A DNA stretch of 64,000 nucleotides from Dechloromonas agitata is5 (GTDB lineage Bacteria; Pseudomonadota; Gammaproteobacteria; Burkholderiales; Rhodocyclaceae): the NCBI RefSeq assembly GCF_000519045.1, contig NZ_KI912532.1, positions 3,153,867-3,217,866 on the forward strand, read 5' to 3'. This document shows positions 1 through 64,000 of the stretch, piece by piece (positions within the stretch are counted from its first letter, which is position 1; each line of letters starts with the position of its first letter). Below the pieces are notes generated by a model, which made no database searches, was not told the DNA's origin, and was given only the letters and a program-made list of their open reading frames with translations. A program made the translations under genes and the position numbers.

Positions 1-2
1 AA

Positions 3-380
3 CGCAGCGCCATCGACGCGCTGGTGGCCTCGTCGTCCGACCTGCTCGAACGGGCCGGCAGCCAGTTCGCAGCCAAGGTGGAGAGCGAAGCCGGCAAGCT
101 GGTCGAGATCGGTGCCGGCGTTGCCGGCGGCGCGCTGGAAGTCGCCAGCCTTGGCGAGGCCTTTGGCACGGCGGTCAAGCTCTTTGCCGATTCCAGCGAC
201 AAGATGATGGCCACCCTGCAGCGCATCGAAGGCGCCTTGGCCAAGTCGCTGACCCGTAGCGACGAACAGCTCGCCTACTACGTCGCCCAGGCGCGCGAGA
301 TCATCGATCTCAGCATCCTGTCGCAGAAGAAGATGGTCGATGACCTGCAGCGCGTCGCCGCCAACCAGGGCGAGGCCTGA
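3..380 (+). CDS. DUF802 domain-containing protein, C-terminal part
   Basis: The reading frame is open from the first bases of the window, so this is the 3' end of a longer gene. The roughly 125 visible residues match my memory of DUF802 protein C-termini: a stretch around LLERAGSQF, then VASLGEAFG, LQRIEGALAKS and the string RSDEQLAYYVAQAREIIDLS. DUF802 proteins are membrane-anchored with long coiled coils and no assigned biochemical role. The next two genes (OmpA-type, DUF2894) follow with 2-bp spacing and an 8-bp overlap, the arrangement seen in many betaproteobacteria, which supports the call. Function is unknown; an envelope role is inferred from the OmpA partner. Confidence 0.75.
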   Translation, partial: RSAIDALVASSSDLLERAGSQFAAKVESEAGKLVEIGAGVAGGALEVASLGEAFGTAVKLFADSSDKMMATLQRIEGALAKSLTRSDEQLAYYVAQAREIIDLSILSQKKMVDDLQRVAANQGEA

Positions 381-382
381 GC

Positions 383-1036
383 ATGGAACACATCGACGCC
401 AGCGTCGAACACAGCACGCCGATCTGGGCCGTCTTTGGCGACCTGATGTCCGGCCTGCTCGGCGCTTTCGTGCTGATCCTGGTCGGCGTGCTCGGCGTCC
501 AGCTCGAACTGGTCACCAGCCTGGAAGCCGAAATCCAGAAACGCCAACAGGAAGAACAACGCCGCCTGGCGCTGGAGAAGGCGCTGGCCGGCCCGCTCGC
601 CTCCGGCCGCGTCACGCTCAACAATGGCAAGATCGGCATCAGCGGCAATGTGCTGTTCGCGCTCAACTCCGACCAGTTGCAGCCGGAAGGCCGGCAGGTG
701 CTCAAGGGCCTCGCCCAGCCCATTGCCGCCTACCTGTCGGTCGGCGAGCAGATGCTGATGGTCAGCGGCTTTACCGACGACATGCCGGTGCGCGGCAGCA
801 ACAGCAAATTCAGCGACAACTGGGAACTCTCCGCCCAGCGCGCCCTGACGGTGACCCGCACGCTGATCGAGGAAGGCGTACCGGCCGACGCCATCTTCGC
901 CGCCGCCTTCGGATCGCAACAACCGGTCGCCCCGAACAGCGACGCCGAAGGCCGCGCCCGCAACCGCCGAGTCGAAATGGCGCCGGTACCGAAATCCCGC
1001 CCGCCAGTGAAAGAGGGCAAGGAAGCCAATGGCTGA
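383..1036 (+). CDS. OmpA/MotB-like envelope protein
   Basis: This is a 217-aa protein. Residues about 12-40 form one hydrophobic anchor (DLMSGLLGAFVLILVGVLGV) like the N-terminus of MotB. A short charged coiled coil (residues 47-70, EIQKRQQEEQRRLALEKAL) follows. Residues 85-205 are an OmpA C-terminal peptidoglycan-binding fold, with FALNSDQLQPEG, VSGFTDDMPV, NWELSAQRA and ending NRRVEM. The topology suggests an inner-membrane anchor with the OmpA domain in the periplasm gripping peptidoglycan. It starts 2 bp after the DUF802 gene and overlaps the next gene by 8 bp, so it is part of a tight operon. It could drive proton-coupled work like MotB or ZorB, but no partner MotA-like gene is visible here. 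Confidence 0.85.
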   Translation: MEHIDASVEHSTPIWAVFGDLMSGLLGAFVLILVGVLGVQLELVTSLEAEIQKRQQEEQRRLALEKALAGPLASGRVTLNNGKIGISGNVLFALNSDQLQPEGRQVLKGLAQPIAAYLSVGEQMLMVSGFTDDMPVRGSNSKFSDNWELSAQRALTVTRTLIEEGVPADAIFAAAFGSQQPVAPNSDAEGRARNRRVEMAPVPKSRPPVKEGKEANG

Positions 1037-1730
1037 CACGCCCGGCGCGGACGACCTCGGCGCCCGGCTGGACGCCCTGCGTGCCAGCGGCGCCGCCGAA
1101 CGCGACCCGGTGCGCTTGGCTCATCTCGAAGCCCTCGCCCGCCGCGCCGCCACCCAGCCGGCCGCCATTCGCCAGCCCCTGTGCGCCCGGCTGGACGCCC
1201 TGGCCGCCGAACTGGCTGACAGCCTGGCCGGCGAGGCAAGCCCCCCCCGTTCGGTCGACCAGGCGGCAAGCACCAGCCCGCTCGCCGATCTGCTCGCCTA
1301 CATCGGCCAGCAAGCGCAAGCCTCCGGCCATGCCGGGCAGCCCATCGATATCCTGCCGACAGTCGACCACGCCGCTCAGCCCAATACGAAAAAGGCGCCC
1401 GCTGCGCCCTCCACCCGCGCCCCGGAACTCAAGGCCATCGCCATCTTCCGCGACGATTGGTCCCGCCTGAGCACCGAACAACAACTCACCCAGACCCTCG
1501 CCCAGGCCCCGGAAAACGCCGGGCCGATGAACTCCCAGCACCTCGTTCTGCGCAGCCTGCAAGTCATGCGCGATATCGCCCCGGCCTATCTGCAGGGCTT
1601 CATGTCGTATGTCGACACCCTGATCTGGCTGGAGCAAGCCGACCCGACACGAGCGGCGGCAGGCCGATCCAGCGCGGGCGATAGCGAAAAAAAGCCGCGC
1701 GCGGCAAAACGCGGCACGGCAAAGCGCTAG
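1029..1730 (+). CDS. DUF2894 domain-containing protein
   Basis: This 233-aa protein overlaps the OmpA-like gene by 8 bp. It is Ala/Arg-rich. The start (residues 1-70) has predicted helices of the type RLDALRASGAAERDPVRLAHLEALARRAA. A Pro/Ala linker follows, then a conserved block near residues 135-205 (FRDDWSRLSTEQQL, MNSQHLVLRSLQVMRDIAPAYL, FMSYVDTLIWLEQA). The tail is Lys/Arg-rich. Together with the DUF802 and OmpA genes this matches the DUF2894 family, which has no established biochemical function. No signal peptide or membrane segment is seen, so it is probably the cytoplasmic member of the three-gene unit. Confidence 0.75.
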   Translation: MADTPGADDLGARLDALRASGAAERDPVRLAHLEALARRAATQPAAIRQPLCARLDALAAELADSLAGEASPPRSVDQAASTSPLADLLAYIGQQAQASGHAGQPIDILPTVDHAAQPNTKKAPAAPSTRAPELKAIAIFRDDWSRLSTEQQLTQTLAQAPENAGPMNSQHLVLRSLQVMRDIAPAYLQGFMSYVDTLIWLEQADPTRAAAGRSSAGDSEKKPRAAKRGTAKR

Positions 1731-1901
1731 TTCAGCCGACGCGGCTGGATACGAACGGCCATCCGCAACCAAGCCTCGAAGCGGAGATGGCGGCGCGATG
1801 AACTGTTCCGCCAGCCGTTCGCCGGTTGCAGACCTGATGCCATCGGGGTTAGTTTGCGCCTATCTGGTTTATCGGCCGCCCCCCGCAACGAGATAATTCC
1901 A

Positions 1902-2648
1902 ATGGACATCCCGCGCATATTCAACATCACCGAGAGTGCCCACCGCATTCATAACCCGATCACCCCCGACAAACTGGCCTCTCTCGGGTCGGCGCTGCGT
2001 CTGGAGCCTGGAGCAAGGGTGCTCGATCTCGGCAGCGGCTCCGGGGAGATGCTATGCACCTGGGCGCGCGATCATGGCGTTGTCGGCACTGGCATCGACA
2101 TGAGTCCGTTGTTCACCGGGCACGCGAAACTTCGCGCGGAAGAGCTCGGCGTTGCCGGCCAAGTCAGGTTCATTCACGGCGATGCAGCGGGTTATGTTGC
2201 TGATGAAAATGTCGACGTGGCCGCCTGTGTCGGCGCTACCTGGATCGCCGGAGGCGTCGCCGGCACTGTCGCGCTTTTGGCGCGAAGCCTGCGCACGGGA
2301 GGGATCATCCTCATCGGCGAACCCTTCTGGCGGCACTTACCGCCGACGGAAGATATCGCCAAGGGATGTCTTGCCCATTCAATCGCCGACTTTCTGACGC
2401 TGCCAGAGCTGCTCGCGCATTTCGGCCACCTTGGCTACGACGTTGTTGAAATGGTTCTGGCTGACCAGGACGGCTGGGACCGATACGAGGCAGTCAAATG
2501 GCTGACGATGCGCCGATGGCTTGATACCCATCCCGATGACGAGCTGGCGACGGAGGTGCGCGGTCAACTGGCCTCCGAACCCGTGCGCTACGCCACTTAC
2601 ACGCGTGAATACCTTGGCTGGGGGGTGTTTGCGCTGATGCAGCGGTGA
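1902..2648 (+). CDS. SAM-dependent class I methyltransferase
   Basis: The protein has 248 aa from the ATG at 1902. The frame is open further upstream to a TTG, but MDIPRIFNI is the natural family start. The Rossmann motif I VLDLGSGSGEML lies at residues 37-48, followed by a motif-II acidic region (GIDMSPLF) and motif III/IV (GDAAGYVADENVDVAACVG). GIILIGEPFW corresponds to the post-motif strand. This is the methyltransferase 11/25 fold, and the substrate cannot be read from sequence. It is monocistronic, with about 170 bp upstream and 208 bp downstream free of genes. Confidence 0.85.
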   Translation: MDIPRIFNITESAHRIHNPITPDKLASLGSALRLEPGARVLDLGSGSGEMLCTWARDHGVVGTGIDMSPLFTGHAKLRAEELGVAGQVRFIHGDAAGYVADENVDVAACVGATWIAGGVAGTVALLARSLRTGGIILIGEPFWRHLPPTEDIAKGCLAHSIADFLTLPELLAHFGHLGYDVVEMVLADQDGWDRYEAVKWLTMRRWLDTHPDDELATEVRGQLASEPVRYATYTREYLGWGVFALMQR

Positions 2649-2856
2649 GCCTTGGCGGCTTGGCTCCCTGCCCAGGCCATCGCAACCCGTGTGTTTGCCG
2701 CACACGGGGGCACCGTCGGCATCGTTCCACCTCTAGCGGCCACCCCGGGGAACCAAACCCGCCCATTCGCATCGAAATGGCTTGAACGACGCGCAACGCA
2801 ACGATTGACGAGAGATCGCGGCGGCCTGCCATGCTCCCCCACCCAGCCCAATTTCG

Positions 2857-4341
2857 ATGAACGCCCCTGCCCCCCGCTTCTTTGCCTTCGACAATTCCTA
2901 CGTCCGCGACCTGGAGGATTTCTATGTCCGCTGGAAGCCGACGCCGGCCAGCAAGCCGGTATTGATCCGCCTGAACGAATCCCTGGCCGTTGAACTGGGG
3001 GCTGATCCGGCGGCGCTGGCCACCGACGAAGGCATAGCGGCACTGGCGGGCAACCGCCTGCCGGAAGGGGCGGAGCCGATTGCCCAGGCCTATGCCGGGC
3101 ATCAGTTCGGTGGCTTCTCGCCGCAACTGGGCGACGGCCGCGCCCTGCTGCTCGGCGAGGTGATCGACCGTCAGGGCCGGCGGCGCGACATCGCCTTCAA
3201 GGGTTCCGGCCGCACGCCCTTCTCGCGCAACGGCGACGGCAAATGCGCGCTCGGCCCGGCCCTGCGCGAATACCTGATCAGCGAGGCGATGCACGCCCTG
3301 GGCATCCCGACAACGCGCGCGCTGGCCGTCGTCGCCACCGGCGACATGGTGCGCCGCGAGCGCGCCCTGCCCGGCGCCGTGCTGACCCGTGTCGCCGCCA
3401 GCCACGTCCGCGTCGGCACCTTCGAGTTCTTCGCCACCCACCGCGGGCCGGAGCAGGTGCGCCAACTGGCCGATTACGTCATCGCCCGCCACTATCCGCA
3501 ACTCGCCGACAGCGCCCAACCCTACCTCGATCTGCTGGCCGCCGTCGGCGAGCGGCAGGCCGAACTGGTGGCACGCTGGCTCGGTGTCGGCTTCATCCAC
3601 GGCGTGATGAACACCGACAACATGACGCTCTCCGGCGAAACCATCGACTACGGCCCCTGCGCCTTCATGGAAGCCTACGACCCGGCCGCCGTGTTCAGTT
3701 CCATCGACCGCCATGGCCGTTATGCCTACGGCCAGCAGTCCGGCATCGCCCGCTGGAACCTGGCCCGCCTGGCCGAAACGCTGCTGCCGCTGATCGACCC
3801 CGACAGCGACCGCGCCGTGCAGGCCGCCACGGCCGTCATCGACGCCTTCCCGAAACACCATGCCGCCCACTGGCTGCGCATCTTCCGCACCAAGCTCGGC
3901 CTCGACGAAAGCGGCGAAGCGGCGGAAGACCGCGCTTTGATCGACGATTTCCTGGTGCTGCTCAGCCACAACCGGCTCGATTTCACGCTGGCCTGCCGCG
4001 CCCTGTTCGATGCCGCCGCCGGCCATCCGGCCCGGCTAGCCAGCCTGATGGACAGCGTCGAAGGTTTCCCGGTCTGGCAAGGCCGCTGGCAGGCAAGGCA
4101 GCCGACGCGCTCCCCGGCCGCTCTGGCCGCCATGCAGCAGGCCAACCCCTGCTACATCGCACGCAACCACCATGTCGAAGCCGCCCTGGCAGCCGCTGTC
4201 GACCACAACGACCTGGCCCCCTTCGAACGCCTGCTCGCCGTCATCCAGTCGCCCTTCGACGAACGCCCGGCCGATGCGGCATACGGCCAACCGGCATCCA
4301 GCGAATTTACGGATCACTACATGACGTTCTGCGGTACTTGA
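2857..4341 (+). CDS. selO: Protein adenylyltransferase SelO (YdiU/UPF0061 family)
   Basis: This 494-aa pseudokinase-fold enzyme transfers AMP from ATP to Ser/Thr/Tyr hydroxyls of target proteins, as established for SelO. The family signature is complete: AGHQFGGFSPQLGDGRA (residues 74-90), the ATP-contacting Lys in FKGSGRTPFSRNGDGK (about 113-128), NTDNM in HGVMNTDNMTLSG, and the metal-binding Asp in IDYGPCAFMEAYDP. The protein ends in the conserved FCGT with its redox-active Cys. Length matches bacterial SelO. In E. coli SelO is tied to oxidative-stress physiology; nothing in the neighbourhood narrows the target here. Confidence 0.93.
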   Translation: MNAPAPRFFAFDNSYVRDLEDFYVRWKPTPASKPVLIRLNESLAVELGADPAALATDEGIAALAGNRLPEGAEPIAQAYAGHQFGGFSPQLGDGRALLLGEVIDRQGRRRDIAFKGSGRTPFSRNGDGKCALGPALREYLISEAMHALGIPTTRALAVVATGDMVRRERALPGAVLTRVAASHVRVGTFEFFATHRGPEQVRQLADYVIARHYPQLADSAQPYLDLLAAVGERQAELVARWLGVGFIHGVMNTDNMTLSGETIDYGPCAFMEAYDPAAVFSSIDRHGRYAYGQQSGIARWNLARLAETLLPLIDPDSDRAVQAATAVIDAFPKHHAAHWLRIFRTKLGLDESGEAAEDRALIDDFLVLLSHNRLDFTLACRALFDAAAGHPARLASLMDSVEGFPVWQGRWQARQPTRSPAALAAMQQANPCYIARNHHVEAALAAAVDHNDLAPFERLLAVIQSPFDERPADAAYGQPASSEFTDHYMTFCGT

Positions 4342-4420
4342 GCGGGCGCCCTGCATGGCGGGCAACTACCAGAAAATACCTAACAGACGTCAAAAATCAC
4401 GTAGCCAAAATACACAAACC

Positions 4421-4440
4421 CCTGAATTACATTTCAGGGA
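4421..4440. terminator. Hairpin downstream of selO
   Basis: CCCTGAA and TTCAGGG flank a short A/T loop in an AT-rich 166-bp gap between selO and the next gene. There is no T-tract on either strand, so termination is only a guess. Confidence 0.3.
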
Positions 4441-4507
4441 TGACAACGGAAAATCAAATATGAAATAAGCAAAGAAATCCCACAAAACTCAGGTCGCCAG
4501 GCGAAAA

Positions 4508-5854
4508 ATGAAAAACCGTCATGTTTTACTGATCGACAAAAATTCAAATACCTTCGGCAACATTCAGGCCGCCCCGACCGAAGACATCAACTTTCATTTC
4601 GCAAACTCCATCAACAGTGCCAATGAGGCGCTCTCCAGAAAGCAATACGCGGTCGGCTTGATCGTTCTCGATGCTTTCATTTCAGATAATCTGGAAGCCA
4701 TCGAATCGCTGATCGCCGCCCATTCGAGAACAGAGTGGATTGCGCTCGCCTCCCCGGCCTTGCTGGAAGTCCCCACGGTTCGCTCAGTCATCGCCCGGGC
4801 GTTTTATGACTACCACACCCTGCCGATCGACCGCCAACGGCTACTGATGACCATTGGCCACGCCTGCGGCCTTGCCGATTTCCGGCTCGCGCTGCATCAG
4901 AAGCCAGGCGATGAACCCGGTTATCACGGGATTCTCGGCAACAGCCCGGCGATGCGGGCATTCTTTCAGCAACTCGAGAAAATCGTCGATGCCGACCTGC
5001 CGGTATTGATCGGCGGCGAGACCGGGACCGGCAAGGAACTGGTCGCCCAGGCAATCCACGCCCATTCGCGGCGAGCGCAGGCCCCCTTCGTCGCCCTCAA
5101 TTGCGGGGCGGTGCCGCAAAACCTGATTCAGTCGGAACTATTTGGCCATGAGCGGGGCGCCTTTACCGGGGCGGCCCAACGAAAAATCGGCAATATCGAA
5201 GCCGCCAACGGCGGCATCCTGTTCCTCGATGAAATTGGCGACCTGCCGCTCAGCCTGCAGCCCAATCTGCTGCGTGTCCTGCAGGAACGAACGATCACGC
5301 GGATTGGTTCGACGCAGAGCATTCCCGTCGATTTCCGGATCATTTCCGCTACCCACGTCGACCTCCAGAAAGCCATCGACAACGGCACTTTCCGGGAAGA
5401 CCTCTATTACCGCCTGGGGGTCGTTCATCTCAATCTGCCGCCGCTGCGTGCCCGGCATGACGACATTCCCTTGCTGGCGAATGCCATTTTCAACCGGCTG
5501 TCGGCCAGCCACCCGCAATGCCGGGCCAATGGTTTCACCACCCAGGCCTTGCGCGTCATGAACCATTACGACTGGCCAGGCAATGTCCGGGAACTGATCA
5601 ACCGGATTACGCGGGCAGTCATCCTCTGCGACGGCAAGCTGATCGGGCCGGCGGATCTGGGTTTGAACGCCGAAGGCAACGCCCAGGCGGCCAGGACCCT
5701 GGAGGAAGCGCGGGCATCGTTCGATCGGAACATCCTGGAAATCAGTTTGCGCAACAACGGCAACAACGTGTCGCGGGCCGCTCGCCAGCTTGGGGTATCG
5801 CGCGTTACGTTTTACCGGATGATGAACAAACACAATATCGCAGCCCCCCATTGA
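4508..5854 (+). CDS. VpsR-like sigma-54-dependent activator
   Basis: This 448-aa NtrC-family protein has three parts. Residues 1-125 are a receiver-like domain with LLIDKN and a candidate phospho-acceptor Asp in LIVLDAF, but the usual Lys position reads YHTLPID, so phosphorylation is doubtful. Residues 140-370 are an AAA+ domain with Walker A GETGTGKE, the sigma-54 contact loop GAFTGA, Walker B ILFLDEIGD and the arginine region FREDLYYRL. Residues 400-445 are a Fis-type HTH (NNVSRAARQLGVSRVTFYRM). The degenerate receiver resembles VpsR, a c-di-GMP-responsive biofilm activator. Unlike what I recall for VpsR, the sigma-54 loop is intact. The FapF-like gene follows, and a sigma-54 promoter lies at 11266-11280, making that operon the obvious candidate target (inference). 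Confidence 0.85.
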   Translation: MKNRHVLLIDKNSNTFGNIQAAPTEDINFHFANSINSANEALSRKQYAVGLIVLDAFISDNLEAIESLIAAHSRTEWIALASPALLEVPTVRSVIARAFYDYHTLPIDRQRLLMTIGHACGLADFRLALHQKPGDEPGYHGILGNSPAMRAFFQQLEKIVDADLPVLIGGETGTGKELVAQAIHAHSRRAQAPFVALNCGAVPQNLIQSELFGHERGAFTGAAQRKIGNIEAANGGILFLDEIGDLPLSLQPNLLRVLQERTITRIGSTQSIPVDFRIISATHVDLQKAIDNGTFREDLYYRLGVVHLNLPPLRARHDDIPLLANAIFNRLSASHPQCRANGFTTQALRVMNHYDWPGNVRELINRITRAVILCDGKLIGPADLGLNAEGNAQAARTLEEARASFDRNILEISLRNNGNNVSRAARQLGVSRVTFYRMMNKHNIAAPH

Positions 5855-5877
5855 CCGGCCTGCCCGGGGCTGGATCA

Positions 5878-5895
5878 CTACCGGTTTCCCGGTAG
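5878..5895. other. Inverted repeat between the activator and FapF-like genes
   Basis: The perfect inverted repeat CTACCGG-TTTC-CCGGTAG lies 24 bp after the activator stop and about 90 bp before the FapF-like start. No T-tract follows, so it could be a weak terminator hairpin or a protein-binding site. Confidence 0.35.
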
Positions 5896-5983
5896 CGAAT
5901 TAGGGACAAACCGGTATTCCGCGCCCCTCTCCGCCCTCCTATGATCGCAAGATGAAAATACCAATTGGATAGTGGGGGATTTT

Positions 5984-7285
5984 GTGAAAAAAAGAGGAAA
6001 GCTGCCCGGCATCCCACGCACCGGCCCCCGCTGGGTCGGCATGATGGCCCTGCTGTTCACGGGCGTGGCGCAGGGAGCGGATCAGCCGCTGAGTGAAGAA
6101 CAAAGCCTGCGCGAACAGATCATCGAGCAAACCAAACGCTTCGAAGCGCTGAAACGACAGATGGCGGACATGGATGCCAGGCTGCTCGACATGCAGGCCA
6201 GGCTCGACAAGGAAAAGCTCCGTAGCACACGGGCTACCGGATCAAGCCAGCCACGCGGCAACGATGGCTCATTCGACCTGGCCCAGGCTTCCCAGCCGCG
6301 TTCGCAACCGGAGACGGTGGGCCAGCCGGACAATCGCCCCCGCCAACAACAAGTCGCCCAGATCTTCGAACAACCCGGGGTGCTGACCCCGCGCGGCAAG
6401 CTGACGTTGGAGCCGGGCTTGCAGTATGGCTATTCGTCCAGCAACCGGATTTCGCTGGTCGGCTACACGATCATTCCATCCTTGCTGATTGGCCTGATCG
6501 ACATCCGGGAAATCAAACGAAACACCTTCACCGCCAGCCTGACTTCGCGCTGGGGCGTGACCAACCGATTCGAACTCGAGGCGAAACTGCCCTATGTCTA
6601 CCGCTCGGACTCCGTTGTGCAGCGCAAGCTGTTTGACGGTGTTGCCCGCGACGATGTCTTCAGCAGCCAAGGCTCGGGCATCGGCGACTTTGAGGTTACC
6701 GGGCGCTACCAGCTGAACGACGGCGGCGCGGACAACCCCTATTACATCGGCACCCTTCGCTTCAAGAGCCGCAGCGGCAAGGATCCGTTCGAAGTCGAAA
6801 CCGACGCCGTGGCGCCGCCCAACATCTCGAATGAACTGCAAAAGGAACTGCCCACCGGCTCCGGTTTCTACACCATCCAGCCCGGCCTGACCATGCTCTA
6901 CCCGGCCGACCCGGCTGTCTTCTTCGGCAGCATCAGCTACCAGTACAACATCAAACGGTCCAACGTCTCGATGAACACCAGCAATGGCCCCGTCCTGATT
7001 GGCGACATCGCGCCGGGCGGGGTCATCGGCTTCAATTTCGGCATGGGCCTGGCCCTGAATGACCGTTCGTCGTTCAGTATCGGCTATGACCATTCATCGG
7101 TCGGCAGAACCAAAATCAACGGCCAGACCGCGCTCAATTCCGTGCGCACCGAATTGGGTACCCTGCTCCTGGGCTACTCGCACCGCATCAACAAATCGAC
7201 ATCCCTGAATGTCTCCGTGGGCGCCGGTGTAACGCGAGACACCCCGGATGTCCAGCTGTCGGTTCGCCTGCCGATGACCTTCTGA
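5984..7285 (+). CDS. FapF-like outer-membrane beta-barrel secretion porin
   Basis: The protein has 433 aa from the GTG at 5984, chosen because GGGGG lies 5 nt upstream; a GTG at 5972 would add four residues. A signal peptide ends about TGVAQGA. Residues 35-75 form a heptad-like coiled coil (EEQSLREQIIEQTKRFEALK, then MADMDARLLDMQ). A Gln/Arg-rich linker follows, and from about residue 115 there is a barrel of alternating polar/hydrophobic strands ending in the aromatic RLPMTF. Signal, coiled-coil plug, linker and a barrel of about 300 residues is the architecture of FapF, which exports amyloid subunits in Pseudomonas. The gene converges on the C39-peptidase operon. A generic phenol-degradation-type transporter barrel is the alternative. 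Confidence 0.65.
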   Translation: MKKRGKLPGIPRTGPRWVGMMALLFTGVAQGADQPLSEEQSLREQIIEQTKRFEALKRQMADMDARLLDMQARLDKEKLRSTRATGSSQPRGNDGSFDLAQASQPRSQPETVGQPDNRPRQQQVAQIFEQPGVLTPRGKLTLEPGLQYGYSSSNRISLVGYTIIPSLLIGLIDIREIKRNTFTASLTSRWGVTNRFELEAKLPYVYRSDSVVQRKLFDGVARDDVFSSQGSGIGDFEVTGRYQLNDGGADNPYYIGTLRFKSRSGKDPFEVETDAVAPPNISNELQKELPTGSGFYTIQPGLTMLYPADPAVFFGSISYQYNIKRSNVSMNTSNGPVLIGDIAPGGVIGFNFGMGLALNDRSSFSIGYDHSSVGRTKINGQTALNSVRTELGTLLLGYSHRINKSTSLNVSVGAGVTRDTPDVQLSVRLPMTF

Positions 7286-7313
7286 TCGCCGGGTACTTCG
7301 CCGAGTGGCTCCG

Positions 7314-8201
7314 CTAGCGGCGGAGGGAATTGACGATCCCGTTCTGGACCGCCGACTGCACGGACATGCCACGCAGGATCTGGGAGGCATTGACCGTCGC
7401 ATTGACGGTCGTCACGCTCTGGATTTTCTGGTTATCGAGACTGTTCTGCAAAACGGTCGTGGCCAGGCTTGTTCCGACCTGGGTCGCCATCCCGTTGCCA
7501 CCACCGTTCTGAACCACGGCAACCGAGCCCGGCACGCCCGAGGTGATGGCGACCTGCGGGTTGCCGGAACCGGCTGCCAGTTGCAGATCCTTGACATTGA
7601 GCACGGTCGAGGCAACCAGCTGGCCATTGATGAACACGGCCCGCTCGATGCCAAACGAGAATTTGAGGTTGCTGTCAGCCAATTCGAATCCACCGCGGAT
7701 TTCATCCAGCGAGGTATCGGCCAACGCCACCAGTTCCTTGCCGAGCGGACTGGGCTGATCAGCCCTGCGCCCGGCCGGCGCAATGTCGTCGGGCAGTTGC
7801 GCGACAGCCGGTTCGCCCGGCCGGGCCATGGGTTCGAGCGGCGCGCCATCGAGGGCACGGGCTTGGGGAAATTCCGGCAAATCGAGGGCGACGACTGTCA
7901 CGCCAGCCTCGTTGCGGCATTCCGCCGGCTCGCTGCTGTCCAGCGGCCAACTGGCCAGGGCCAGTATCTCGGGGGCAATTTCCAGCGAACGACGGATGGC
8001 CTCTTCACAAGTGCGGAAAGGCGGCATGCCAGGCTGCAGCAGCGCCACGCCGAGGACTTCGGAGGTCTCGTCATGGATATCAGCCGTGGAATCCGTGGCT
8101 TGCGGCTTGCTGGCACAGAGCGTGCCAGCCGAGAAGCACAGCAGCAGGGAAAGCCCGATCTTGCGAATCCGCAGGCTGGAGACGGCAGTTCCCGGGGGCA
8201 T
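7314..8201 (-). CDS. FapE-like exported protein with Q/N-rich C-terminus
   Basis: The protein has 295 aa from the ATG at 8201; its AGGAG Shine-Dalgarno overlaps the upstream gene's stop, whereas the longer frame lacks one. A signal peptide reads LSLLLCFSAGTLCA. The middle has a conserved-looking block: LDEIRGGFELADSNLKFSFGI followed by ERAVFINGQLVAST. The last 80 residues are low-complexity with repeated VVQNGGGN, TTVLQNS and SAVQNGIVN. The same Q-N-S/G pattern recurs at the C-termini of the two other exported proteins of this operon. Position after the C39 protein and the LRGG-type block suggest a Fap minor component. Sequence similarity to FapE itself is not demonstrated. Confidence 0.6.
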   Translation of the reverse strand: MPPGTAVSSLRIRKIGLSLLLCFSAGTLCASKPQATDSTADIHDETSEVLGVALLQPGMPPFRTCEEAIRRSLEIAPEILALASWPLDSSEPAECRNEAGVTVVALDLPEFPQARALDGAPLEPMARPGEPAVAQLPDDIAPAGRRADQPSPLGKELVALADTSLDEIRGGFELADSNLKFSFGIERAVFINGQLVASTVLNVKDLQLAAGSGNPQVAITSGVPGSVAVVQNGGGNGMATQVGTSLATTVLQNSLDNQKIQSVTTVNATVNASQILRGMSVQSAVQNGIVNSLRR

Positions 8202-8211
8202 GGGCAAGCTC

Positions 8212-8910
8212 CTAGAAATCGGACGGGCCGCGTTTGGGCAGCATGAACTCGACGCCGGCGCGATAGACCCCGTCGGCCATCGGCCCCTTGGGCATGACGC
8301 GCCAATCGGCGTCGGCATTGAATTTGGCCAACTCGGTCTTGTTGCGGATCACGAACAGGATACGGTTGACCCAGACGCTCTTGAACTGGCTTTGCGGCAT
8401 CACCCGCGTTCCGGCCGATGGATCGCCGATCAGCACACGACCGTCGCGCAGGCCCTTGACCACGACGAAGTGGAAGTAACCGCTCTCCTTGATCAGCGCA
8501 ATGGCCGGAATTCCGGCCAGCTGCAGTTGCTCGAGATCGGCCACGAAGCCGTCAGCGTGAAAGCCATGGGCTTCGAGGTAGGCCTTCATGTCGAGCAGGG
8601 AAAATCCCTCCTGGCGTATCTTGGCCTGATCGCCCCGCTCGAACATTTCCTTGAAGACCATCTGCTCATTGGTCGGATAAGCGTAATGGTGGGTCAGCAG
8701 GGTCGCGAGGGCGGCCGAACCGCAACTGAAATCGTATTTCTGACGAAGGGTATTGCGAAAGCGCAGGTCCTTCATGCTCGTCACCGGCACGGAGAACGCG
8801 CCCCCCGCCTGCACCGGTATTTCGGCCCGCCCGCTATCCGCCGCGCCGGCCGAAGCAGGCAACGTACCCAGAAGCAGGGACAGGAAAAAGTAGACGAGGA
8901 AGACTTTCAT
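8212..8910 (-). CDS. C39 peptidase-like protein, FapD-like
   Basis: The protein has 232 aa from the ATG at 8910. An N-terminal signal or anchor (MKVFLVYFFLSLLLGTLPASA) is followed by a papain-like C39 domain. The oxyanion Gln and catalytic Cys are in LRQKYDFSCGSAALATLL, the His is in GYFHFVVVKGL, and the Asp is in LIGDPSAG. C39 domains usually clip double-glycine leaders inside ABC exporters; a stand-alone periplasmic C39 protein is the hallmark of FapD. No double-glycine leader is evident in the neighbouring secreted proteins, but both small partners carry an RGG segment that could be cut (inference). It sits 10 bp upstream of the FapE-like gene and 13 bp downstream of the small exported protein. 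Confidence 0.8.
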   Translation of the reverse strand: MKVFLVYFFLSLLLGTLPASAGAADSGRAEIPVQAGGAFSVPVTSMKDLRFRNTLRQKYDFSCGSAALATLLTHHYAYPTNEQMVFKEMFERGDQAKIRQEGFSLLDMKAYLEAHGFHADGFVADLEQLQLAGIPAIALIKESGYFHFVVVKGLRDGRVLIGDPSAGTRVMPQSQFKSVWVNRILFVIRNKTELAKFNADADWRVMPKGPMADGVYRAGVEFMLPKRGPSDF

Positions 8911-8923
8911 CGCCAACCCAAAG

Positions 8924-9283
8924 TTATTTGAATTGAACGTTGACGATGGTGGAATTCTGGATCAGCACGTTGTTGCCCGAGTTTTGAATCACCGTCGCCA
9001 AGCCGCTGGTGCCGGCAAACGCGCCTTCACTGATCAGGTTGCCACCCGTGGTCAGGTTATAGGCCTGGTTGTCCCGCACCAGACCGTCCAGCGTCTGCTC
9101 GTTCTTGACGGCACCGCCACGGAGATCGGCCAGCCCTTCGCTGTTGAGCTGACGATCGCCGAATTGAACCTCCGAACCCGCGCCTGAATCTGCGCCTGCT
9201 GCTTCCTCAGCGAGGAGCGAGGCCAGCGGACTTCCGGCGAGAAGGAAGCCAATCACCAGATTGCGAAAAATCGTGTTTGTCAT
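8924..9283 (-). CDS. Small exported protein with RGG segment and Q/N motif
   Basis: This 119-aa protein starts at an ATG with a GGAG site 8 nt upstream. A signal peptide ends near PLASLLAEEA. The mature part has LADLRGGAVKNEQTLDG and a C-terminus rich in Gln/Asn/Val: ATVIQNSGNNVLIQNST, then VNVQFK. The LRGG segment parallels IRGGF in the FapE-like protein, and the tail parallels the large Gly-rich protein. Possible roles are nucleator, minor fibre subunit or chaperone (FapA/FapB position). The first two are inferred from gene order only. Confidence 0.6.
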   Translation of the reverse strand: MTNTIFRNLVIGFLLAGSPLASLLAEEAAGADSGAGSEVQFGDRQLNSEGLADLRGGAVKNEQTLDGLVRDNQAYNLTTGGNLISEGAFAGTSGLATVIQNSGNNVLIQNSTIVNVQFK

Positions 9284-9304
9284 GACCAGACTCCGGCATC
9301 CGGC

Positions 9305-9333
9305 AAAAACCCGGAGGCCTTGCGGCCCCCGGG
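9305..9333 (-). terminator. Intrinsic terminator after the Gly-rich structural gene
   Basis: Read on the minus strand, arms CCCGGGGGCC and GGCCTCCGGG enclose the GCAA loop and are followed by TTTTTG. It lies 9 bp after the Gly-rich gene stop and 22 bp before the next start, so it should cut transcription of the downstream genes to read-through level. Confidence 0.75.
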
Positions 9334-9342
9334 ATTCGTCCG

Positions 9343-11205
9343 TTACTTGCCAACGTTCATGTTGGCTTGAACATTGACCGATTGCTGCACCAGGGAGGAC
9401 ATGCCGCTGTTCTGGCTGGACACCATGATGCCCGCGCCATTGGTGAAGCTGCTGGTAATGTTGTTGGACATGTTGAAGGTTCCCGCATCGACGGTCACCG
9501 TGCCTCCGTTGCCACCTGCCCCACCGGTTGCACCGTTGCCCACACCGCCGATACCACCTTCGCCCACGCCACCGGCACCACCCTGGCCGCTTTGGGCACC
9601 GACGGCACCCATCGCACCCTGGGCCGAGCCACCCGTCGCGCTACCGTTGGAGGCCATGGTCGACGATCCGCCATTGGTGGCCGAGCCATTGCTGGCCGCA
9701 CCGCCGGCGCCGCCGGCACCACCGTTGTTGGTGGCCTGGCCGCCTGTGCCGCCGGTTGCTGTGCCGGCCGCCGCCGTTGCGGTGGAGGTGCCGGTATTGG
9801 TACCACCAGCCGCAGTGGTTGCCCCCGAGGTCACGGCACCGCCGGCGGCCGAGGTGGTGCTGGTCGACGCACCGCCGGTACCCGTTGCGGCACCGCCCGT
9901 TGCACCGGTCGCGCTGGCAGTCGACGAGCCGGTCGCTGTGCCGGCAGTCGTCGTGGCCGGGCCAGCCTGGCTGTTGCCGCTGGTCGCATTGCCGCTGGCG
10001 CTGGCATTGCCGGTGGACGCACTGGTCTGGCCGGTTGTGGCAGAGCCGCCCGGTGCCGGAGCGGCAGCGGCAGCCGCCTGCTCGGTACTCGGCTCAAGCA
10101 CACCGGTTCCACCCATCGCCCCATTGAATGCAGCTGCACCACCGGACGGTGCCGTGTTGGTCACCCCGGCAAATCCGGAACTGGATTTCTGCATCGACAT
10201 GGCCGCACCGCCCATGGCACTGTCACTGGATGTGGCGAGGCCACCTTTGGCGACGCTGGTCGCGTCGGCGCCACCGGCCTTGGTCAGGCTGCCAGCGTTC
10301 GTCGAGCCGCTCTTGGTCATGCTGACCGCATCGGAGCCACCGGCTTTCTGCATGTTGCCGGAAGAAGCATTGCCACCCGAGGCCGTTGCATCGCCAACAG
10401 AACCACCCGTGGCGTTCTTGGCGAGGCCGCCATTACCGCCGTTGCCGGCGGTGGCGCTGCCGTTGGTCGCACTGCCGTTGCTGGCATCGCCGGCGGTGGC
10501 GCTGCCGTTGCTTGCGCTGGCAACACCGCCGCTGCCGCCGCTGCCGCCATTGCCGCCATTACCGCTGTTGCCGCCATTGCCACCGGTGCCGCCGTTACCG
10601 GTACCGCCAATCCCCGTGCCGCCCTTGCCGCCGGCAGCACCGTTGGCCGAGCCGCCCCAGTTGGTGGCTTCATTGCCGATGCCGAAAATCTTGTTGCCGC
10701 TGACCGTTCCGTTCAATTCGGTCTTGGCGATCGCCTTGCTGGTGTTGAAGGCATTGTTGAAATTCGACGTGGCGGTACCACCATTGTTGGCGGCAGTACC
10801 GTAGTCCTTGGCTCTGGCATCACCTTCGTTATTGCTGTTGGTATCTGTTTCAGTCTTGGAAACCGACACCGTCTTGGTGTTGGTCTTCGTCAGCGTGAGG
10901 TTCTTGGTGTCCGTTTCGGTCGACGTGAACGTCTTGCTGTTGTTGCTGTTGTCGGTGGCCGTCGAAGCCTCGTTCGCCTGAACGTTGCCGAGTCCTGCCT
11001 GGTCCGAATTAGCGGTCGCCGTCTGCTGGAAGGCAGCACTCCCCACCGGCACCTGGGTCGAATCTGCGGCCTGGGTGGTCGGCTGGCTTTGCGTGGTGGC
11101 CGGCGGGTTGAGCGTGACCGTCGTGGCATTGTTGGTCGGATTCGCCAGCGCGGCCGATGAACCAAAGGCCAATGCAATAGCGGTTGCCATGAGTGACTTG
11201 TTCAT
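9343..11205 (-). CDS. Large Gly/Ala/Ser/Thr-rich exported repeat protein (putative fibre subunit)
   Basis: The protein has 620 aa from the ATG at 11205, with AGGAG nearby; the longer frame to 11262 lacks a site. The signal peptide is LMATAIALAFGSSAALA. Then come: a Thr/Gln/Asn segment; residues about 70-120 with alternating T/K/S (TLTKTNTKTVSVSKTETDT); a Gly-rich block about 185-225 (GNGGTGGNGGNSGNGG); repeated NGSATAG units; short S-x-x-K repeats (SMTK, SLTK, SVAK, SMQK); and a long Ala/Thr/Gly/Ser tract. The C-terminus is SGMSSLVQQSVNVQANMNVGK-like. I see no Cys, so the CxxC of FapB/FapC is absent. It probably forms extracellular fibres or a surface layer; homology is not recognised and the role is inferred from the operon. 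Confidence 0.7.
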   Translation of the reverse strand: MNKSLMATAIALAFGSSAALANPTNNATTVTLNPPATTQSQPTTQAADSTQVPVGSAAFQQTATANSDQAGLGNVQANEASTATDNSNNSKTFTSTETDTKNLTLTKTNTKTVSVSKTETDTNSNNEGDARAKDYGTAANNGGTATSNFNNAFNTSKAIAKTELNGTVSGNKIFGIGNEATNWGGSANGAAGGKGGTGIGGTGNGGTGGNGGNSGNGGNGGSGGSGGVASASNGSATAGDASNGSATNGSATAGNGGNGGLAKNATGGSVGDATASGGNASSGNMQKAGGSDAVSMTKSGSTNAGSLTKAGGADATSVAKGGLATSSDSAMGGAAMSMQKSSSGFAGVTNTAPSGGAAAFNGAMGGTGVLEPSTEQAAAAAAPAPGGSATTGQTSASTGNASASGNATSGNSQAGPATTTAGTATGSSTASATGATGGAATGTGGASTSTTSAAGGAVTSGATTAAGGTNTGTSTATAAAGTATGGTGGQATNNGGAGGAGGAASNGSATNGGSSTMASNGSATGGSAQGAMGAVGAQSGQGGAGGVGEGGIGGVGNGATGGAGGNGGTVTVDAGTFNMSNNITSSFTNGAGIMVSSQNSGMSSLVQQSVNVQANMNVGK

Positions 11206-11265
11206 GTGGATTCTCCTGATCAAGGTTAGACGCTGCCCCATGCCGCGCCCTCCGCAGCCCATTTA

Positions 11266-11280
11266 GCAATGCCTGTGCCA
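11266..11280 (-). promoter_or_regulatory. Sigma-54 (-24/-12) promoter of the Gly-rich operon
   Basis: On the minus strand the sequence is TGGCACAGGCATTGC, an essentially perfect match to TGGCAC-N5-TTGC with 10 nt between the GG and GC. It lies about 60 nt before the ATG at 11205, leaving a leader of about 50 nt. A GAFTGA-containing activator is encoded at 4508-5854. Confidence 0.85.
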
Positions 11281-11647
11281 GACGCCAGTAATGGACGTAA
11301 ACAATTGAAATAACGTCGTTTTCGAAAAACAACCAAACATTCCAAAGGCATTCCGAACGCACAAACCTGTTACGTTGGCGATACATGCTTCGGCTGCGCC
11401 GGGCGATTACCCAAGCGGTTTCCATCGATTCTGTCGGCAACACGGCAAATTCGTGCCCGGAAACCGCGATGTCTCAACACTGATACACCGCCTCTCGGCG
11501 CAGGCGGCAACCGCTCCGCCAATATCCCTCCCGCCGCCCGGACAATCGCCAGTACGGTACGTGCGAGTACGTATTGGCTATTGAATGGCGATTTGCCTTA
11601 ATGCGATCACTATCGGTATTCATCCGGGTTATGAAGTTTGAAAACGG
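11281..11647. other. Divergent intergenic region, no gene seen
   Basis: This stretch lies between the sigma-54 promoter and the histidine-kinase gene and is AT-rich around 11290-11350. Enhancer sites for the activator would be expected here. The direct repeat GTACG within GTACGTGCGAGTACG (11558-11575) is the only obvious motif. No open frame is convincing. Confidence 0.5.
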
Positions 11648-12739
11648 ATGATCTATTTGTCTCAGGCGAACCAGGGAGCGCAGATCGTGGCCACAACGAG
11701 CGGATTAAGCACGGGCAAGATACGGAAAGGCCATGAATCGATTCGCCGATTTGTCGTGTCGGGCGATGCCGAATTTCGGACGCGGCAACCGGAAGAATCG
11801 GCTCGCACAAGCCATCATGACCTCCAAACGACCATTCGCCGCCTGGAAGCCACGAACAAGGATCTGAGCACATCGAATGCCGGGATCCTCGCCCTCAACG
11901 ACAAGTTGCTGACTGAAAACCGGCAACTGCAGGCCAGGGTCGTCGAACTGGAAAGTAGCAATCACGCTGCCATCGCCCTGCGCTGCATGGCCGACTCGCT
12001 GGAAGAGCGCGTCCGCCAAAGCACCGCCCAACTGCGCGCGCTGAATGCCGAATTGACGCTGACGGAAGACCGGGAGCGACGCATCCTGGCCCGTGATCTG
12101 CATGACGACCTCGGCCAGGTGCTGGCCATCGTCAAGATCAAGTTGTCGGCGATCGAGGGCTCGGAGCGACGCGGCATGCTCAAGGCGGCCCTGAAGGATA
12201 TCGAGCAGTTGATCGACCAGGCCAACCGCTCGGTCCGCTCGCTGATGCTGCAATTGAGCCCGCCAATCCTGCAAACGCTCGGCCTGATACCGGCCCTCGA
12301 ATGGCTGGCCGAGGAAATGGAGCGCCTGTACGGCCTTGTCGTCCACATCGACAGCGAGGGGAAGCTGCCGAATATCGCAGAGCCGGCACGAACCACTGTT
12401 TTTCGTTCCATTCGCGAGTTGCTGATCAATGTCGCCAAGCATGCGGAAACCCCTCGGGCACAGGTTTTTTGTCATCCCGGGGAGGATGGGCTGGTGTGCC
12501 TTTCGGTCACCGACCAGGGGCACGGCTTCAACTACCAGGAAACGCTGTGCAAGCCGGTTGGCGACGCCGGATTCGGCCTGCTCAGCGTGCGGGAACGAAT
12601 CGAATTCATCGGCGGAAGGATGGACGTAGACAGCCAGCCGGGGTACGGAACAACCATATCCATCATCTTTCCAGGTGAACAGGAGAGCGGCAGTCAAGGG
12701 GGAGGAAACAATGACCATTCGGGTGATGCTGGTCGATGA
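11648..12739 (+). CDS. Cytoplasmic NarX-type sensor histidine kinase
   Basis: This protein has up to 363 aa. A GTG at 11687 has a better Shine-Dalgarno (AGGGAG) and would give 350 aa. There is no membrane segment. Residues 55-140 are a long coiled coil (HDLQTTIRRLEATNKDLS and following) like the linkers of CheR/PAS proteins. The HisKA_3 dimerisation helix carries the phospho-His in ERRILARDLHDDLGQ. The HATPase has N-box RELLINVAKHA, G1 DQGHGF and G2 GFGLLSVRERI. It overlaps the response-regulator gene by 29 bp. The input signal is unknown. Its position next to the surface-fibre operon suggests, but does not show, that it regulates it. Confidence 0.88.
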   Translation: MIYLSQANQGAQIVATTSGLSTGKIRKGHESIRRFVVSGDAEFRTRQPEESARTSHHDLQTTIRRLEATNKDLSTSNAGILALNDKLLTENRQLQARVVELESSNHAAIALRCMADSLEERVRQSTAQLRALNAELTLTEDRERRILARDLHDDLGQVLAIVKIKLSAIEGSERRGMLKAALKDIEQLIDQANRSVRSLMLQLSPPILQTLGLIPALEWLAEEMERLYGLVVHIDSEGKLPNIAEPARTTVFRSIRELLINVAKHAETPRAQVFCHPGEDGLVCLSVTDQGHGFNYQETLCKPVGDAGFGLLSVRERIEFIGGRMDVDSQPGYGTTISIIFPGEQESGSQGGGNNDHSGDAGR

Positions 12740-13355
12740 CCACAAGATTCTTCGCGAGGCGCTGAAAGGAATCCTCGATCGCGAGCACGACATCACGCTG
12801 GTCGGAGAAGCGAACGATGGCTCCGAAGCGCTGACGCTCGCCAGCCAGTGCCATCCCGATATCGTTCTGATGGATGTCGGCATGCCCATGATGGGCGGTA
12901 TCGAAGCAACGCGCCTCCTGGTCGAGAAGCATCCGGCGATCAAGGTCATCGCACTCTCGACTTTTTCCGACCGCCGGATCGTCATGCAGATGCTCGATGC
13001 CGGAGCGCGCGGCTACATCGTCAAATCGGCCGGGCGCGATGAACTGCTGCGCGGCATCCGCGCCGTCGCCCATGGCAGAACCTACCTGTGCCCCGACGCC
13101 TCTTCGGTGCTGGTGGACAGCGTGCGCAACAAGAACCCTGCCGAACCGTTCGCCAGCGAGCGCCTTGGCAAGCGGGAGCGCGAAGTCCTGCAATTGCTCT
13201 CGGAAGGCCATACCTCGCCTGAAATCGGCAAGCGCCTCTATATCGCGACCAGCACGGTCGAGGTGCATCGTCGGAACATCATGCGCAAACTTGAATTGCA
13301 CAGCATTGCCGAGTTGACCAAATACGCCATCCGCAATGGCCTGACCTCATCCTGA
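12711..13355 (+). CDS. NarL/LuxR-family response regulator
   Basis: The protein has 214 aa from the ATG at 12711, which has a strong GGGGGAGG site; the frame is open 12 codons further up. The receiver domain (residues 1-120) has MLVDDH, phospho-acceptor Asp in DIVLMDVGMP, the Thr/Ser position in ALSTFSD and Lys in GYIVKSAG. The LuxR HTH (about 150-210) reads GKREREVLQLLSEGHTSPEI then TSTVEVHRRNIMRKL. It is the cognate partner of the overlapping kinase. It converges on the RtcA-like gene with a 9-bp overlap at the stops. Confidence 0.92.
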   Translation: MTIRVMLVDDHKILREALKGILDREHDITLVGEANDGSEALTLASQCHPDIVLMDVGMPMMGGIEATRLLVEKHPAIKVIALSTFSDRRIVMQMLDAGARGYIVKSAGRDELLRGIRAVAHGRTYLCPDASSVLVDSVRNKNPAEPFASERLGKREREVLQLLSEGHTSPEIGKRLYIATSTVEVHRRNIMRKLELHSIAELTKYAIRNGLTSS

Positions 13356-14486
13356 GGCGCCCCTGGCAAGCAGAAATCCGGACTTGAAGCCGCCCCCGGC
13401 CGAAATCCGTTGACATGGCAGAACAGGCGCCCGGGGCGCCCCGTGGCCCTTCACCAGAATCCGCCCCGGCTGGCCCACGACGGCATCGATACTCACCGCC
13501 CCCGGCAGGAAGGCATTGATCAGATCGGCCGCTTGCCGTGTTTGCGGGCTGATGCTCGAGGTCGACAGGGTCGAGTTTCCATTGGAAAAACTCAGTGGCA
13601 ACATCAACTGGTCGACCAGGTGCGGATCAAGCGCCCCGGCGACGTGCTGCAGATGCGAGATCAGCGCCTGGGCAGCCTGGTTGGCCAAGGTCTCCGGCGG
13701 ATTGCCCAATTCCCCCATGGTGAAGAAAGCCTGCTGACTGTGCTCGAATTCAGCCAGCAAGACGATGAACATGCCGGGCCGGGGCGCCGGGAGCGATCCG
13801 GCGACAATATTGAGCGGTACCCCCAGCGGCGCCAGCCGAGCCATCAACTGGCGCCGCAGGCGATCAGCCACGGCATGGTCCAGGCAGGCCACCTGGGCAT
13901 GTCCGGCAATCCGCAGTAGGGCCCCTCGTGCCTGGAGTTGCAAGGGCTCGACATCGGCCACCGGCTGGATGTCCACCCGCATGACCCCGCCCCCCTTGGG
14001 TGCGAAGCCGGCCTTTTCCAGCACGATATCGGCACGATATCCGGCGCGCCGGAGCAGAGGCAACCATTGCCAGTCGATATTCTCAAACGCCGGGCTACGC
14101 GCCGCGTGGGTTACCCCGGTCAGGCGCAAGGAGACCGGCCGCGATGAAAAACTCAGGGGCAGGAACACCGTTTGCAGGAGCAGCGTGAGCGAACCGGGGG
14201 TTTCGATGTGGATGATCGAATCGGGCGCCAATTCTCCGTCCGGCTGAAAGTGCAGGTGTTGCGAGCCAAGACGGGCGCCATCGACCGCCGCCCGGCATAA
14301 CCCGGCCATTACCTCGACCAGCCGGAGGTGTTGGAGCTTCAAGCCCGGGATGGGCCGCCTGGCACGGATACCGGCCAGGCGCACGGCCTTCCCGGTCAGC
14401 ACCGACAATGCCAGCGCGCTCCGCAACAGCAGACCGCTGCCATGCTCGGTCGAGGCGTCGATGTCGATGGCCACGGTTTGGTTCAC
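13347..14486 (-). CDS. RNA 3'-terminal phosphate cyclase-like protein, IS inserted at start codon
   Basis: This 379-aa protein of the RtcA/EPT-like fold has RSALALSVLTGKAVRLAGIR, RRPIPGLKLQHL, SLTLLLQTVFLPL, FAPKGGGVM and PHLVDQLMLPLSFSN; the His in the last motif aligns with the RtcA AMP-accepting His. The usual GEGGGQ loop is replaced by STEHGSG, so activity is uncertain. RtcA converts RNA 3'-phosphate to 2',3'-cyclic phosphate. The GTG start lies exactly within the 5-bp duplication of the IS1380-type element, so the native leader and Shine-Dalgarno have been displaced. Before insertion the gene lay directly after hsp20 on the same strand. No rtcB or rtcR is visible. Confidence 0.7.
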   Translation of the reverse strand: MNQTVAIDIDASTEHGSGLLLRSALALSVLTGKAVRLAGIRARRPIPGLKLQHLRLVEVMAGLCRAAVDGARLGSQHLHFQPDGELAPDSIIHIETPGSLTLLLQTVFLPLSFSSRPVSLRLTGVTHAARSPAFENIDWQWLPLLRRAGYRADIVLEKAGFAPKGGGVMRVDIQPVADVEPLQLQARGALLRIAGHAQVACLDHAVADRLRRQLMARLAPLGVPLNIVAGSLPAPRPGMFIVLLAEFEHSQQAFFTMGELGNPPETLANQAAQALISHLQHVAGALDPHLVDQLMLPLSFSNGNSTLSTSSISPQTRQAADLINAFLPGAVSIDAVVGQPGRILVKGHGAPRAPVLPCQRISAGGGFKSGFLLARGASG

Positions 14487-16134
14487 CCTAAAAATCTCAG
14501 TTGGTGATGTGCAGCTTGCTCGAACCGCTGGCAGGCTATGGGTTTGCTGTTGATCGAGGGAGTCACCCGATGGGTGAGTCGAAATTGAAGCGTCTGGACG
14601 CCGAGGAAATGCTTTTGTCGTGTGCGGGGGTGCAGACGGCGGGCGGTCGCGTGCGTGTTCGCTGGGAAGCAGATGGCGCGGCCACGCCGATGGGGCAACT
14701 GGCGTACTTCATCGAGTTCCTGACCCTGACGGGGCTGTGGTCGGGCTGGCAGGATCGCTGCCCGCTGTCGTACTCGAGCCCGAACGCACCGACCAGGGCC
14801 GATGTGCTCGGCACCTGGATGCTGTCGATTCTGTCGGGGCACCGGCGCTACTCGCACGTCACGACGATTCGCTGTGACGGGGTCAATCCGGGGCTGCTGG
14901 GGATGAACAAGGTGATCAGCGAGGATGCGCTGCGCCGGGCGCTGGTGGCGATTCCCGAAGACAAAGGGGTGAGCTGGCTCGACGACCACCTGCGCGAGAG
15001 CACCGCGCCCTTGCTCGATGTGCCCTGGATTCTGGACATCGACACAACGATCAAGCCGCTGTACGGCAAGCAGGAGGGGGCGGTCGTGTCGTACAACCCG
15101 AAGAAGCCGGGGCGGCCTTCGCACAGTTACCACACCTACCTGATGGCCGGGCTGCGCCTGGTGATGGGGGTCGAGGTCAAGGCGGGCAACGAGCACTCGG
15201 GCAGTCACACCTTGCCCGGTCTGCTCAGGATCCTCGATGAACTGCCCGCCCATCAGCGGCCCAAAATCGTGCGCGGCGATTGCGGTTTCGGGTCGGACGG
15301 CATCATGCGCGAGCTCGAAGCGCGCGCGCAGCCCTATCTGTTCAAGCTGCGCCTGTCGAAGAACGTCAAGCGCCACATCGAGCGTCTGTTCCGGGTCTCG
15401 GGCTGGTGCGATGCCGGTCAGGGCTGGGAAGGGATCGACAGCACGCTGGCACTCACCGGCTGGGAGGACAAGCGCCGCGTGGTCGTGCTGCGTCGCGCCT
15501 TGAAGGGCGAGATGCTCGTCGCCCAGGAGGACAACGGTCAGCAATTGCTGGGCTTCATCGAGGCCGACCGCAAGGGCGCAAAGCGCATCACCGGCTACGA
15601 GTACGCCGTGCTGGTCACGAATCTGGACCACGAAATCCTCTCGCTCGGCCAGCTCTACCGTGACCGGGCCGACGCGGAGAACGCCTTCGACGAGCTCAAG
15701 AACCAGTGGGGCTGGGGTGGCTTCACCACGCACGATCTGCATCGCTGCCAACTGTCCGCGCGTGCCGTGGCGCTGATCTACAACTGGTGGAGTCTGTTCG
15801 TGCGCCTGGCCAACCCCGAAGCCCGACTCGAGGCCATCACCAGCCGGCCCTGGTTGATGTCCTCGGTCGGTCGGCGCACCGAGCATGCCGGCCAGACCAC
15901 GATCACGCTCACTGGCCAGCATGCCTACTTCGACAAGGCCCGGCAGGTGCTCGTGCGCGTGTCCAGCCAGCTTCAAGCCTGGATGAGCGAAGCTGCGGAG
16001 CAGTTCACCGCCCCATCGGTCTGGCTGCGCTGTTGCGACCATCTCAAGCGCACCATCGCGGCCATCGGGCCACCGGCACCCCTTCGTTTGCTGACCGATC
16101 ATGCAAACCGGGTGGGGTAACTGAGGTTTTTAGG
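14487..16134 (+). mobile_element. IS1380-family insertion sequence, complete
   Basis: The ends are CCTAAAAATCTCAGTT (left) and, inverted, CCTAAAAACCTCAGTT (right), matching at 15 of 16 positions. The target duplication TTCAC is at 14482-14486 and 16135-16139. Length is 1648 bp with a single intact transposase, consistent with a recent and possibly active insertion. Confidence 0.92.
14570..16120 (+). CDS. IS1380-family DDE transposase
   Basis: The protein has 516 aa from the ATG at 14570, preceded by GAGGGAG; the frame is open further upstream. Catalytic-region motifs are the first Asp in ILDIDTTIKPLYG, the second in VRGDCGFGSDG, and the Glu in YRDRADAENAFDELKNQWG, which is the IS1380-type DDE spacing. 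There is no frameshift or stop. The mirrored 539-aa antisense frame is a codon-bias shadow. Confidence 0.93.
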   Translation: MGESKLKRLDAEEMLLSCAGVQTAGGRVRVRWEADGAATPMGQLAYFIEFLTLTGLWSGWQDRCPLSYSSPNAPTRADVLGTWMLSILSGHRRYSHVTTIRCDGVNPGLLGMNKVISEDALRRALVAIPEDKGVSWLDDHLRESTAPLLDVPWILDIDTTIKPLYGKQEGAVVSYNPKKPGRPSHSYHTYLMAGLRLVMGVEVKAGNEHSGSHTLPGLLRILDELPAHQRPKIVRGDCGFGSDGIMRELEARAQPYLFKLRLSKNVKRHIERLFRVSGWCDAGQGWEGIDSTLALTGWEDKRRVVVLRRALKGEMLVAQEDNGQQLLGFIEADRKGAKRITGYEYAVLVTNLDHEILSLGQLYRDRADAENAFDELKNQWGWGGFTTHDLHRCQLSARAVALIYNWWSLFVRLANPEARLEAITSRPWLMSSVGRRTEHAGQTTITLTGQHAYFDKARQVLVRVSSQLQAWMSEAAEQFTAPSVWLRCCDHLKRTIAAIGPPAPLRLLTDHANRVG

Positions 16135-16172
16135 TTCACTGGCTGACCCGGCGGAGGAGATAGGGCACAGGC

Positions 16173-16694
16173 CTATTTGATCTCGACTGCCCGACGCTGA
16201 AAACTCTCTTCCTTGGGCAGGCTGATCTCGAGGATGCCATCCTTCAGATTGGCCACAATCTTCGTCGAATCGACCCCTGCGGGAAGCGAGAGCGTCCGGG
16301 AAAAATCGCCATGGGCGATCTCGCTGCGCATGTAGTCCTTTTTGTGCTCCTTGATCTCACGTGTCACCGCCCCCTTGATCAACAGGGTGCTGTCGGAAAC
16401 CGACACCTCCAGGTTCTTCTTCTCGACGCCCGGCACTTCGAGACGAATCAGGATGTCCTTGTCGCGATCGACCACATCCATCTGGGGCTGGCGAAGGCTG
16501 TGCAGCGTTTCTTCCAGCCCAGCCCACAACGGCCAGTTCCAGTTCATCGGCGTCAGCCAGTTGCGCGGCATCAGGCGTTCGAACAGGCGCTCGACCTCTT
16601 CGGTGGGACTGAACATGGATGCCGGACGCGCCTCGGCCAGTTCGGCGCGGGGCTTCGAGATAACCGCCACATCCTGCTTGGTTTCGTTAGCCAT
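16173..16694 (-). CDS. Hsp20/alpha-crystallin small heat-shock protein
   Basis: The protein has 173 aa from the ATG at 16694 with AGGAG upstream. The alpha-crystallin domain spans about residues 70-165: MDVVDRDKDILIRLEVPGVE, then LEVSVSDSTLLIKG, the conserved GDFSRTLSLPAGVD, and LKDGILEISLPK. It is an ATP-independent holdase that binds unfolding proteins. It probably once led into the RtcA-like gene on the same strand, now separated by the IS1380-type element. Confidence 0.93.
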   Translation of the reverse strand: MANETKQDVAVISKPRAELAEARPASMFSPTEEVERLFERLMPRNWLTPMNWNWPLWAGLEETLHSLRQPQMDVVDRDKDILIRLEVPGVEKKNLEVSVSDSTLLIKGAVTREIKEHKKDYMRSEIAHGDFSRTLSLPAGVDSTKIVANLKDGILEISLPKEESFQRRAVEIK

Positions 16695-16719
16695 GAGATT
16701 TTCTCCTGAAGAGTACGGG

Positions 16720-17028
16720 CTACTTTGGCGCCCGCATGATTTGCAGTAATAAAACGAGGAACTCCATGCGCCGATCGGCCTGTCCGCATTTCGCCATCGG
16801 GCTATCGCCCCGCATCGGATCGCGCCCCGGGTCATGAACGCCGGGACTGGAAACCGTTTCAAACCCCCGATTGTCTTGCGCACGTTTCATGCGGGCTTCC
16901 TGCACCCCCCTCGAATGGCAGGGGGGGTCGGAAAGCGTTTTGCTCTCCGACTCCTGGGCCAGCACAAAATCACTCATGCCCAAAGTCGAAATAAAGCCAA
17001 GACTGTACAAAATAGTCGGGGGTTTCAT
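16720..17028 (-). CDS. Small putative exported protein
   Basis: This 102-aa frame opens with ATG at 17028 behind a strong GAGGAGG site. The N-terminus looks like a signal peptide (ILYSLGFISTLGMSDFVLAQ). The rest is hydrophilic with few features (RGVQEARMKRAQDNRG). It ends 25 bp before the hsp20 start, so the two could be co-transcribed. No family is recognised. Confidence 0.4.
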   Translation of the reverse strand: MKPPTILYSLGFISTLGMSDFVLAQESESKTLSDPPCHSRGVQEARMKRAQDNRGFETVSSPGVHDPGRDPMRGDSPMAKCGQADRRMEFLVLLLQIMRAPK

Positions 17029-17073
17029 CACGCCTCCTCAGAGCCCAAAGACCATCAGCGCGAAAAGGCAGAA

Positions 17074-17268
17074 ATGACGATGCAAGATGCCTCATCTGCA
17101 ATGTATTCAGACGGCGGCGCATCCCAAATACATTGGGGCATGTATTTCATTTACCGGACACGGGGTAAATTTCAGACGCGCGTGCAATTCACCCCAAAGG
17201 AGCGTGAATTCAAATACCTGGATGGCAGTAATCGCGTGAAATCGATGTCGAAATTATTGACAGCATGA
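17074..17268 (+). CDS. Hypothetical small protein
   Basis: This 64-aa frame in an AT-richer stretch starts MTMQDASSAMYSDGG and ends FKYLDGSNRVKSMSKLLTA. Its basic/aromatic composition (HWGMYFIYRTRGKFQTRVQF) looks protein-like, but the Shine-Dalgarno is weak. No relative is recognised. Confidence 0.25.
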   Translation: MTMQDASSAMYSDGGASQIHWGMYFIYRTRGKFQTRVQFTPKEREFKYLDGSNRVKSMSKLLTA

Positions 17269-17467
17269 AAGCGGAATCCGCCATGACAATAAATCGCAAT
17301 ACCCGCCGTAACCCCGATTTATTCAGCCATTTCATTCAACGAGGACATCATGTTGCGTAACCAATCTGATAGCGGATACGGCAATCTGTTTCACCCCATG
17401 AACATAATCCGGAGTAAAACTGCCCAATAACGCATGCAACATCATGATTTATTTAACTAAACATTAA

Positions 17468-17482
17468 TGGCATGCTAAATGC
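17468..17482 (+). promoter_or_regulatory. Sigma-54-like promoter of the THxN PEP-CTERM gene
   Basis: TGGCATGCTAAATGC has GG and GC with the obligatory 10-nt spacing. The -24 box is TGGCAT and the -12 box ATGC, slightly off consensus. It lies about 63 nt before the GTG start at 17546 in an otherwise gene-free AT-rich gap (17269-17545). Confidence 0.65.
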
Positions 17483-17545
17483 TGGAATTTCACGACACCC
17501 GAATCAGATGGTGTATTCCGATGAATGAAATACAAGGAGATTGTC

Positions 17546-18424
17546 GTGAAAAACAGCACCCCTTTCAGGAACGTCCTTGCCTCCTCCGCCTTGATGCTTG
17601 GCGTCCTCTCTCCCGCCCACGCCGTGGTGTTCACCTACGATGGTTACGGCGGCTTTGTGCCTGGCACACAGCAAATGGCCCCCCCGGCCACGGCCACTTT
17701 CCAAGGTTATACGCTCGGCACCGGAGAGCGCGGCCAGGTGAGCTGGGGAACGCCAACCGGGGCTGAAGGCCCGTTTGGCGGCCAAAGCGGCCTGGAGATC
17801 AATTCGAACAACCCGAATCTGTTTGTCGGGCAATCGATCTCTCTCGGACAGAGTATCAACTTTGGCTACCTGACCCACTACAACGAACCCATCACGCAGG
17901 CCGGGGGCGACCTCAACAGTGTCAAGGTCGGCTATTACCTCCGCATTTACGCGGATAGCGTCCTGGTGTACTCGATGGATTTCACAGGCAGCAACGCTTT
18001 CGGATTGAATGTCTGGGAAACGTCCAACACCCAGCCTTGCCCGAACAGCGCGCCGGCCGGCACGGCCTTGAGCCACAACGGGAATACGCATACGAGCAAC
18101 GGCAACCCGCAATCCACGTGTGACGATGCCTTTTCGTTCGGTCCGACGAGCGGCAGCAGCCAGTTCTCCTACCTGGGCCACCTCTACGATATTTCCTTCG
18201 CGGGATTCTTCGATCAGTCGGCGCCCGGAGGATCCTTCACTCCAGGCGGAACTTTCTGGTCATCCGAAGAAGGAACCGACAGGGGTTATGTCCAGCTCCG
18301 CCTGAATCAGGTTCCCGAACCCGGCACCATGGCACTTCTGGGCTTATCCTTGCTTGGCCTCCGCATCGTCCAGCAGTTGCGTCGGCCGGTATCGCACCTC
18401 CCTGGCCCCAGTCGCCTCGCCTAG
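17546..18424 (+). CDS. PEP-CTERM sorting protein, THxN type
   Basis: The protein has 292 aa from the GTG at 17546, with AAGGAG 7 nt upstream; an ATG at 17525 is open but has no site. The signal peptide ends SPAHA. A THxN-type signature, FGYLTHYNEPI, is near residue 115. A Cys pair flanks an Asn/Thr-rich loop (CPNSAPAG to STCDDAF). The C-terminal sorting tag is VPEPGTMALLGLSLLGL followed by basic residues, recognised by exosortase XrtA. Proteins of this class are exported and attached or released at the cell surface, often glycosylated. It carries its own sigma-54-like promoter. Confidence 0.88.
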   Translation: MKNSTPFRNVLASSALMLGVLSPAHAVVFTYDGYGGFVPGTQQMAPPATATFQGYTLGTGERGQVSWGTPTGAEGPFGGQSGLEINSNNPNLFVGQSISLGQSINFGYLTHYNEPITQAGGDLNSVKVGYYLRIYADSVLVYSMDFTGSNAFGLNVWETSNTQPCPNSAPAGTALSHNGNTHTSNGNPQSTCDDAFSFGPTSGSSQFSYLGHLYDISFAGFFDQSAPGGSFTPGGTFWSSEEGTDRGYVQLRLNQVPEPGTMALLGLSLLGLRIVQQLRRPVSHLPGPSRLA

Positions 18425-18570
18425 TTCTGTTGCCCCCTGCGGCAAGGGATCGGCCGGCTTCGCGAATCCGCCCCCCCTTGCTGCAGCACAGCAGCGGTCC
18501 CCGCAGCGTCTAGTCTCTGTGCACGGACCAGCCCGGCATCAATCCAGCCATTCGAAGCAAGGGACACGCG

Positions 18571-19085
18571 ATGGGATTTGCACTCTTGTCTCAAGCATTC
18601 CGCAACAACTGCCTCATTCCCCGGTGCTATACGTGCGATGGCTGGAATCTGTCGCCACCCTTGATGTGGATGCACTGGCCGGAGAAAATCCAAAGCCTGG
18701 CGCTGATCGTTGAAGACCCCGATGCACCGGAGAAGCCCTGGACCCACTGGCTGCTCTACAACATCCCGCCCGGCATCCGCAGCCTGTCCGAGGGCATCCC
18801 GCCCGCGGCCTTGCCCGACGGTTGCAGGCAGGGAAAGAACGATTGGGGGCGAACCGGCTATGGCGGCCCTTGCCCGCCGAACGACATGCACCGTTATGTG
18901 CATCACCTCCATGCTCTCGAATGTGCATCACCTCCATGCTCTCGAATGTGCATCACCTCCATGCTCTCGATTGCCTGCTGCCCGACCTGGGCACGCCGAG
19001 CAAGGCCGTGCTGGACCATGCCATGAGAGAACATGTCATCGACCAGGCGATACTCACCGGCCTTTATCGGCGCCCACGCTACTGA
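18571..19085 (+). pseudogene. YbhB/YbcL-type PEBP family protein, frameshifted by tandem repeat
   Basis: The N-terminal part reads as a normal PEBP/Raf-kinase-inhibitor-like protein: FRNNCLIPRCYTCDGWNLSPP, LIVEDPDAPEKPWTHWLLYN, GYGGPCPPNDMHRY. At 18898 a 25-bp unit appears three times. The extra 50 bp shifts the frame, giving a nonsense tail ending at 19026. Reading through with one copy restores VHHLHALDCLLPDLGTPSKA and a normal PEBP C-terminus ending at 19085. One or four copies would be in frame, so this is either a broken gene or a length-variable switch. The Shine-Dalgarno is AAGGGAC. Confidence 0.88.
18898..18972 (+). repeat. 25-bp tandem repeat, three copies, inside PEBP gene
   Basis: The unit begins GTGCATCACC and ends CTCTCGAAT. 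Copies are at 18898-18922, 18923-18947 and 18948-18972; the first two are identical, and the last differs only at the penultimate base (A to T). Confidence 0.97.
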
Positions 19086-19105
19086 CGCAGGCCATCCGCG
19101 ATGGT

Positions 19106-19615
19106 TCAGCGGCGCCAATGGACGCGCAGGCGCTGCTCCCCCTCGTTGTAGTGAAAATCGAGTTCGCCGTGATACGCCTTGTGCACTGCATCGCCCAGAT
19201 CGCGGGCGAGGTGCAGGTCGGTCGTGGTGATCAGAACCCCATCTTCAGCGCGCCCCTCTTCCTGGATGCCCATGATGCGGGCCAGGGGGTGCTCGGCCCC
19301 TTCCTTTTGCGCGTGGTGCCGGATCAAGGCCAGGATTTCGTCGCTGTTGGCCGCGAAAAAGGGGCCGCCGACATAAACGAAGCCGGCCGGAAAATCGTCG
19401 CGAATCCGCTGGCAGGCGGGACAGAGAACCTTGGCTGCCTTCTCGGGCGGCTCGCCTGCCCATTGCCAACGGCCGGCATGAAAAACAGCACCGCACTCGA
19501 CGCAAGCCGATGGCTCGGCGGGTTTTTGCTGCTGCCGGTAGGTGTCATGCTCCCGCTCCTCGCGCAACTGATCGCGGCGAACCGGGTGAAACGTCGTTTC
19601 GGATGTTTGTTTCAT
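19106..19615 (-). CDS. BCAM0308-family protein
   Basis: The protein has 169 aa from the ATG at 19615 (AGGAAAT upstream). A zinc-ribbon-like set of Cys is seen in ACVECGAVF and VLCPACQRIRDDFPAGF. The remainder has FVYVGGPFFAANSDEILALI and ITTTDLHLARDLGDAVHKAY then GELDFHY. This is the BCAM0308 family, of unknown biochemical role, often near stress genes. Its stop faces the PEBP stop 20 bp away. It lies 76 bp downstream of the DHH gene on the same strand. Confidence 0.85.
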   Translation of the reverse strand: MKQTSETTFHPVRRDQLREEREHDTYRQQQKPAEPSACVECGAVFHAGRWQWAGEPPEKAAKVLCPACQRIRDDFPAGFVYVGGPFFAANSDEILALIRHHAQKEGAEHPLARIMGIQEEGRAEDGVLITTTDLHLARDLGDAVHKAYHGELDFHYNEGEQRLRVHWRR

Positions 19616-19691
19616 GGTGATTTCCTTCCTGAAAATCATGCGGCAGGTGCGGGCTCCCCTGCCTCTGAGGTCACGGGACAAGGCGCCTCCT

Positions 19692-20645
19692 TCACAGCAT
19701 CTCCCGGAGCAGGCGCGCAACCTGCTCGACCGGCAAATCGCTGATGCCGGCAACGGTGGCGCGGCCATCGCCGCCATGACGGCGCGCCAGCCGGCCGGCC
19801 AACGCCCCACATTGCCGGGCGGCGCGCAAGCTGACGGTCAATCCGCCACGGCCATTCGGCACCAATACCGCACAAATCCGGCCTGGATTCAGCCTCGCCA
19901 AATAGTTCGCATAGATGCCGATCACGCGACGCGCCCAGGCGGCATCCGGCAACAGGACGGCCGTCAGCCGCTCGGTCTGCAGCATCGGCCGGACATCCAT
20001 GGCCAACGCCAGATCGCCCGCCAGTCGCTGCGCAATACGCAGAAACACATCGCCCTGCATCATGAATTGCAGCGGATCGTGAAACGGCGCCATGCATTGA
20101 TGCAGGACGGCCGGCGGAACGCCAAGGTCGGCCTCGCTGCCGCCATAGGCGTTGTAGTTCAGGCATTCACCCAGCATCTTGAGCAACCGGGTTTTCTTCT
20201 GATCGAGCCCGATGCAGCGGGCCATCTCCTCGGCCACCACGGGCCGATTGTCGCCAAACGCCCCGACCACCGCCCAGGCCCGGTATTGCCCGGACAAATG
20301 GCGATCGACGAGCAGGCTGGTACACAGTCTCGGAGAAGGATCGAGCCTGAGCCGCAACAGCGGGTGCTCCGACCCGGAGGCCGGGTGATGATCGAAACAC
20401 TCGACGCTGACACCTATCCCAAGCAATTCCTGCAAGGCCTGCCGATTGGCCTCGACCGGAAGATCGAGCACGGTCACCGTGTCGCCCGGGCGCGCAGCGA
20501 CGCGCTGCAGCAAATCGTGATCGCCCTTGCGTCCGGTAACCAGCACGGATTCCTTCGGCTGGGCAAGGCGCAGTTGCTGGAGCGCGCACAAGCCATCGGC
20601 ATCGCCATTGAATACGTCGAAATGGGTATAACGGGGCGCCTTCAT
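19692..20645 (-). CDS. DHH-family phosphoesterase-like protein
   Basis: The protein has 317 aa. Motif I is FDVFNGDADGLCALQQ, and the DHH-like motif III is VECFDHHPASG. A C-terminal DHHA1-like block reads GRGGLTVSLRAARQCGALAG. DHH proteins are metal-dependent phosphodiesterases (RecJ, NrnA, PDEs); the short length and divergent motifs leave the substrate open. It is sometimes annotated as an acetyltransferase without evidence. It is likely expressed ahead of the BCAM0308 gene. Confidence 0.8.
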   Translation of the reverse strand: MKAPRYTHFDVFNGDADGLCALQQLRLAQPKESVLVTGRKGDHDLLQRVAARPGDTVTVLDLPVEANRQALQELLGIGVSVECFDHHPASGSEHPLLRLRLDPSPRLCTSLLVDRHLSGQYRAWAVVGAFGDNRPVVAEEMARCIGLDQKKTRLLKMLGECLNYNAYGGSEADLGVPPAVLHQCMAPFHDPLQFMMQGDVFLRIAQRLAGDLALAMDVRPMLQTERLTAVLLPDAAWARRVIGIYANYLARLNPGRICAVLVPNGRGGLTVSLRAARQCGALAGRLARRHGGDGRATVAGISDLPVEQVARLLREML

Positions 20646-20691
20646 GCTGCAGACTCGCTTTTCAATGAGCCAAACTCGAACGCAGGCGCCC

Positions 20692-21111
20692 CTATTTCTG
20701 CAATCGGCTGATGTATTCGATCAGCGCCAGAATGCGGCTACGGACAAACAATTCCGGGTTGTAAGGCACTTCGAACATGACTTCGCCGGAAAGAACGCGA
20801 TAGGCGCTTCCCCAGACCGGCATATCCCGCGTGCCATGCCCCTGGACCATCTCTCGCCCGTCTATGACTTCATAGACGCGGGTAAACGGAAACACCCCCC
20901 TGTTTTCCCGGGCCAGCTTCGTCAGGTCGCTGGCAGACTTGGTCAACATGTGCGCGTACGGGCCATTGCCATCCCCCGCCTCGCCATGGCAAATCAGACA
21001 GTTCTCCCGGTATTCCTCGCGCCCGAAGTCGACACGTTCGGCTGCAACGGACAAGTTGCCAATCGAGCAAAGGAATACCCCCAAGGAATAAGTAACGGTC
21101 GTCAGCTTCAT
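20692..21111 (-). CDS. Periplasmic class I c-type cytochrome
   Basis: The protein has 139 aa with a signal peptide ending about IGNLSVAA. The single haem site is CLICH in YRENCLICHGEAGDGNG; a probable axial Met is in TRDMPVW. This is a monohaem electron carrier or subunit; the partner enzyme is not in the window. It ends 46 bp upstream of the DHH start, same strand. Confidence 0.88.
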   Translation of the reverse strand: MKLTTVTYSLGVFLCSIGNLSVAAERVDFGREEYRENCLICHGEAGDGNGPYAHMLTKSASDLTKLARENRGVFPFTRVYEVIDGREMVQGHGTRDMPVWGSAYRVLSGEVMFEVPYNPELFVRSRILALIEYISRLQK

Positions 21112-21292
21112 GTTGCCCCCCGATCAATACGCCATTCCTGGCTACGGACTCATTCGGATACCGGTGTCGCAGATGCCGAGAAGACATCTGTCGATACCGG
21201 ATTGTCATCCGCTGCCTGCGCCATCACTATCCATGTTTCCCGGTAAAACCCGTACCTGAATCCGGCCAGTCGAACAGCACCGTACGCTGGCC

Positions 21293-21490
21293 TCAACCAC
21301 GCCTGGCATCAGCCAGACTGGCAGCCTCGTGCCCTGGCGCCAGATCGCGCACCGTTGCCCTGAGGAATGCGGCCACGGCAAGCTTCCGCTGCCGATGTGG
21401 CTGGACGCGTCGGTCTGCAACGGGATGATGAAAGGCCTCCACCTTGATCCCCCCCACTTGGCGATGTATCGCGCTTTCTTTGACTTCCAT
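21293..21490 (-). CDS. Hypothetical small basic protein
   Basis: This 65-aa frame starts at ATG 21490 behind a strong AGGAGG site 7 nt away. The sequence MEVKESAIHRQVGGIKVEAF and a His/Arg-rich centre (HHPVADRRVQPHRQRKL) suggest a small nucleic-acid-binding or cytosolic protein. No family is recognised. The strong ribosome-binding site is the main support. Confidence 0.4.
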   Translation of the reverse strand: MEVKESAIHRQVGGIKVEAFHHPVADRRVQPHRQRKLAVAAFLRATVRDLAPGHEAASLADARRG

Positions 21491-21783
21491 GTCAGCTCCT
21501 CCTTTTGTCCGCGCTCGGTGCGTGCCCACCATGAACCGCCCTCTCTCCGGCAACAGCCACTTGCCGAGAGATGACATTCAAATGCCCATTAATTTTTGTC
21601 TGCCTGCCGGCAGGAGGGCTATAGGTATGACTTCGTATTCACAGAGCCATGACATCTACGATTCAATTTGACCGAGCGGATATGTCTTTGCCCGATTGCT
21701 CGCAGACACCCCAGGGATTGGGCCATCCCCCGCCACCCACTTGATTCGGTGTTCTTGGTCTTGTTCATCCAGGGAGTAATCAC

Positions 21784-23307
21784 ATGGCAACGATGCACAT
21801 GGGCAGGGCGCATTGGGCAAGCGCCATGCCGTCACCCCAGGCAAAGTGGCAAGCCACGTTCCTTGCTCGACCAGGAAAGTCACGACTGCATGGCAGCGGC
21901 CATTTTTCCGATTGGCCTGTGGCCAAGGGCTCCGCCGGCAACGCCTGGAGGTCGTCGGAATCCGGTCCGGCACGGGACAAACCCGGTGCGGCGAACAGCG
22001 CGACGCCTCCCCTGCCTTCCCATGCCGGCACGCCAGCGGGAAAGCGCTGCCGCCCGTCGGGCAATACCCAGGGGGCCAGCCTGGTGCTGAATCTGGAAGG
22101 CGAAATACTCTTCGGCACCTCGGAGGCAGCCCGGCTGCTCAAACGAGAGCCGGCCGCGTTGCTCGGCACCCCGGTGAGCGACGTGATTATCGATTTGCCG
22201 CTGCGCCGGGAAACACCGGGCTACAACCTGGCCTACACCGAACTGAATTTCGCCAACGGTGCCTGGCAGAAGTGCCGCTTTCTCGACCAGCAGGGCGTCC
22301 GCCGTTGGCTGGAGATTTCCGCCCGGCCCTTCAAGCTGGGTTCGAGCCGGGCATTTATCGTCCTACTTGGGCAATCCCTCGCGGGAAGCCGCCACAAACA
22401 CGACCTGTCGCGCTTGATCAGTCTGGAAGACAGCAACGACGACGGGGTGCTCATCACGGATGCCGAGGGCGTTATTGTCTATGCCAACGCGGCTTTCGAG
22501 GCGATTACCGGCTACCGCGAGCAAGAGGTAGTTGGCCATACCCCCCTGATGCTCGATGTCCGGCTGAGGGAGCAGGTTTTCCGCCCGGAATTTCTCGCCG
22601 GCCTGGCGCGGGGAGGCGAGAAGCATTGCGTCAGCGTGAATCGCAAAAAATCCGGCGAGTGGTACTTTGCTGAACAGAACATCCGCCCGTTCGTGGATCA
22701 TCAGGGCAAGGTCACGCACATGATTTTCCGCCAGCGCGATTTGAGCGGACAGGACGATTCACAAGATCGACTGGTGCAAATGGCCTATTTCGACGGTTTG
22801 ACGGGCTTGCCCAACCGCAACCTCTTCCTCGACCGCCTGCATCATGAAATGGCGCGTGCAACGCGCTCGCGGAACGGCTTTACCCTGCTCATTCTCGATG
22901 TCGATGCGTTCAAGTCGGTTAACGACAATCACGGCCATCCGGCGGGCGATCAATTACTTCAGGAATTGGCCAGGCGTCTCAGGCGGTGCATTCGCGATTC
23001 CGACACGGTTGCGCGCCTGGGTGGCGACGAATTCACGATTATCCTGACCGAGGTGACCAATCAGTCCGACATCATCGAAGTCATCAACAAGATCAAACAG
23101 GCTGTATCCGCGGACCTGGCCGTGGACGGGGCCCGGTTGCCGATGTCGGTCAGCATCGGCGTCGCCCAGTATCCGACCTGCGGCGAAAACGAGGCCAGCC
23201 TGATACGGGCGGCCGACCAGGCGATGTATGAGGCAAAGCGGGCCGGCGGGGCTGATTGGCGGTTTTTCGGGTGCCCCCATGAAGCACGGCCAGACACCTT
23301 GCCTTGA
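21784..23307 (+). CDS. PAS-GGDEF diguanylate cyclase
   Basis: This 507-aa soluble protein has an N-terminal unstructured region (1-95), a PAS-like region (about 98-195) and a clear PAS domain (about 215-320: DGVLITDAEGVIVYANAAFE, AITGY). The GGDEF domain (about 335-495) has FDGLTGLPNRNLF, LDVDAFKSVNDNHGH, the active site RLGGDEF and the upstream product-inhibition site RDSD five residues before it. It should make c-di-GMP with feedback control. The Shine-Dalgarno is AGGGAG. Given the VpsR-like activator and matrix genes nearby, it may feed their regulation (inference). Confidence 0.93.
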   Translation: MATMHMGRAHWASAMPSPQAKWQATFLARPGKSRLHGSGHFSDWPVAKGSAGNAWRSSESGPARDKPGAANSATPPLPSHAGTPAGKRCRPSGNTQGASLVLNLEGEILFGTSEAARLLKREPAALLGTPVSDVIIDLPLRRETPGYNLAYTELNFANGAWQKCRFLDQQGVRRWLEISARPFKLGSSRAFIVLLGQSLAGSRHKHDLSRLISLEDSNDDGVLITDAEGVIVYANAAFEAITGYREQEVVGHTPLMLDVRLREQVFRPEFLAGLARGGEKHCVSVNRKKSGEWYFAEQNIRPFVDHQGKVTHMIFRQRDLSGQDDSQDRLVQMAYFDGLTGLPNRNLFLDRLHHEMARATRSRNGFTLLILDVDAFKSVNDNHGHPAGDQLLQELARRLRRCIRDSDTVARLGGDEFTIILTEVTNQSDIIEVINKIKQAVSADLAVDGARLPMSVSIGVAQYPTCGENEASLIRAADQAMYEAKRAGGADWRFFGCPHEARPDTLP

Positions 23308-23424
23308 AGCGCGCCTCGCCTGAGGTATCGCCGGACTGACGGTACGCCGCCACGAACCCGACATTGACCCTGCGGCGGCGCCGCACGCCACTTTCCGGGC
23401 CATGATAAGGGTGAGCACGTATAG

Positions 23425-26400
23425 GTGTTTGCCCGTATTCGGCGCATCATTCCAACGATATTTTTCCCTGGACTTGAGGCGAGAATTTCCATGGAGGCAT
23501 GGGTTACCCCCAACCTGGTCGAATCACTTGCTGGCGTCATCGATGTTGCCATTGCGCTGGCGAATGCCGATTTCGGCAATATCCAGCTACGGGATTCCGA
23601 AGGAAAACTCCGGATCATCGCCCAGCGCAATCTGCCCGATTGGTGGCTCGCTTACTGGGAATCCGTCGCTGAGGGAAAGGGGGTCTGTGGAACGGCACTC
23701 GCTGAATCCCGCCCCCTATTCATTCCGGACGTCGCGCAGAGTCCGATCTTCGCCGACCAGGCGAGCCTGGAAATCCAGCAGCGTGCCGGAATTCGGGCGG
23801 TATTTTCGATACCGATTCGGGACAAGGGCGGCGAGTGCATCGGCATGTTCTCGACGCACTACCGCACCTCGCTCACCCCTACCCCGCACATTTCGAAAAT
23901 CCTGGAGTTGCTGGCTGACCATGCCGGCATGCTGATTCTGCATGCACGTGCCGAATATGCGCTGGGCGAAATCAGCCGCCTGTTTGGCGCAGTATTCCAG
24001 AATGCGCCGATCGCCATCGGCATCGCGACACTCCAGGGGATCATCGAACGCACCAATCCGGCCTATTCAGCGCTGCTCGGCTATACCGAAGATGAACTGC
24101 GGGGCATGTCAGGGGCACGATTGCTCCATCCGGAGGACAGAGGCCCGAATCTGTCCGATATCGGGCGATTGCTGGCCGGCACGGTCTCCGAGCTCGAGAT
24201 GGAAAATCGCTACATCCGAAAGGATGGATCAGCCGCTTGGGTGCACAAGTACATATCCTGCCTGCCGGACACCAGCGGCAAGCCCGATCACTTCCTGATC
24301 ATGGCGTCCGACCTGACCGAACGCAAGCGGGTCGAAGCATCCCTCAGGGAAAATGAAGAACGCTTGAATCTCGCTTTTCGGGCGACACAGGATGGGATCT
24401 GGGACTGGAACCTGGAGACCGATGAGGCTTTCTACTCACTGCGCTGGAAGACCATGCTGGGATACGATGAGTCGGACATCGAACCCCATATCAGTGCCTG
24501 GAAACGCTTGCTGCACCCGGATGATCTGCCGAAGGTCATGCGCGTCATCAACGATGTCGTGCAAAAGGGGTGCAATTATGAAATCGAGTTTCGCTTACGG
24601 CACAAGGACGGGTATTACCTGCCGATACTCTCCCGGGGATACCCGGTCCGCTCCGGGGCTGCTGGCCGCATCACGCGAATCGTCGGCACCCATTTTGATC
24701 TCACCGAACTCCGGCGGGCTGAAAATCAGATCCGTGAGAGCGAAGCAGATCTGACGGAAGCGCAAAGACTCTCCCATATCGGCAGTTGGTACTGGGATGC
24801 GCAAACCGGAGCAACCACCGGCTCAACCGAATTACTGCGCATTTATGGATTCGATCCGGCATCGGAAGCAATGCCCAACTTTCAGGATCAACGCGAGCGA
24901 TGTTACCCAGCCGAGGATTGGGAACGGATCAATGCCGTATTCCAGGAAAGTCTCCGTACCGGGGCGGGATATGAAATCGATGTTCGGCTACGCCGTAACG
25001 GCGAATACATCTGGGCAACCATCCGCGGCGAAGTGGTTCGTGATCGTACCGGTCACATTATCGGGATACGCGGTACGGTCCAGGACATCTCGCGGCGCAA
25101 ATCCGCGGAAGAAGCACTTCAGCGAAGCCAGGAACGCTTCCGTGCCCTGGTCCGGGCCAGTTCGGACGCCGTTTATTCGGCCAACGCGGATTGGAGTGGA
25201 TTTCGCTGGGTCGATGGCAAGGAGTTGTTGACCGAGTCCGACGACAAGGGGGAATGGCTGAAGAAAAATGTCATTGCGCAGGACCGCGCGAAGGTTCGGG
25301 CAGAAATCGGCACAGCCGCCGCCAGCAAAAGGATGTTCGAGGTGGAATACCGCGCCATACGCCCCGATCAGAGCATTGGCTGGATGCACACGCGCGCCGT
25401 CCCGATCCTTAGCCCGACGGGTGACATCGAGGAGTGGTTCGGCATGATCAGCGACATCTCGTCGATCAAGATGGCCGAACTTGCCCTGACGGCGAGCGAA
25501 GCCAAATACCGGGCAGCCATCGAAACCACGGCGGACGGTTTCCTGATCCTGGACGAAGCCGGCCGGGTACTTGAAGCCAACGACAGCTATGTCCGGCAAT
25601 CCGGGTATGGCAATGAAGAACTGCGAAGCCTGGCCTTTGCCGATCTCTGTTCCTGCGACACCCGCGAAGAAATCGACACCATTCTCGACACAGTCCGCAA
25701 CAGCGGCCGGGAGCGTTTCCTGATCTGGCTCCGGAACAAAACCGGCAGCACGTTGCCGGCGGAAATCAACATTTCCTTCAAACACGACGAACCAGGCGGA
25801 CGTTTCTACCTGTTCATGCAGAACGTCGAGGAAAAGATGCGCCTGGAGAAAGAATCCCAGGAACAGCGCAGCGCCATGGATGCCCTCGTCAAACGGCAAG
25901 TGGCCTCACAGACCGTCGCCGCCATTGCCCACGAACTGAACCAGCCGCTGGTTGCCGCATCAGCCTACGGTGAAGTGGCACTGGAAATGGCGCGTGCCCA
26001 TGAGCCGCCCATCGAAGAACTGGCGACCATACTCGAAAGGAACATCGAGCAGGTTCACCGGGCCGGGGCGAGCCTGCATCAACTCGTTGCCTTCCTCCAC
26101 AAGACGGAAGTCGAATTTTCGCCGCTCGACATCAACACGACGATCACCAAGGCAGTTGCCATCGTCCGGGAAAACGGCACCACGCCATTCAAGACTGTCC
26201 TCAAGCTGGCGCCCAACCTGCCCAAGGTCCGGGGGAATGAGCTGCAGATCCAGAAGGTCATCATCAACCTGATTCAAAACGGCATCGAGGCGATGCACGA
26301 TGCCGGGGCTGCGAGTGGCGCCATCTCGGTGCGCGTGCGTACGGGTCCCGCCGGCCAGATGGTGCAGGTGACGGTGAGCGATACCGGGCCGGGGCTGGAC

Positions 26401-26577
26401 ACCCAAAATGCCCAACAAATTTTCGAGCCCTTCTTCTCCACCAAATCGGGCGGCCTCGGCCTGGGTCTCGCCGTCAGCCGGGCCGTGGTCGAGGCGCATG
26501 GCGGACAACTCTGGATCGACCCGAAACCCGGTCCGGGCGCGACATTCCACTTCACCCTGCCCTACGCCGATGAATGA
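23425..26577 (+). CDS. Large GAF/multi-PAS sensor histidine kinase
   Basis: This protein has up to 1050 aa (GTG at 23425); ATG 23491 gives 1028 aa and fits the GAF start better. Order: GAF (about 30-175, GVCGTALAESRPLFIPDV); PAS1 (about 190-300, NAPIAIGIATLQGIIERTNP); PAS2 (320-435, DGIWDWNLETDEAFYS); PAS3 (450-560, GSWYWDAQTGATTG); PAS4 (575-690); PAS5 (700-810, TADGFLILDEAGRVLEANDS). The kinase core has His in AIAHELNQPLVAAS, N-box QKVIINLIQNGIEAM, G1 VSDTGPGLD and G2 GGLGLGLAVSRAV. FixL/DctB-like with no membrane segments, so it is cytosolic. It overlaps the FixJ-type gene by 8 bp. Confidence 0.92.
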   Translation: MFARIRRIIPTIFFPGLEARISMEAWVTPNLVESLAGVIDVAIALANADFGNIQLRDSEGKLRIIAQRNLPDWWLAYWESVAEGKGVCGTALAESRPLFIPDVAQSPIFADQASLEIQQRAGIRAVFSIPIRDKGGECIGMFSTHYRTSLTPTPHISKILELLADHAGMLILHARAEYALGEISRLFGAVFQNAPIAIGIATLQGIIERTNPAYSALLGYTEDELRGMSGARLLHPEDRGPNLSDIGRLLAGTVSELEMENRYIRKDGSAAWVHKYISCLPDTSGKPDHFLIMASDLTERKRVEASLRENEERLNLAFRATQDGIWDWNLETDEAFYSLRWKTMLGYDESDIEPHISAWKRLLHPDDLPKVMRVINDVVQKGCNYEIEFRLRHKDGYYLPILSRGYPVRSGAAGRITRIVGTHFDLTELRRAENQIRESEADLTEAQRLSHIGSWYWDAQTGATTGSTELLRIYGFDPASEAMPNFQDQRERCYPAEDWERINAVFQESLRTGAGYEIDVRLRRNGEYIWATIRGEVVRDRTGHIIGIRGTVQDISRRKSAEEALQRSQERFRALVRASSDAVYSANADWSGFRWVDGKELLTESDDKGEWLKKNVIAQDRAKVRAEIGTAAASKRMFEVEYRAIRPDQSIGWMHTRAVPILSPTGDIEEWFGMISDISSIKMAELALTASEAKYRAAIETTADGFLILDEAGRVLEANDSYVRQSGYGNEELRSLAFADLCSCDTREEIDTILDTVRNSGRERFLIWLRNKTGSTLPAEINISFKHDEPGGRFYLFMQNVEEKMRLEKESQEQRSAMDALVKRQVASQTVAAIAHELNQPLVAASAYGEVALEMARAHEPPIEELATILERNIEQVHRAGASLHQLVAFLHKTEVEFSPLDINTTITKAVAIVRENGTTPFKTVLKLAPNLPKVRGNELQIQKVIINLIQNGIEAMHDAGAASGAISVRVRTGPAGQMVQVTVSDTGPGLDTQNAQQIFEPFFSTKSGGLGLGLAVSRAVVEAHGGQLWIDPKPGPGATFHFTLPYADE

Positions 26578-27250
26578 ACAGTCTCCCATCATCTACCTGA
26601 TCGACGACGACGCGGCCGTGCGGGATGCACTGACCTTGCTGCTTCGCCAGAGCGGGTTCTCCGTGGAGTCTTTCGACGGCGCCGAATCATTCCTCGCCGC
26701 CTTCAGGTCAGCCCGTTCCCGGGTGGCCTGCGCCATCGTGGATCTGCAGATGCCAGGCATGAACGGGGCTGAATTGCAGCAAACGCTGCTCGCCCGGGGA
26801 AGCGAGTTGCCGCTCATCTTCCTGACGGCACACGGCGATATTCCCGCCACCGTTCGGGCGATGAAGGCAGGCGCGTCGGATTTCCTGACCAAGCCCGTCA
26901 CCCGGGCAAGCCTGCTGGAAAGCCTGAGCGTTGCCCTCGAAACCTCCTGCCGCCTGCTTGGAAGAAAAGCCGATCAGCGCGATGCAGCATCGCGACTGGC
27001 CGGCCTCAGCCCCCGCGAACGCGAAGTCGCGACCCTCGCCGTGCAAGGCCTCACGAGCAAGGAAATCGGGAAACAACTGAACATCAGCTATCGCACCGTA
27101 GAAATTCACCGGGCCAGGGTCATGGCGAAAAGCAATGCCGCATCGCTCGTCGAACTGGCCAACCTGCTGTTCGAATCCAGCAAGGCAGCTGCCACAGCGA
27201 TCCCACCATCGACGCCGCAGGCCGAATTGCCAGTGGCGATCAAGCGCTGA
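26570..27250 (+). CDS. FixJ-family response regulator
   Basis: This 226-aa protein starts inside the kinase gene (8-bp overlap, translational coupling). The receiver has YLIDDDAAVRDAL, phospho-Asp in CAIVDLQMPGMNG, Thr in IFLTAHGDI and Lys in DFLTKPV. The LuxR-type HTH reads LSPREREVATLAVQGLTSKE, then SYRTVEIHRARVM. It is the cognate partner of the multi-PAS kinase; regulon unknown. The Ala/Pro tail after the HTH is dispensable-looking. Confidence 0.93.
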   Translation: MNEQSPIIYLIDDDAAVRDALTLLLRQSGFSVESFDGAESFLAAFRSARSRVACAIVDLQMPGMNGAELQQTLLARGSELPLIFLTAHGDIPATVRAMKAGASDFLTKPVTRASLLESLSVALETSCRLLGRKADQRDAASRLAGLSPREREVATLAVQGLTSKEIGKQLNISYRTVEIHRARVMAKSNAASLVELANLLFESSKAAATAIPPSTPQAELPVAIKR

Positions 27251-27566
27251 AAGACCCGCTCACGCCCCGGCCAGTCAGCTGAGGGTGAACGGCCTCCCAG
27301 AATTTTTCCGGGAAGGCCGGGCCCGCCATTCTTCGTGATGGCTTCACCGTCTTGCGGGTCTTCATCACCTTGGCAGCCGTGTCGCCCCTGCTCGCCAGAT
27401 CACGCGGTCGCGGGGCTACAACACCGGCTGGATTCGTGTTCAACCGGATAGATGCTCTGAAACGCTTGTAGATCATGGCCTTCAAGCATTCCGGCGTAGG
27501 CCTCCTCTGGTCGCCAGGAGGGGAGAGTGTTACCTTTCGGCCTCACAATTTTTATTCGAGCACATC
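27251..27566. other. Gene-free stretch, 316 bp
   Basis: No convincing gene is seen. A basic minus-strand frame (27240-27485) has only a weak start. An imperfect inverted repeat (CCTCCT, CTGG, CCAG, GAGG) lies near 27503-27523, about 45 bp before yggL, and could be a leader hairpin or a terminator. Confidence 0.4.
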
Positions 27567-27902
27567 ATGGCCAAGCACCAGCGTTCCCGTCGTCTTCGCA
27601 AAAAACTCCACCTGGATGAATTTCAAGAACTGGGATTCGATATTGAAACTACGCTGAAGGAGCCGCTGGTTGGCACAGCTGAAGAGGATCTTCTGATTGC
27701 CTTCGTCGAAGGTGTCATCGAACCGCGTGGCCTGATCTACGGTGGTGGCCTGGCCTGCGGTTATGTCTGCAAAGCCGGGGGCGGTTCCGCAACCAACGAA
27801 GATCGCGAAGCGGTTCGTGATTGGCTTCAGGCCCGTGCAGTATTCTCGGCAGTGACGGTTCATGATCTGTCGGACGCCTGGTACGCCAGCCTGACGGCGT
27901 AA
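27567..27902 (+). CDS. yggL: YggL, 50S ribosome-associated protein (DUF469)
   Basis: This 111-aa protein closely follows E. coli YggL: a basic start MAKHQRSRRLRKKLHLDEFQ, ELGF, then FVEGVIEPRGLIYGGG and AVRDWLQARA. YggL is a small protein reported to bind the large ribosomal subunit. It is monocistronic. The tail SDAWYASL matches the family's aromatic end. Confidence 0.9.
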   Translation: MAKHQRSRRLRKKLHLDEFQELGFDIETTLKEPLVGTAEEDLLIAFVEGVIEPRGLIYGGGLACGYVCKAGGGSATNEDREAVRDWLQARAVFSAVTVHDLSDAWYASLTA

Positions 27903-28050
27903 AGCGTCAGCCACGAAGCGAGGCCGGAGTGCAGCCCACCTCGCTTCATTTCACCTTGTCGGTACGCGATGGAGATCAGCCTGCGCACCCCTTGCCCAGC
28001 AAGGCGACTGCAACGACAGCCGACAAGCGACAGTGATCGGGAGTTGAAGC

Positions 28051-28623
28051 GTGACCAGAATTTACGTCGATACCGAATTTTCGGATTTCACGGATACGCA
28101 GTTGATTAGCCTGGGTGCTGTCGCCGAGGGTGGGCAAGAGTTTTATGTTGAGCTGGATCCACTCCCCACTTCAACGTCGGAATTTGTCCAGTCACATGTG
28201 CTCCCGTTGCTGGAAGGGGGGCATCACCAAATCCAACGTGACAAATTCAACGAGCACTTCGCGGCTTGGGCTGCCCAGTTCAATGACCCGGTTTTAATTT
28301 CAGATAGCGGTTGGGACCTGGCCATGGTTCGCGCCGGTTTTGGGCGTACGCCAACGCAGCAGGCAGGCATCCTGAATTACTTCGATTTGCGCTTAACGCT
28401 CATAACGATCCCCGCGTTATCGGCTGAGGCGCAAGTCCTCTTCAATGAAACGCTGGCGCAGCAATTTGCCGCCGATCCGCGACAACACCATGCCCTGGTT
28501 GATGCCCGGGCCCTGAAAGCAGCAGTCGAAGCCGTTGAAGCACAGCTTGGTCTCAGTCAACAGTCAGCAGATACCCAGGCCCCCGCCGCTTCCAGAAAAC
28601 AAGCCAACCTCTATAGCGACTGA
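28051..28623 (+). CDS. DEDDh-type 3'-5' exoribonuclease (Rv2179c-like)
   Basis: This 190-aa protein has motif I IYVDTEFSDF, followed by TQLISLGAVAEGGQEFYVEL. A central Asp lies in VLISDSGWDLAMV, and motif III is HHALVDARAL with the catalytic His and Asp. This is the pattern of the Rv2179c/T-fold exoribonuclease family, which trims RNA 3' ends. The Ser/Gln-rich tail is poorly conserved. No operon partner. Confidence 0.82.
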   Translation: MTRIYVDTEFSDFTDTQLISLGAVAEGGQEFYVELDPLPTSTSEFVQSHVLPLLEGGHHQIQRDKFNEHFAAWAAQFNDPVLISDSGWDLAMVRAGFGRTPTQQAGILNYFDLRLTLITIPALSAEAQVLFNETLAQQFAADPRQHHALVDARALKAAVEAVEAQLGLSQQSADTQAPAASRKQANLYSD

Positions 28624-29003
28624 TCCGTCATTCCGGTTTCACGCAAGCCGGTTTGCCGGCATTCAACGAATCCACGCTTCTGCGCGACCTTACGCCATCA
28701 AAACGAAGCCTAATAATTGACTTACCAGCCAAACCGATCCAGATTTAGTCACCAGAGATAGAAACGGTGCCTTGAAGAAACAGCAATAAATTGGCCGCAC
28801 AAAAACAAAAAAACCGCCGAGCCTTGCGCTGAGCGGGTTTCTGTTGTGCCTTTAAGCATTTCTTGGCCTGCAATAAAGCATAAATTGACCAAGAAGCAGT
28901 CACAATCCCTCGATTTTACCAAGAATCTGCCTAAAACATCGTCCAAGACACGCCGTTTTAGGCCATTGAAAAACATATCGTGGCCAAAAGTGACAAAATA
29001 AAG
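28624..29003. other. AT-rich gene-free stretch with terminator-like hairpin
   Basis: These 380 bp hold no gene I can support. The only structure is the hairpin at 28807-28841. The base composition is much more AT-rich than the neighbours. Confidence 0.5.
28807..28841. terminator. Terminator-like hairpin resembling that of tRNA-Val
   Basis: AAAACCGCC and GAGCGGGTTT arms flank GAGCCTTGCGCT, with an A-tract on one side and T's on the other. It is closely similar, base for base over about 45 nt, to the hairpin at 39333-39370 below the tRNA-Val gene. No gene obviously needs it here. Confidence 0.5.
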
Positions 29004-30332
29004 GGGCGTGTAAGAATTTTTGTGTAAACGGTCATTTGGCAGGAAACTGCCGCGCCCCAAGGAGCGATGATGGCCGTAGCAAAGAAAGCAGTACCGAAGG
29101 AGTTGCTGGACAGCCTGCTGGCTGACTATCGGAAACCGGAAGACCTGATTGGCGAGAACGGCTTGCTCAAGCAGCTCACCAAGTTGCTGGTCGAGAAGGC
29201 GTTGGAAGCGGAGATGGCCGACCACCTCGGCCACGGCAAGAATGAGCCGGTAGAGAATCCTGCCGGCAATACGCGCAACGGGAAGAGCAGGAAGACGCTC
29301 AAAGGGGAGTTCGGCGAACTGCCGATAGAAATTCCCCGTGACCGCCACGGCACCTTCGAGCCGCAGTTGATTCCCAAGCACCAGACCCGCTGGACGGGCT
29401 TTGACGACAAGATTCTGTCGCTTTACGCCCGAGGCATGACGGTCCGCGAAATCCAGTCACACCTGGAAGAGATGTACGGCACGGAGGTGTCGCCGACGCT
29501 GATTTCATCGGTCACGGATGCCGTGATTGAAGAAGCCAAGGCCTGGCAATCACGGCCGCTGGACAGCATTTACCCCATCGTCTATCTGGACTGTATCCAC
29601 GTCAAAGTCAGGGATGGCAGCGTGCGCGTCAAGGCCGTCTATCTGGCGATTGGACTCAACCTGGCCGGTGAGAAGGAAGTGCTCGGCCTGTGGATTGCCC
29701 AGACGGAAGGCGCAAAATTCTGGCTGCAAGTGGTGACGGAATTGAAGAATCGAGGCGTACAGGATGTCTTCATTGCCTGCGTCGATGGCTTGAAGGGATT
29801 TCCGGAGGCCATTGAAGCAGTCTATCCGCGTGCTGCCGTTCAGCTGTGCGTCGTCCATATGGTCCGGCATAGCCTGAACTATGTCTCGTGGAAGATGCGC
29901 AAGGCCGTTGCCGCTGACCTGCGGCGGATATACACCAGTGCCACCGCCGATGAAGCCGAGCAGATGCTCGGTGAATTCGAGGACAAATGGGACGATGCCT
30001 ACCTGCCCATCAGCCAGTCCTGGCGCCGGAATTGGTCACGCATCACGCCGTTCTTTGACTACCCGCCCGAGATACGGAAAGTCATCTACACGACCAATGC
30101 GATTGAGTCGGTGAACATGAGCCTGAGAAAAATCACCAAAAATCGCGGTTCGTTTCCGAGCGATGAGGCACTGATGAAACTGTTCTACCTGGCGCTCCGC
30201 AACATCAGCCAGAAATGGACCTTGCCCATTCGGGATTGGAAGGCTGCACTGACCCGATTTACTATCCAGTTCGAAGACCGGATGAACAACGTTTAACTCA
30301 AACCCCGTTTACACAAAATTCCGGACACGCCC
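29004..30332 (+). mobile_element. IS256-family insertion sequence, complete
   Basis: The ends start GGGCGTGTAAGAATTTTTGT and, inverted, GGGCGTGTCCGGAATTTTGT; about 24 of 28 positions match. The 8-bp target duplication AAATAAAG lies at 28996-29003 and 30333-30340, as expected for IS256. Length is 1329 bp with an intact transposase. Confidence 0.95.
29067..30296 (+). CDS. IS256-family transposase
   Basis: This 409-aa mutator-type DDE transposase is intact. Landmarks are LVEKALEAEMADHLGHGKNE, the first Asp in IVYLDCIHVKVRDG, the second Asp in FIACVDGLKGFPEAI, the C/D(2)H-type region LCVVHMVRHSLN, and the Glu in YTTNAIESVNMSLRK. The Shine-Dalgarno AAGGAG precedes ATG 29067. Confidence 0.95.
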   Translation: MMAVAKKAVPKELLDSLLADYRKPEDLIGENGLLKQLTKLLVEKALEAEMADHLGHGKNEPVENPAGNTRNGKSRKTLKGEFGELPIEIPRDRHGTFEPQLIPKHQTRWTGFDDKILSLYARGMTVREIQSHLEEMYGTEVSPTLISSVTDAVIEEAKAWQSRPLDSIYPIVYLDCIHVKVRDGSVRVKAVYLAIGLNLAGEKEVLGLWIAQTEGAKFWLQVVTELKNRGVQDVFIACVDGLKGFPEAIEAVYPRAAVQLCVVHMVRHSLNYVSWKMRKAVAADLRRIYTSATADEAEQMLGEFEDKWDDAYLPISQSWRRNWSRITPFFDYPPEIRKVIYTTNAIESVNMSLRKITKNRGSFPSDEALMKLFYLALRNISQKWTLPIRDWKAALTRFTIQFEDRMNNV

Positions 30333-30520
30333 AAATAAAGCAATTTTTGGCCAAAAAATCTCCTCGAAAATTCAATACATTTTTGCCCATGGAGAATGTG
30401 GACAGAGTCATTGACTATCTGCCACCAAGCTAAACCTTATCAAGGGTTGCTTTCGATTCGGATTTTTCGAACAATAACTCAACGGCGGATTGATTTTTTG
30501 GTAACGCGCTACGACTTACA

Positions 30521-30530
30521 GTGACGTCAC
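30521..30530. promoter_or_regulatory. Palindrome upstream of the BI-1 gene
   Basis: GTGACGTCAC is a perfect 10-bp palindrome 25 bp before the start codon. It could be an operator or chance. A GGAGGAG ribosome-binding site follows it. Confidence 0.25.
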
Positions 30531-30554
30531 CAACCACTGGAGGAGTTATCCACC

Positions 30555-31229
30555 ATGCGCACTGAAGCACGTGTTATCGACCTGAGCAGAACCGAATATG
30601 GCACGTTTGCGGCGCCCGACACCAACCGTGTCATTCGCAATACATACCAACTGCTCGCCCTTTCAACCGCTGTTGCCGGCGTAGGTGCTGGTATCAGCAT
30701 GCTGGCGGGTTTTGGTCCGCTGGCCGGTATCGTGTTTACCCTGCTCGGCCTGGTGCCGTTGTTCTACCTGCACAAGAAACGGAATACCGCAGCAGCCGTG
30801 CCGGCCATGCTCACCTTTACTGCCCTTAGCGGTATGGGTATCGGCCCGACGCTGACCCACTACATCAACATGCCTGGAGGCAGCAGCACGGTACTGACCG
30901 CTGCCGTGATAACCACCGCGGTTACCCTGGCGCTGACGGCTTATGTTTATAAGACCGGCAAGGATTTCTCCCGTATGGGTGGCTTCCTGTTCGCAGGCTT
31001 GATTGTCGTCATCCTGGCCAGCATTGCTGCGATGTTTGTCCCCGCGATGCAGGCTGGCGTATCGGCAGTCGCTGCGCTGCTGTTCTCAGGCTTCATCCTG
31101 TACGACACCAGCCGTCTGGTGCGCGGTGAAGAAACCAACTATGTGATGGCCGCGGTTAGCATGTACCTGAACGTGCTGAACCTCTTCCTGTCGGTACTGC
31201 AACTGCTCGGCTTCTCCAGCAACGACTAA
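30555..31229 (+). CDS. Bax inhibitor-1 / YccA family membrane protein
   Basis: This 224-aa polytopic protein has seven hydrophobic segments, e.g. LAGIVFTLLGLVPLFYL, GFLFAGLIVVILASIAAMFV and LFSGFILYDTSRLV. The family's acidic residues lie in the last two segments (FSGFILYDTSRLVRGEE, TNYVMAAVSMYLNVLNLFL). BI-1 proteins are pH-sensitive Ca2+ leak channels or FtsH modulators (YccA). It is preceded by a strong GGAGGAG and followed by an intrinsic terminator. Confidence 0.93.
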   Translation: MRTEARVIDLSRTEYGTFAAPDTNRVIRNTYQLLALSTAVAGVGAGISMLAGFGPLAGIVFTLLGLVPLFYLHKKRNTAAAVPAMLTFTALSGMGIGPTLTHYINMPGGSSTVLTAAVITTAVTLALTAYVYKTGKDFSRMGGFLFAGLIVVILASIAAMFVPAMQAGVSAVAALLFSGFILYDTSRLVRGEETNYVMAAVSMYLNVLNLFLSVLQLLGFSSND

Positions 31230-31540
31230 CCCAGCTCGATACAGACCAGTGCCACAACGGCTCGCCAACTGGCGGGCCGTTTTTCCGTACTGCTAGTGGA
31301 CTTTTTTGCTCGGAGGAGTAATCTGAAATCGAAGCCTGACGGGCAGTTGGTCAGGCCCTACAGGAACAACGCGATTGGAGGCAGCATGACTGAAAATCCG
31401 CCGCAGTTCGAAAAAATGACCGAGTAGCACCCAAACGGCGAGAAGCCGGTCACCATGGCCGTGAGTGCCAAGGTTCAAGATTTACGAAGCCCATGTTCAG
31501 CGACATGGGCTTTTTGGTAGGCCGCATCAGACAAATGTGT
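31230..31540. other. Gap with a second terminator and a gene scrap
   Basis: Besides the BI-1 terminator this holds a second clear hairpin (31487-31515: AGCCCATGT/ACATGGGCT then TTTTT). A 13-codon frame at 31386-31427 (MTENPPQFEKMTE) stands behind GGAGG and may be a real leader peptide or the truncated start of a lost gene. Nothing else is supported. Confidence 0.4.
31256..31286 (+). terminator. Intrinsic terminator of the BI-1 gene
   Basis: Arms ACGGC-CGCC and GGCG-GCCGT with an AACT loop are followed by TTTTTCC, about 27 bp after the stop codon. Confidence 0.85.
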
Positions 31541-31921
31541 TCAGGTGGTTTCTCTTTCGAATCGGAAGACATACCTATCACCATCCCACTCGACCACCCG
31601 TCCCACCAAGTCTGTTCGGACTGAAAACTCTTTCTTTATCTGGCTGGCGTCTTCGCTTGCTTCTACGCGCCTCGTTTCATCGGTCTTGGCTATAACAAGC
31701 CTGAGCGCTGCATTCGTCTCGAATGCACGCTGTACATTTTCCCTGAATTCCTTGTTGCCAGAGCCACCCCAGCGACTGGCTTTCGCCTCAAACTCCATGG
31801 CCCCAGGGGTTTTCGGCCTCTGATGATGTGCCCAAACGCTAATCACCAATTCACCGACAGAGTTCCAGGCAGAGACCCGACGTCCCCCCGGAATTGAGTA
31901 GCGTCTGACTTTAGAGTCCAA
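31541..31921 (-). pseudogene. 3' fragment of an unidentified gene cut by IS3 element
   Basis: The authentic part is roughly 31541-31877: WNSVGELVISVWAHHQRP, GAMEFEAKASRWGGSGNKEF, VQRAFETNAALRLVIAKTDE, VVEWDGDRYVFRF. The first residues of the open frame are encoded by the IS3 end, so the native N-terminus is gone. The text resembles a small nuclease- or DNA-end-related protein but I cannot name a family. No continuation appears on the far side of the IS3 element. Confidence 0.6.
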
Positions 31922-31945
31922 TCCACTACGACAAGGAGATTGGAC

Positions 31946-32209
31946 ATGAAGAAGCGATTCACCGAAGAACAGATCATTGGTTTCCTACGGGAAGCAGAAG
32001 CGGGGATGCCGATTGGGGAACTGTGCCGCAAGTACGCCTTCTCGGAAGCGAGCTACTACCTCTGGCGCAGCAAGTTTGGTGGGATGAGCGTCTCAGATGC
32101 CAAGCGTCTGAAGGAACTGGAAACAGAGAACAACCGACTGAAGAAACTGCTGGCCGAGTCGCTCCTGGAGAACGAAATCGCCAAAGAGGCCCTGAGAAAA
32201 AAGTGGTGA
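31946..32209 (+). CDS. IS3-family OrfA (HTH protein)
   Basis: This 87-aa protein has an HTH (FTEEQIIGFLREAEAGMPIG, ELCRKYAFSEASYYLW) and a leucine-zipper tail (LKELETENNRLKKLL). It starts at ATG 31946 behind AAGGAG. The slippery heptamer A AAA AAG at 32197-32203, in the zero frame, precedes its stop and should fuse it to OrfB by -1 frameshifting. Confidence 0.92.
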   Translation: MKKRFTEEQIIGFLREAEAGMPIGELCRKYAFSEASYYLWRSKFGGMSVSDAKRLKELETENNRLKKLLAESLLENEIAKEALRKKW

Positions 32210-33066
32210 GCGCACCGTCACGGCGTGATCTGGTGCGCTACCTGATCGACAAGGGGCTCAGCGAGCGGAGGTCACTTCGCTTCGTTGGCATGAGTCCGAG
32301 TTCATTCCGTTACCGGCCGGCGACGGATCGCAGTGCGGCTTTGAAGGAGCAGATCGTCACGCTCGCCCAGCGCCATCGGCGCTACGGAGCTGGGATGATC
32401 TATCTGAAGCTGCGGCAGACCGGCATGGTGGTGAATCACAAGCGGGTGGATCGGCTCTATGCCGAGGCAGGTCTGCAAGTGAGAAGAAGAAAGCGAAAGA
32501 AGATCCCGGTGTCGGATCGTCGTCCGCTGGAGCGCCCTTCGGCAGCCAATCAGGTCTGGTTGATGGATTTCGTGTTCGACCGGACGGCGGAAGGGCGAGT
32601 CATCAAAAGCCTGACCGTTGTCGATGATGCCACGCACGAAGCAGTGGCGATTGTTCCAGAACGAGCGATAGGCGGCATGCAACTCACGCGGACCCTCGAT
32701 CTGTTGGCCAAGATACGCGGCCTACCCAAAGCAATCAGGACGGATAACGGCAAGGAATTCTGTAGCCGGGCCATGCTGACCTGGGCGCATGCTCGCGGCG
32801 TTCAGCTATTCCTCATTGAGCCCGGCAAGCCAAACCAGAACGCCTATATCGAATCGTTCAACGGACGCTTTCGTGACGAGTGCCTCAACGAGCATTGGTT
32901 CACGACCCTGCGCCACGCCCAAGTCGTCATCGAAGCCTGGCGCCGCGAATACAACGAAGAGCGGCCCAAGAAATCCCTCGGTGGTTTGACCCCGGCTGCC
33001 TATGCCAAATCACTCACCAAAAAATCAGGTAAATTACCCTCGGACTCTAAAGCGATCTGCTACTGA
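32206..33066 (+). CDS. IS3-family OrfB transposase
   Basis: The protein has about 286 aa from a GTG at 32206 and is normally made as OrfAB by -1 frameshift. The integrase-type DDE core is seen as VWLMDFVFDRT, IRTDNGKEFCSR and PNQNAYIESFNGRFRDECLN, with the usual D-D-35-E arrangement. No internal stop. It ends GKLPSDSKAICY at the right inverted repeat. Confidence 0.92.
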   Translation: MSAPSRRDLVRYLIDKGLSERRSLRFVGMSPSSFRYRPATDRSAALKEQIVTLAQRHRRYGAGMIYLKLRQTGMVVNHKRVDRLYAEAGLQVRRRKRKKIPVSDRRPLERPSAANQVWLMDFVFDRTAEGRVIKSLTVVDDATHEAVAIVPERAIGGMQLTRTLDLLAKIRGLPKAIRTDNGKEFCSRAMLTWAHARGVQLFLIEPGKPNQNAYIESFNGRFRDECLNEHWFTTLRHAQVVIEAWRREYNEERPKKSLGGLTPAAYAKSLTKKSGKLPSDSKAICY

Positions 33067-33151
33067 AAACGGGGGGACGTCGAAAGCACGGTAATTTCTC
33101 GTGCCTGACTGAGATGATCGAACGTATCTACTCCGTCCTGAATAACTCATT

Positions 33152-33352
33152 TCAAAGCACGGCGAAGTAACGAAATTCCGGATAGGGTGATTGCCGACGA
33201 TTGGTGTTGGACATGGAGACATACAGTATCCAGACGTAAAAAAGCCGGATGGCTCTCAGAATCATTCTGAGATTGTGCCCGGCACCGCAAAGCACGGCAT
33301 GCAAGGCGTGTTTGCCTTTTGAACCCATCGAAAGCTCACAAAAAATTTGCAA
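33152..33352 (-). pseudogene. IS5-like transposase C-terminal relic
   Basis: The segment HALHAVLCGAGHNLRMILRA followed by IRLFYVWIL matches the C-terminal end typical of IS5-group transposases. Nothing upstream encodes the DDE core, so only the tail survives. Confidence 0.6.
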
Positions 33353-33379
33353 GGAATCAAGGCATTATTATCCGATTTC

Positions 33380-33407
33380 CGGCAAATTCATGGCCATGAA
33401 TTTGCCG
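33380..33407. repeat. 28-bp perfect palindrome
   Basis: The half-site CGGCAAATTCATGG is followed directly by its exact complement CCATGAATTTGCCG with no spacer. It sits in a gene-free AT-rich scar, on neither IS boundary. Confidence 0.9.
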
Positions 33408-33526
33408 TATTTCCCATTAAATCATCGGGTTGTACGTTGTTCAGGACGGACTAAATAATATTTACCCGTAAGCAAGGTGCCGTTTTCGTGGATCCGACGC
33501 ATCTAGAGCCACACTGAATTGAATAA

Positions 33527-33661
33527 TCAGTTGATATTCCAACAGCGCTCAATCAAATGCCCGGCTCGGGCATACATCGCTGGATCCAGTACCTCGCAAA
33601 CACCGTACTTAGGATCATTGGCATCCCTGAAGACAGGTTCACCATATGGCCTGCCCTGCGC
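33527..33661 (-). pseudogene. 3' end of an unidentified gene truncated by IS21
   Basis: A 44-codon in-frame tail reads AQGRPYGEPVFRDANDPKYG, VCEVLDPAMYARAGHLIERC, WNIN, then TGA at 33527. It is abruptly joined to the IS21 end at 33662. The composition is convincingly protein-like, but I do not recognise the family. The right flank of IS21 carries a different gene fragment. Confidence 0.55.
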
Positions 33662-33775
33662 TGTTGACGCTCGTTGAAAACTGACCAGAAAAGCGAGGTT
33701 GTGCGCGCTGAAAATTGACCAGGGTGATTAACTCGTCCGCTCATTTTTTGAGCAGGATTTTAGGAGATGATCACC

Positions 33776-35272
33776 ATGAAGGATCTGGGAAGGATTCGGC
33801 GGTTGTTTTATCGGGATGGCCTGTCGCTGTCCGAGATTTCGCGGAAGACGGGGTATAGCCGGAACACCGTCAAACGTTGGTTACGGACACCGGAAGGGAC
33901 GGAGCCGAGGTACGAACGGCAGAACCCGAACGTCAAGATTGCCCCGTATGCGGCGCGCCTGATCAAGGCACTGGAGGCGGATGCCCGGCGCCCGAAACGG
34001 GATCGGCGTACCGCGCTGAAACTCTTTGGCGAATTGCAGGCTGCCGGATTCACCGGCACCTACTGCCGGGTCACCGAGTTCATCCGGCGCTGGCGGGCCG
34101 ATGGCGGTGCAGCCGTCAGTAAAGCCTTCGTTCCGCTCCACTTCGAGTTGGGCGAAGCCTTCCAGTTCGACTGGAGCGAAGAGCATCTGGTCATTGGCGG
34201 CGTCTGGCGGAAGATACTTGCCTCACATCTGAAACTCTGCGCCAGTCGGGCCTTTGTCGTTCAAGCCTACCCGACGCAAGGTCACGAAATGCTGTTTGAT
34301 GCCCACACCCGCTCGTTTGCTGCCTTGGGCGGCATTCCCCGACGCGGCATCTACGACAACATGAAGACGGCCGTCGATAAGGTGCAGAAAGGCAAATCCC
34401 GCATCGTCAATTCGCGCTTCTCGGCGATGGCCTCCCACTACCTGTTTGATCCGGATTTCTGCAATGTCGCCAGCGGCTGGGAGAAAGGCGTTGTCGAGAA
34501 GAACATCCAGGATAGTCGGCTGCGGCTCTGGCAGGATGCCGGTAAGGAACGGTTCAGTTCGTTCACCGAACTGAACGTTTGGCTGCTCGAGCGCTGCCGG
34601 GGGCTGTGGCAGGAATTGCGTCATCCCGAGTACGCCGATCTGACGGTGGCCGAGATGCTCGAACACGAGCAACCCAGCCTGATGCCGATGGTGGCGCCGT
34701 TCGATGGCTATGTCGAAACATTGGGCAAGGTATCGAGCACTTGTCTGGTGACACTGGATCGCAACCGCTACTCGGTCCCTTGCGAACTCGTGGGCCAGGC
34801 CGTCAGCCTGCGTCTTTATCCAGAGCGGATCGACATTGTGGCGCACGATACTCGGGTGGCCAGTCATCCCCGCAACTTCAGTCGCCAGCAAACCCTCTAC
34901 GACTGGCAGCACTACATTCCGCTGATTGAACGAAAGCCCGGTGCCTTGAGAAACGGTGCGCCGTTTGCCGACATGCCGGAACCGTTGCAACGATTACGCA
35001 ACTTGCTCCTGCGCCGGGAAGGTGGGGATCGGGTGATGGCCAAAGTGCTGTCAGCGATTGCGCAGTTTGACCTGGAAGCGGTGCTGGTCGCCGTCGATCT
35101 GGTGCTGGAGTCCGGCCTACCCAGTGCCGAGCACATCGAGAACATGCTCAACCGCCTGAAGTCGGGTCCCATGCCGCCACCGGTGGAAACGCCACTCACC
35201 CTCAGCGAAGTGCCGATTGCCGATACTGGCCGCTATGACCGCTTGCGTACCGAGGTGACTGATCATGCGTGA
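33776..35272 (+). CDS. istA: IS21-family transposase IstA
   Basis: The protein has 498 aa from ATG 33776; an ATG at 33767 is too close to AGGAG. An N-terminal HTH ([20 protein letters not shown]) is followed by the DDE integrase core ([41 protein letters not shown]). The C-terminal part contacts DNA ends. It overlaps istB by 8 bp. Confidence 0.94.
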
Positions 35273-36062
35273 GCTGATGAGCGAGTTCAAGGAACTGCGT
35301 CTGCACGGCATGGCCGGTGCGTGGGAGGAACTGACAGCCAACGGTGGCAGCCGTGTCGAAGCCTCCCGCTGGCTGATCGAGCATCTACTGCAAGCCGAGC
35401 ATACGGATCGCGTGATGCGTTCGATTGGCTATCAGATGCATGCGGCCCGCTTCCCGGTACATCGTGATCTGGCCGGATTCGACTTCGAGCAATCGAAAGT
35501 GGATCAGAAGCTGATCCGGCAACTGGCCGACCTCTCCTTTGCCGAGGAAGCCCAGAACGTCGTGTTCATTGGCGGTACGGGCACCGGCAAGACGCACCTG
35601 GCCACGGCGCTGGGTGTCTCGGGCATCACCCATCACAGCAAACGGGTGCGTTTCTTCTCGACAGTCGATCTGGTCAATGCGCTGGAACAGGAGAAGGCTG
35701 CCGGCAAAGCCGGGCGGATTGCCTTGGGGCTGCTGCGTATGGACCTGGTCATTCTCGATGAGTTGGGCTACCTGCCGTTCAGCCAGGCCGGTGGCGCCTT
35801 GCTGTTCCACTTGCTCTCAAAGCTCTACGAGCACACCAGTGTGATGATCACGACCAATCTGACCTTCGCTGAATGGCCGAGCGTCTTCGGTGATGCCAAG
35901 ATGACCACCGCCTTGCTCGACCGGCTGACGCATCACTGCCATATCGTGGAAACGGGCAACGAGTCGTTTCGCTTCCGGCACAGCACGGCCACTGCCAAGT
36001 CGAGGATCAAGGCACGGGAGCAGAGCAAGCGGGGAAATCCACCCGAAGCAGATCCGTTCTGA
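35265..36062 (+). CDS. istB: IS21-family helper ATPase IstB
   Basis: This 265-aa DnaA/DnaC-like AAA+ ATPase has Walker [15 protein letters not shown], Walker [15 protein letters not shown] and sensor TNLTFAEW. It loads and targets IstA. Intact; start overlaps the istA stop. Confidence 0.94.
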
Positions 36063-36190
36063 TCGGGGCCGCGTTGGGAAATCCGTTCCGGACTTCGTCC
36101 TCCACGGCTTCCCCAACGCATTCGTCGTGGCTCGGAAATCAGTTGTTCTGAGCTACACTTATCCACAAGCCAACCTATGTCAGGCGGCTA

Positions 36191-36508
36191 TCACACCTGG
36201 TCAAAATTCAACGCGCACAGGTGGTCAAATTTAAACGCGCGCCGACACAGCCAGGCACCGCTCACCAGGATCAGCGGAAAAAGCATGAAACTGGCCAGTG
36301 GGCGACTGATGTAGCGATAGATCACGCCGTTGACGGCGGCGAGCATCACGATACCCAGCAGCCCGCCAGCCAGAGCCAGCCGGTTGGCGCGCTGAATTAC
36401 TGGATGGTCATCTCGCGTTACCGCACGCAGCAGCAGGCAGAGCATGACCGCCAGGGAGAACAGGATGCCCGCGGTAAATGCCTCCCTAGCAAGCAGGTTG
36501 GTTTCCAT
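36191..36508 (-). pseudogene. Small membrane protein truncated at its C-terminus by IS21
   Basis: The native part is about 36248-36508: METNLLAREAFTAGILFSLA, then two further hydrophobic segments (LALAGGLLGIVMLAAVNGV, FMLFPLILVSGAWL). The last residues are IS21-encoded. It follows the HD-domain gene by 12 bp on the same strand, so it belonged to the integrase operon. No family is recognised. Confidence 0.65.
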
Positions 36509-36520
36509 ACCCTCCTCCTT

Positions 36521-37354
36521 TCAGCGCGCCAGCAGGTCGACCACCGGTTCGCGACTCAAGCGATCGGCCGTTGCCAACAGGGTGGCTTCAATCGAGGAGC
36601 TTGCGCGCGTCTCGAGGTGACGTCGGGCGATCAGGGCGTGAACCAAGGCGAGGTACTGCGCATCCGGCAGGATGACCTTGGTACGCGCCACGGCCAGCCA
36701 TTCGAGAATGGTGTGTTGGTATCCGACCCAGTACCCGCGTTCGGAGAGTATGTAGCCGTCCGGCGACAGACGGTAATCGTCTGCCTTGCCGGCATCGTGG
36801 AGTAAGGCGGCGGCAATCAGTACCTGCCCGGAGATATCGGAGAGACCGGAGGACAGTTTGGCAGCCTGTTCGGCAACGGCGACGCCATGACGGAAGTTGC
36901 GCCCAGGTTCCCAAGGATAGTCACTGCAGCCAACGGGGCCGGTGACATAGCGGTAGAAGCGCCCCCCCTCCCACATCACGGCGTTGAACAGGTGCTGCAA
37001 GTGCCGCCCCATCCGATCCCAGAGCATGGCAGCCCGCTGAACGGCATGACGATCCGCCAGCCAGGTGGGCGGAATGGTGTGGAAGGGATTGATGGCCGGG
37101 ATCGGTTTGTCGATCAGTTCGAGCCGACTGACCGGTAGGCGCCCATTCCGGAGTTGGTGGAAACAGGCGCCACGCAGCGCCACACAACAGCCGCGCTTGA
37201 GGCGGATGTCGACGTGACGGGAGGTCCAGCAGGCGGTGATCTGGGCATCCTTGTGGTAGAGGACGGCTTCGTTCATGACCTCGCGACCGGCGGCACCCGG
37301 CAATCGAACAAGGCTGACCAGGCGAAAGTGGAACGGAAGAATCGGCGTGTGCAT
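36521..37354 (-). CDS. HD-domain protein of the integrative element
   Basis: The protein has 277 aa from ATG 37354 (AGGAG upstream), 2 bp after the integrase stop. The N-terminal part is OB-like and unassigned. The HD domain is at about 175-270, with FRHGVAVAEQAAKL, AALLHDAGKADDYRL and YQHTILEWLAVA. It resembles the HD portion of TraI_2/MobH-type or YhaM-type proteins carried by integrative elements; without the relaxase part it is probably a phosphohydrolase of unknown substrate. Confidence 0.7.
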   Translation of the reverse strand: MHTPILPFHFRLVSLVRLPGAAGREVMNEAVLYHKDAQITACWTSRHVDIRLKRGCCVALRGACFHQLRNGRLPVSRLELIDKPIPAINPFHTIPPTWLADRHAVQRAAMLWDRMGRHLQHLFNAVMWEGGRFYRYVTGPVGCSDYPWEPGRNFRHGVAVAEQAAKLSSGLSDISGQVLIAAALLHDAGKADDYRLSPDGYILSERGYWVGYQHTILEWLAVARTKVILPDAQYLALVHALIARRHLETRASSSIEATLLATADRLSREPVVDLLAR

Positions 37355-37356
37355 GG

Positions 37357-38598
37357 TCAGGCTCCTTGGACGGGAATCGGGTTCGGGGTGTGGCCAAGAT
37401 TGGCGGCCAGCAGACGCTCGAAAGCCGAGCCGTCGCGTCGGGTCAGATTCGGGACATAGCGGGAATAAACGCGAAAGAGCATTTCCGTGGTGGCGTGCCC
37501 CAATTGCCGGGCAATCCACTCCGGGTTCTCCCCTGCCCCCAGCCATAAGGTGGCCGCCGTGTGGCGACACTGATAGGGACGACGCACCTTGAGCCCAAGA
37601 TGTCGGAGGAGCGGCTTCCAGACCCGGTTGTTGATGTTCTTGTAGTCGAGGGGCAGACCTTCCCGGTTACAGAAGACGAACGGCGAGATCTGGCGGGTGC
37701 TCTTCTCCTGCTCCTTGAGGGCATCGAAGACCAGTTGCGACATCTGAATATCGCGTTGCGAGTACATGGTTTTGGTGTCGGTTTCCTCACCTGCGACCAC
37801 TGTTTCGCGAACCAGGATCAGGCGGCGATCGAAATCGACGTACTTCCATTTCAGGCCATGGACTTCACCGGTCCGCATGCCGGTGAAGAAACGAACCGTG
37901 AAGTAATGTTTGAAATCGGCCCGTACGGTGTCGATGATCTTCTTCACTTCGTCGAGCGAGAAGGGTTCCACATCGGTCCGTTTGACCCTAAGTTGTTTGA
38001 TGTTGTCGAAGGGCGTGCGAAAATCAAAGCGGTCGGCGGCTTCGCAGAGGATTTGCCGAAGCGGATTCAATATCTTATTGATCCGTGGATTGGACAACAG
38101 GTTGGTCTTGTTCCGTGCCGGAGCTTTGGCGAGGTCTGCGCGGAATGCAAGAATGTCTGCCTTCGTGATGTTGCCGACCATCATGTCCCCGAAGCGGGGG
38201 ATGAGGCGTTTGTCGATGTCGTCGCGTACGGTCTTTTTGTGCGAGGTGCGCCACTCGACGGATTTCTCGGCGTACCAGATTTCTGCAAATTCTTTGAACA
38301 GCGGGGTGGCCTTCCCTGCCCCTGCGCCCAGATTACTTGCGGCCTGAGCAGAGAGTGTTTCCTGAACCAACGGCTCTACCGGATCAAACTTTGCCGCATT
38401 CTTGCTACCTGGAAAGAACTCACTGTAGTTGAAGGTCCCTAAAGCGATTTGTTCTTCAAGACGATCACAAACTTTTCCCATTACCTTGCGGTTGGCTGGC
38501 GTATCCCTCAGCCTGGTTTGCTCCCTAAAACGACGATTTCCGACTCTGAAATCGAAGAAGAGCAGCCCTGTGTCTGGACGAACCCGAATACTAGCCAT
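37357..38598 (-). CDS. Tyrosine recombinase (DUF3596-type phage/ICE integrase)
   Basis: The protein has 413 aa from ATG 38598 with GGAGGTG upstream. The arm-binding DUF3596 start reads MASIRVRPDTGLLFFDFRVG; the core-binding domain is about 115-215. The catalytic domain has Arg in TGMRTGEVHGLKW, the HxxR box QCRHTAATLWLGAG, His/Trp-box HATTEMLFRVYSRYV with nucleophile Tyr. It is intact. With the excisionase-like gene and the tRNA-Val gene 0.8 kb away, this marks an integrated element using the tRNA as attachment site (inference). Confidence 0.93.
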   Translation of the reverse strand: MASIRVRPDTGLLFFDFRVGNRRFREQTRLRDTPANRKVMGKVCDRLEEQIALGTFNYSEFFPGSKNAAKFDPVEPLVQETLSAQAASNLGAGAGKATPLFKEFAEIWYAEKSVEWRTSHKKTVRDDIDKRLIPRFGDMMVGNITKADILAFRADLAKAPARNKTNLLSNPRINKILNPLRQILCEAADRFDFRTPFDNIKQLRVKRTDVEPFSLDEVKKIIDTVRADFKHYFTVRFFTGMRTGEVHGLKWKYVDFDRRLILVRETVVAGEETDTKTMYSQRDIQMSQLVFDALKEQEKSTRQISPFVFCNREGLPLDYKNINNRVWKPLLRHLGLKVRRPYQCRHTAATLWLGAGENPEWIARQLGHATTEMLFRVYSRYVPNLTRRDGSAFERLLAANLGHTPNPIPVQGA

Positions 38599-38824
38599 GG
38601 CAAACACCTCCATTGGCCATCGGAATCGAAAAAACCGGAGCCACTGCGTGCCCCATGTCCTCTTCGATCCTTTCCCAAATGTAGAGAATTTTTCGGCCGC
38701 CAAACGGGCGGATGTAATGAACACCCTCGAGTAATACGCTGTCCTTAAGGCGCTCCCGAATCGTCCGGGGGTCATACTTTATTAATGAGGACAACTCCTC
38801 AGTTGTTAGGTACGTGTGTGACAT
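38591..38824 (-). CDS. Excisionase-like small DNA-binding protein
   Basis: The protein has 77 aa from ATG 38824 (GGAG upstream). It has a winged-helix/HTH pattern YLTTEELSSLIKYDPRTIRE, then HYIRPFGGRKILYIWERIEE, as in AlpA/Xis-type directionality factors. It overlaps the integrase start by 8 bp, so the two are translationally coupled. Confidence 0.8.
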   Translation of the reverse strand: MSHTYLTTEELSSLIKYDPRTIRERLKDSVLLEGVHYIRPFGGRKILYIWERIEEDMGHAVAPVFSIPMANGGVCHG

Positions 38825-38971
38825 TTCAATCTCCATAAAGTAATCTATTTCAGAATTCACTTTTTTCGCTTTCAACGAACAAAGTTCATCCTGAACGACA
38901 TTCTAGGCTGCAATTCGCCCTTGTCAAGACAATTTCTTCACTCTGGATGAATTTTATTTCTGGAGAACAAA

Positions 38972-39202
38972 ATGATTAGGTGCCATCTATCCCGACTTAT
39001 GGGGGAGCACAAAATGAAGGTAGTTGATGTTGCTCGGGAAACAGATTTACACCGCAACACGATTACGTTGCTCTACAACGAAACTGCCACAAGAGTTGAT
39101 CTAGAGACAATTGATCGCCTCTGCAGGCTCTTTAGGTGTTCAGTTAGCGATCTGTTTGAATTTATCGAAACTGAATCGAAAGACACTTCAAAAGGGCACT
39201 GA
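38972..39202 (+). CDS. Cro/CI (XRE)-family repressor-like protein
   Basis: This 76-aa HTH protein has VDVARETDLHRNTITLLYNE then VDLETIDRLCRLFRCSVSDL. It is divergent from the xis-int genes across a short AT-rich gap, the usual place for a lysogeny-type control switch of an integrative element. Confidence 0.88.
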   Translation: MIRCHLSRLMGEHKMKVVDVARETDLHRNTITLLYNETATRVDLETIDRLCRLFRCSVSDLFEFIETESKDTSKGH

Positions 39203-39332
39203 AGGCAGAATTCGTATTCTGAACGATAGCTACGCCCCTCAAAACAAGAAGGCACGAGATGGGCGCAAGATGGGCACAATTTGGGCACGGCACTCAAATC
39301 TGCCACCGCCAAAGCAATTAACGCGCACAAAC

Positions 39333-39370
39333 AAAAAACCCGCCAAGCCTTGAGCTGAGCGGGTTTTCGT
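39333..39370 (-). terminator. Terminator of tRNA-Val
   Basis: On the minus strand the arms are AAAACCCGC and GCGGGTTTT, followed by TTTGTTTG. It lies about 25-60 bp beyond the tRNA 3' end. Nearly the same sequence occurs at 28807-28841. Confidence 0.8.
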
Positions 39371-39393
39371 TTTCCTGAGAGGGCCACAATGGG

Positions 39394-39468
39394 TGGTGGG
39401 CGGTACTGGGATCGAACCAGTGACCCCTGCCGTGTGAAGGCAGTGCTCTACCGCTGAGCTAACCGCCC
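39394..39468 (-). tRNA. tRNA-Val (anticodon CAC)
   Basis: This 75-nt cloverleaf including encoded CCA has acceptor GGGCGGT/ACCGCCC, D-arm TAGCTCAGCGGTAGAGCA, anticodon stem CTGCC/GGCAG with loop TTCACAC, and T-arm GGTTCGATCCC. The anticodon CAC reads GUG. It is adjacent to the integrase module and is a probable integration site. Confidence 0.95.
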
Positions 39469-39565
39469 TCCTCAGGAGCCGCGCATTTAACCATAATCAA
39501 GCCAGACGGTCAAACGCGGGTCGGCTAGAATATCGCCCTTTGCCTTTCCAAAGATTACGGATTCC

Positions 39566-40960
39566 ATGAAGCCTGTCCGCACCCGTTTCGCCCCCAGCCC
39601 CACCGGTTACCTGCACATCGGCGGCGCCCGTACCGCACTGTTTTCCTGGGCCTATGCCCGCCGCCACGGCGGAACGTTCGTCCTGCGCATTGAAGATACC
39701 GACGTTGCCCGTTCCACCCCGGAGGCCGTGCAGGCTATTCTCGACGGCATGCAGTGGCTGGGCCTGGAACACGACGAAGGCCCCTTCTATCAGATGCAGC
39801 GCATGGATCGCTACAAGGAAGTGATTCAGCAGATGCTGGCCGCCGGCCACGCCTATTACTGCTACACCAGCAAGGAAGAACTGGATGCCCTGCGCGCCGA
39901 ACAGGAAGCGAAGAAGGAAAAGCCGCGCTACGACGGCCGCTGGCGCCCGGAAGCCGGCAAGACACTGCCCCCCCCGCCAAGCGATGTGCCGCCGGTCGTC
40001 CGCTTCAAGAACCCGAAGGATGGCGTCGTCGCCTGGGATGATCAGGTCAAGGGCCGCATCGAATTCGCCAATACGGAGCTTGATGACCTGATCATCGCCC
40101 GCGCCGACGGCACGCCGACCTACAACTTCTGCGTCTGCGTCGACGACTGGGACATGGGCATCACCCACGTCATCCGCGGCGACGACCACGTCAACAACAC
40201 GCCCCGCCAGATCAACATCCTCAAGGCGCTGGGCGCCGAGGTGCCGACCTACGCCCACCTGTCGATGATCCTCGGCGACGACGGCGCCAAGCTCTCCAAG
40301 CGCCACGGCGCCGTGTCGGTCATGCAGTACGACGATGACGGCTTCCTGACCGAAGCCGTCATCAATTATCTGGCCCGCCTCGGTTGGTCGCACGGCGACG
40401 ACGAGGTGTTCTCGCGCCAGCAGTTCGTCGAATGGTTCGACCTCGACCACATCACCGCCTCGGCCGCCCAGTTCAATACCGAAAAACTACTCTGGCTGAA
40501 CCAGCACTACATGAAGCAGCTATCGCCTGCCGACCTGGCCGCCAAGGTGAAGCCCCGCCTGGCTGCCCGCGGTGTCGACACCGATGCCGGCCCGAGCCTG
40601 GAGCAGGCTGTCGCCTTGTATGTCGACCGCTGCAATACGCTGAACGTGCTGGCCGACGCCGTCGAAGTCTTCTATGTGCCGGTCACGCCGCACGCCGAAC
40701 TGCTCGCCCAACACCTTGGCGATGACGCCCGCCCGGCTTTGGCCGATTTTGCGACCGGCATCGCCAGCGTTGCCTGGGAAGCACCGGCCATCAATGCCCT
40801 GATCAAGGAGACTGTGACCAAAAACGGCCTCAAGATGCCCAAACTGGCCATGCCGCTGCGCGTCATCCTGACCGGCCAGGCGCAGACACCGTCGGTCGAT
40901 GCGGTGATCTGCCTGATCGGCCGGGAGCGTGTTACGGAGGCCTTGGCAAAATATCTCTAA
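39566..40960 (+). CDS. gltX: Glutamyl-tRNA synthetase
   Basis: This 464-aa class I aminoacyl-tRNA synthetase charges tRNA-Glu. The HIGH-type motif is in [20 protein letters not shown], the KMSKS-type motif is [11 protein letters not shown], and the catalytic core also shows [10 protein letters not shown] and [16 protein letters not shown]. The C-terminal anticodon-binding helical domain ends [11 protein letters not shown]. Length and order are typical. Fittingly, a tRNA array containing two tRNA-Glu genes follows 60 bp downstream. Confidence 0.97.
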
Positions 40961-40977
40961 AAAATCGCGAAAAGCCC

Positions 40978-41006
40978 TTTACAAGGCCCAATGAGGTGCC
41001 TATAAT
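40978..41006 (+). promoter_or_regulatory. Sigma-70 promoter of the tRNA array
   Basis: TTTACA (40978-40983), 17-nt spacer and TATAAT (41001-41006) form a near-consensus promoter. The expected start is about 12 nt before tRNA-Ala at 41025. Confidence 0.88.
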
Positions 41007-41024
41007 GCGGCCTTCTTTCGCGGC

Positions 41025-41100
<76 letters not shown>

Positions 41101-41122
41101 AGTGCGAAAGAAGTTAGTCCGG

Positions 41123-41198
41123 GTCCCCATCGTCTAGAGGCCTAGGACACCGCCCTTTCACGGCGGTAACTGGGGTTCGAATCCCCATGGGGACGCCA
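41123..41198 (+). tRNA. tRNA-Glu (anticodon TTC), copy 1
   Basis: This 76-nt gene has acceptor GTCCCCA, anticodon loop CTTTCAC and encoded GCCA end. It is identical to the copy at 41481. Confidence 0.97.
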
Positions 41199-41225
41199 AG
41201 AATTTGGTAGTGCAGGTTAAAGTGC

Positions 41226-41302
41226 GGAGTGGTAGTTCAGTCGGTTAGAATACCGGCCTGTCACGCCGGGGGTCGCGGGTTCGAGTCCCGTCCACTCCGC
41301 CA
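41226..41302 (+). tRNA. tRNA-Asp (anticodon GTC), copy 1
   Basis: This 77-nt gene has acceptor GGAGTGG, anticodon stem CCGGC/GCCGG with loop CTGTCAC and encoded CCA. It is identical to the copy at 41584. Confidence 0.97.
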
Positions 41303-41372
41303 GTTTTACGGGTTGCAGCGAAAGCTGCATTCCGGGTCGAAAGGCCAAAACGTAGTTTGGCTGTCTCCTTGA

Positions 41373-41448
<76 letters not shown>

Positions 41449-41480
41449 AGCACCAGACTACACAACGCAGTTTTGTCCGG

Positions 41481-41556
41481 GTCCCCATCGTCTAGAGGCC
41501 TAGGACACCGCCCTTTCACGGCGGTAACTGGGGTTCGAATCCCCATGGGGACGCCA
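41481..41556 (+). tRNA. tRNA-Glu (anticodon TTC), copy 2
   Basis: Identical to copy 1, and the 27-bp spacer to tRNA-Asp is also identical, showing a recent duplication or gene conversion. Confidence 0.97.
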
Positions 41557-41583
41557 AGAATTTGGTAGTGCAGGTTAAAGTGC

Positions 41584-41660
41584 GGAGTGGTAGTTCAGTC
41601 GGTTAGAATACCGGCCTGTCACGCCGGGGGTCGCGGGTTCGAGTCCCGTCCACTCCGCCA
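41584..41660 (+). tRNA. tRNA-Asp (anticodon GTC), copy 2
   Basis: Last gene of the array, identical to copy 1, followed at once by an intrinsic terminator. Confidence 0.97.
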
Positions 41661-41665
41661 GTAAT

Positions 41666-41691
41666 AAAAACCAGCTTCGGCTGGTTTTTTT
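41666..41691 (+). terminator. Terminator of the tRNA array
   Basis: AAAACCAGC-TTCG-GCTGGTTTTTTT is a stable UUCG tetraloop hairpin with a T-tract, 6 bp after the last tRNA. Confidence 0.93.
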
Positions 41692-41772
41692 ACGTCCATT
41701 GCCAAAATACCCCCCACCCGCGGCAAGGTATAATTTCGCTCCTTCGAATCACGCGAGCCAGGCCATCCCCCC

Positions 41773-43272
41773 ATGCAGCACCGTTTCATCTCAACGCCTC
41801 TGCTCCGGATTCGCCACGCCGTACTCGTCATCACCCTCTCACTCCTCATCGCGCCAGCATCGGCGCAAATGGGTGAAACATCCCCGTTCTCATCCCTGAG
41901 CATGCCGGTGCTGCTCGACTCGCCGGCCAACGATTCCCTGGCAGTCCAGGAAATTCAGGGGGCGCCGCAACTGCCGGTCAGCATCGACCTAACCGTCCGT
42001 GAGAACAACCTGTGGGACCGCATTCGCAATGGTTTTGCGATGACCGACCTGAATGACGATCTGGTGCTCTACTACCAGCAGTGGTACCAGAACCGGCCGG
42101 ATGCCCTGCGCCGCATGGTCGAGCGCAGCCGGCCCTACCTGCACCACATTGTCGAGGAACTCGAAGCACGCGGCATGCCGACCGAACTGGCCCTGCTGCC
42201 CATGGTGGAAAGCTCGTTCAACCCCAATGCCTACTCGCGGGCCCATGCTTCCGGCCTGTGGCAATTCATTCCATCGACCGGCAAGCGGTTCAACCTGGAA
42301 CAGAACTGGTGGCGCGATGAGCGGCGCGATATCGTCGCCTCGACCAATGCGGCGCTTGACTACCTGCAGAGCATCTACGACATGCACGGCGACTGGCACC
42401 TCGCACTGGCCTCGTACAACTGGGGTGAAGGCGCCGTCAAACGGGCGATCACTAAAAACGAGGCGCGCGGTCTGCCGACCGATTACCCCAGCCTGAACAT
42501 GCCGAACGAAACCCGGCATTACGTTCCGAAATTGCAGGCGCTGAAGAACATTTTCGGGAACCCGGGCCTCATCGCCCGCCTCGGCCTACCCTTCATTCCG
42601 AACGAACCTTATTTCGCCACGCTGGAAACGCCGCGCCCGATCGACGTCAAAACCGCCGCCCAACTGGCCAACATGTCGGTCGAAGAATTCCAGCGCCTGA
42701 ATCCGTCCCACAACCGGCCGATCATCAAACCCGACACCCCCGTGGTCATCCCGGCCGACAAGGTTGATGATTTCCGCAGCAAGTTGCACGACAGCCGGGT
42801 GCCACTCACCCAGTGGCAGGCCTACACGGTGACATCGGCTGAGCGCCTGGAGCAGATTGCCGCCCGTTTCAACACGACGGCGGCCGAACTCGCCCGTGTC
42901 AACGGCCTTTCCGAAAAAGTCCGGCTCGGTGCCGGTTCAACCCTGCTGGTCCCCGGCAATGGCAGCTCATCGGGCCTCACCTCGCTGCTCAACGCCCAGG
43001 CCCCTCAACACATCATCGAACCGGAACGTATTGCCCGCACCTGTGGCAAAGGCAACAAGCGGAGTGCGAAATGTGCGCCACGCGACGAATCCCCGGCAAG
43101 CAAGGGGAGCAAAACCGCCAAGGATGGCGGTAACGCCGGCCCTACCAAGGCGAGCCGGGCAACGGCCGGCAAGCCCGACGCCAAGGGTGCCAAGAGTACC
43201 GCCCGGAACACTGCCAAGCCGACCCCCGCCAAACCGGCGGCCAGTCAGCCGACGAACAAGAAGCGCAAATGA
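41773..43272 (+). CDS. mltD: Membrane-bound lytic murein transglycosylase D
   Basis: This 499-aa protein has a signal sequence (LVITLSLLIAPASAQ). The SLT domain (about 125-260) carries the catalytic Glu in ALLPMVESSFNPNAYS, with ASGLWQFIPSTGKRFNL and WHLALASYNWGEGAV. A central region (265-335) is followed by one clear LysM (WQAYTVTSAERLEQIAARFN, TTAAELARVNGL). The C-terminal 90 residues are Lys/Ala/Pro-rich. It cleaves peptidoglycan to 1,6-anhydro-muropeptides in the periplasm. I see no lipobox, unlike E. coli MltD. Confidence 0.92.
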   Translation: MQHRFISTPLLRIRHAVLVITLSLLIAPASAQMGETSPFSSLSMPVLLDSPANDSLAVQEIQGAPQLPVSIDLTVRENNLWDRIRNGFAMTDLNDDLVLYYQQWYQNRPDALRRMVERSRPYLHHIVEELEARGMPTELALLPMVESSFNPNAYSRAHASGLWQFIPSTGKRFNLEQNWWRDERRDIVASTNAALDYLQSIYDMHGDWHLALASYNWGEGAVKRAITKNEARGLPTDYPSLNMPNETRHYVPKLQALKNIFGNPGLIARLGLPFIPNEPYFATLETPRPIDVKTAAQLANMSVEEFQRLNPSHNRPIIKPDTPVVIPADKVDDFRSKLHDSRVPLTQWQAYTVTSAERLEQIAARFNTTAAELARVNGLSEKVRLGAGSTLLVPGNGSSSGLTSLLNAQAPQHIIEPERIARTCGKGNKRSAKCAPRDESPASKGSKTAKDGGNAGPTKASRATAGKPDAKGAKSTARNTAKPTPAKPAASQPTNKKRK

Positions 43273-43273
43273 C

Positions 43274-45246
<1,973 letters not shown>

Positions 45247-45247
<1 letters not shown>

Positions 45248-46641
45248 CAGGCGGCCCTCGGGTCGAATGCATCGCGCACGGCATCGGCGAATAAATTGGC
45301 GGCCAGGACGAGGATGAACATGGCGGAGAAGGCGGCGGCCAGCGACCACCAGACGACCGGTTCGCGGCCGAGTTCCATACGGGCATTGTTGATCATCGTG
45401 CCGAAGCTGGTCATGCTCGGATCGACGCCGATGCCGACATAGGAGAGCACCGCCTCGGCCAGCACCAGGCCGGAAAAGTCCATAACCAGGGCAATGATCA
45501 CGATGTGCATCAGGTTGGGCAGGATGTGGCGCAGGATGATGCGCCCGTTCGATACCCCGAAGGCCTGCGCCGCCTGGATGTATTCGAGCTCGCGCAGCTT
45601 CAGCGTTTCACCGCGCAACAGCCGGCACAAGCCGGTCCAGCTGGTGATGCCGAGAATGAAGCAGAGTGCCAGCAGGCGCAGATCGGCACGCTCGGCGGCC
45701 GTCGAGAACCACTGCGGATGGGTGTCGATGACGACCTGCATCATCAGTACGGCAGCGGCAATCAGCAGCACGCCGGGAATCGAGTTGAGCACGGTATACA
45801 CGTACTGGATGACGTCATCGGCCCAGCCGCGGAAATAGCCGGCGACGATGCCGAGTAATACGGCCAGGGGCAACATGACCAGTGTCGTCACCAGGCCGAT
45901 GATCAACCCGGTGCGCACACTCTTCAGGACTTGGTAGAAGACATCCTGACCAACCTTGTCGGTGCCAAAAACGTGGTACTGACCAGACAAGCTGAACAAG
46001 GGAACAGCGATGAGCAGGATCAACCCGCAGGCGATCAGCACCGCATTCCAGGCAAAAGCAGTGTCGCCGCGCCAGATGCGCCGCCAGCCGTCCGTGTTGC
46101 CGTCCCCGGCGACCCGCGCGGCCAGTCCGGCCAACGCCATCCAGACGACAAACGCCAGCGCCACCGCGCGGAAGGCGGTGAATCCGGCATCCGCCGCCAC
46201 CTCGCCTTCCCGTTCGCCGAGATGCTGCCCGCCATGCTTCAGGCGGGGATATTCGCGCACCGAACCCTGGCCGGGTACGTCGATGGTTTCCTTGGCATAC
46301 AGGCGGGTAGCGAATGGTTCGGAATAGGTTTTCTCGTTGCGGGTACGCAAGGGTGTCGCCAGCGCATCGAGTACCGACAGCACCTCGACGGCATACTGTA
46401 CCTTCTGCCCCGGCTTCCCCTCCAGCGCCACACGGTAATGCAGTGAGTCGAGCAGGCCGACCAGCACGAAGGCAAGCAGCACCGTGGCCGAGGCCATGCC
46501 GATCCGGTTGGCACCGACCCGCCGCCAGGCCGCCAGCAAGGGCGGATTCCGCGCGATCAGGACACCCAGAGCGACACCGGCCGCGACAAGCAGCCAGATC
46601 AGCAGGTCGGACCACAGGATGACGATTTCAAAACCCATCAT
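45247..46641 (-). CDS. Peptide ABC transporter permease (YejE/DppC-type)
   Basis: This 464-aa protein is longer than the roughly 340 aa usual for YejE. The extra length is an N-terminal portion containing two extra hydrophobic segments and a soluble insertion with YSEPFATRLYAKETIDVPGQ and LKHGGQHLGE. The C-terminal 270 residues are a standard BPD_transp_1 domain with EAA loop FGVSNGRIILRHILPNLMHI. It overlaps both neighbours by a few bases. The insertion resembles that in YejE homologues which match HGTDxxGRDVF-type text (here FGTDKVGQDVFYQVLKSVRT). Confidence 0.9.
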
Positions 46642-47615
46642 TCGAAGCGTATCCGCGGGTCGACCAGCGTGTAGGAAATGTCGGTCAGGATCAGGCCGAC
46701 GATGTAAAGCACGGAGCCGATGAAGACCATCGAGCGCACCACGGCAAAGTCCTGCGCATTGATGGCGTCGATGGTGTAGCTGCCCAGGCCGGGAATGCCA
46801 AAGAAGGACTCAGTGAGCAGCGAGCCCATGAAGAGCAGCGGAATGACCACGACGACACCGGTCAGGATGGGGATCAGCGCATTGCGCAGGATGTGACGGA
46901 AGAAGACCAGGGTTTCCGGCAGGCCCTTGGCCCGGGCGGTACGGACGTAATCCTTGCCGACCTCCTCCAGGAAAATGGTGCGATACCAGCGTGTCGAGGA
47001 GCCAATCCCGGAAACGACGCCGATCAGCACCGGCAGGATCAGGAAACGCCAGGCTTCCAGCCCCGCGCCAAAGCCCGAGATCGGCACCAGCCGCCACACC
47101 TTGCTGATTAAATACTGGCCACCGATGATGTAGAACAGACCGGAGATGGACATCATCGCCACGCACAGCACGACACCCCAGAAATCGAAGGCCGTGGCGC
47201 GGAAGAAGGCCAGGGTAAGCGCAAAGCTGATGGTGACGAACAAGCCAAGGAGGAAGGTGGGGAGCGCAATCGCCAGCGACGGCCCCATGCGGCTGGCGAT
47301 TTCGCGGGCGATGTCGCGCCCGTCTTCGGCCCGCCCGAAATCGCCGACGAACATGCGTGCCGATTTCTCGAAGAAGATGGTCTCGGTCGCCTTGGCCAAT
47401 CCGCCCACCTCGGCATTCCAGAGCAAGGGCTTGTCGTAGCCACGCTCGACCTTCCATTTCTGGATCGCCTCAGGCGTCACGCGCTTGACGCCCAGCTGCA
47501 TGCGCGCCATGTCGTCCGGCGTGTTGACCACGAAGAACAGCGCAAAGGTGATCAGGTTGACCCCGATCAGGATGGGCAGCGCATAGAGAAGTCGGCGAAC
47601 GATGTAGGCAAGCAT
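46638..47615 (-). CDS. Peptide ABC transporter permease (YejB/DppB-type)
   Basis: The protein has 325 aa from ATG 47615; the frame is open 24 codons upstream without a ribosome site. Six hydrophobic segments; the start MLAYIVRRLLYALPILIGVN is typical of DppB/YejB. The EAA loop is ARAKGLPETLVFFRHILRNA. First gene of the yejB-E-F-like operon. No substrate-binding protein gene is adjacent. Confidence 0.92.
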   Translation of the reverse strand: MLAYIVRRLLYALPILIGVNLITFALFFVVNTPDDMARMQLGVKRVTPEAIQKWKVERGYDKPLLWNAEVGGLAKATETIFFEKSARMFVGDFGRAEDGRDIAREIASRMGPSLAIALPTFLLGLFVTISFALTLAFFRATAFDFWGVVLCVAMMSISGLFYIIGGQYLISKVWRLVPISGFGAGLEAWRFLILPVLIGVVSGIGSSTRWYRTIFLEEVGKDYVRTARAKGLPETLVFFRHILRNALIPILTGVVVVIPLLFMGSLLTESFFGIPGLGSYTIDAINAQDFAVVRSMVFIGSVLYIVGLILTDISYTLVDPRIRFE

Positions 47616-47834
47616 TGGCGCGATTATGCCAAGAGCCGGGCGGGATGGGTGACCAGAGGGCACCAGCCGGTGCTGGGCAAGCTTCACAAAGCTTTACACA
47701 GTAACGACGAGGCGGATGGCGGGCTCGGGTATACTCTGCGCCGCCTGATCCGGGTCAGCCGGCATGGCAGAAAAGAAAAAAGCCACATTCACCAAATCGC
47801 AAGCGACTGAAGAATATGGCTTTGTTTCGAACCC

Positions 47835-47922
<88 letters not shown>

Positions 47923-47948
47923 GCGGGAGCGAGATAATAGCACAAGAC

Positions 47949-49469
47949 ATGCGCGGGATAGTAGGTCTATTACTGCTGTGCATCACTTTTTTTATCGCCA
48001 GTTGTGGCGAGAGGGAGGCGCGCCTGCCCTTCCCCACGCCGGCACAGCATGATCTGGTCGTCCTGGTCCACCCTGGGCTACTGACCTACACGACCGACGA
48101 AAACGGCAATCCGGGCGGCCTCGAATATGACTTGGTACAGGCTTTCGCCCAGGAACTGGGTGTCGGCGTCAAATACATCATCAGCCAGCCGGAAGCGCTT
48201 GAAGACGACCTCCTCAGCAGCCGCTACCATCTGGCGATCGGCTGGCTGACATCAAACGCCGACCCGAGCCTGCAATCGACCCCGCCCATCTTCCAGACCC
48301 GCGACATCCTGATCCAGCACGAAGCGACCCTCCCTCTGAGTAGCACCGCACAACTGGCCGGCCAGACCGTTCATGTCATGCGCGGCTCGCGGCAGGCCAA
48401 AACGCTGCACAAGCTGGCCCGGGACATTCCCGACCTGCGGATCGAGGAATTCAACGGTGCCGACATCTTTGCCCTGCTGGAAAAGCTGGGCAACCGGGGC
48501 ATCGACTACGTCGCGCTCGATGAAAGCCTGGAAGACATTGCCAACCAGCACATTCCCAACCTGCGCGCCTCGCTTGCCCTGAGCGACAACCAACCAGTGG
48601 CCTGGGGCCTGGGCCGGCATCCGAACGTGGAGTTGAAGGCGCGCGTCGACAAGTTCGTCGAGCGGGTCCAGCACGACGGCACACTGGCCCGCCTGGAGGA
48701 CCGCTATCTCGGCCACGTCCGGCGCCTGACCCAGGCCGACATCATCCGCTTCCTGGGCGAGATCGAGACGACCCTGCCCAAGTACCGGAAATCCTTCCAG
48801 GCCGCACAAGTCCTCACCGGGATCGACTGGCGCCTGATTGCTGCCGTCGCCTACCATGAATCGCAGTGGGACCCGAACGCGACCAGCTATACCAATGTGC
48901 GCGGCATCATGATGCTGACCGAAGAAACGGCCGACCGCCTGCAAGTCGGCAACCGGCTGGATGCCAACGAGAGCATCCTGGCCGGGGCGCGCTACATCAA
49001 CCTTCTGCGCGAGCAACTGCCGGAAGAAACCGAGGAACCCGACCGTACCTGGCTGGCCCTGGCAGCGTACAACATCGGACCCGGCCACTTCGGCGCCGCC
49101 CAGACCCTGGCCCGCCAGCTCAAGGCCGACCCCAATGCCTGGTACGAGATGAAGCGCATCCTGCCCCTGCTGGCCCAGCCGCGCTATGCCCAACAACTCC
49201 GGATCGGCAAGGCGCGGGGGGGGGAGGCGGTAATCCTGGTCGAAAACATCCGCAGCTATTACGACATCCTGCAGCGCAATGCGCCACCGCTCGCCCCTAG
49301 CCCGGCAGCGGCCGAGGGCTTGAAGCGTCTGGTCAACGAAATCGAGGCACGCCGCAAGGAATACGCCCGAAAAATGGCGGCTGCCAAGGCCATTACCAGC
49401 CAGCCACGAGAGGCACCGGAAGCCGCGACGCTTCGCCTGCCGACAATGGAACCAAACGAAAGCTGGTGA
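47949..49469 (+). CDS. mltF: Membrane-bound lytic murein transglycosylase F
   Basis: This 506-aa lipoprotein has signal [16 protein letters not shown], a lipobox with Cys at residue 19. An SBP_bac_3 regulatory domain spans about 35-260 ([30 protein letters not shown]). The SLT catalytic domain is about 280-430 with Glu in [16 protein letters not shown] and [17 protein letters not shown]. It cleaves peptidoglycan at the outer-membrane inner face. It starts 26 bp from the 5' end of the divergent tRNA-Ser. Confidence 0.94.
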
Positions 49470-49540
49470 TGTAAACGACGATGCCCGCCTGGTTTCGGCG
49501 GGCATCGCTCAAACCGGCCGAGGCCGACGGGATTATCAGA

Positions 49541-50992
<1,452 letters not shown>

Positions 50993-51026
50993 CTAGCATT
51001 AGCGTCTGCTTCTACTAGTCTGACGC

Positions 51027-52721
51027 ATGCCGTTCCCCGTCCCCCGCTCTCTCCTGCCCTGTTGGCTCCGCCACTATCCGCGCCCCGCCCTGGCGGATGA
51101 CCTTGTCGCCGGCCTCATCGTCGCCGTGCTCGCCCTGCCGCAAAGTCTCGCCTATGCCCTGCTCGCCGGCCTGCCGCCACAGGCAGGGCTGTACGTCAGC
51201 ATCCTGCCGGCTTTCGCCTACGCCTGGGTGGGTAGTTCGATGGTGCAGGCCGTCGGTCCGGTGGCCATTACCTCGATCATGACGCTGACCGTCCTGGCCC
51301 CCCTTGCCGCGCCGCAATCACCGGAATACGTAGCGCTCGCCGCCAGCCTGTCGTTGCTCACCGGCGCGCTGCTGGTCCTCGCCAGCCTGCTCCGCCTCGG
51401 CTTTCTCGCCCAGCTGCTGAGCCGCCCCGTCACGCAAGGCTTCCTGACTGGTTCGGCAATCCTGATCGTCATCAGCCAGGCCCACCATGTCTTCGGTATC
51501 GCGCATCTCGCCGACCTGCCGGCCTTCCTGCGCGATCTGGCGGCCGGCCGGCTGTCCCCGACAGCCCAGCTTGGCATCGCCTGCCTGCTGGCCATGGCCG
51601 CCAACCGCCATCTGCTTGGCCGGCTATTGCAACGCTTCGGTTTCCCTGCGCGCCGTGCCGCCTTCGTCGTCCGCCTGATGCCGCTGCTCATCGTTGGCCT
51701 GGCGACGCTGGCCGTTATCCAAGGCAATCTGGCCAGCCGGGGCATCACCATCGTCGGCAGTATCGAGAGCGGCCTGCCGCCCCTGCAGTGGATCTGGCCA
51801 GAAGAAGCGAAGCTCGGCCATCTCGCGCTACCGGCGCTGATCATGGCCCTGGTCGGCATGGTGCAAAACATCGCCATGGCGCAGGCACTGGCCATCCAGC
51901 GCCGCGAGCGGGTCAGCGCCAATCGCGAAATCCTCGGCCTCGGTGTCGCCAACCTAGTGGCCGCCGTGCATGGCGGCATGCCGGTGGGCGGCGGCGTATC
52001 GCGCACTGTGCTCAATGTCTCGGCCGGCGCCCGCACGCCGCTGGCCAGCATGGTCACGGCGGCCGCCATGGCCGCCATCGTTCTGGCTGCCGCACCGGCC
52101 TTCGCCAGCCTGCCGCTTGCCGCGCTGGGCGCAACGATCATGGTTGCCGCGTTTTCGATGATCGACTTCCGGTCGCTGCGCACTGCCTGGGCCTATGACC
52201 GGATCGATGCCGCTTCTTGGCTGGGTACGGCCGGCGGCGTGCTTTTCCTCGGGCTGGAGCAAGGTATTGCGATCGGCATCGCCCTGTCGCTGATTGCGCT
52301 CATCGTCCGGGCCAGCACGCCGCATATCGCCCGCCTCGGCCGCCTGCCGGGCAGCGAGCATTTCCGCAACGTTGAACGGTACGCCGTCGACACCCTGCCG
52401 CAGGCCCTCTTCCTGCGGATCGACGAAAGCCTCTTCTTCGGCAACCTGGCCGCTGTCGAAACCCGGCTGGGCAGCGAACTGCTGCAATCGCCGCAGATGC
52501 GCCATGTCGTGCTGGTGATGAGCGCGATCAACCGTGTCGATACGACGGCGATGGAAACCCTCTGCGACATCAACCGCAACCTGGCCGAACAAGGCATCGC
52601 GCTGCATCTTGCCGAAATCAAGGGGCCGGTGCAAGACCGCCTGAAACGCTCGCCGCTCTGGCCGGCCTTGAAGGGCCGGGTTTTCCTCTCGGCCAACGAG
52701 GCATTCGAGGCGCTGCGCTAG
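51027..52721 (+). CDS. SulP-family anion transporter
   Basis: This 564-aa transporter has a Sulfate_transp membrane part (about 20-420) with the family opening LADDLVAGLIVAVLALPQSL and AGLPPQAGLYVSILPAFAYA. About 11-12 hydrophobic segments precede a C-terminal STAS domain (about 445-560; LFLRIDESLFFGN, VLVMSAINRVDTTAMETL). It may carry sulfate, bicarbonate or a dicarboxylate; the sequence alone does not decide. Its stop overlaps the convergent DUF4126 stop by 4 bp. Confidence 0.92.
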   Translation: MPFPVPRSLLPCWLRHYPRPALADDLVAGLIVAVLALPQSLAYALLAGLPPQAGLYVSILPAFAYAWVGSSMVQAVGPVAITSIMTLTVLAPLAAPQSPEYVALAASLSLLTGALLVLASLLRLGFLAQLLSRPVTQGFLTGSAILIVISQAHHVFGIAHLADLPAFLRDLAAGRLSPTAQLGIACLLAMAANRHLLGRLLQRFGFPARRAAFVVRLMPLLIVGLATLAVIQGNLASRGITIVGSIESGLPPLQWIWPEEAKLGHLALPALIMALVGMVQNIAMAQALAIQRRERVSANREILGLGVANLVAAVHGGMPVGGGVSRTVLNVSAGARTPLASMVTAAAMAAIVLAAAPAFASLPLAALGATIMVAAFSMIDFRSLRTAWAYDRIDAASWLGTAGGVLFLGLEQGIAIGIALSLIALIVRASTPHIARLGRLPGSEHFRNVERYAVDTLPQALFLRIDESLFFGNLAAVETRLGSELLQSPQMRHVVLVMSAINRVDTTAMETLCDINRNLAEQGIALHLAEIKGPVQDRLKRSPLWPALKGRVFLSANEAFEALR

Positions 52722-53299
52722 ACCGCGCTACGCCAAAACAGCCGGCGCAACAACCCGGCCAGGCGGAACAGCACATAGCCGGCGATCAACATGAAGACGG
52801 CCAGCAACCCGAGGAAAACGAGCGGTGACGCCAACATCGCCCATAGCCCGCCAAGCACCATGCCCTCTTCGGAGAACGATGCCAGCCAGTTCGAAAACGG
52901 TTCGGGCGACGCATTGATCGCCAACCGGCTTCCGGCCTTGGCAAAGTGGGTACCGGCCGTGATCGTGCCGCCGAGCAACCCGGCGGCAAGCCCCCAGGCC
53001 GGATCGATCTCACCCAGGGCGAAGGCGGCCAGTAGTGCGCCGGCCGGGATGCGGATGAAGGTCTGGAAACTGTCCCAAAGCGAATCGAAGGCGGGAATCT
53101 TGTCGGCCACCAGTTCGGCCAGCGCCATCAGCCCGGCCACCCCGATAACCAGCGGGTGCTGCAGCACCGCCAGTGTCGCCGGCAGTTGCAGGTAGCCGAA
53201 GTAGCTCAACATGCCGGCCAGGAACACCACCAGGTACAGGCGCAGGCCACTCGCCCAGGCCAGCCCGGCGGCGAGGGCGATCGTCTGGATCAGATCCAT
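52718..53299 (-). CDS. DUF4126 family membrane protein
   Basis: The protein has 193 aa from ATG 53299, overlapping the rarA stop as TAATG. It has five or six hydrophobic segments; recognisable blocks are GLAWASGLRLYLVVFLAGML, DKIPAFDSLWDSFQTFIRIP and LLGGTITAGTHFAKAGSRL. DUF4126 proteins have no proven function. It is translationally coupled to rarA. Confidence 0.85.
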   Translation of the reverse strand: MDLIQTIALAAGLAWASGLRLYLVVFLAGMLSYFGYLQLPATLAVLQHPLVIGVAGLMALAELVADKIPAFDSLWDSFQTFIRIPAGALLAAFALGEIDPAWGLAAGLLGGTITAGTHFAKAGSRLAINASPEPFSNWLASFSEEGMVLGGLWAMLASPLVFLGLLAVFMLIAGYVLFRLAGLLRRLFWRSAV

Positions 53300-54642
53300 T
53301 ACTTCTTGCCGGCCTTGCGATCCAGTTCGCGCAGGTGGTCCAGCTTCTGCCCAATCTGCCCCTCCAGGCCGCGCGGTGTCGGTGCGTACCAATGCGGCTC
53401 GGCCATGTCCTCCGGCAGATAGGACTCGCCGGCCGCATAAGCTTCCGGCTCGTCATGCGCGTAGCGATAGGCCTTGCCGTAGCCGAGCTCCTTCATCAGC
53501 TTGGTCGGCGCGTTGCGCAGGTGCACCGGCACCGGCCGCGAACCGTCCTGCTTCACGAAAGCGCGGGCCGCATTGTAGGCCATGTAGCCGGCGTTTGATT
53601 TGGCTGCGACGGCCAGGTAGATCACCGCCTGTGCCAAGGCCAGCTCGCCTTCCGGGCTACCCAGGCGCTCGTAGGTTTCCGCCGCATCGTTGGCGATTTG
53701 CATGGCGCGCGGATCAGCCAGGCCGATATCCTCCCAGGCCATGCGGATGATGCGCCGGGCCAGGTAGCGCGGGTCGGCCCCACCATCCAGCATGCGGCAG
53801 AACCAGTACAAGGCACCATCCGGGTTGGAACCGCGCACCGACTTGTGCAGGGCGGAAATCTGGTCATAGAAGGCATCGCCACCCTTGTCGAAGCGGCGCA
53901 GATTCTGCGCCATGGTTGCCTCGATGAAGGCGCCATCAACCGCCGCAAGCTTGGCCGTATGGGCGGCGTTCCGCACCTGTTCAAGCAAGTTGAGCAAGCG
54001 CCGCGCATCGCCATCAGCCAGACCGATCAACCGCGCCCGGGCGTCGCCATCGAAGGCGAGATCCGCCAGTGCCCTTTCCCCCGCCCGATCGAACAAAGCA
54101 CCCATCTCGGCCTCATCAAGCGACTTCAGGACATAAACGGAAGCTCGCGAAAGCAGCGCCGAATTGACTTCGAACGAAGGGTTCTCGGTCGTCGCACCGA
54201 TGAAGGTGAACAACCCGCTCTCCACATAAGGCAGAAAACCGTCCTGCTGCGCCTTGTTGAAACGGTGGATTTCATCAACGAAGAGAATGGTCCGCTTACC
54301 CTGCGCCCGCCACAACTCGGCCTGCGCCACCGCCTCGCGCACCTCCTTGATGCCGGAGAACACCGCAGAAAGGGCAATGAACTCGCAATTGAACTGCGTC
54401 GCCATCATCCGCGCCAAGGTCGTCTTGCCAACCCCTGGCGGCCCCCACAGGATCATCGAATGCGGCTGTCCGGACTCGAAAGCCAGGCGCAAAGGCTTGC
54501 CCGGCCCCAGGAGGTGCTGCTGACCGATCACCTCATCCGGCGCTTGCGGCCGTAACTGCTCGGCGAGTGGTGCATGCGCTGCACTGGCATGGCTACCCGT
54601 CAATGTTGAGAAGTTCTGAGAAAACAAATCACTCAAGGACAC
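53299..54642 (-). CDS. rarA: Replication-associated recombination protein A (MgsA/RarA)
   Basis: This 447-aa AAA+ clamp-loader-like ATPase acts at stalled replication forks. Walker A is WGPPGVGKTTLARM, Walker B RTILFVDEIHRFNKAQQD, and sensor 1 FIGATTENPSFEVNSALLSR. The C-terminal tetramerisation domain has DFKGSNPDGA-like text (SVRGSNPDGALYWFCRML) and ARRIIRMAWEDIGLADPRA. The start is GTG. The 3' end is fused by overlap to the DUF4126 gene. Confidence 0.95.
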   Translation of the reverse strand: MSLSDLFSQNFSTLTGSHASAAHAPLAEQLRPQAPDEVIGQQHLLGPGKPLRLAFESGQPHSMILWGPPGVGKTTLARMMATQFNCEFIALSAVFSGIKEVREAVAQAELWRAQGKRTILFVDEIHRFNKAQQDGFLPYVESGLFTFIGATTENPSFEVNSALLSRASVYVLKSLDEAEMGALFDRAGERALADLAFDGDARARLIGLADGDARRLLNLLEQVRNAAHTAKLAAVDGAFIEATMAQNLRRFDKGGDAFYDQISALHKSVRGSNPDGALYWFCRMLDGGADPRYLARRIIRMAWEDIGLADPRAMQIANDAAETYERLGSPEGELALAQAVIYLAVAAKSNAGYMAYNAARAFVKQDGSRPVPVHLRNAPTKLMKELGYGKAYRYAHDEPEAYAAGESYLPEDMAEPHWYAPTPRGLEGQIGQKLDHLRELDRKAGKK

Positions 54643-54760
54643 GCCCCGCTTAACAACTGAAAGTTGCCATTATCGGTCCGACCGATAGCGTCAGGACACT
54701 TTCCTCTGACTCGCAGAATATTTGGTAACAGATCCAAACAACTTGCAAGCCAGGCAAAAA

Positions 54761-54791
54761 AAATCGCAGCCCGGATGGGCTGCGATTTTTT
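54761..54791. terminator. Bidirectional-looking terminator after the PEP-CTERM gene
   Basis: AAATCGCAGCCC-GGAT-GGGCTGCGATTTTTT lies 22 bp past the PEP-CTERM stop (minus strand). The A-tract before the stem and T-tract after allow function in either direction. Confidence 0.9.
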
Positions 54792-54812
54792 GAAGTGGCT
54801 TGGAATTAAGGG

Positions 54813-55727
54813 TTAAGACTTCTTGCTCTTGCGGGACAAACCAAGCCCCAGGAGGCCAAGGCCCAAGAGGGCAACAGAGGCAGGTTCCGGAACTGCAAAG
54901 CGGATACTGCCATCAAGGGTCGACTGGCGAATCAGAGTTCCTTCAGAAGTCTGCCAAAGCTGATTAGGTGTCGGCAACGGGGGATTCACGTTTGTGTCGA
55001 CCACCCAAGAGAGCGTATTCCCGGTCGGATTGGCGAGCCACAGTTCATAGAACGACTTACCCGAAGCTGCATCAACGAACAGATTCTGGATAAACGAATC
55101 ACCCGCTGCATCATCAGTCCCGTTACCATCGAAGTCGAAGGTGATGAAGCCGAACACATTCAGATTGGTCAGTTGTGTATCGGAATTCGTCACTTTAAGC
55201 CGCAGAACCTGTTTGGCAGCCCCACCGTCCTGATAGAAGACATTGAAGTACCCGTCGTTGTACTGGATGTTCGTACCGGTGCTAACACCCTTCAGTTCAT
55301 ACTGATAAGTCAGGCCCCAGGTACCACCGGTACCGTACGGAAGCGATTCGCCGTCATTGAAACCGTTTTTATCGGTCACAGAGGGAACGTTATTGAGGGC
55401 ATTGACGTTCAGATTATCGGGATTGCTTGGATATAAGAATTCCTGTGAACCACCACTCAACGTCGGATGACTTCCAGCGGAGAAGCCGTAAAAGTTCATA
55501 ACAGACGCGATATTGGTGTCGATCACTTCAGTCCCTGCAACAGCAGGATTGCCAAGATAAATCGAGGTAGCCAACGTCCCGGTGTAACCCAGTTCGTTAA
55601 TGGCGCTGGTACTGGTACTGCCGTTGGATCCAAAGTCCACACCGTTGTTGATCATGAAGAGAGAAGCCGAGGCGGGGGATGCCATCGCTCCGCAGATCAT
55701 CAATGCTGCTAAAGTTTTCTTGAACAT
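54813..55727 (-). CDS. PEP-CTERM sorting protein
   Basis: The protein has 304 aa from ATG 55727 with GGAGG upstream. The signal peptide ends AMASPASA. The mature part is Asn/Gly/Thr-rich beta-type sequence with a Ca-binding-like FITFDFDGNGTDDAAGDSF. The C-terminal tag is VPEPASVALLGLGLLGLGL then SRKSKKS, processed by exosortase XrtA. The product is probably a secreted or surface matrix protein. It is transcribed from a sigma-54 promoter about 50 nt upstream and ends in a strong terminator, so it is a single-gene unit. Confidence 0.92.
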   Translation of the reverse strand: MFKKTLAALMICGAMASPASASLFMINNGVDFGSNGSTSTSAINELGYTGTLATSIYLGNPAVAGTEVIDTNIASVMNFYGFSAGSHPTLSGGSQEFLYPSNPDNLNVNALNNVPSVTDKNGFNDGESLPYGTGGTWGLTYQYELKGVSTGTNIQYNDGYFNVFYQDGGAAKQVLRLKVTNSDTQLTNLNVFGFITFDFDGNGTDDAAGDSFIQNLFVDAASGKSFYELWLANPTGNTLSWVVDTNVNPPLPTPNQLWQTSEGTLIRQSTLDGSIRFAVPEPASVALLGLGLLGLGLSRKSKKS

Positions 55728-55778
55728 GATTTCCTCCGTTATTTTCCGGGAGCCGATGGCTCGCTCGGAATTCATTAA

Positions 55779-55793
55779 GCACCTAGCGTGCCA
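55779..55793 (-). promoter_or_regulatory. Sigma-54 promoter of the PEP-CTERM gene
   Basis: On the minus strand TGGCACGCTAGGTGC has a perfect -24 TGGCAC and a -12 GTGC at the exact spacing. Leader length to ATG 55727 is about 40 nt. Confidence 0.82.
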
Positions 55794-56017
55794 GCCTAAA
55801 AACCAACCCAACAAAAACAGATCAACATCATGTTTTTAATGGAGTTTTAGGTAAACAAAAATTATCAAGGCACTCAATAAAACCAAGGAAGAGAAAGCCA
55901 ATGTAAGCATTTCCGACACCGCCGACGAGACAAATTTCATGATGCTGTGATCTCTGAAACGATACAGCCCGTAATCGTAGTAGAGTGTTCCCCATAACGA
56001 ATCCAATTGCATCGCGC

Positions 56018-57238
56018 ATGACAACCACGCTCGCCCTGGCCCTCTTGAGCATCTTCCGGCAACTGCGTCGTTCGATGACCGCAGTCTTGGCGATTGCCTT
56101 CGGCATCATGGCGCTACTCCTGGCCAGCGGTTTCATTGAATGGAATTTGCGCTATGGCCGCGAGTCGACCATTCATTCCGAACTTGGCCACATTCGGCTT
56201 TTCAAACCCGGTTTTTTGCAGTCCGGCCTGGCTGATCCGTACGGCTACCTTCTCGATTCCGACGCGATGCGCGACGAGAAGATCCAGCAGTTGCCGCATG
56301 TCGAACTGCTGACGCCCCGCCTTTCGTTCAATGGATTGGCCAGCCACGAGGAATCGACGATCTCGTTTATCGGTGAAGGCGTCGACCCGACTCGTGAGGA
56401 GCGTTTGAGCCGATCGCTCACGATCGTTTCAGGCAAAGGGCTTTCGGCTGACCATCCGAAAGGAATCATCGTCGGCCAGGGGCTCGCGGCGAACCTGGGG
56501 GTTGCTCCGGGCGACACCATGGTATTGATGGTGAACAGCGCCACCGGTGGCGTGAATGCAGTCGAAGTAACCATTCTCGGACTCTTTGCGACGATCACCA
56601 AAGCCTACGACGACGCCGCATTGCGCGTTCCCATCTCTGTCGCCCGGCAGCTCCTGCGGGTCAGCGGTTCGCACACCTACGCCATCCTGCTCGACAAAAC
56701 GGAAAGTACGCCCGCCATCCTGAGTGAGTTGCAGCGGCAGTTTCCGGGGCATGACCTGGAATTTGTCCCCTGGTACGAGATGGCGGATTTCTACAACAAG
56801 ACCGCTGAACTCTTTGCGCGTCAGGTCAATGTCGTACGCCTGATCATCGCTGCCATCATTGTTCTCAGCATTTCGAATACGCTGATGATGAACGTCATGG
56901 AACGAACGGGTGAAATCGGCACCGTCATGGCCATCGGCGTCAAACGCCGCGAAGTGTTGCTCCAGTTTCTTGCCGAAGGCCTGATACTGGGCGTTATCGG
57001 GGGGATTCTCGGCCTTGTTCTGGCCTACATGCTGGGCTCGCTGATCTCTGCCATCGGCATCCCCATGCCCGCCCCGCCCGGCATGTCGTTTGGCTACACA
57101 GCAGAAATCCTGATCACCTTGCCCATGATGACTGAAGCTTTCCTGTTGGCTGCCAGCACGACGCTGCTTGCCAGCATCATCCCGGCGATCAAGGCCTCGC
57201 GGATGGAAATCGTCAACGCGCTGCGTCACAATCGTTAG
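56018..57238 (+). CDS. FtsX/MacB-type ABC transporter permease 1
   Basis: The protein has 406 aa from ATG 56018; a GTG at 55985 is also open. One N-terminal membrane helix (SMTAVLAIAFGIMALLLASGF) is followed by a periplasmic MacB_PCD-like domain of about 230 residues (GHIRLFKPGFL, IVGQGLAANLGV). The C-terminal FtsX domain has three helices (VRLIIAAIIVLSISNTLMMN, ERTGEIGTVMAIGVKRREVL). This is mechanotransmission or lipoprotein-extraction (LolCE-like) topology. No ATPase gene is adjacent. Shares an FR-rich start with the next gene, its paralogue. Confidence 0.88.
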   Translation: MTTTLALALLSIFRQLRRSMTAVLAIAFGIMALLLASGFIEWNLRYGRESTIHSELGHIRLFKPGFLQSGLADPYGYLLDSDAMRDEKIQQLPHVELLTPRLSFNGLASHEESTISFIGEGVDPTREERLSRSLTIVSGKGLSADHPKGIIVGQGLAANLGVAPGDTMVLMVNSATGGVNAVEVTILGLFATITKAYDDAALRVPISVARQLLRVSGSHTYAILLDKTESTPAILSELQRQFPGHDLEFVPWYEMADFYNKTAELFARQVNVVRLIIAAIIVLSISNTLMMNVMERTGEIGTVMAIGVKRREVLLQFLAEGLILGVIGGILGLVLAYMLGSLISAIGIPMPAPPGMSFGYTAEILITLPMMTEAFLLAASTTLLASIIPAIKASRMEIVNALRHNR

Positions 57239-57244
57239 CCGACT

Positions 57245-58459
57245 ATGGTCAAACTCGCCTTCCGCAACATTTTCCGGCAACGCGTCAGAACCGCCATTAC
57301 GCTTGCGGCGATTACGTTTGGTGTTGCCGGGCTCATTCTGGCAGGTGGTTTCGTCCGGGATATTTTCTTTCAGTTGGGCGAGGCCTTGATCCACTCCCAG
57401 TCCGGCCATTTGCAGATCGTGAAGAGTGGTTTCTTCACCTATGGTTCGCGGTCGCCGGAAAAATTCCTGATCGCGGCACCTCAGCTCCTGAAGCAGGAGG
57501 TAGCGCAACTACCGGAGGTCCAGGAGGTACTGGAGCGTGTCAGCTTTTCAGGGCTGCTGAATAACGGGAAAACGGACTGGCCGATCATTGCGGACGGTAT
57601 AGAGCCCGATGGCGAAGCACGTCTCGGCAGCTTCATCCAGATTGTGGAGGGTCGCCAGCTCTCTCAGCGGGACGCATTCGGCATTGCTGTCGGGCAGGGT
57701 GTTGCCAAAGCCCTCGGCCTCAAAACAGGAGACAAGGTCTTTCTACTGGCCAACACGCCGGAGGGGGCGCTGAATACCCTGGAGCTGGACGTTGTCGGCA
57801 TCTTCCAAAGCTTTTCGAAGGATTACGACGCGCGCTACATCCGTCTTCCCTTGGCGGCTGCTCAGGAGCTTCTCAACTCGAATGGAATCAACCGCCTGGT
57901 GATCTCCCTGAAGTCCACAGCAGAGACAGCCACGGTCGCCAGAAAACTCGACGGCATGCTCAAATCCGGCGAATTCGAGAGCCGCACCTGGATTCAACTG
58001 AATGATTTTTACGAGAAAACCGTGGCGCTATATGAACAGCAGTTCGGTTTCCTCCAGTTCATCATTCTGATCATGGTGCTTTTGAGCGTGGCCAACAGCG
58101 TCAGCATGAGCATTTTCGAGCGCACGGGCGAATTTGGCACGCTTCTGGCGACCGGCAGCCGCCCGGCAGACGTGATCCGACTGCTCATGACGGAAAGCGC
58201 CTTGCTCGGCTTGATTGGCGCACTGCTCGGTGTTGCATTCGGTGTTACGGCAGGCGTGCTGATTTCTCATGTCGGCATCCCGATGCCGCCGCCCCCCAAT
58301 GCCAACATCGGCTACCTTGCCACGATTCAATTGGTGCCCATCGATATTGCCCGGTCGTTTGCCATCGGTTTCCTGGCAACCACGCTGGCCTGTATTTGGC
58401 CGGGAATTCGTGTCGTCAAGCTGCCAATCATCGATGCACTGAGACAAAACCAGATCTGA
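57245..58459 (+). CDS. FtsX/MacB-type ABC transporter permease 2
   Basis: This 404-aa protein starts 6 bp after permease 1 and is clearly paralogous (RNIFRQRVRTAITLAAITFG; ERTGEFGTLLATGSRPADVI; HVGIPMPPPPNANIGY). The topology is the same: one helix, periplasmic domain, three helices. Together they would form a LolCE-like heterodimer needing a LolD-type ATPase encoded elsewhere. Confidence 0.9.
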   Translation: MVKLAFRNIFRQRVRTAITLAAITFGVAGLILAGGFVRDIFFQLGEALIHSQSGHLQIVKSGFFTYGSRSPEKFLIAAPQLLKQEVAQLPEVQEVLERVSFSGLLNNGKTDWPIIADGIEPDGEARLGSFIQIVEGRQLSQRDAFGIAVGQGVAKALGLKTGDKVFLLANTPEGALNTLELDVVGIFQSFSKDYDARYIRLPLAAAQELLNSNGINRLVISLKSTAETATVARKLDGMLKSGEFESRTWIQLNDFYEKTVALYEQQFGFLQFIILIMVLLSVANSVSMSIFERTGEFGTLLATGSRPADVIRLLMTESALLGLIGALLGVAFGVTAGVLISHVGIPMPPPPNANIGYLATIQLVPIDIARSFAIGFLATTLACIWPGIRVVKLPIIDALRQNQI

Positions 58460-58517
58460 AACCAGATGCCGGCCTCACCCTGGGTCATCCACAACAAATC
58501 AGGAGCGGGAGTTCATC

Positions 58518-59426
58518 ATGCGCAAATTTGATTACGACGCCGCATTCTCCAGAAATATCGGTTGGGTAACTGAACAGGAGCAGGAGCGCCTGAAAAATTG
58601 CCGGGTGGCCATTGGTGGCCTCGGCGGTGTCGGCGGTGTCCACCTGTTGACTTTGGCGCGACTGGGCATCGGAAAATTTAGTGTCGCCGATTTTGACACC
58701 TTCGACTTTGTCAATTTCAACCGCCAAGTGGGCGCAACGATGAGTTCGCTCGACCGCCCCAAGCTCGACGTTCTCCGGGCGATGGCCCTGGATGTCAATC
58801 CGGAACTCGACATGCGGCTGTTCCCCGAAGGCATCACCGACGAGAATCTGGATCAGTTCCTCGAAGGGGTGGACGTCTATGTCGATGGCCTCGATTTTTT
58901 TGCCTTTCACGTGCGACGCCAGACATTCGCCGCCTGCCGGGCGAAAGGTATTCCTGTCGTCACGGCAGCCCCATTGGGTTTTGGCACTGCCGTCCTGGTC
59001 TTCAGCCCGACTGGCATGTCTGCCGAAGATTATTTCGGTTTCGAGGGCTGCGACGAACTCGAGATGGCGATTCGATTCCTCATCGGGTTATCACCCGCCG
59101 TTCTGCAGCGCGGCTATGTTGCCGACATGAGCCGCATCAGCCTGCCGGAGCGCCGTGGCCCTTCCTCGATTGCATCGTGCCAGTTATGTGCCGGCGTCGC
59201 GGCTGTCGAAACGCTGAAACTGCTGCTTGGCCGGGGCGATGTTCGCTCCGCCCCATGGGGAAGCCAGTTCGACGCTTACCGGATGAAATACGTTCGTACC
59301 TGGCGCCCCTGGGGATTCAGGAACCCGTTGCAGCGCCTGATGCGCTTCCTTGTCCGGCAGCAACTCAGGAAAACCACCCCCGCCGCTGCCCCACGCCGAG
59401 GGCAATCAAGCTGTTCGCTTTCGTGA
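58518..59426 (+). CDS. ThiF/MoeB/E1-like adenylyltransferase
   Basis: This 302-aa protein lies 58 bp after permease 2. The nucleotide-binding loop is VAIGGLGGVGGVHLLTLARL, the acidic segment ADFDTFDFVNFNRQVGATMS with the catalytic-type Arg, and the conserved Asp is in DVYVDGLDFFAFHVR. Only one CxxC (IASCQLCAG) is seen, so the structural zinc site of MoeB may be incomplete. Such enzymes adenylate a C-terminal carboxylate of a protein or peptide. No ubiquitin-like or short peptide partner is visible. The link with the two permeases suggests a modify-and-export or envelope role (inference). Confidence 0.85.
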   Translation: MRKFDYDAAFSRNIGWVTEQEQERLKNCRVAIGGLGGVGGVHLLTLARLGIGKFSVADFDTFDFVNFNRQVGATMSSLDRPKLDVLRAMALDVNPELDMRLFPEGITDENLDQFLEGVDVYVDGLDFFAFHVRRQTFAACRAKGIPVVTAAPLGFGTAVLVFSPTGMSAEDYFGFEGCDELEMAIRFLIGLSPAVLQRGYVADMSRISLPERRGPSSIASCQLCAGVAAVETLKLLLGRGDVRSAPWGSQFDAYRMKYVRTWRPWGFRNPLQRLMRFLVRQQLRKTTPAAAPRRGQSSCSLS

Positions 59427-59537
59427 AATACTTCTGGGCCAAGCTTTCCGCTGCGCAGTATTCTGGCATCGTTTCCATTATCATTATGCCCGCTGCTTAG
59501 CCTTGACCCCGATTGCGACTTAACCAAGGAAATGATC

Positions 59538-60158
59538 ATGAACCGTTTCTTCAACCGGCAGACCTCCATGACGAAGTGGCTTCTGGTCGCCGTCACCCTG
59601 ATGCTGGGAGCCTGTGCCTCCCACCCGAACGCGCCGATGAATGCGGCAACGGCTGACTACAGCTACAAGATTGGCCCCGGCGATACGCTCAATATCGTCG
59701 TCTGGCGCAACCCCGAGCTTTCAATGAGCGTTCCGGTGCGCCCGGATGGAAAAATCTCCTCCCCGCTGATCGACGACCTGCAGGCCATGGGTAAGGATTC
59801 GACCTCCCTGGCCCGCGACATCGAGAAGGAGCTGGCCAAGTTCATCCGTGATCCGGTCGTCACCGTCATCGTCACCGGCTTCGTCGGACCGTACAGCGAG
59901 CAAATCCGCGTCATCGGACAGGCAACCAAACCGCAGATTCTCGCCTACAAGCAGAAAATGACAATCCTCGACGTGATGATCGCGGTCGGTGGCATCACCG
60001 ACTTCGCCGATGGCAACCGGGCCACCATCCTGCGTACCTCCGAAAACAACGCGCAATACCGCGTGCGCCTCAAGGACCTGGTCAAGAACGGCGATGTGAC
60101 GGCAAACGTCGAGATGAAGCCCGGCGATGTACTCATCATCCCGCAGAGCTGGTTCTGA
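59538..60158 (+). CDS. XrtA-system polysaccharide export protein (Wza family)
   Basis: The protein has 206 aa from ATG 59538 (AAGGA 7 nt upstream; ATG 59532 is too close). The lipoprotein signal is WLLVAVTLMLGACAS. The Poly_export domain reads YSYKIGPGDTLNIVVWRNPE, and SLBB-type text follows (IRVIGQATKPQILAYKQKMT, LDVMIAVGGI). Its length and position ahead of chain-length and BY-kinase genes match the PEP-CTERM/XrtA-associated export lipoprotein. It forms the outer-membrane exit for the exopolysaccharide. Confidence 0.92.
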   Translation: MNRFFNRQTSMTKWLLVAVTLMLGACASHPNAPMNAATADYSYKIGPGDTLNIVVWRNPELSMSVPVRPDGKISSPLIDDLQAMGKDSTSLARDIEKELAKFIRDPVVTVIVTGFVGPYSEQIRVIGQATKPQILAYKQKMTILDVMIAVGGITDFADGNRATILRTSENNAQYRVRLKDLVKNGDVTANVEMKPGDVLIIPQSWF

Positions 60159-60181
60159 GTTCATTCTGATCCGAACAATCT

Positions 60182-60210
60182 GCCCCTGCTCACCCCAGGG
60201 GCTTTAATTT
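60182..60210 (+). terminator. Possible attenuator within the polysaccharide operon
   Basis: GCCCCTG-CTCACCC-CAGGGGC is followed by TTTAATTTT, 24 bp after the export gene and 12 bp before the chain-length gene. It would lower expression of the downstream genes. Confidence 0.65.
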
Positions 60211-60221
60211 TGAGCTTCTAG

Positions 60222-61781
60222 ATGGAAGAAATTCTTCGCCAGGCACTCACCATCCTGCGGGCGACGTGGAAACACCGTCGTCTCGGCATGCTGACCGCAT
60301 GGATCATCGGTGCAGTGGCCGCCGGGGTGATATTGCGTATTCCCAACCAATACGAAGCATCTGCCCGAATCTATGTCGACACCCAGTCGATCCTGCGCCC
60401 GCTGATGTCCGGCCTCGCCGTTCAGCCGAACATCGAGCAGCAGATCATGATGCTCAGCCGCACCCTGATCAGCCGGCCGAATATCGAAAAACTGATCCGG
60501 ATGGCAGACCTCGACCTCAACATCAAGAGCAAGAGCCAGCAAGAAGCCCTGATCGACGACCTGACCAAGACCCTGAAGATCCAGAGCGTCGGCCGCGACA
60601 ACCTGTACACCATCGCCTTCCGCGACCCGGACCCCGCCAAGGCGCAACGTGTCGTGCAGGCGCTGGTTTCCATCTTCATCGAATCAAGCCTCGGCGACAA
60701 ACGCCAGGATACGGACAGTGCGCGCAAATTCATTGAAGAACAGATCAAGAACTATGAAAAGAAACTCGAAGCCGCTGAAAATCGCCTGAAAGACTTCAAG
60801 CTGCGCAATATCGAACTGGCTACATCCGAGGGGAAAAGCGGCGTCGATCGCATCAGCGAGCTCAGCGTGCAGTTGAACAACGCCCGCCTGCAACTCCGGG
60901 AAGCGGAGCAATCGCGTGACGCGCTACGCCGCCAGATCGCCGGCGAAGAGCCCGTCCTGCTGCCCGACTCCTCGATCGGCGAATCCAGCGTTTCGCTGCC
61001 CGAGATCGACGGCCGGATCGACACCCAGAAACGCAACCTCGACACCCTGTTGCAACGCTATACCGAGCAACACCCCGACGTGATCGGCACGCGCCGTCTG
61101 ATCAAGGATCTGGAAGAACAAAAACGCCAGGAAATCCTGGCACGCAAAAAATATGCAGCTGCCAATCCGGGCGCCTCGGTCAGCAACAACCCGGTCTATC
61201 AGCAGTTGAAGGTTTCCCTGGCCGAAGCCGAGGCGAATGCCGCCTCGCTGCGCGCCCGGGTCAGCGAATACGAAGAGCGTTACAAGCGAACGGCCACGCT
61301 GATGAAAACCCAGCCACAACTGGAGACCGAACTCGCCCAGCTCAATCGGGACTACGAACTGGACAAGCGCAATTACGAGCAGCTCGTCGCCCGCCGCGAT
61401 TCGGCCGAACTGACCGTCGACCTCGACACAGCCGGCTCCATGGCCGACTTCCGCCTGATCGACCCGCCACGCGCCTCCAACACACCGGTTGCTCCCAACC
61501 GCCTGATGCTGCTGCCCCTGGGCCTGCTCCTTGCCATCGCCGGCGGCTTGTTCGTGGCTTTTGCGGCCAGCCAGATTCGCCCTGTCTTCTTCGACAGTAA
61601 AACGCTGCGCGACGCGATCGATCTGCCGGTGATCGGCTCGGTATCGCTGATTCCCAACGAAGCACGAAAGCTAAAGGAAAAATCCAGCCTCCGCCGCTTC
61701 CTGATCGCGCTGGCCGGACTGGTACTCGCCTATACAACTGGAATTGGCGCACTGGTTTTCATCGCGCAACGTGCCAACTGA
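60222..61781 (+). CDS. XrtA-system polysaccharide chain-length determinant (Wzz/GNVR type)
   Basis: This 519-aa inner-membrane protein has helix 1 at about 18-40 (RLGMLTAWIIGAVAAGVIL). A Wzz periplasmic domain follows (YEASARIYVDTQSILRPLMS), then long coiled coil from about 165 to 390 (EEQIKNYEKKLEAAENRLKD). A GNVR-type block (AQLNRDYELDKRNYEQLVAR) precedes helices near 425-450 and 490-515. It sets polymer length together with the following kinase. Confidence 0.93.
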   Translation: MEEILRQALTILRATWKHRRLGMLTAWIIGAVAAGVILRIPNQYEASARIYVDTQSILRPLMSGLAVQPNIEQQIMMLSRTLISRPNIEKLIRMADLDLNIKSKSQQEALIDDLTKTLKIQSVGRDNLYTIAFRDPDPAKAQRVVQALVSIFIESSLGDKRQDTDSARKFIEEQIKNYEKKLEAAENRLKDFKLRNIELATSEGKSGVDRISELSVQLNNARLQLREAEQSRDALRRQIAGEEPVLLPDSSIGESSVSLPEIDGRIDTQKRNLDTLLQRYTEQHPDVIGTRRLIKDLEEQKRQEILARKKYAAANPGASVSNNPVYQQLKVSLAEAEANAASLRARVSEYEERYKRTATLMKTQPQLETELAQLNRDYELDKRNYEQLVARRDSAELTVDLDTAGSMADFRLIDPPRASNTPVAPNRLMLLPLGLLLAIAGGLFVAFAASQIRPVFFDSKTLRDAIDLPVIGSVSLIPNEARKLKEKSSLRRFLIALAGLVLAYTTGIGALVFIAQRAN

Positions 61782-61790
61782 GATCGATAG

Positions 61791-62738
61791 ATGAGCCTCA
61801 TAGAACAAGCTGCCAAGCGCCTCGAGCAACTTCGTCAAGCCGGCGTCGAACTCCCCCCCGACGACAAGCCGGTGCCACCGGCACCGAAGCATCCCCCGGT
61901 CGATACCGCTCGCCCACCTCTTAGCCCTCCCGGCTTTACCGACAAGCTCCCCGCGGACACGGCGACAGCCGATCGCGTGAGCAAGCCGACGAGCAAATCG
62001 GTCACGATCAATCTCGAGGCGATCGCTGCCTCCAACCTCCTGGTACCCAACGGCGCACGCAGTCAACTGGCCGACGAGTTCCGGGTCATCAAGCGGCCGC
62101 TCATCGCCAATGCAATGGGCCGCCATGGCAACGCCATCGCCAACGGCAACCTGATCATGGTGACCAGCGCACTGCCCGGTGAAGGCAAGAGCTTTACCGC
62201 GATCAACCTGGCGATCAGCATCGCGATGGAACTCGACAACACCGTGATGCTGGTCGATGCCGACGTCGCCCGCCCCTCAGTGCTCAACATGCTCGGCCTG
62301 CCGCCCAGTCATGGCCTGCTGGATGTGCTGGAAGCCAACTCCCTCGACATTTCGGAGGCCCTGTTGCGGACGAACATCGAGAAATTGTCGATCCTGCCGA
62401 GCGGTACGCCGCACCCAAGAGCGACCGAACTGCTGGCCAGCGACACGATGAATCGCCTGCTCGACGACATGTCGCGCCGCTACAGCGACCGCATCATCAT
62501 TTTCGATTCCCCGCCGCTGCTGCTGACGACGGAAGCCAGGGTATTGGCCACCCACATGGGCCAGGTCGTCATGGTCGTCAATGCCGAAAACACGGCGCAG
62601 GCTGCCGTCAAGCAGGCTGTCACGACCATTGAATCCTGCCCGCAGAAAATGCTGGTGCTCAATCAGGTCCGCTCGGATAAGACCGACGGCTACGGCTATG
62701 GATACGGCTACGGATATGGGCACCAACATGAAACTTGA
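61791..62738 (+). CDS. XrtA-associated tyrosine autokinase (BY-kinase)
   Basis: This 315-aa cytosolic BY-kinase has a Pro-rich N-terminus and Walker A TSALPGEGKSFTAINLA. Walker A' is VMLVDADVARPSVLN and Walker B DRIIIFDSPPLLLTTEA. The C-terminus is a Tyr cluster made of five consecutive YG pairs just before HQHET, the autophosphorylation tail. It partners the chain-length protein. It overlaps the next gene by 11 bp. Confidence 0.93.
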   Translation: MSLIEQAAKRLEQLRQAGVELPPDDKPVPPAPKHPPVDTARPPLSPPGFTDKLPADTATADRVSKPTSKSVTINLEAIAASNLLVPNGARSQLADEFRVIKRPLIANAMGRHGNAIANGNLIMVTSALPGEGKSFTAINLAISIAMELDNTVMLVDADVARPSVLNMLGLPPSHGLLDVLEANSLDISEALLRTNIEKLSILPSGTPHPRATELLASDTMNRLLDDMSRRYSDRIIIFDSPPLLLTTEARVLATHMGQVVMVVNAENTAQAAVKQAVTTIESCPQKMLVLNQVRSDKTDGYGYGYGYGYGHQHET

Positions 62739-64000
62739 CCGCTTGTTCCCCGCAGCACACCTCGCAGCGATGGTCGCCGCCTACTTATGCGCCCAATCCA
62801 TTCAGGCGCAGCAGATTTCCGGCTCTGTACTGTCTGAATCGTCCACCGCAACAGGCTCGCAACCGGCGTTTCTCGGTGGAAACAACATGGGCAGTGGTGA
62901 TGGGCGTGCCTTCATCATCACGCCACGCATCACCCTCGGCGAAACCTGGAGTGACAACGTTCGCCTGAATGCCGGATCGACAGGCAGCAAGGAAAGTGGC
63001 TTCATCACCGAGCTGGCGCCGGGGGTCCGCGTCGACGCCCGAACGGCACGCCTGAAAGCCTATTTCGACTATTCGTTGCGCGGCCAGTTCTACTCGACGC
63101 CCTCCGGCTACAGCCGGACGCAAAATCAGCTCAACACCTTCGGCACGCTCGAAGCCGTTTCAAACTGGCTTTACGTCGACTTCAGCGGGATCATTGCCCA
63201 GCAGGCCATTTCGGCGTTCGGGACACAATCTCCCGGCAGTGCCAACATCAACAACAATACGACAGAAACCTCGACTTATCGCCTGTCGCCCTACATTCGT
63301 GGCCAGGTGGCCGGAGTCGCCGAGTATCTGCTGCGTTACAACTACTCGACGACACATGCCAATGCGTCAATCGCGTCCGACGTCGACCTCGCCGAATGGG
63401 TCGGTCAGTTGCGCGGCAGCACCCCGTTCCAGAGCTTGCGCTGGGCGCTGGATGCGTCGCAGCAGACCGCCGAGTACAGCTACGGGCGCAAGACCGATTC
63501 CGACCGTTTCACGGCATCCGCTACCTATATCGTGGTTCCGCAGTTCCGGGTGACCTTCAGCGGAGGGCAAGAAGCCAACAACTATGCTTCCGTGGACAAG
63601 GAAAGCCACACCACCCATGGCTATGGGTTCGACTGGAATCCGACCGAGCGGACGCAGATTTCGGCCTTCCGTGATAAGCGCTTCTTCGGAGACGGGCATC
63701 GCTACACCGTCAACCAGCGCTTCCCATTGAGCAGCATCAGCTATTCTGATACCAAGGATGTATCGATATTGCCGAATCAGTTCACCTCCGTCGGTATGGG
63801 AACCGTGTTTGATCTTTTCAAGCAGATCTGCAGACAACAGTTGGCCAGCCAACTCCCGGACCCCATTCAGCTCGACATTGCTGCGAACAACTGTGCCAGC
63901 GTCTTGAGTGCGGCATCAGGGGTCTCAGCCAGCACGCCGGTTACCAGCAGTTTCCTGAGCTCACGCGCCACCATTCAGCGCCGGCAGCAACTGGCACTGG
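62728..64000 (+). CDS. PEP-CTERM system-associated outer-membrane protein (TIGR03016-type), partial
   Basis: The frame opens at ATG 62728, inside the kinase gene, and is still open at the window end (about 424 codons visible). The signal peptide is AAMVAAYLCAQSIQAQ. Then come beta-barrel-like repeats: FIITPRITLGETWSDNVRLN, LKAYFDYSLRGQFYSTPSGY, YLLRYNYSTTHANAS, VTFSGGQEANNYAS. The position after the BY-kinase is that of the TIGR03016 family in XrtA clusters. It is probably an outer-membrane barrel assisting polysaccharide or PEP-CTERM protein export; its function is unproven. Confidence 0.88.
   Translation, partial: MKLDRLFPAAHLAAMVAAYLCAQSIQAQQISGSVLSESSTATGSQPAFLGGNNMGSGDGRAFIITPRITLGETWSDNVRLNAGSTGSKESGFITELAPGVRVDARTARLKAYFDYSLRGQFYSTPSGYSRTQNQLNTFGTLEAVSNWLYVDFSGIIAQQAISAFGTQSPGSANINNNTTETSTYRLSPYIRGQVAGVAEYLLRYNYSTTHANASIASDVDLAEWVGQLRGSTPFQSLRWALDASQQTAEYSYGRKTDSDRFTASATYIVVPQFRVTFSGGQEANNYASVDKESHTTHGYGFDWNPTERTQISAFRDKRFFGDGHRYTVNQRFPLSSISYSDTKDVSILPNQFTSVGMGTVFDLFKQICRQQLASQLPDPIQLDIAANNCASVLSAASGVSASTPVTSSFLSSRATIQRRQQLAL

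Follow-up and report, generated by a model that had tools for sequence, protein, structure and literature searches.

The locus of Dechloromonas agitata is5 analyzed here probably encodes a fiber system of the Fap type, a reading to which we assign a probability of roughly 0.63 on sequence evidence. In the window (the whole stretch of 64,000 nucleotides that was analyzed), three predicted exported proteins carry a common tail or segment, most likely one divergent Fap repeat, the unit that stacks into the amyloid fibers of Pseudomonas biofilms, which would form one cross-beta layer. A large Gly-rich protein (LARGE) would be the main subunit, and a 119-aa protein (P119) and a FapE-like protein would be minor or starting subunits, cut by a C39 peptidase and exported through an outer-membrane barrel. 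In the peptidase tree, the locus falls in a branch that stands next to the Fap systems already known.

Organization of the locus

The genes and the promoter-like site are as follows.

11265..11280, minus strand: sigma-54 promoter-like site (TGGCACAGGCATTGCT), ~60 bp upstream of the LARGE start codon
9343..11205, minus strand: LARGE, putative exported protein of 620 aa rich in Gly/Ala/Ser/Thr (open reading frame with signal-like N-terminus MNKSLMATAIALAFGSSAALA)
8924..9283, minus strand: P119, putative pre-protein of 119 aa
8212..8910, minus strand: C39 cysteine peptidase, FapD-like, with a signal-like N-terminus
7314..8201, minus strand: FapE-like putative pre-protein of 295 aa
5984..7285, plus strand: FapF-like outer-membrane barrel, convergent with the four genes above
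4508..5854, plus strand: sigma-54-dependent activator with a VpsR domain (Pfam Sigma54_activat, 2.6e-72; VpsR, 6.2e-15)

The genes of the three tail-bearing proteins, placed in one operon by the earlier note, are interrupted by a fourth gene, that of the C39 peptidase, between FapE and P119. The barrel gene is on the opposite strand and is thus not in the operon of the others in the window. The signal-peptide-like N-termini of LARGE, P119, and the FapE-like protein were judged by eye.

The peptidase is a free-standing protein of 232 aa that matched Pfam PF03412 (1.3e-21) and NCBIfam FapD (2.1e-38; its score of 131.9 does not reach the equivalog cut-off of 330 bits). Among its relatives, the Cys motif Q..[DS][YFW]SCG was found in 114/114, the His motif in 113/114, and the DP motif in 112/114. 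The barrel matched NCBIfam FapF at 6.2e-49, under the curated cut-off, and its residues 116-433 matched the solved FapF 5o67 at 9.8e-36 (phmmer). No family match was obtained for P119 in Pfam or NCBIfam, for LARGE in either library at E ≤ 1, or for the FapE-like protein in NCBIfam at E ≤ 1. NCBIfam FapB, FapC, and FapE matched no window protein, and FapC had no match in the organism's own genome at E ≤ 0.001. No FapA was recognized in the Pfam and NCBIfam scans, for which the presence of a FapA model in the libraries was not established; fapA is described as often absent (PMC3792158).

The promoter-like site is the only exact match within the window, where 7 sites were found with up to one mismatch against 3.0 expected. 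A comparable site lies within 300 bp upstream in 11/68 loci (~0.5 expected), but L035 and L036, the nearest relatives, have none there. The sigma-54-dependent activator is a possible regulator of the fiber locus.

The tails are related beyond composition

The C-terminal strings quoted in the earlier note were verified in all three proteins. LARGE ends in VSSQNSGMSSLVQQSVNVQANMNVGK and P119 in ATVIQNSGNNVLIQNSTIVNVQFK, and the FapE-like protein contains VAVVQNGGGN...TTVLQNSLDNQKIQSVTTVNATVN...SAVQNGIVNSLRR. The segments compared are as follows.

9361..9477, minus strand: LARGE tail, residues 577-615; read as one divergent Fap-type repeat
8933..9049, minus strand: P119 tail, residues 79-117; read as one Fap-type repeat
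7395..7511, minus strand: FapE Q/N segment, residues 231-269; related by profile to the P119 tail

Profiles were built after 3/96 LARGE rows (by tail pattern, 93/96 being kept), 1/113 P119 rows (too short), and 4/107 FapE rows (without L[ADEG]xxRGG[FY]) had been dropped, followed by duplicates. With hhalign, the P119 tail matched the LARGE tail at 92.5% (E 4.8e-7; reversed template, 0.14) and the FapE segment at 84.8% (E 6.6e-6; reversed template, 0.04), and column-permuted controls reached these scores in 0/100 cases for either pair. When all 96 LARGE proteins were used, the relation between P119 and LARGE held (90.3%, E 1.5e-6). LARGE and FapE compared directly gave no significant relation, with 6/100 column-permuted controls reaching the score. 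These sequence comparisons confirm the shared tail proposed in the earlier note as a real feature that goes beyond composition for P119-LARGE and P119-FapE. In FapE, the segment is not terminal, as it stops ~26 residues short of the C-terminus, and SAVQNGIVN, which had been counted in the motif, falls outside what the profiles share.

The tails were also conserved in orthologues: the P119 profile was found alongside the peptidase in 80/80 peptidase-selected loci, the LARGE tail in 79/80, and FapE in 79/80, counts for which the profiles were built mostly from these very loci. In the window's own genome, the P119 profile found P119 alone, even at E ≤ 10. It revealed no tail-bearing paralogues elsewhere and also missed LARGE and FapE, so that the relation requires family profiles. 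In mature P119 (46 rows), N25, G37, Q43, N44, G46, V49, I51, and Q52 were invariant. The structure model of P119 showed neither a DSSP strand nor a fold match, and is uninformative on cross-beta fibers; that of FapE was poor (pLDDT 63.5) and had no fold match. P119 was rejected as a relative of the small VILWDE proteins that canonical operons encode (E 0.42).

Residues 201-560 of LARGE (360 aa) comprise 103 G, 77 A, 51 S, and 50 T. Upstream of this region lies one further conserved block.

10639..10755, minus strand: LARGE conserved N-block (LNGTVSGN), residues 151-189; weak profile match to a half of P119

The N-block weakly matched the N-terminal half of mature P119 (E 0.002-0.0085). It was rejected as a second repeat: the published Fap regular expression fits residues 151-189, but near chance level, since 14/68 LARGE proteins matched where shuffled sequences predict 9.95, and the profile comparison gave E 0.14. 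This is the single match of the expression in LARGE; P119 and FapE have none.

Relation to the canonical Fap repeat

In two relatives, L158 and L159, a protein near P119 carries four tandem copies of the tail motif. These repeats aligned in register with the canonical FapB/FapC repeat (E 2.7e-6), and controls reached the score in 0/150 cases, also when the selected G/N/G/N columns were held fixed (0/150); both sets had been excised by regular expressions with common spacing. The LARGE tail matched the L158/L159 repeats at E 7.7e-9 (2.4e-8 with the unfiltered LARGE set), and column-permuted controls were 0/100 for LARGE and 0/100 for P119 against these repeats. Compared directly with canonical repeats, the P119 tail gave E 0.0032 (nulls of 1/150 and 0/150), the LARGE tail was not significant (27/150 and 32/150), and the FapE Q/N segment showed no relation (101/150 and 90/150). 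LARGE is thus linked to the canonical repeat only via the L158/L159 repeats, and FapE only via P119. The LARGE tail sits in register with the Fap repeat. In the 39-residue Fap spacing, G-x4-[N]-x3-G-x6-[N], the first N is replaced.

According to a cryo-EM study of FapC fibrils, each repeat forms one cross-beta layer (PMC12392863). Since the tail appears to be a divergent Fap repeat, copolymerization is favored over an export signal, the two possibilities raised in the earlier note, whose interpretation is partly supported by these comparisons. Copolymerization gains from the two relatives in which one protein holds four copies of the unit, in register with the FapB/FapC repeat, and the common export signal gains nothing. 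An unlikely reading of the tail, though the best placed of the alternatives, is that it acts not as a stacking unit but as a signal for recognition or export, which the FapF-like barrel or the coiled coil of the barrel protein would read. This reading would suit the tail at the extreme C-terminus of LARGE and P119, the barrel present within the fetched stretch in 76/80 loci, and the retention of the tail in LARGE where the middle is swapped (rich in Gly in the window, but in Asn/Asp/Ser/Gly in L204-L207). However, the unit is non-terminal in FapE and internal and tandem in L158/L159, which led us to reject a strictly C-terminal sorting signal as the main reading, and in FapC the repeat related to the tail makes up the layer of the fibril (PMC12392863).

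Convergence, in which unrelated Q/N-rich beta-forming tails were selected for the same amyloid-prone composition, is slightly less probable again. The low direct scores between LARGE and FapE, and of both against canonical repeats, would be expected from it, but the order of positions matters: none of the controls described above reached the scores of P119-LARGE, P119-FapE, or either tail against the L158/L159 repeats, the match of these repeats to the canonical one survived with the selected G/N columns kept, and reversed templates failed.

P119 and FapE carry a leader-like site

Two of the three tail-bearing proteins have a leader-like site for the C39 peptidase, a feature missed by the earlier note.

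9113..9148, minus strand: leader site of the double-glycine type in P119, at residues 46-57 (LNSEGLADLRGG); family leader pattern
7689..7724, minus strand: leader site of the double-glycine type in FapE, at residues 160-171 (LADTSLDEIRGG); family sites

Both fit a leader with L-12, L-7, L/I-4, and R-G-G (G-2, G-1). In the P119 family, 108 sites from 109 proteins were obtained by a search that itself fixed G-2 and the residue class at -3; L-7 was found in 102, V/I/L/A at -12 in 97, and G-1 in 90, the second Gly being missing in 18/108. In the FapE-like family, R-3 and G-1 were present in 104/104 sites, where the search had fixed L-7 and G-2 and limited -3 to R/S/T/Q. The leader motif occurred in 55/84 P119 frames and 54/79 FapE frames, compared with 8/4794 other frames, and in none of the LARGE (0/76), C39 (0/80), or FapF (0/76) frames. 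P119 and the FapE-like protein look like carriers of a putative cutting site for the C39 peptidase.

A similar frame was observed in canonical FapE. The FapE of eight loci (L210-L217), found by profile and independently of the motif, all read [LV]-12...E-8[LM]-7..[LM]-4RG[RK]; they belong to one family, and 7/8 lie in operons with a FapC above the NCBIfam cut-off. In 17 other canonical FapE frames, excised with L-7 and G-2 fixed, R/K was found at -1 in 17/17, R-3 in 16/17, and a hydrophobic residue at -4 in 14/17. The ComA consensus is given as L(-12)-X3-E(-8)-L(-7), and LahT is described as contacting V-4, L-7, and L-12 (PMC6363468).

The FapE-like family matched 25 canonical FapE (from which frame L177, not a FapE, had been removed) at 76.7% and E 2.1e-5 over 28 columns, a value largely owed to the leader columns, because both sets were cut by those columns. 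With the leader and selection columns left out, E was 0.045, which is not significant, and canonical FapE was rejected as a clear homologue. The column-permutation null for this pair (3/100, with one outlier of 132) was unusable because permuting gapped columns distorts the comparison. NCBIfam FapE had no match in the mature parts of 37 FapE-like family members. The protein is named FapE-like for its leader frame, its Q/N segments, and its position following the peptidase.

Distribution and comparison with known systems

The five-gene set (P119, LARGE, C39, FapE, and FapF) was complete in 74/80 peptidase-selected loci, and the gene order subunits-D-E-F with FapF on the same strand was found in 47/74. 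In an unrooted peptidase tree of 96 rows, a tail group of 71 rows (support 95/98) and a FapBC group of 21 rows (100/98) were recovered, with the window peptidase outside the FapBC group. In a phylum sample of 398 genomes, this branch was present in 13 and known Fap in 20.

Canonical fapABCDEF loci of Pseudomonas and others have in common with the window the C39 FapD, the FapF barrel, putative repeat-bearing subunits, and an L-7/-4 RG frame in the protein that occupies the place of FapE; the order subunits-D-E-F is shared by the 47/74 loci given above. Canonical subunits have three repeats, whereas those of the window would have one each. Unlike canonical Fap, the window has a Gly-rich putative main subunit, P119 where FapB/FapC would stand, a true RGG site, and a peptidase of a separate group, and it lacks NCBIfam FapB/C/E matches. 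The leader resembles that of the PCAT/AMS transporters ComA and LahT in L-12, L-7, hydrophobic -4, G-2, and G-1 (PMC6363468). Unlike these, the window peptidase is free-standing, lacks an ABC domain (Pfam), and has an N-terminus resembling a signal peptide, and the pre-proteins have Sec-type signals (by eye) with an internal leader. Curli (CsgA/CsgB) also have Q/N-rich short repeats proposed to stack, but curli were rejected because Curlin_rpt was absent in the window proteins and the L158/L159 repeat proteins (Pfam). A system like the putative Acinetobacter Fil pilus, acting as an adhesin or pilus and forming no amyloid, is improbable. The C39 peptidase matches FilB (1.7e-36, also under its curated cut-off) and the barrel matches FilC (4.7e-20), but the barrel matches FapF far better, and profile comparison ties the tail to the Fap repeat. 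In the NCBIfam matches listed for proteins of the window, no Fil name other than FilB and FilC occurred.

Proposed model and implications

The sequence relations, conservation, synteny, and leader pattern are what the data show, whereas fiber formation, the part played by each protein, cleavage with its exact bond, and the route of export belong to the model. Returning to the Fap-type reading, we infer that, with the tail as one divergent copy of the repeat, each tail-bearing protein could supply a layer of a cross-beta stack of mixed composition. As the likely main fiber subunit, LARGE would contribute a single repeat layer bearing a Gly-rich brush. P119, likely a nucleator or minor subunit, and FapE would be made as pre-proteins and exported by Sec, after which the periplasmic C39 peptidase would recognize L-12, L-7, and the hydrophobic residue at -4 and cut at R-G-(G). 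Removal of the pro-part would free repeat-bearing C-terminal fragments of 62 and 124 aa, if the exact bond lies after GG, and these may leave through the FapF-like barrel and initiate or anchor the fiber.

A broader proposal, which we put at a little under even odds, is that this branch is a second, undescribed Fap lineage, similar in frequency to the known one in the phylum sample, that builds fibers with one layer per subunit, that FapD of both lineages cuts a double-glycine-type leader, and that nucleation is triggered once the pro-part has been removed. As part of this proposal, the Pseudomonas-type FapE leader, [LV]xxxE[LM]xx[LM]RG[RK], would have been overlooked because its second Gly is replaced. 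A 2017 study reported that a canonical C39 sequence was not seen in the Fap proteins (PMC5557850), the FapD substrate was given as undetermined in 2018 (PMC6173800), and a 2025 review names the N-terminus of FapE, together with FapF, as the presumed substrates (PMC12822426). If the proposal is true, the suspicion that FapD processes FapE would gain a defined site, for which the conserved leader specifies candidate residues, and P119 would be a second substrate.

The same review describes Fap as evolutionarily fixed, with three repeats near-universal in FapB and FapC, and the surveys it covers demanded FapB/C-repeat matches (PMC12822426), so this branch was probably invisible to them. The putative main subunit in this branch can have one repeat or four, with very different linkers, and the branch may serve as a natural series for how many repeats a fiber needs.

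Gene organization and conservation of the locus

The locus is organized as follows (window positions; order refers to transcription):

11205-9343, minus strand: LARGE, a 620-aa Gly-rich exported-type protein, first
9283-8924, minus strand: P119, a 119-aa pre-protein, second
8910-8212, minus strand: C39, a FapD-like cysteine peptidase, third
8201-7314, minus strand: FapE-like protein, a 295-aa pre-protein, fourth
5984-7285, plus strand: FapF-like outer-membrane barrel
4508-5854, plus strand: sigma-54 activator

The surrounding genome is a single contig of 3.6 Mb, and the nearest named records to the window C39 peptidase were two from Dechloromonas, among matches that may omit own-genome records. 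About 60 bp before LARGE there is a promoter-like site of the sigma-54 type; the activator gene nearby is of the same class. Similar sites preceded LARGE in 11 of 68 loci vs ~0.5 expected; L035 and L036, the nearest relatives, had none there. The opposite strand carries, upstream of LARGE (11648-13355), genes for a HisKA_3 histidine kinase and a response regulator of the LuxR type.

Gene content was compared in the best 80 of 139 relatives, a sample therefore biased to near peptidases, with profiles that came mostly from those same loci. A lack of tail conservation in orthologues, which the earlier note named as refuting its reading, was not observed: the LARGE tail was present in 79/80 loci, P119 in 80/80, and the FapE-like protein in 79/80; FapF was found in 76 and all five genes in 74. 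The six incomplete loci lacked FapF (four), FapE (one), or the LARGE tail (one). With gene order taken from stop-to-stop frames, FapF shared the strand of the other genes in 47 of the 74 full loci, lay upstream on the opposite strand in 24, and had the convergent arrangement of the window in 3.

The middle of LARGE was not conserved, being Gly-rich in the window and Asn/Asp/Ser/Gly-rich in loci L204-L207, in which the LARGE tail was still matched (E 2e-3 to 1e-10). The Gly-rich middle (9526-10638) carries GGx-like triplets throughout, for which a polyglycine-II type fold is conceivable. L204 (G827:C11:1022000-1040000) has a tandem duplication of LARGE-P119-C39-FapE, with P119 and FapE copies that are identical among those listed and LARGE copies differing in N/D/S/T-rich repeats. 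In two loci, L209 (G764) and L187 (on a Vibrio plasmid), the match to the peptidase, P119, or barrel is divided among several short frames, and these systems look decayed or frameshifted. Large plasmids also carry the system, namely the Cupriavidus metallidurans CH34 megaplasmid (L186) and a plasmid of the alphaproteobacterium Croceicoccus (L185), whose genes are annotated in RefSeq as hypothetical protein, C39 family peptidase, and transporter. The system may be mobile between genomes.

The shared tail as a probable Fap-type repeat unit

All three tail strings quoted in the earlier note as C-termini were present, but the FapE-like stretch covers residues 231-269 of 295 and is not terminal. 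Family profiles were built from peptidase-found loci (distinct sequences: P119, 109; LARGE tail, 87; FapE, 101). P119 matched the LARGE tail (hhalign 92.5%, E 4.8e-7; reversed template, 0.14) and the FapE-like protein (84.8%, E 6.6e-6; reversed template, 0.04), and shuffled columns reached the observed score in 0/100 cases for each pair. The LARGE set had been pre-filtered by tail pattern (3/96 removed); the unfiltered set gave 90.3% and E 1.5e-6. Direct comparison of LARGE with the FapE-like protein was not significant (6/100 column shuffles), and an own-genome search with the P119 profile alone matched only P119.

Four motif copies, spaced ~55-83 residues apart, occur in one protein close to P119 in both L158 and L159, and L158 has a second protein of this kind downstream. 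These repeats (12 copies, 11 distinct) matched the LARGE tails (E 7.7e-9; unfiltered set, 2.4e-8) and the P119 tails (E 2.6e-7). They also matched 136 canonical FapB/FapC repeats (88.5%, E 2.7e-6, columns 3-38 on 3-38), both sets having been cut out by patterns of identical spacing. Permutation of the canonical columns reached this score in 0/150 cases, and still in 0/150 with the four selecting columns held fixed. Alone, P119 matched the canonical repeats at E 0.0032 (nulls 1/150 and 0/150); LARGE (27/150, 32/150) and the FapE-like protein (101/150, 90/150) did not do so significantly. One source operon of the canonical repeats, L145, encodes FapB, FapC, and FapE that match NCBIfam models, all below curated cut-offs. 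These profile comparisons make a repeat unit the most likely reading of the shared tail.

In the FapC fibril, each repeat is described as forming one cross-beta layer of Greek-key shape (PMC12392863). The monomer model of mature P119 had a mean pLDDT of 75 and contained no DSSP element; that of the mature FapE-like protein had a mean pLDDT of 63.5. Neither had a PDB relative; a lone layer without neighbors may be unable to fold as a monomer, and no conclusion was drawn from the models. Some canonical-type Fap subunits exceed the usual three repeats: single frames at L155:8610-10949 and L156:5388-7307 have ten and eight strict repeat matches, respectively, and 4-16 repeats are reported from Acidithiobacillus and Vibrio (PMC3792158).

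A branch beside the canonical Fap systems

The unrooted peptidase tree held 96 rows (L001-L034 and L145 onward passing length and identity filters, plus 22 of the 80 named loci) and left out short copies L115-L144. One branch (support 95/98) had on one side 70 tail-bearing rows and L157, which has a weak P119 match (E 0.0074). Another (100/98) set apart 20 rows with FapB/C repeats and L008; this copy has short flanks, and the longer stretch of its locus, L178, has Fap repeats. Outside both groups fell four further rows that had neither the tail nor FapB/C repeats. At least four genomes (G169, G270, G303, and G444) have both kinds of system. Phylum samples covering 398 genomes gave 13 with the P119 profile, the window's own genome among them, and 20 with canonical FapC (NF058558), both at E <= 0.001; G444 alone was in both lists. 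By the peptidase tree, the locus belongs to a branch separate from canonical Fap systems.

Putative double-glycine leader sites

Putative leader sites were found in P119, L(-12)-NSEG-L(-7)-AD-L(-4)-RGG, and the FapE-like protein, L(-12)-ADTS-L(-7)-DE-I(-4)-RGG. Across the FapE-like family, R-3 and G-1 occurred in 104/104 sites (L-7 and G-2 being set by the search, with four residues allowed at -3); in the P119 family, L-7 occurred in 102/108 and G-1 in 90/108 (search fixed G-2 and limited -3), and 1/109 proteins had no assignable site. A stricter motif was present in 55/84 P119 and 54/79 FapE-like frames vs 8/4794 unrelated frames, and was absent from every LARGE, C39, and FapF frame scanned. 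In the LahT study, V-4, L-7, and L-12 occupy a hydrophobic groove, and the ComA consensus is given as L(-12)-X3-E(-8)-L(-7) (PMC6363468).

From 26 loci lacking a strong P119 match, 17 canonical FapE frames were cut out by a search that set L-7 and G-2; position -1 was R/K in all 17, -3 was R in 16, and -4 was M/L/I in 14. Eight operons of one family (f210; L210-L217) were taken as Pseudomonas-like because 7/8 have FapC over the NCBIfam cut-off. Their FapE proteins, located by profile, read LKDQELAQLRGKY and similar, with E-8 in 8/8, L/M at -7 in 8/8, L/M at -4 in 8/8, and L (seven) or V (one) at -12. Since -2 is always G while -1 varies, the bond may be cut after the first Gly. According to a 2017 study, the first ~70 FapE residues gave no peptides, and no canonical C39 sequence was seen in Fap proteins (PMC5557850); the missing peptides agree with FapE cleavage, without placing the site.

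The FapE-like protein matched 25 canonical FapE sequences at 76.7% and E 2.1e-5 over 28 columns, both sets being cut at the leader site. Columns after the site gave only E 0.045, with the Q/N segment aligned to the second such segment of canonical FapE. The name is therefore based on where the gene lies, on the leader frame, and on the Q/N segments rather than on a firm profile match. For the C-terminus of canonical FapE, Q/N stretches resembling the FapB/C repeats have already been described (PMC5557850).

A small exported-looking V[IVL]LWDE protein (L145:11252-11581, L146:11070-11381, L151:6876-7265, L178:5795-6151, and others) occurs in 7 of the 26 loci lacking a strong P119 match, namely L157 and six that have Fap repeats. 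Its leader frame is of the same C39 type (e.g., LNDDQLGQVRG), its end is often Q/N-rich, and it is possibly a further FapD substrate. The L145 and L146 copies had no NCBIfam match, and the L145 copy had no Pfam match.

Proposed mechanism and relation to known systems

In the mechanism that we propose, LARGE, without a leader, would be exported as a whole protein, like FapC. P119 and the FapE-like protein would be exported as pre-proteins, with their pro-parts restraining early polymerization, and then trimmed by the periplasmic C39 peptidase. The trimmed forms would pass the barrel and serve to initiate or anchor a stack in which each unit adds one layer. The sequence steps alone are demonstrated here; the remainder is proposed.

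Each component belongs to a known kind: the locus combines relatives of FapD and FapF with a FapE-like protein and the Fap repeat. FapD processing of FapE appears as a suspicion in earlier literature (PMC5557850, PMC6173800, and PMC12822426). A 2018 paper noted that five additional phyla have fapD-fapF pairs (PMC6173800). In the open-access literature, our search found no description of a single-repeat-subunit branch, of P119, or of the FapE leader frame.
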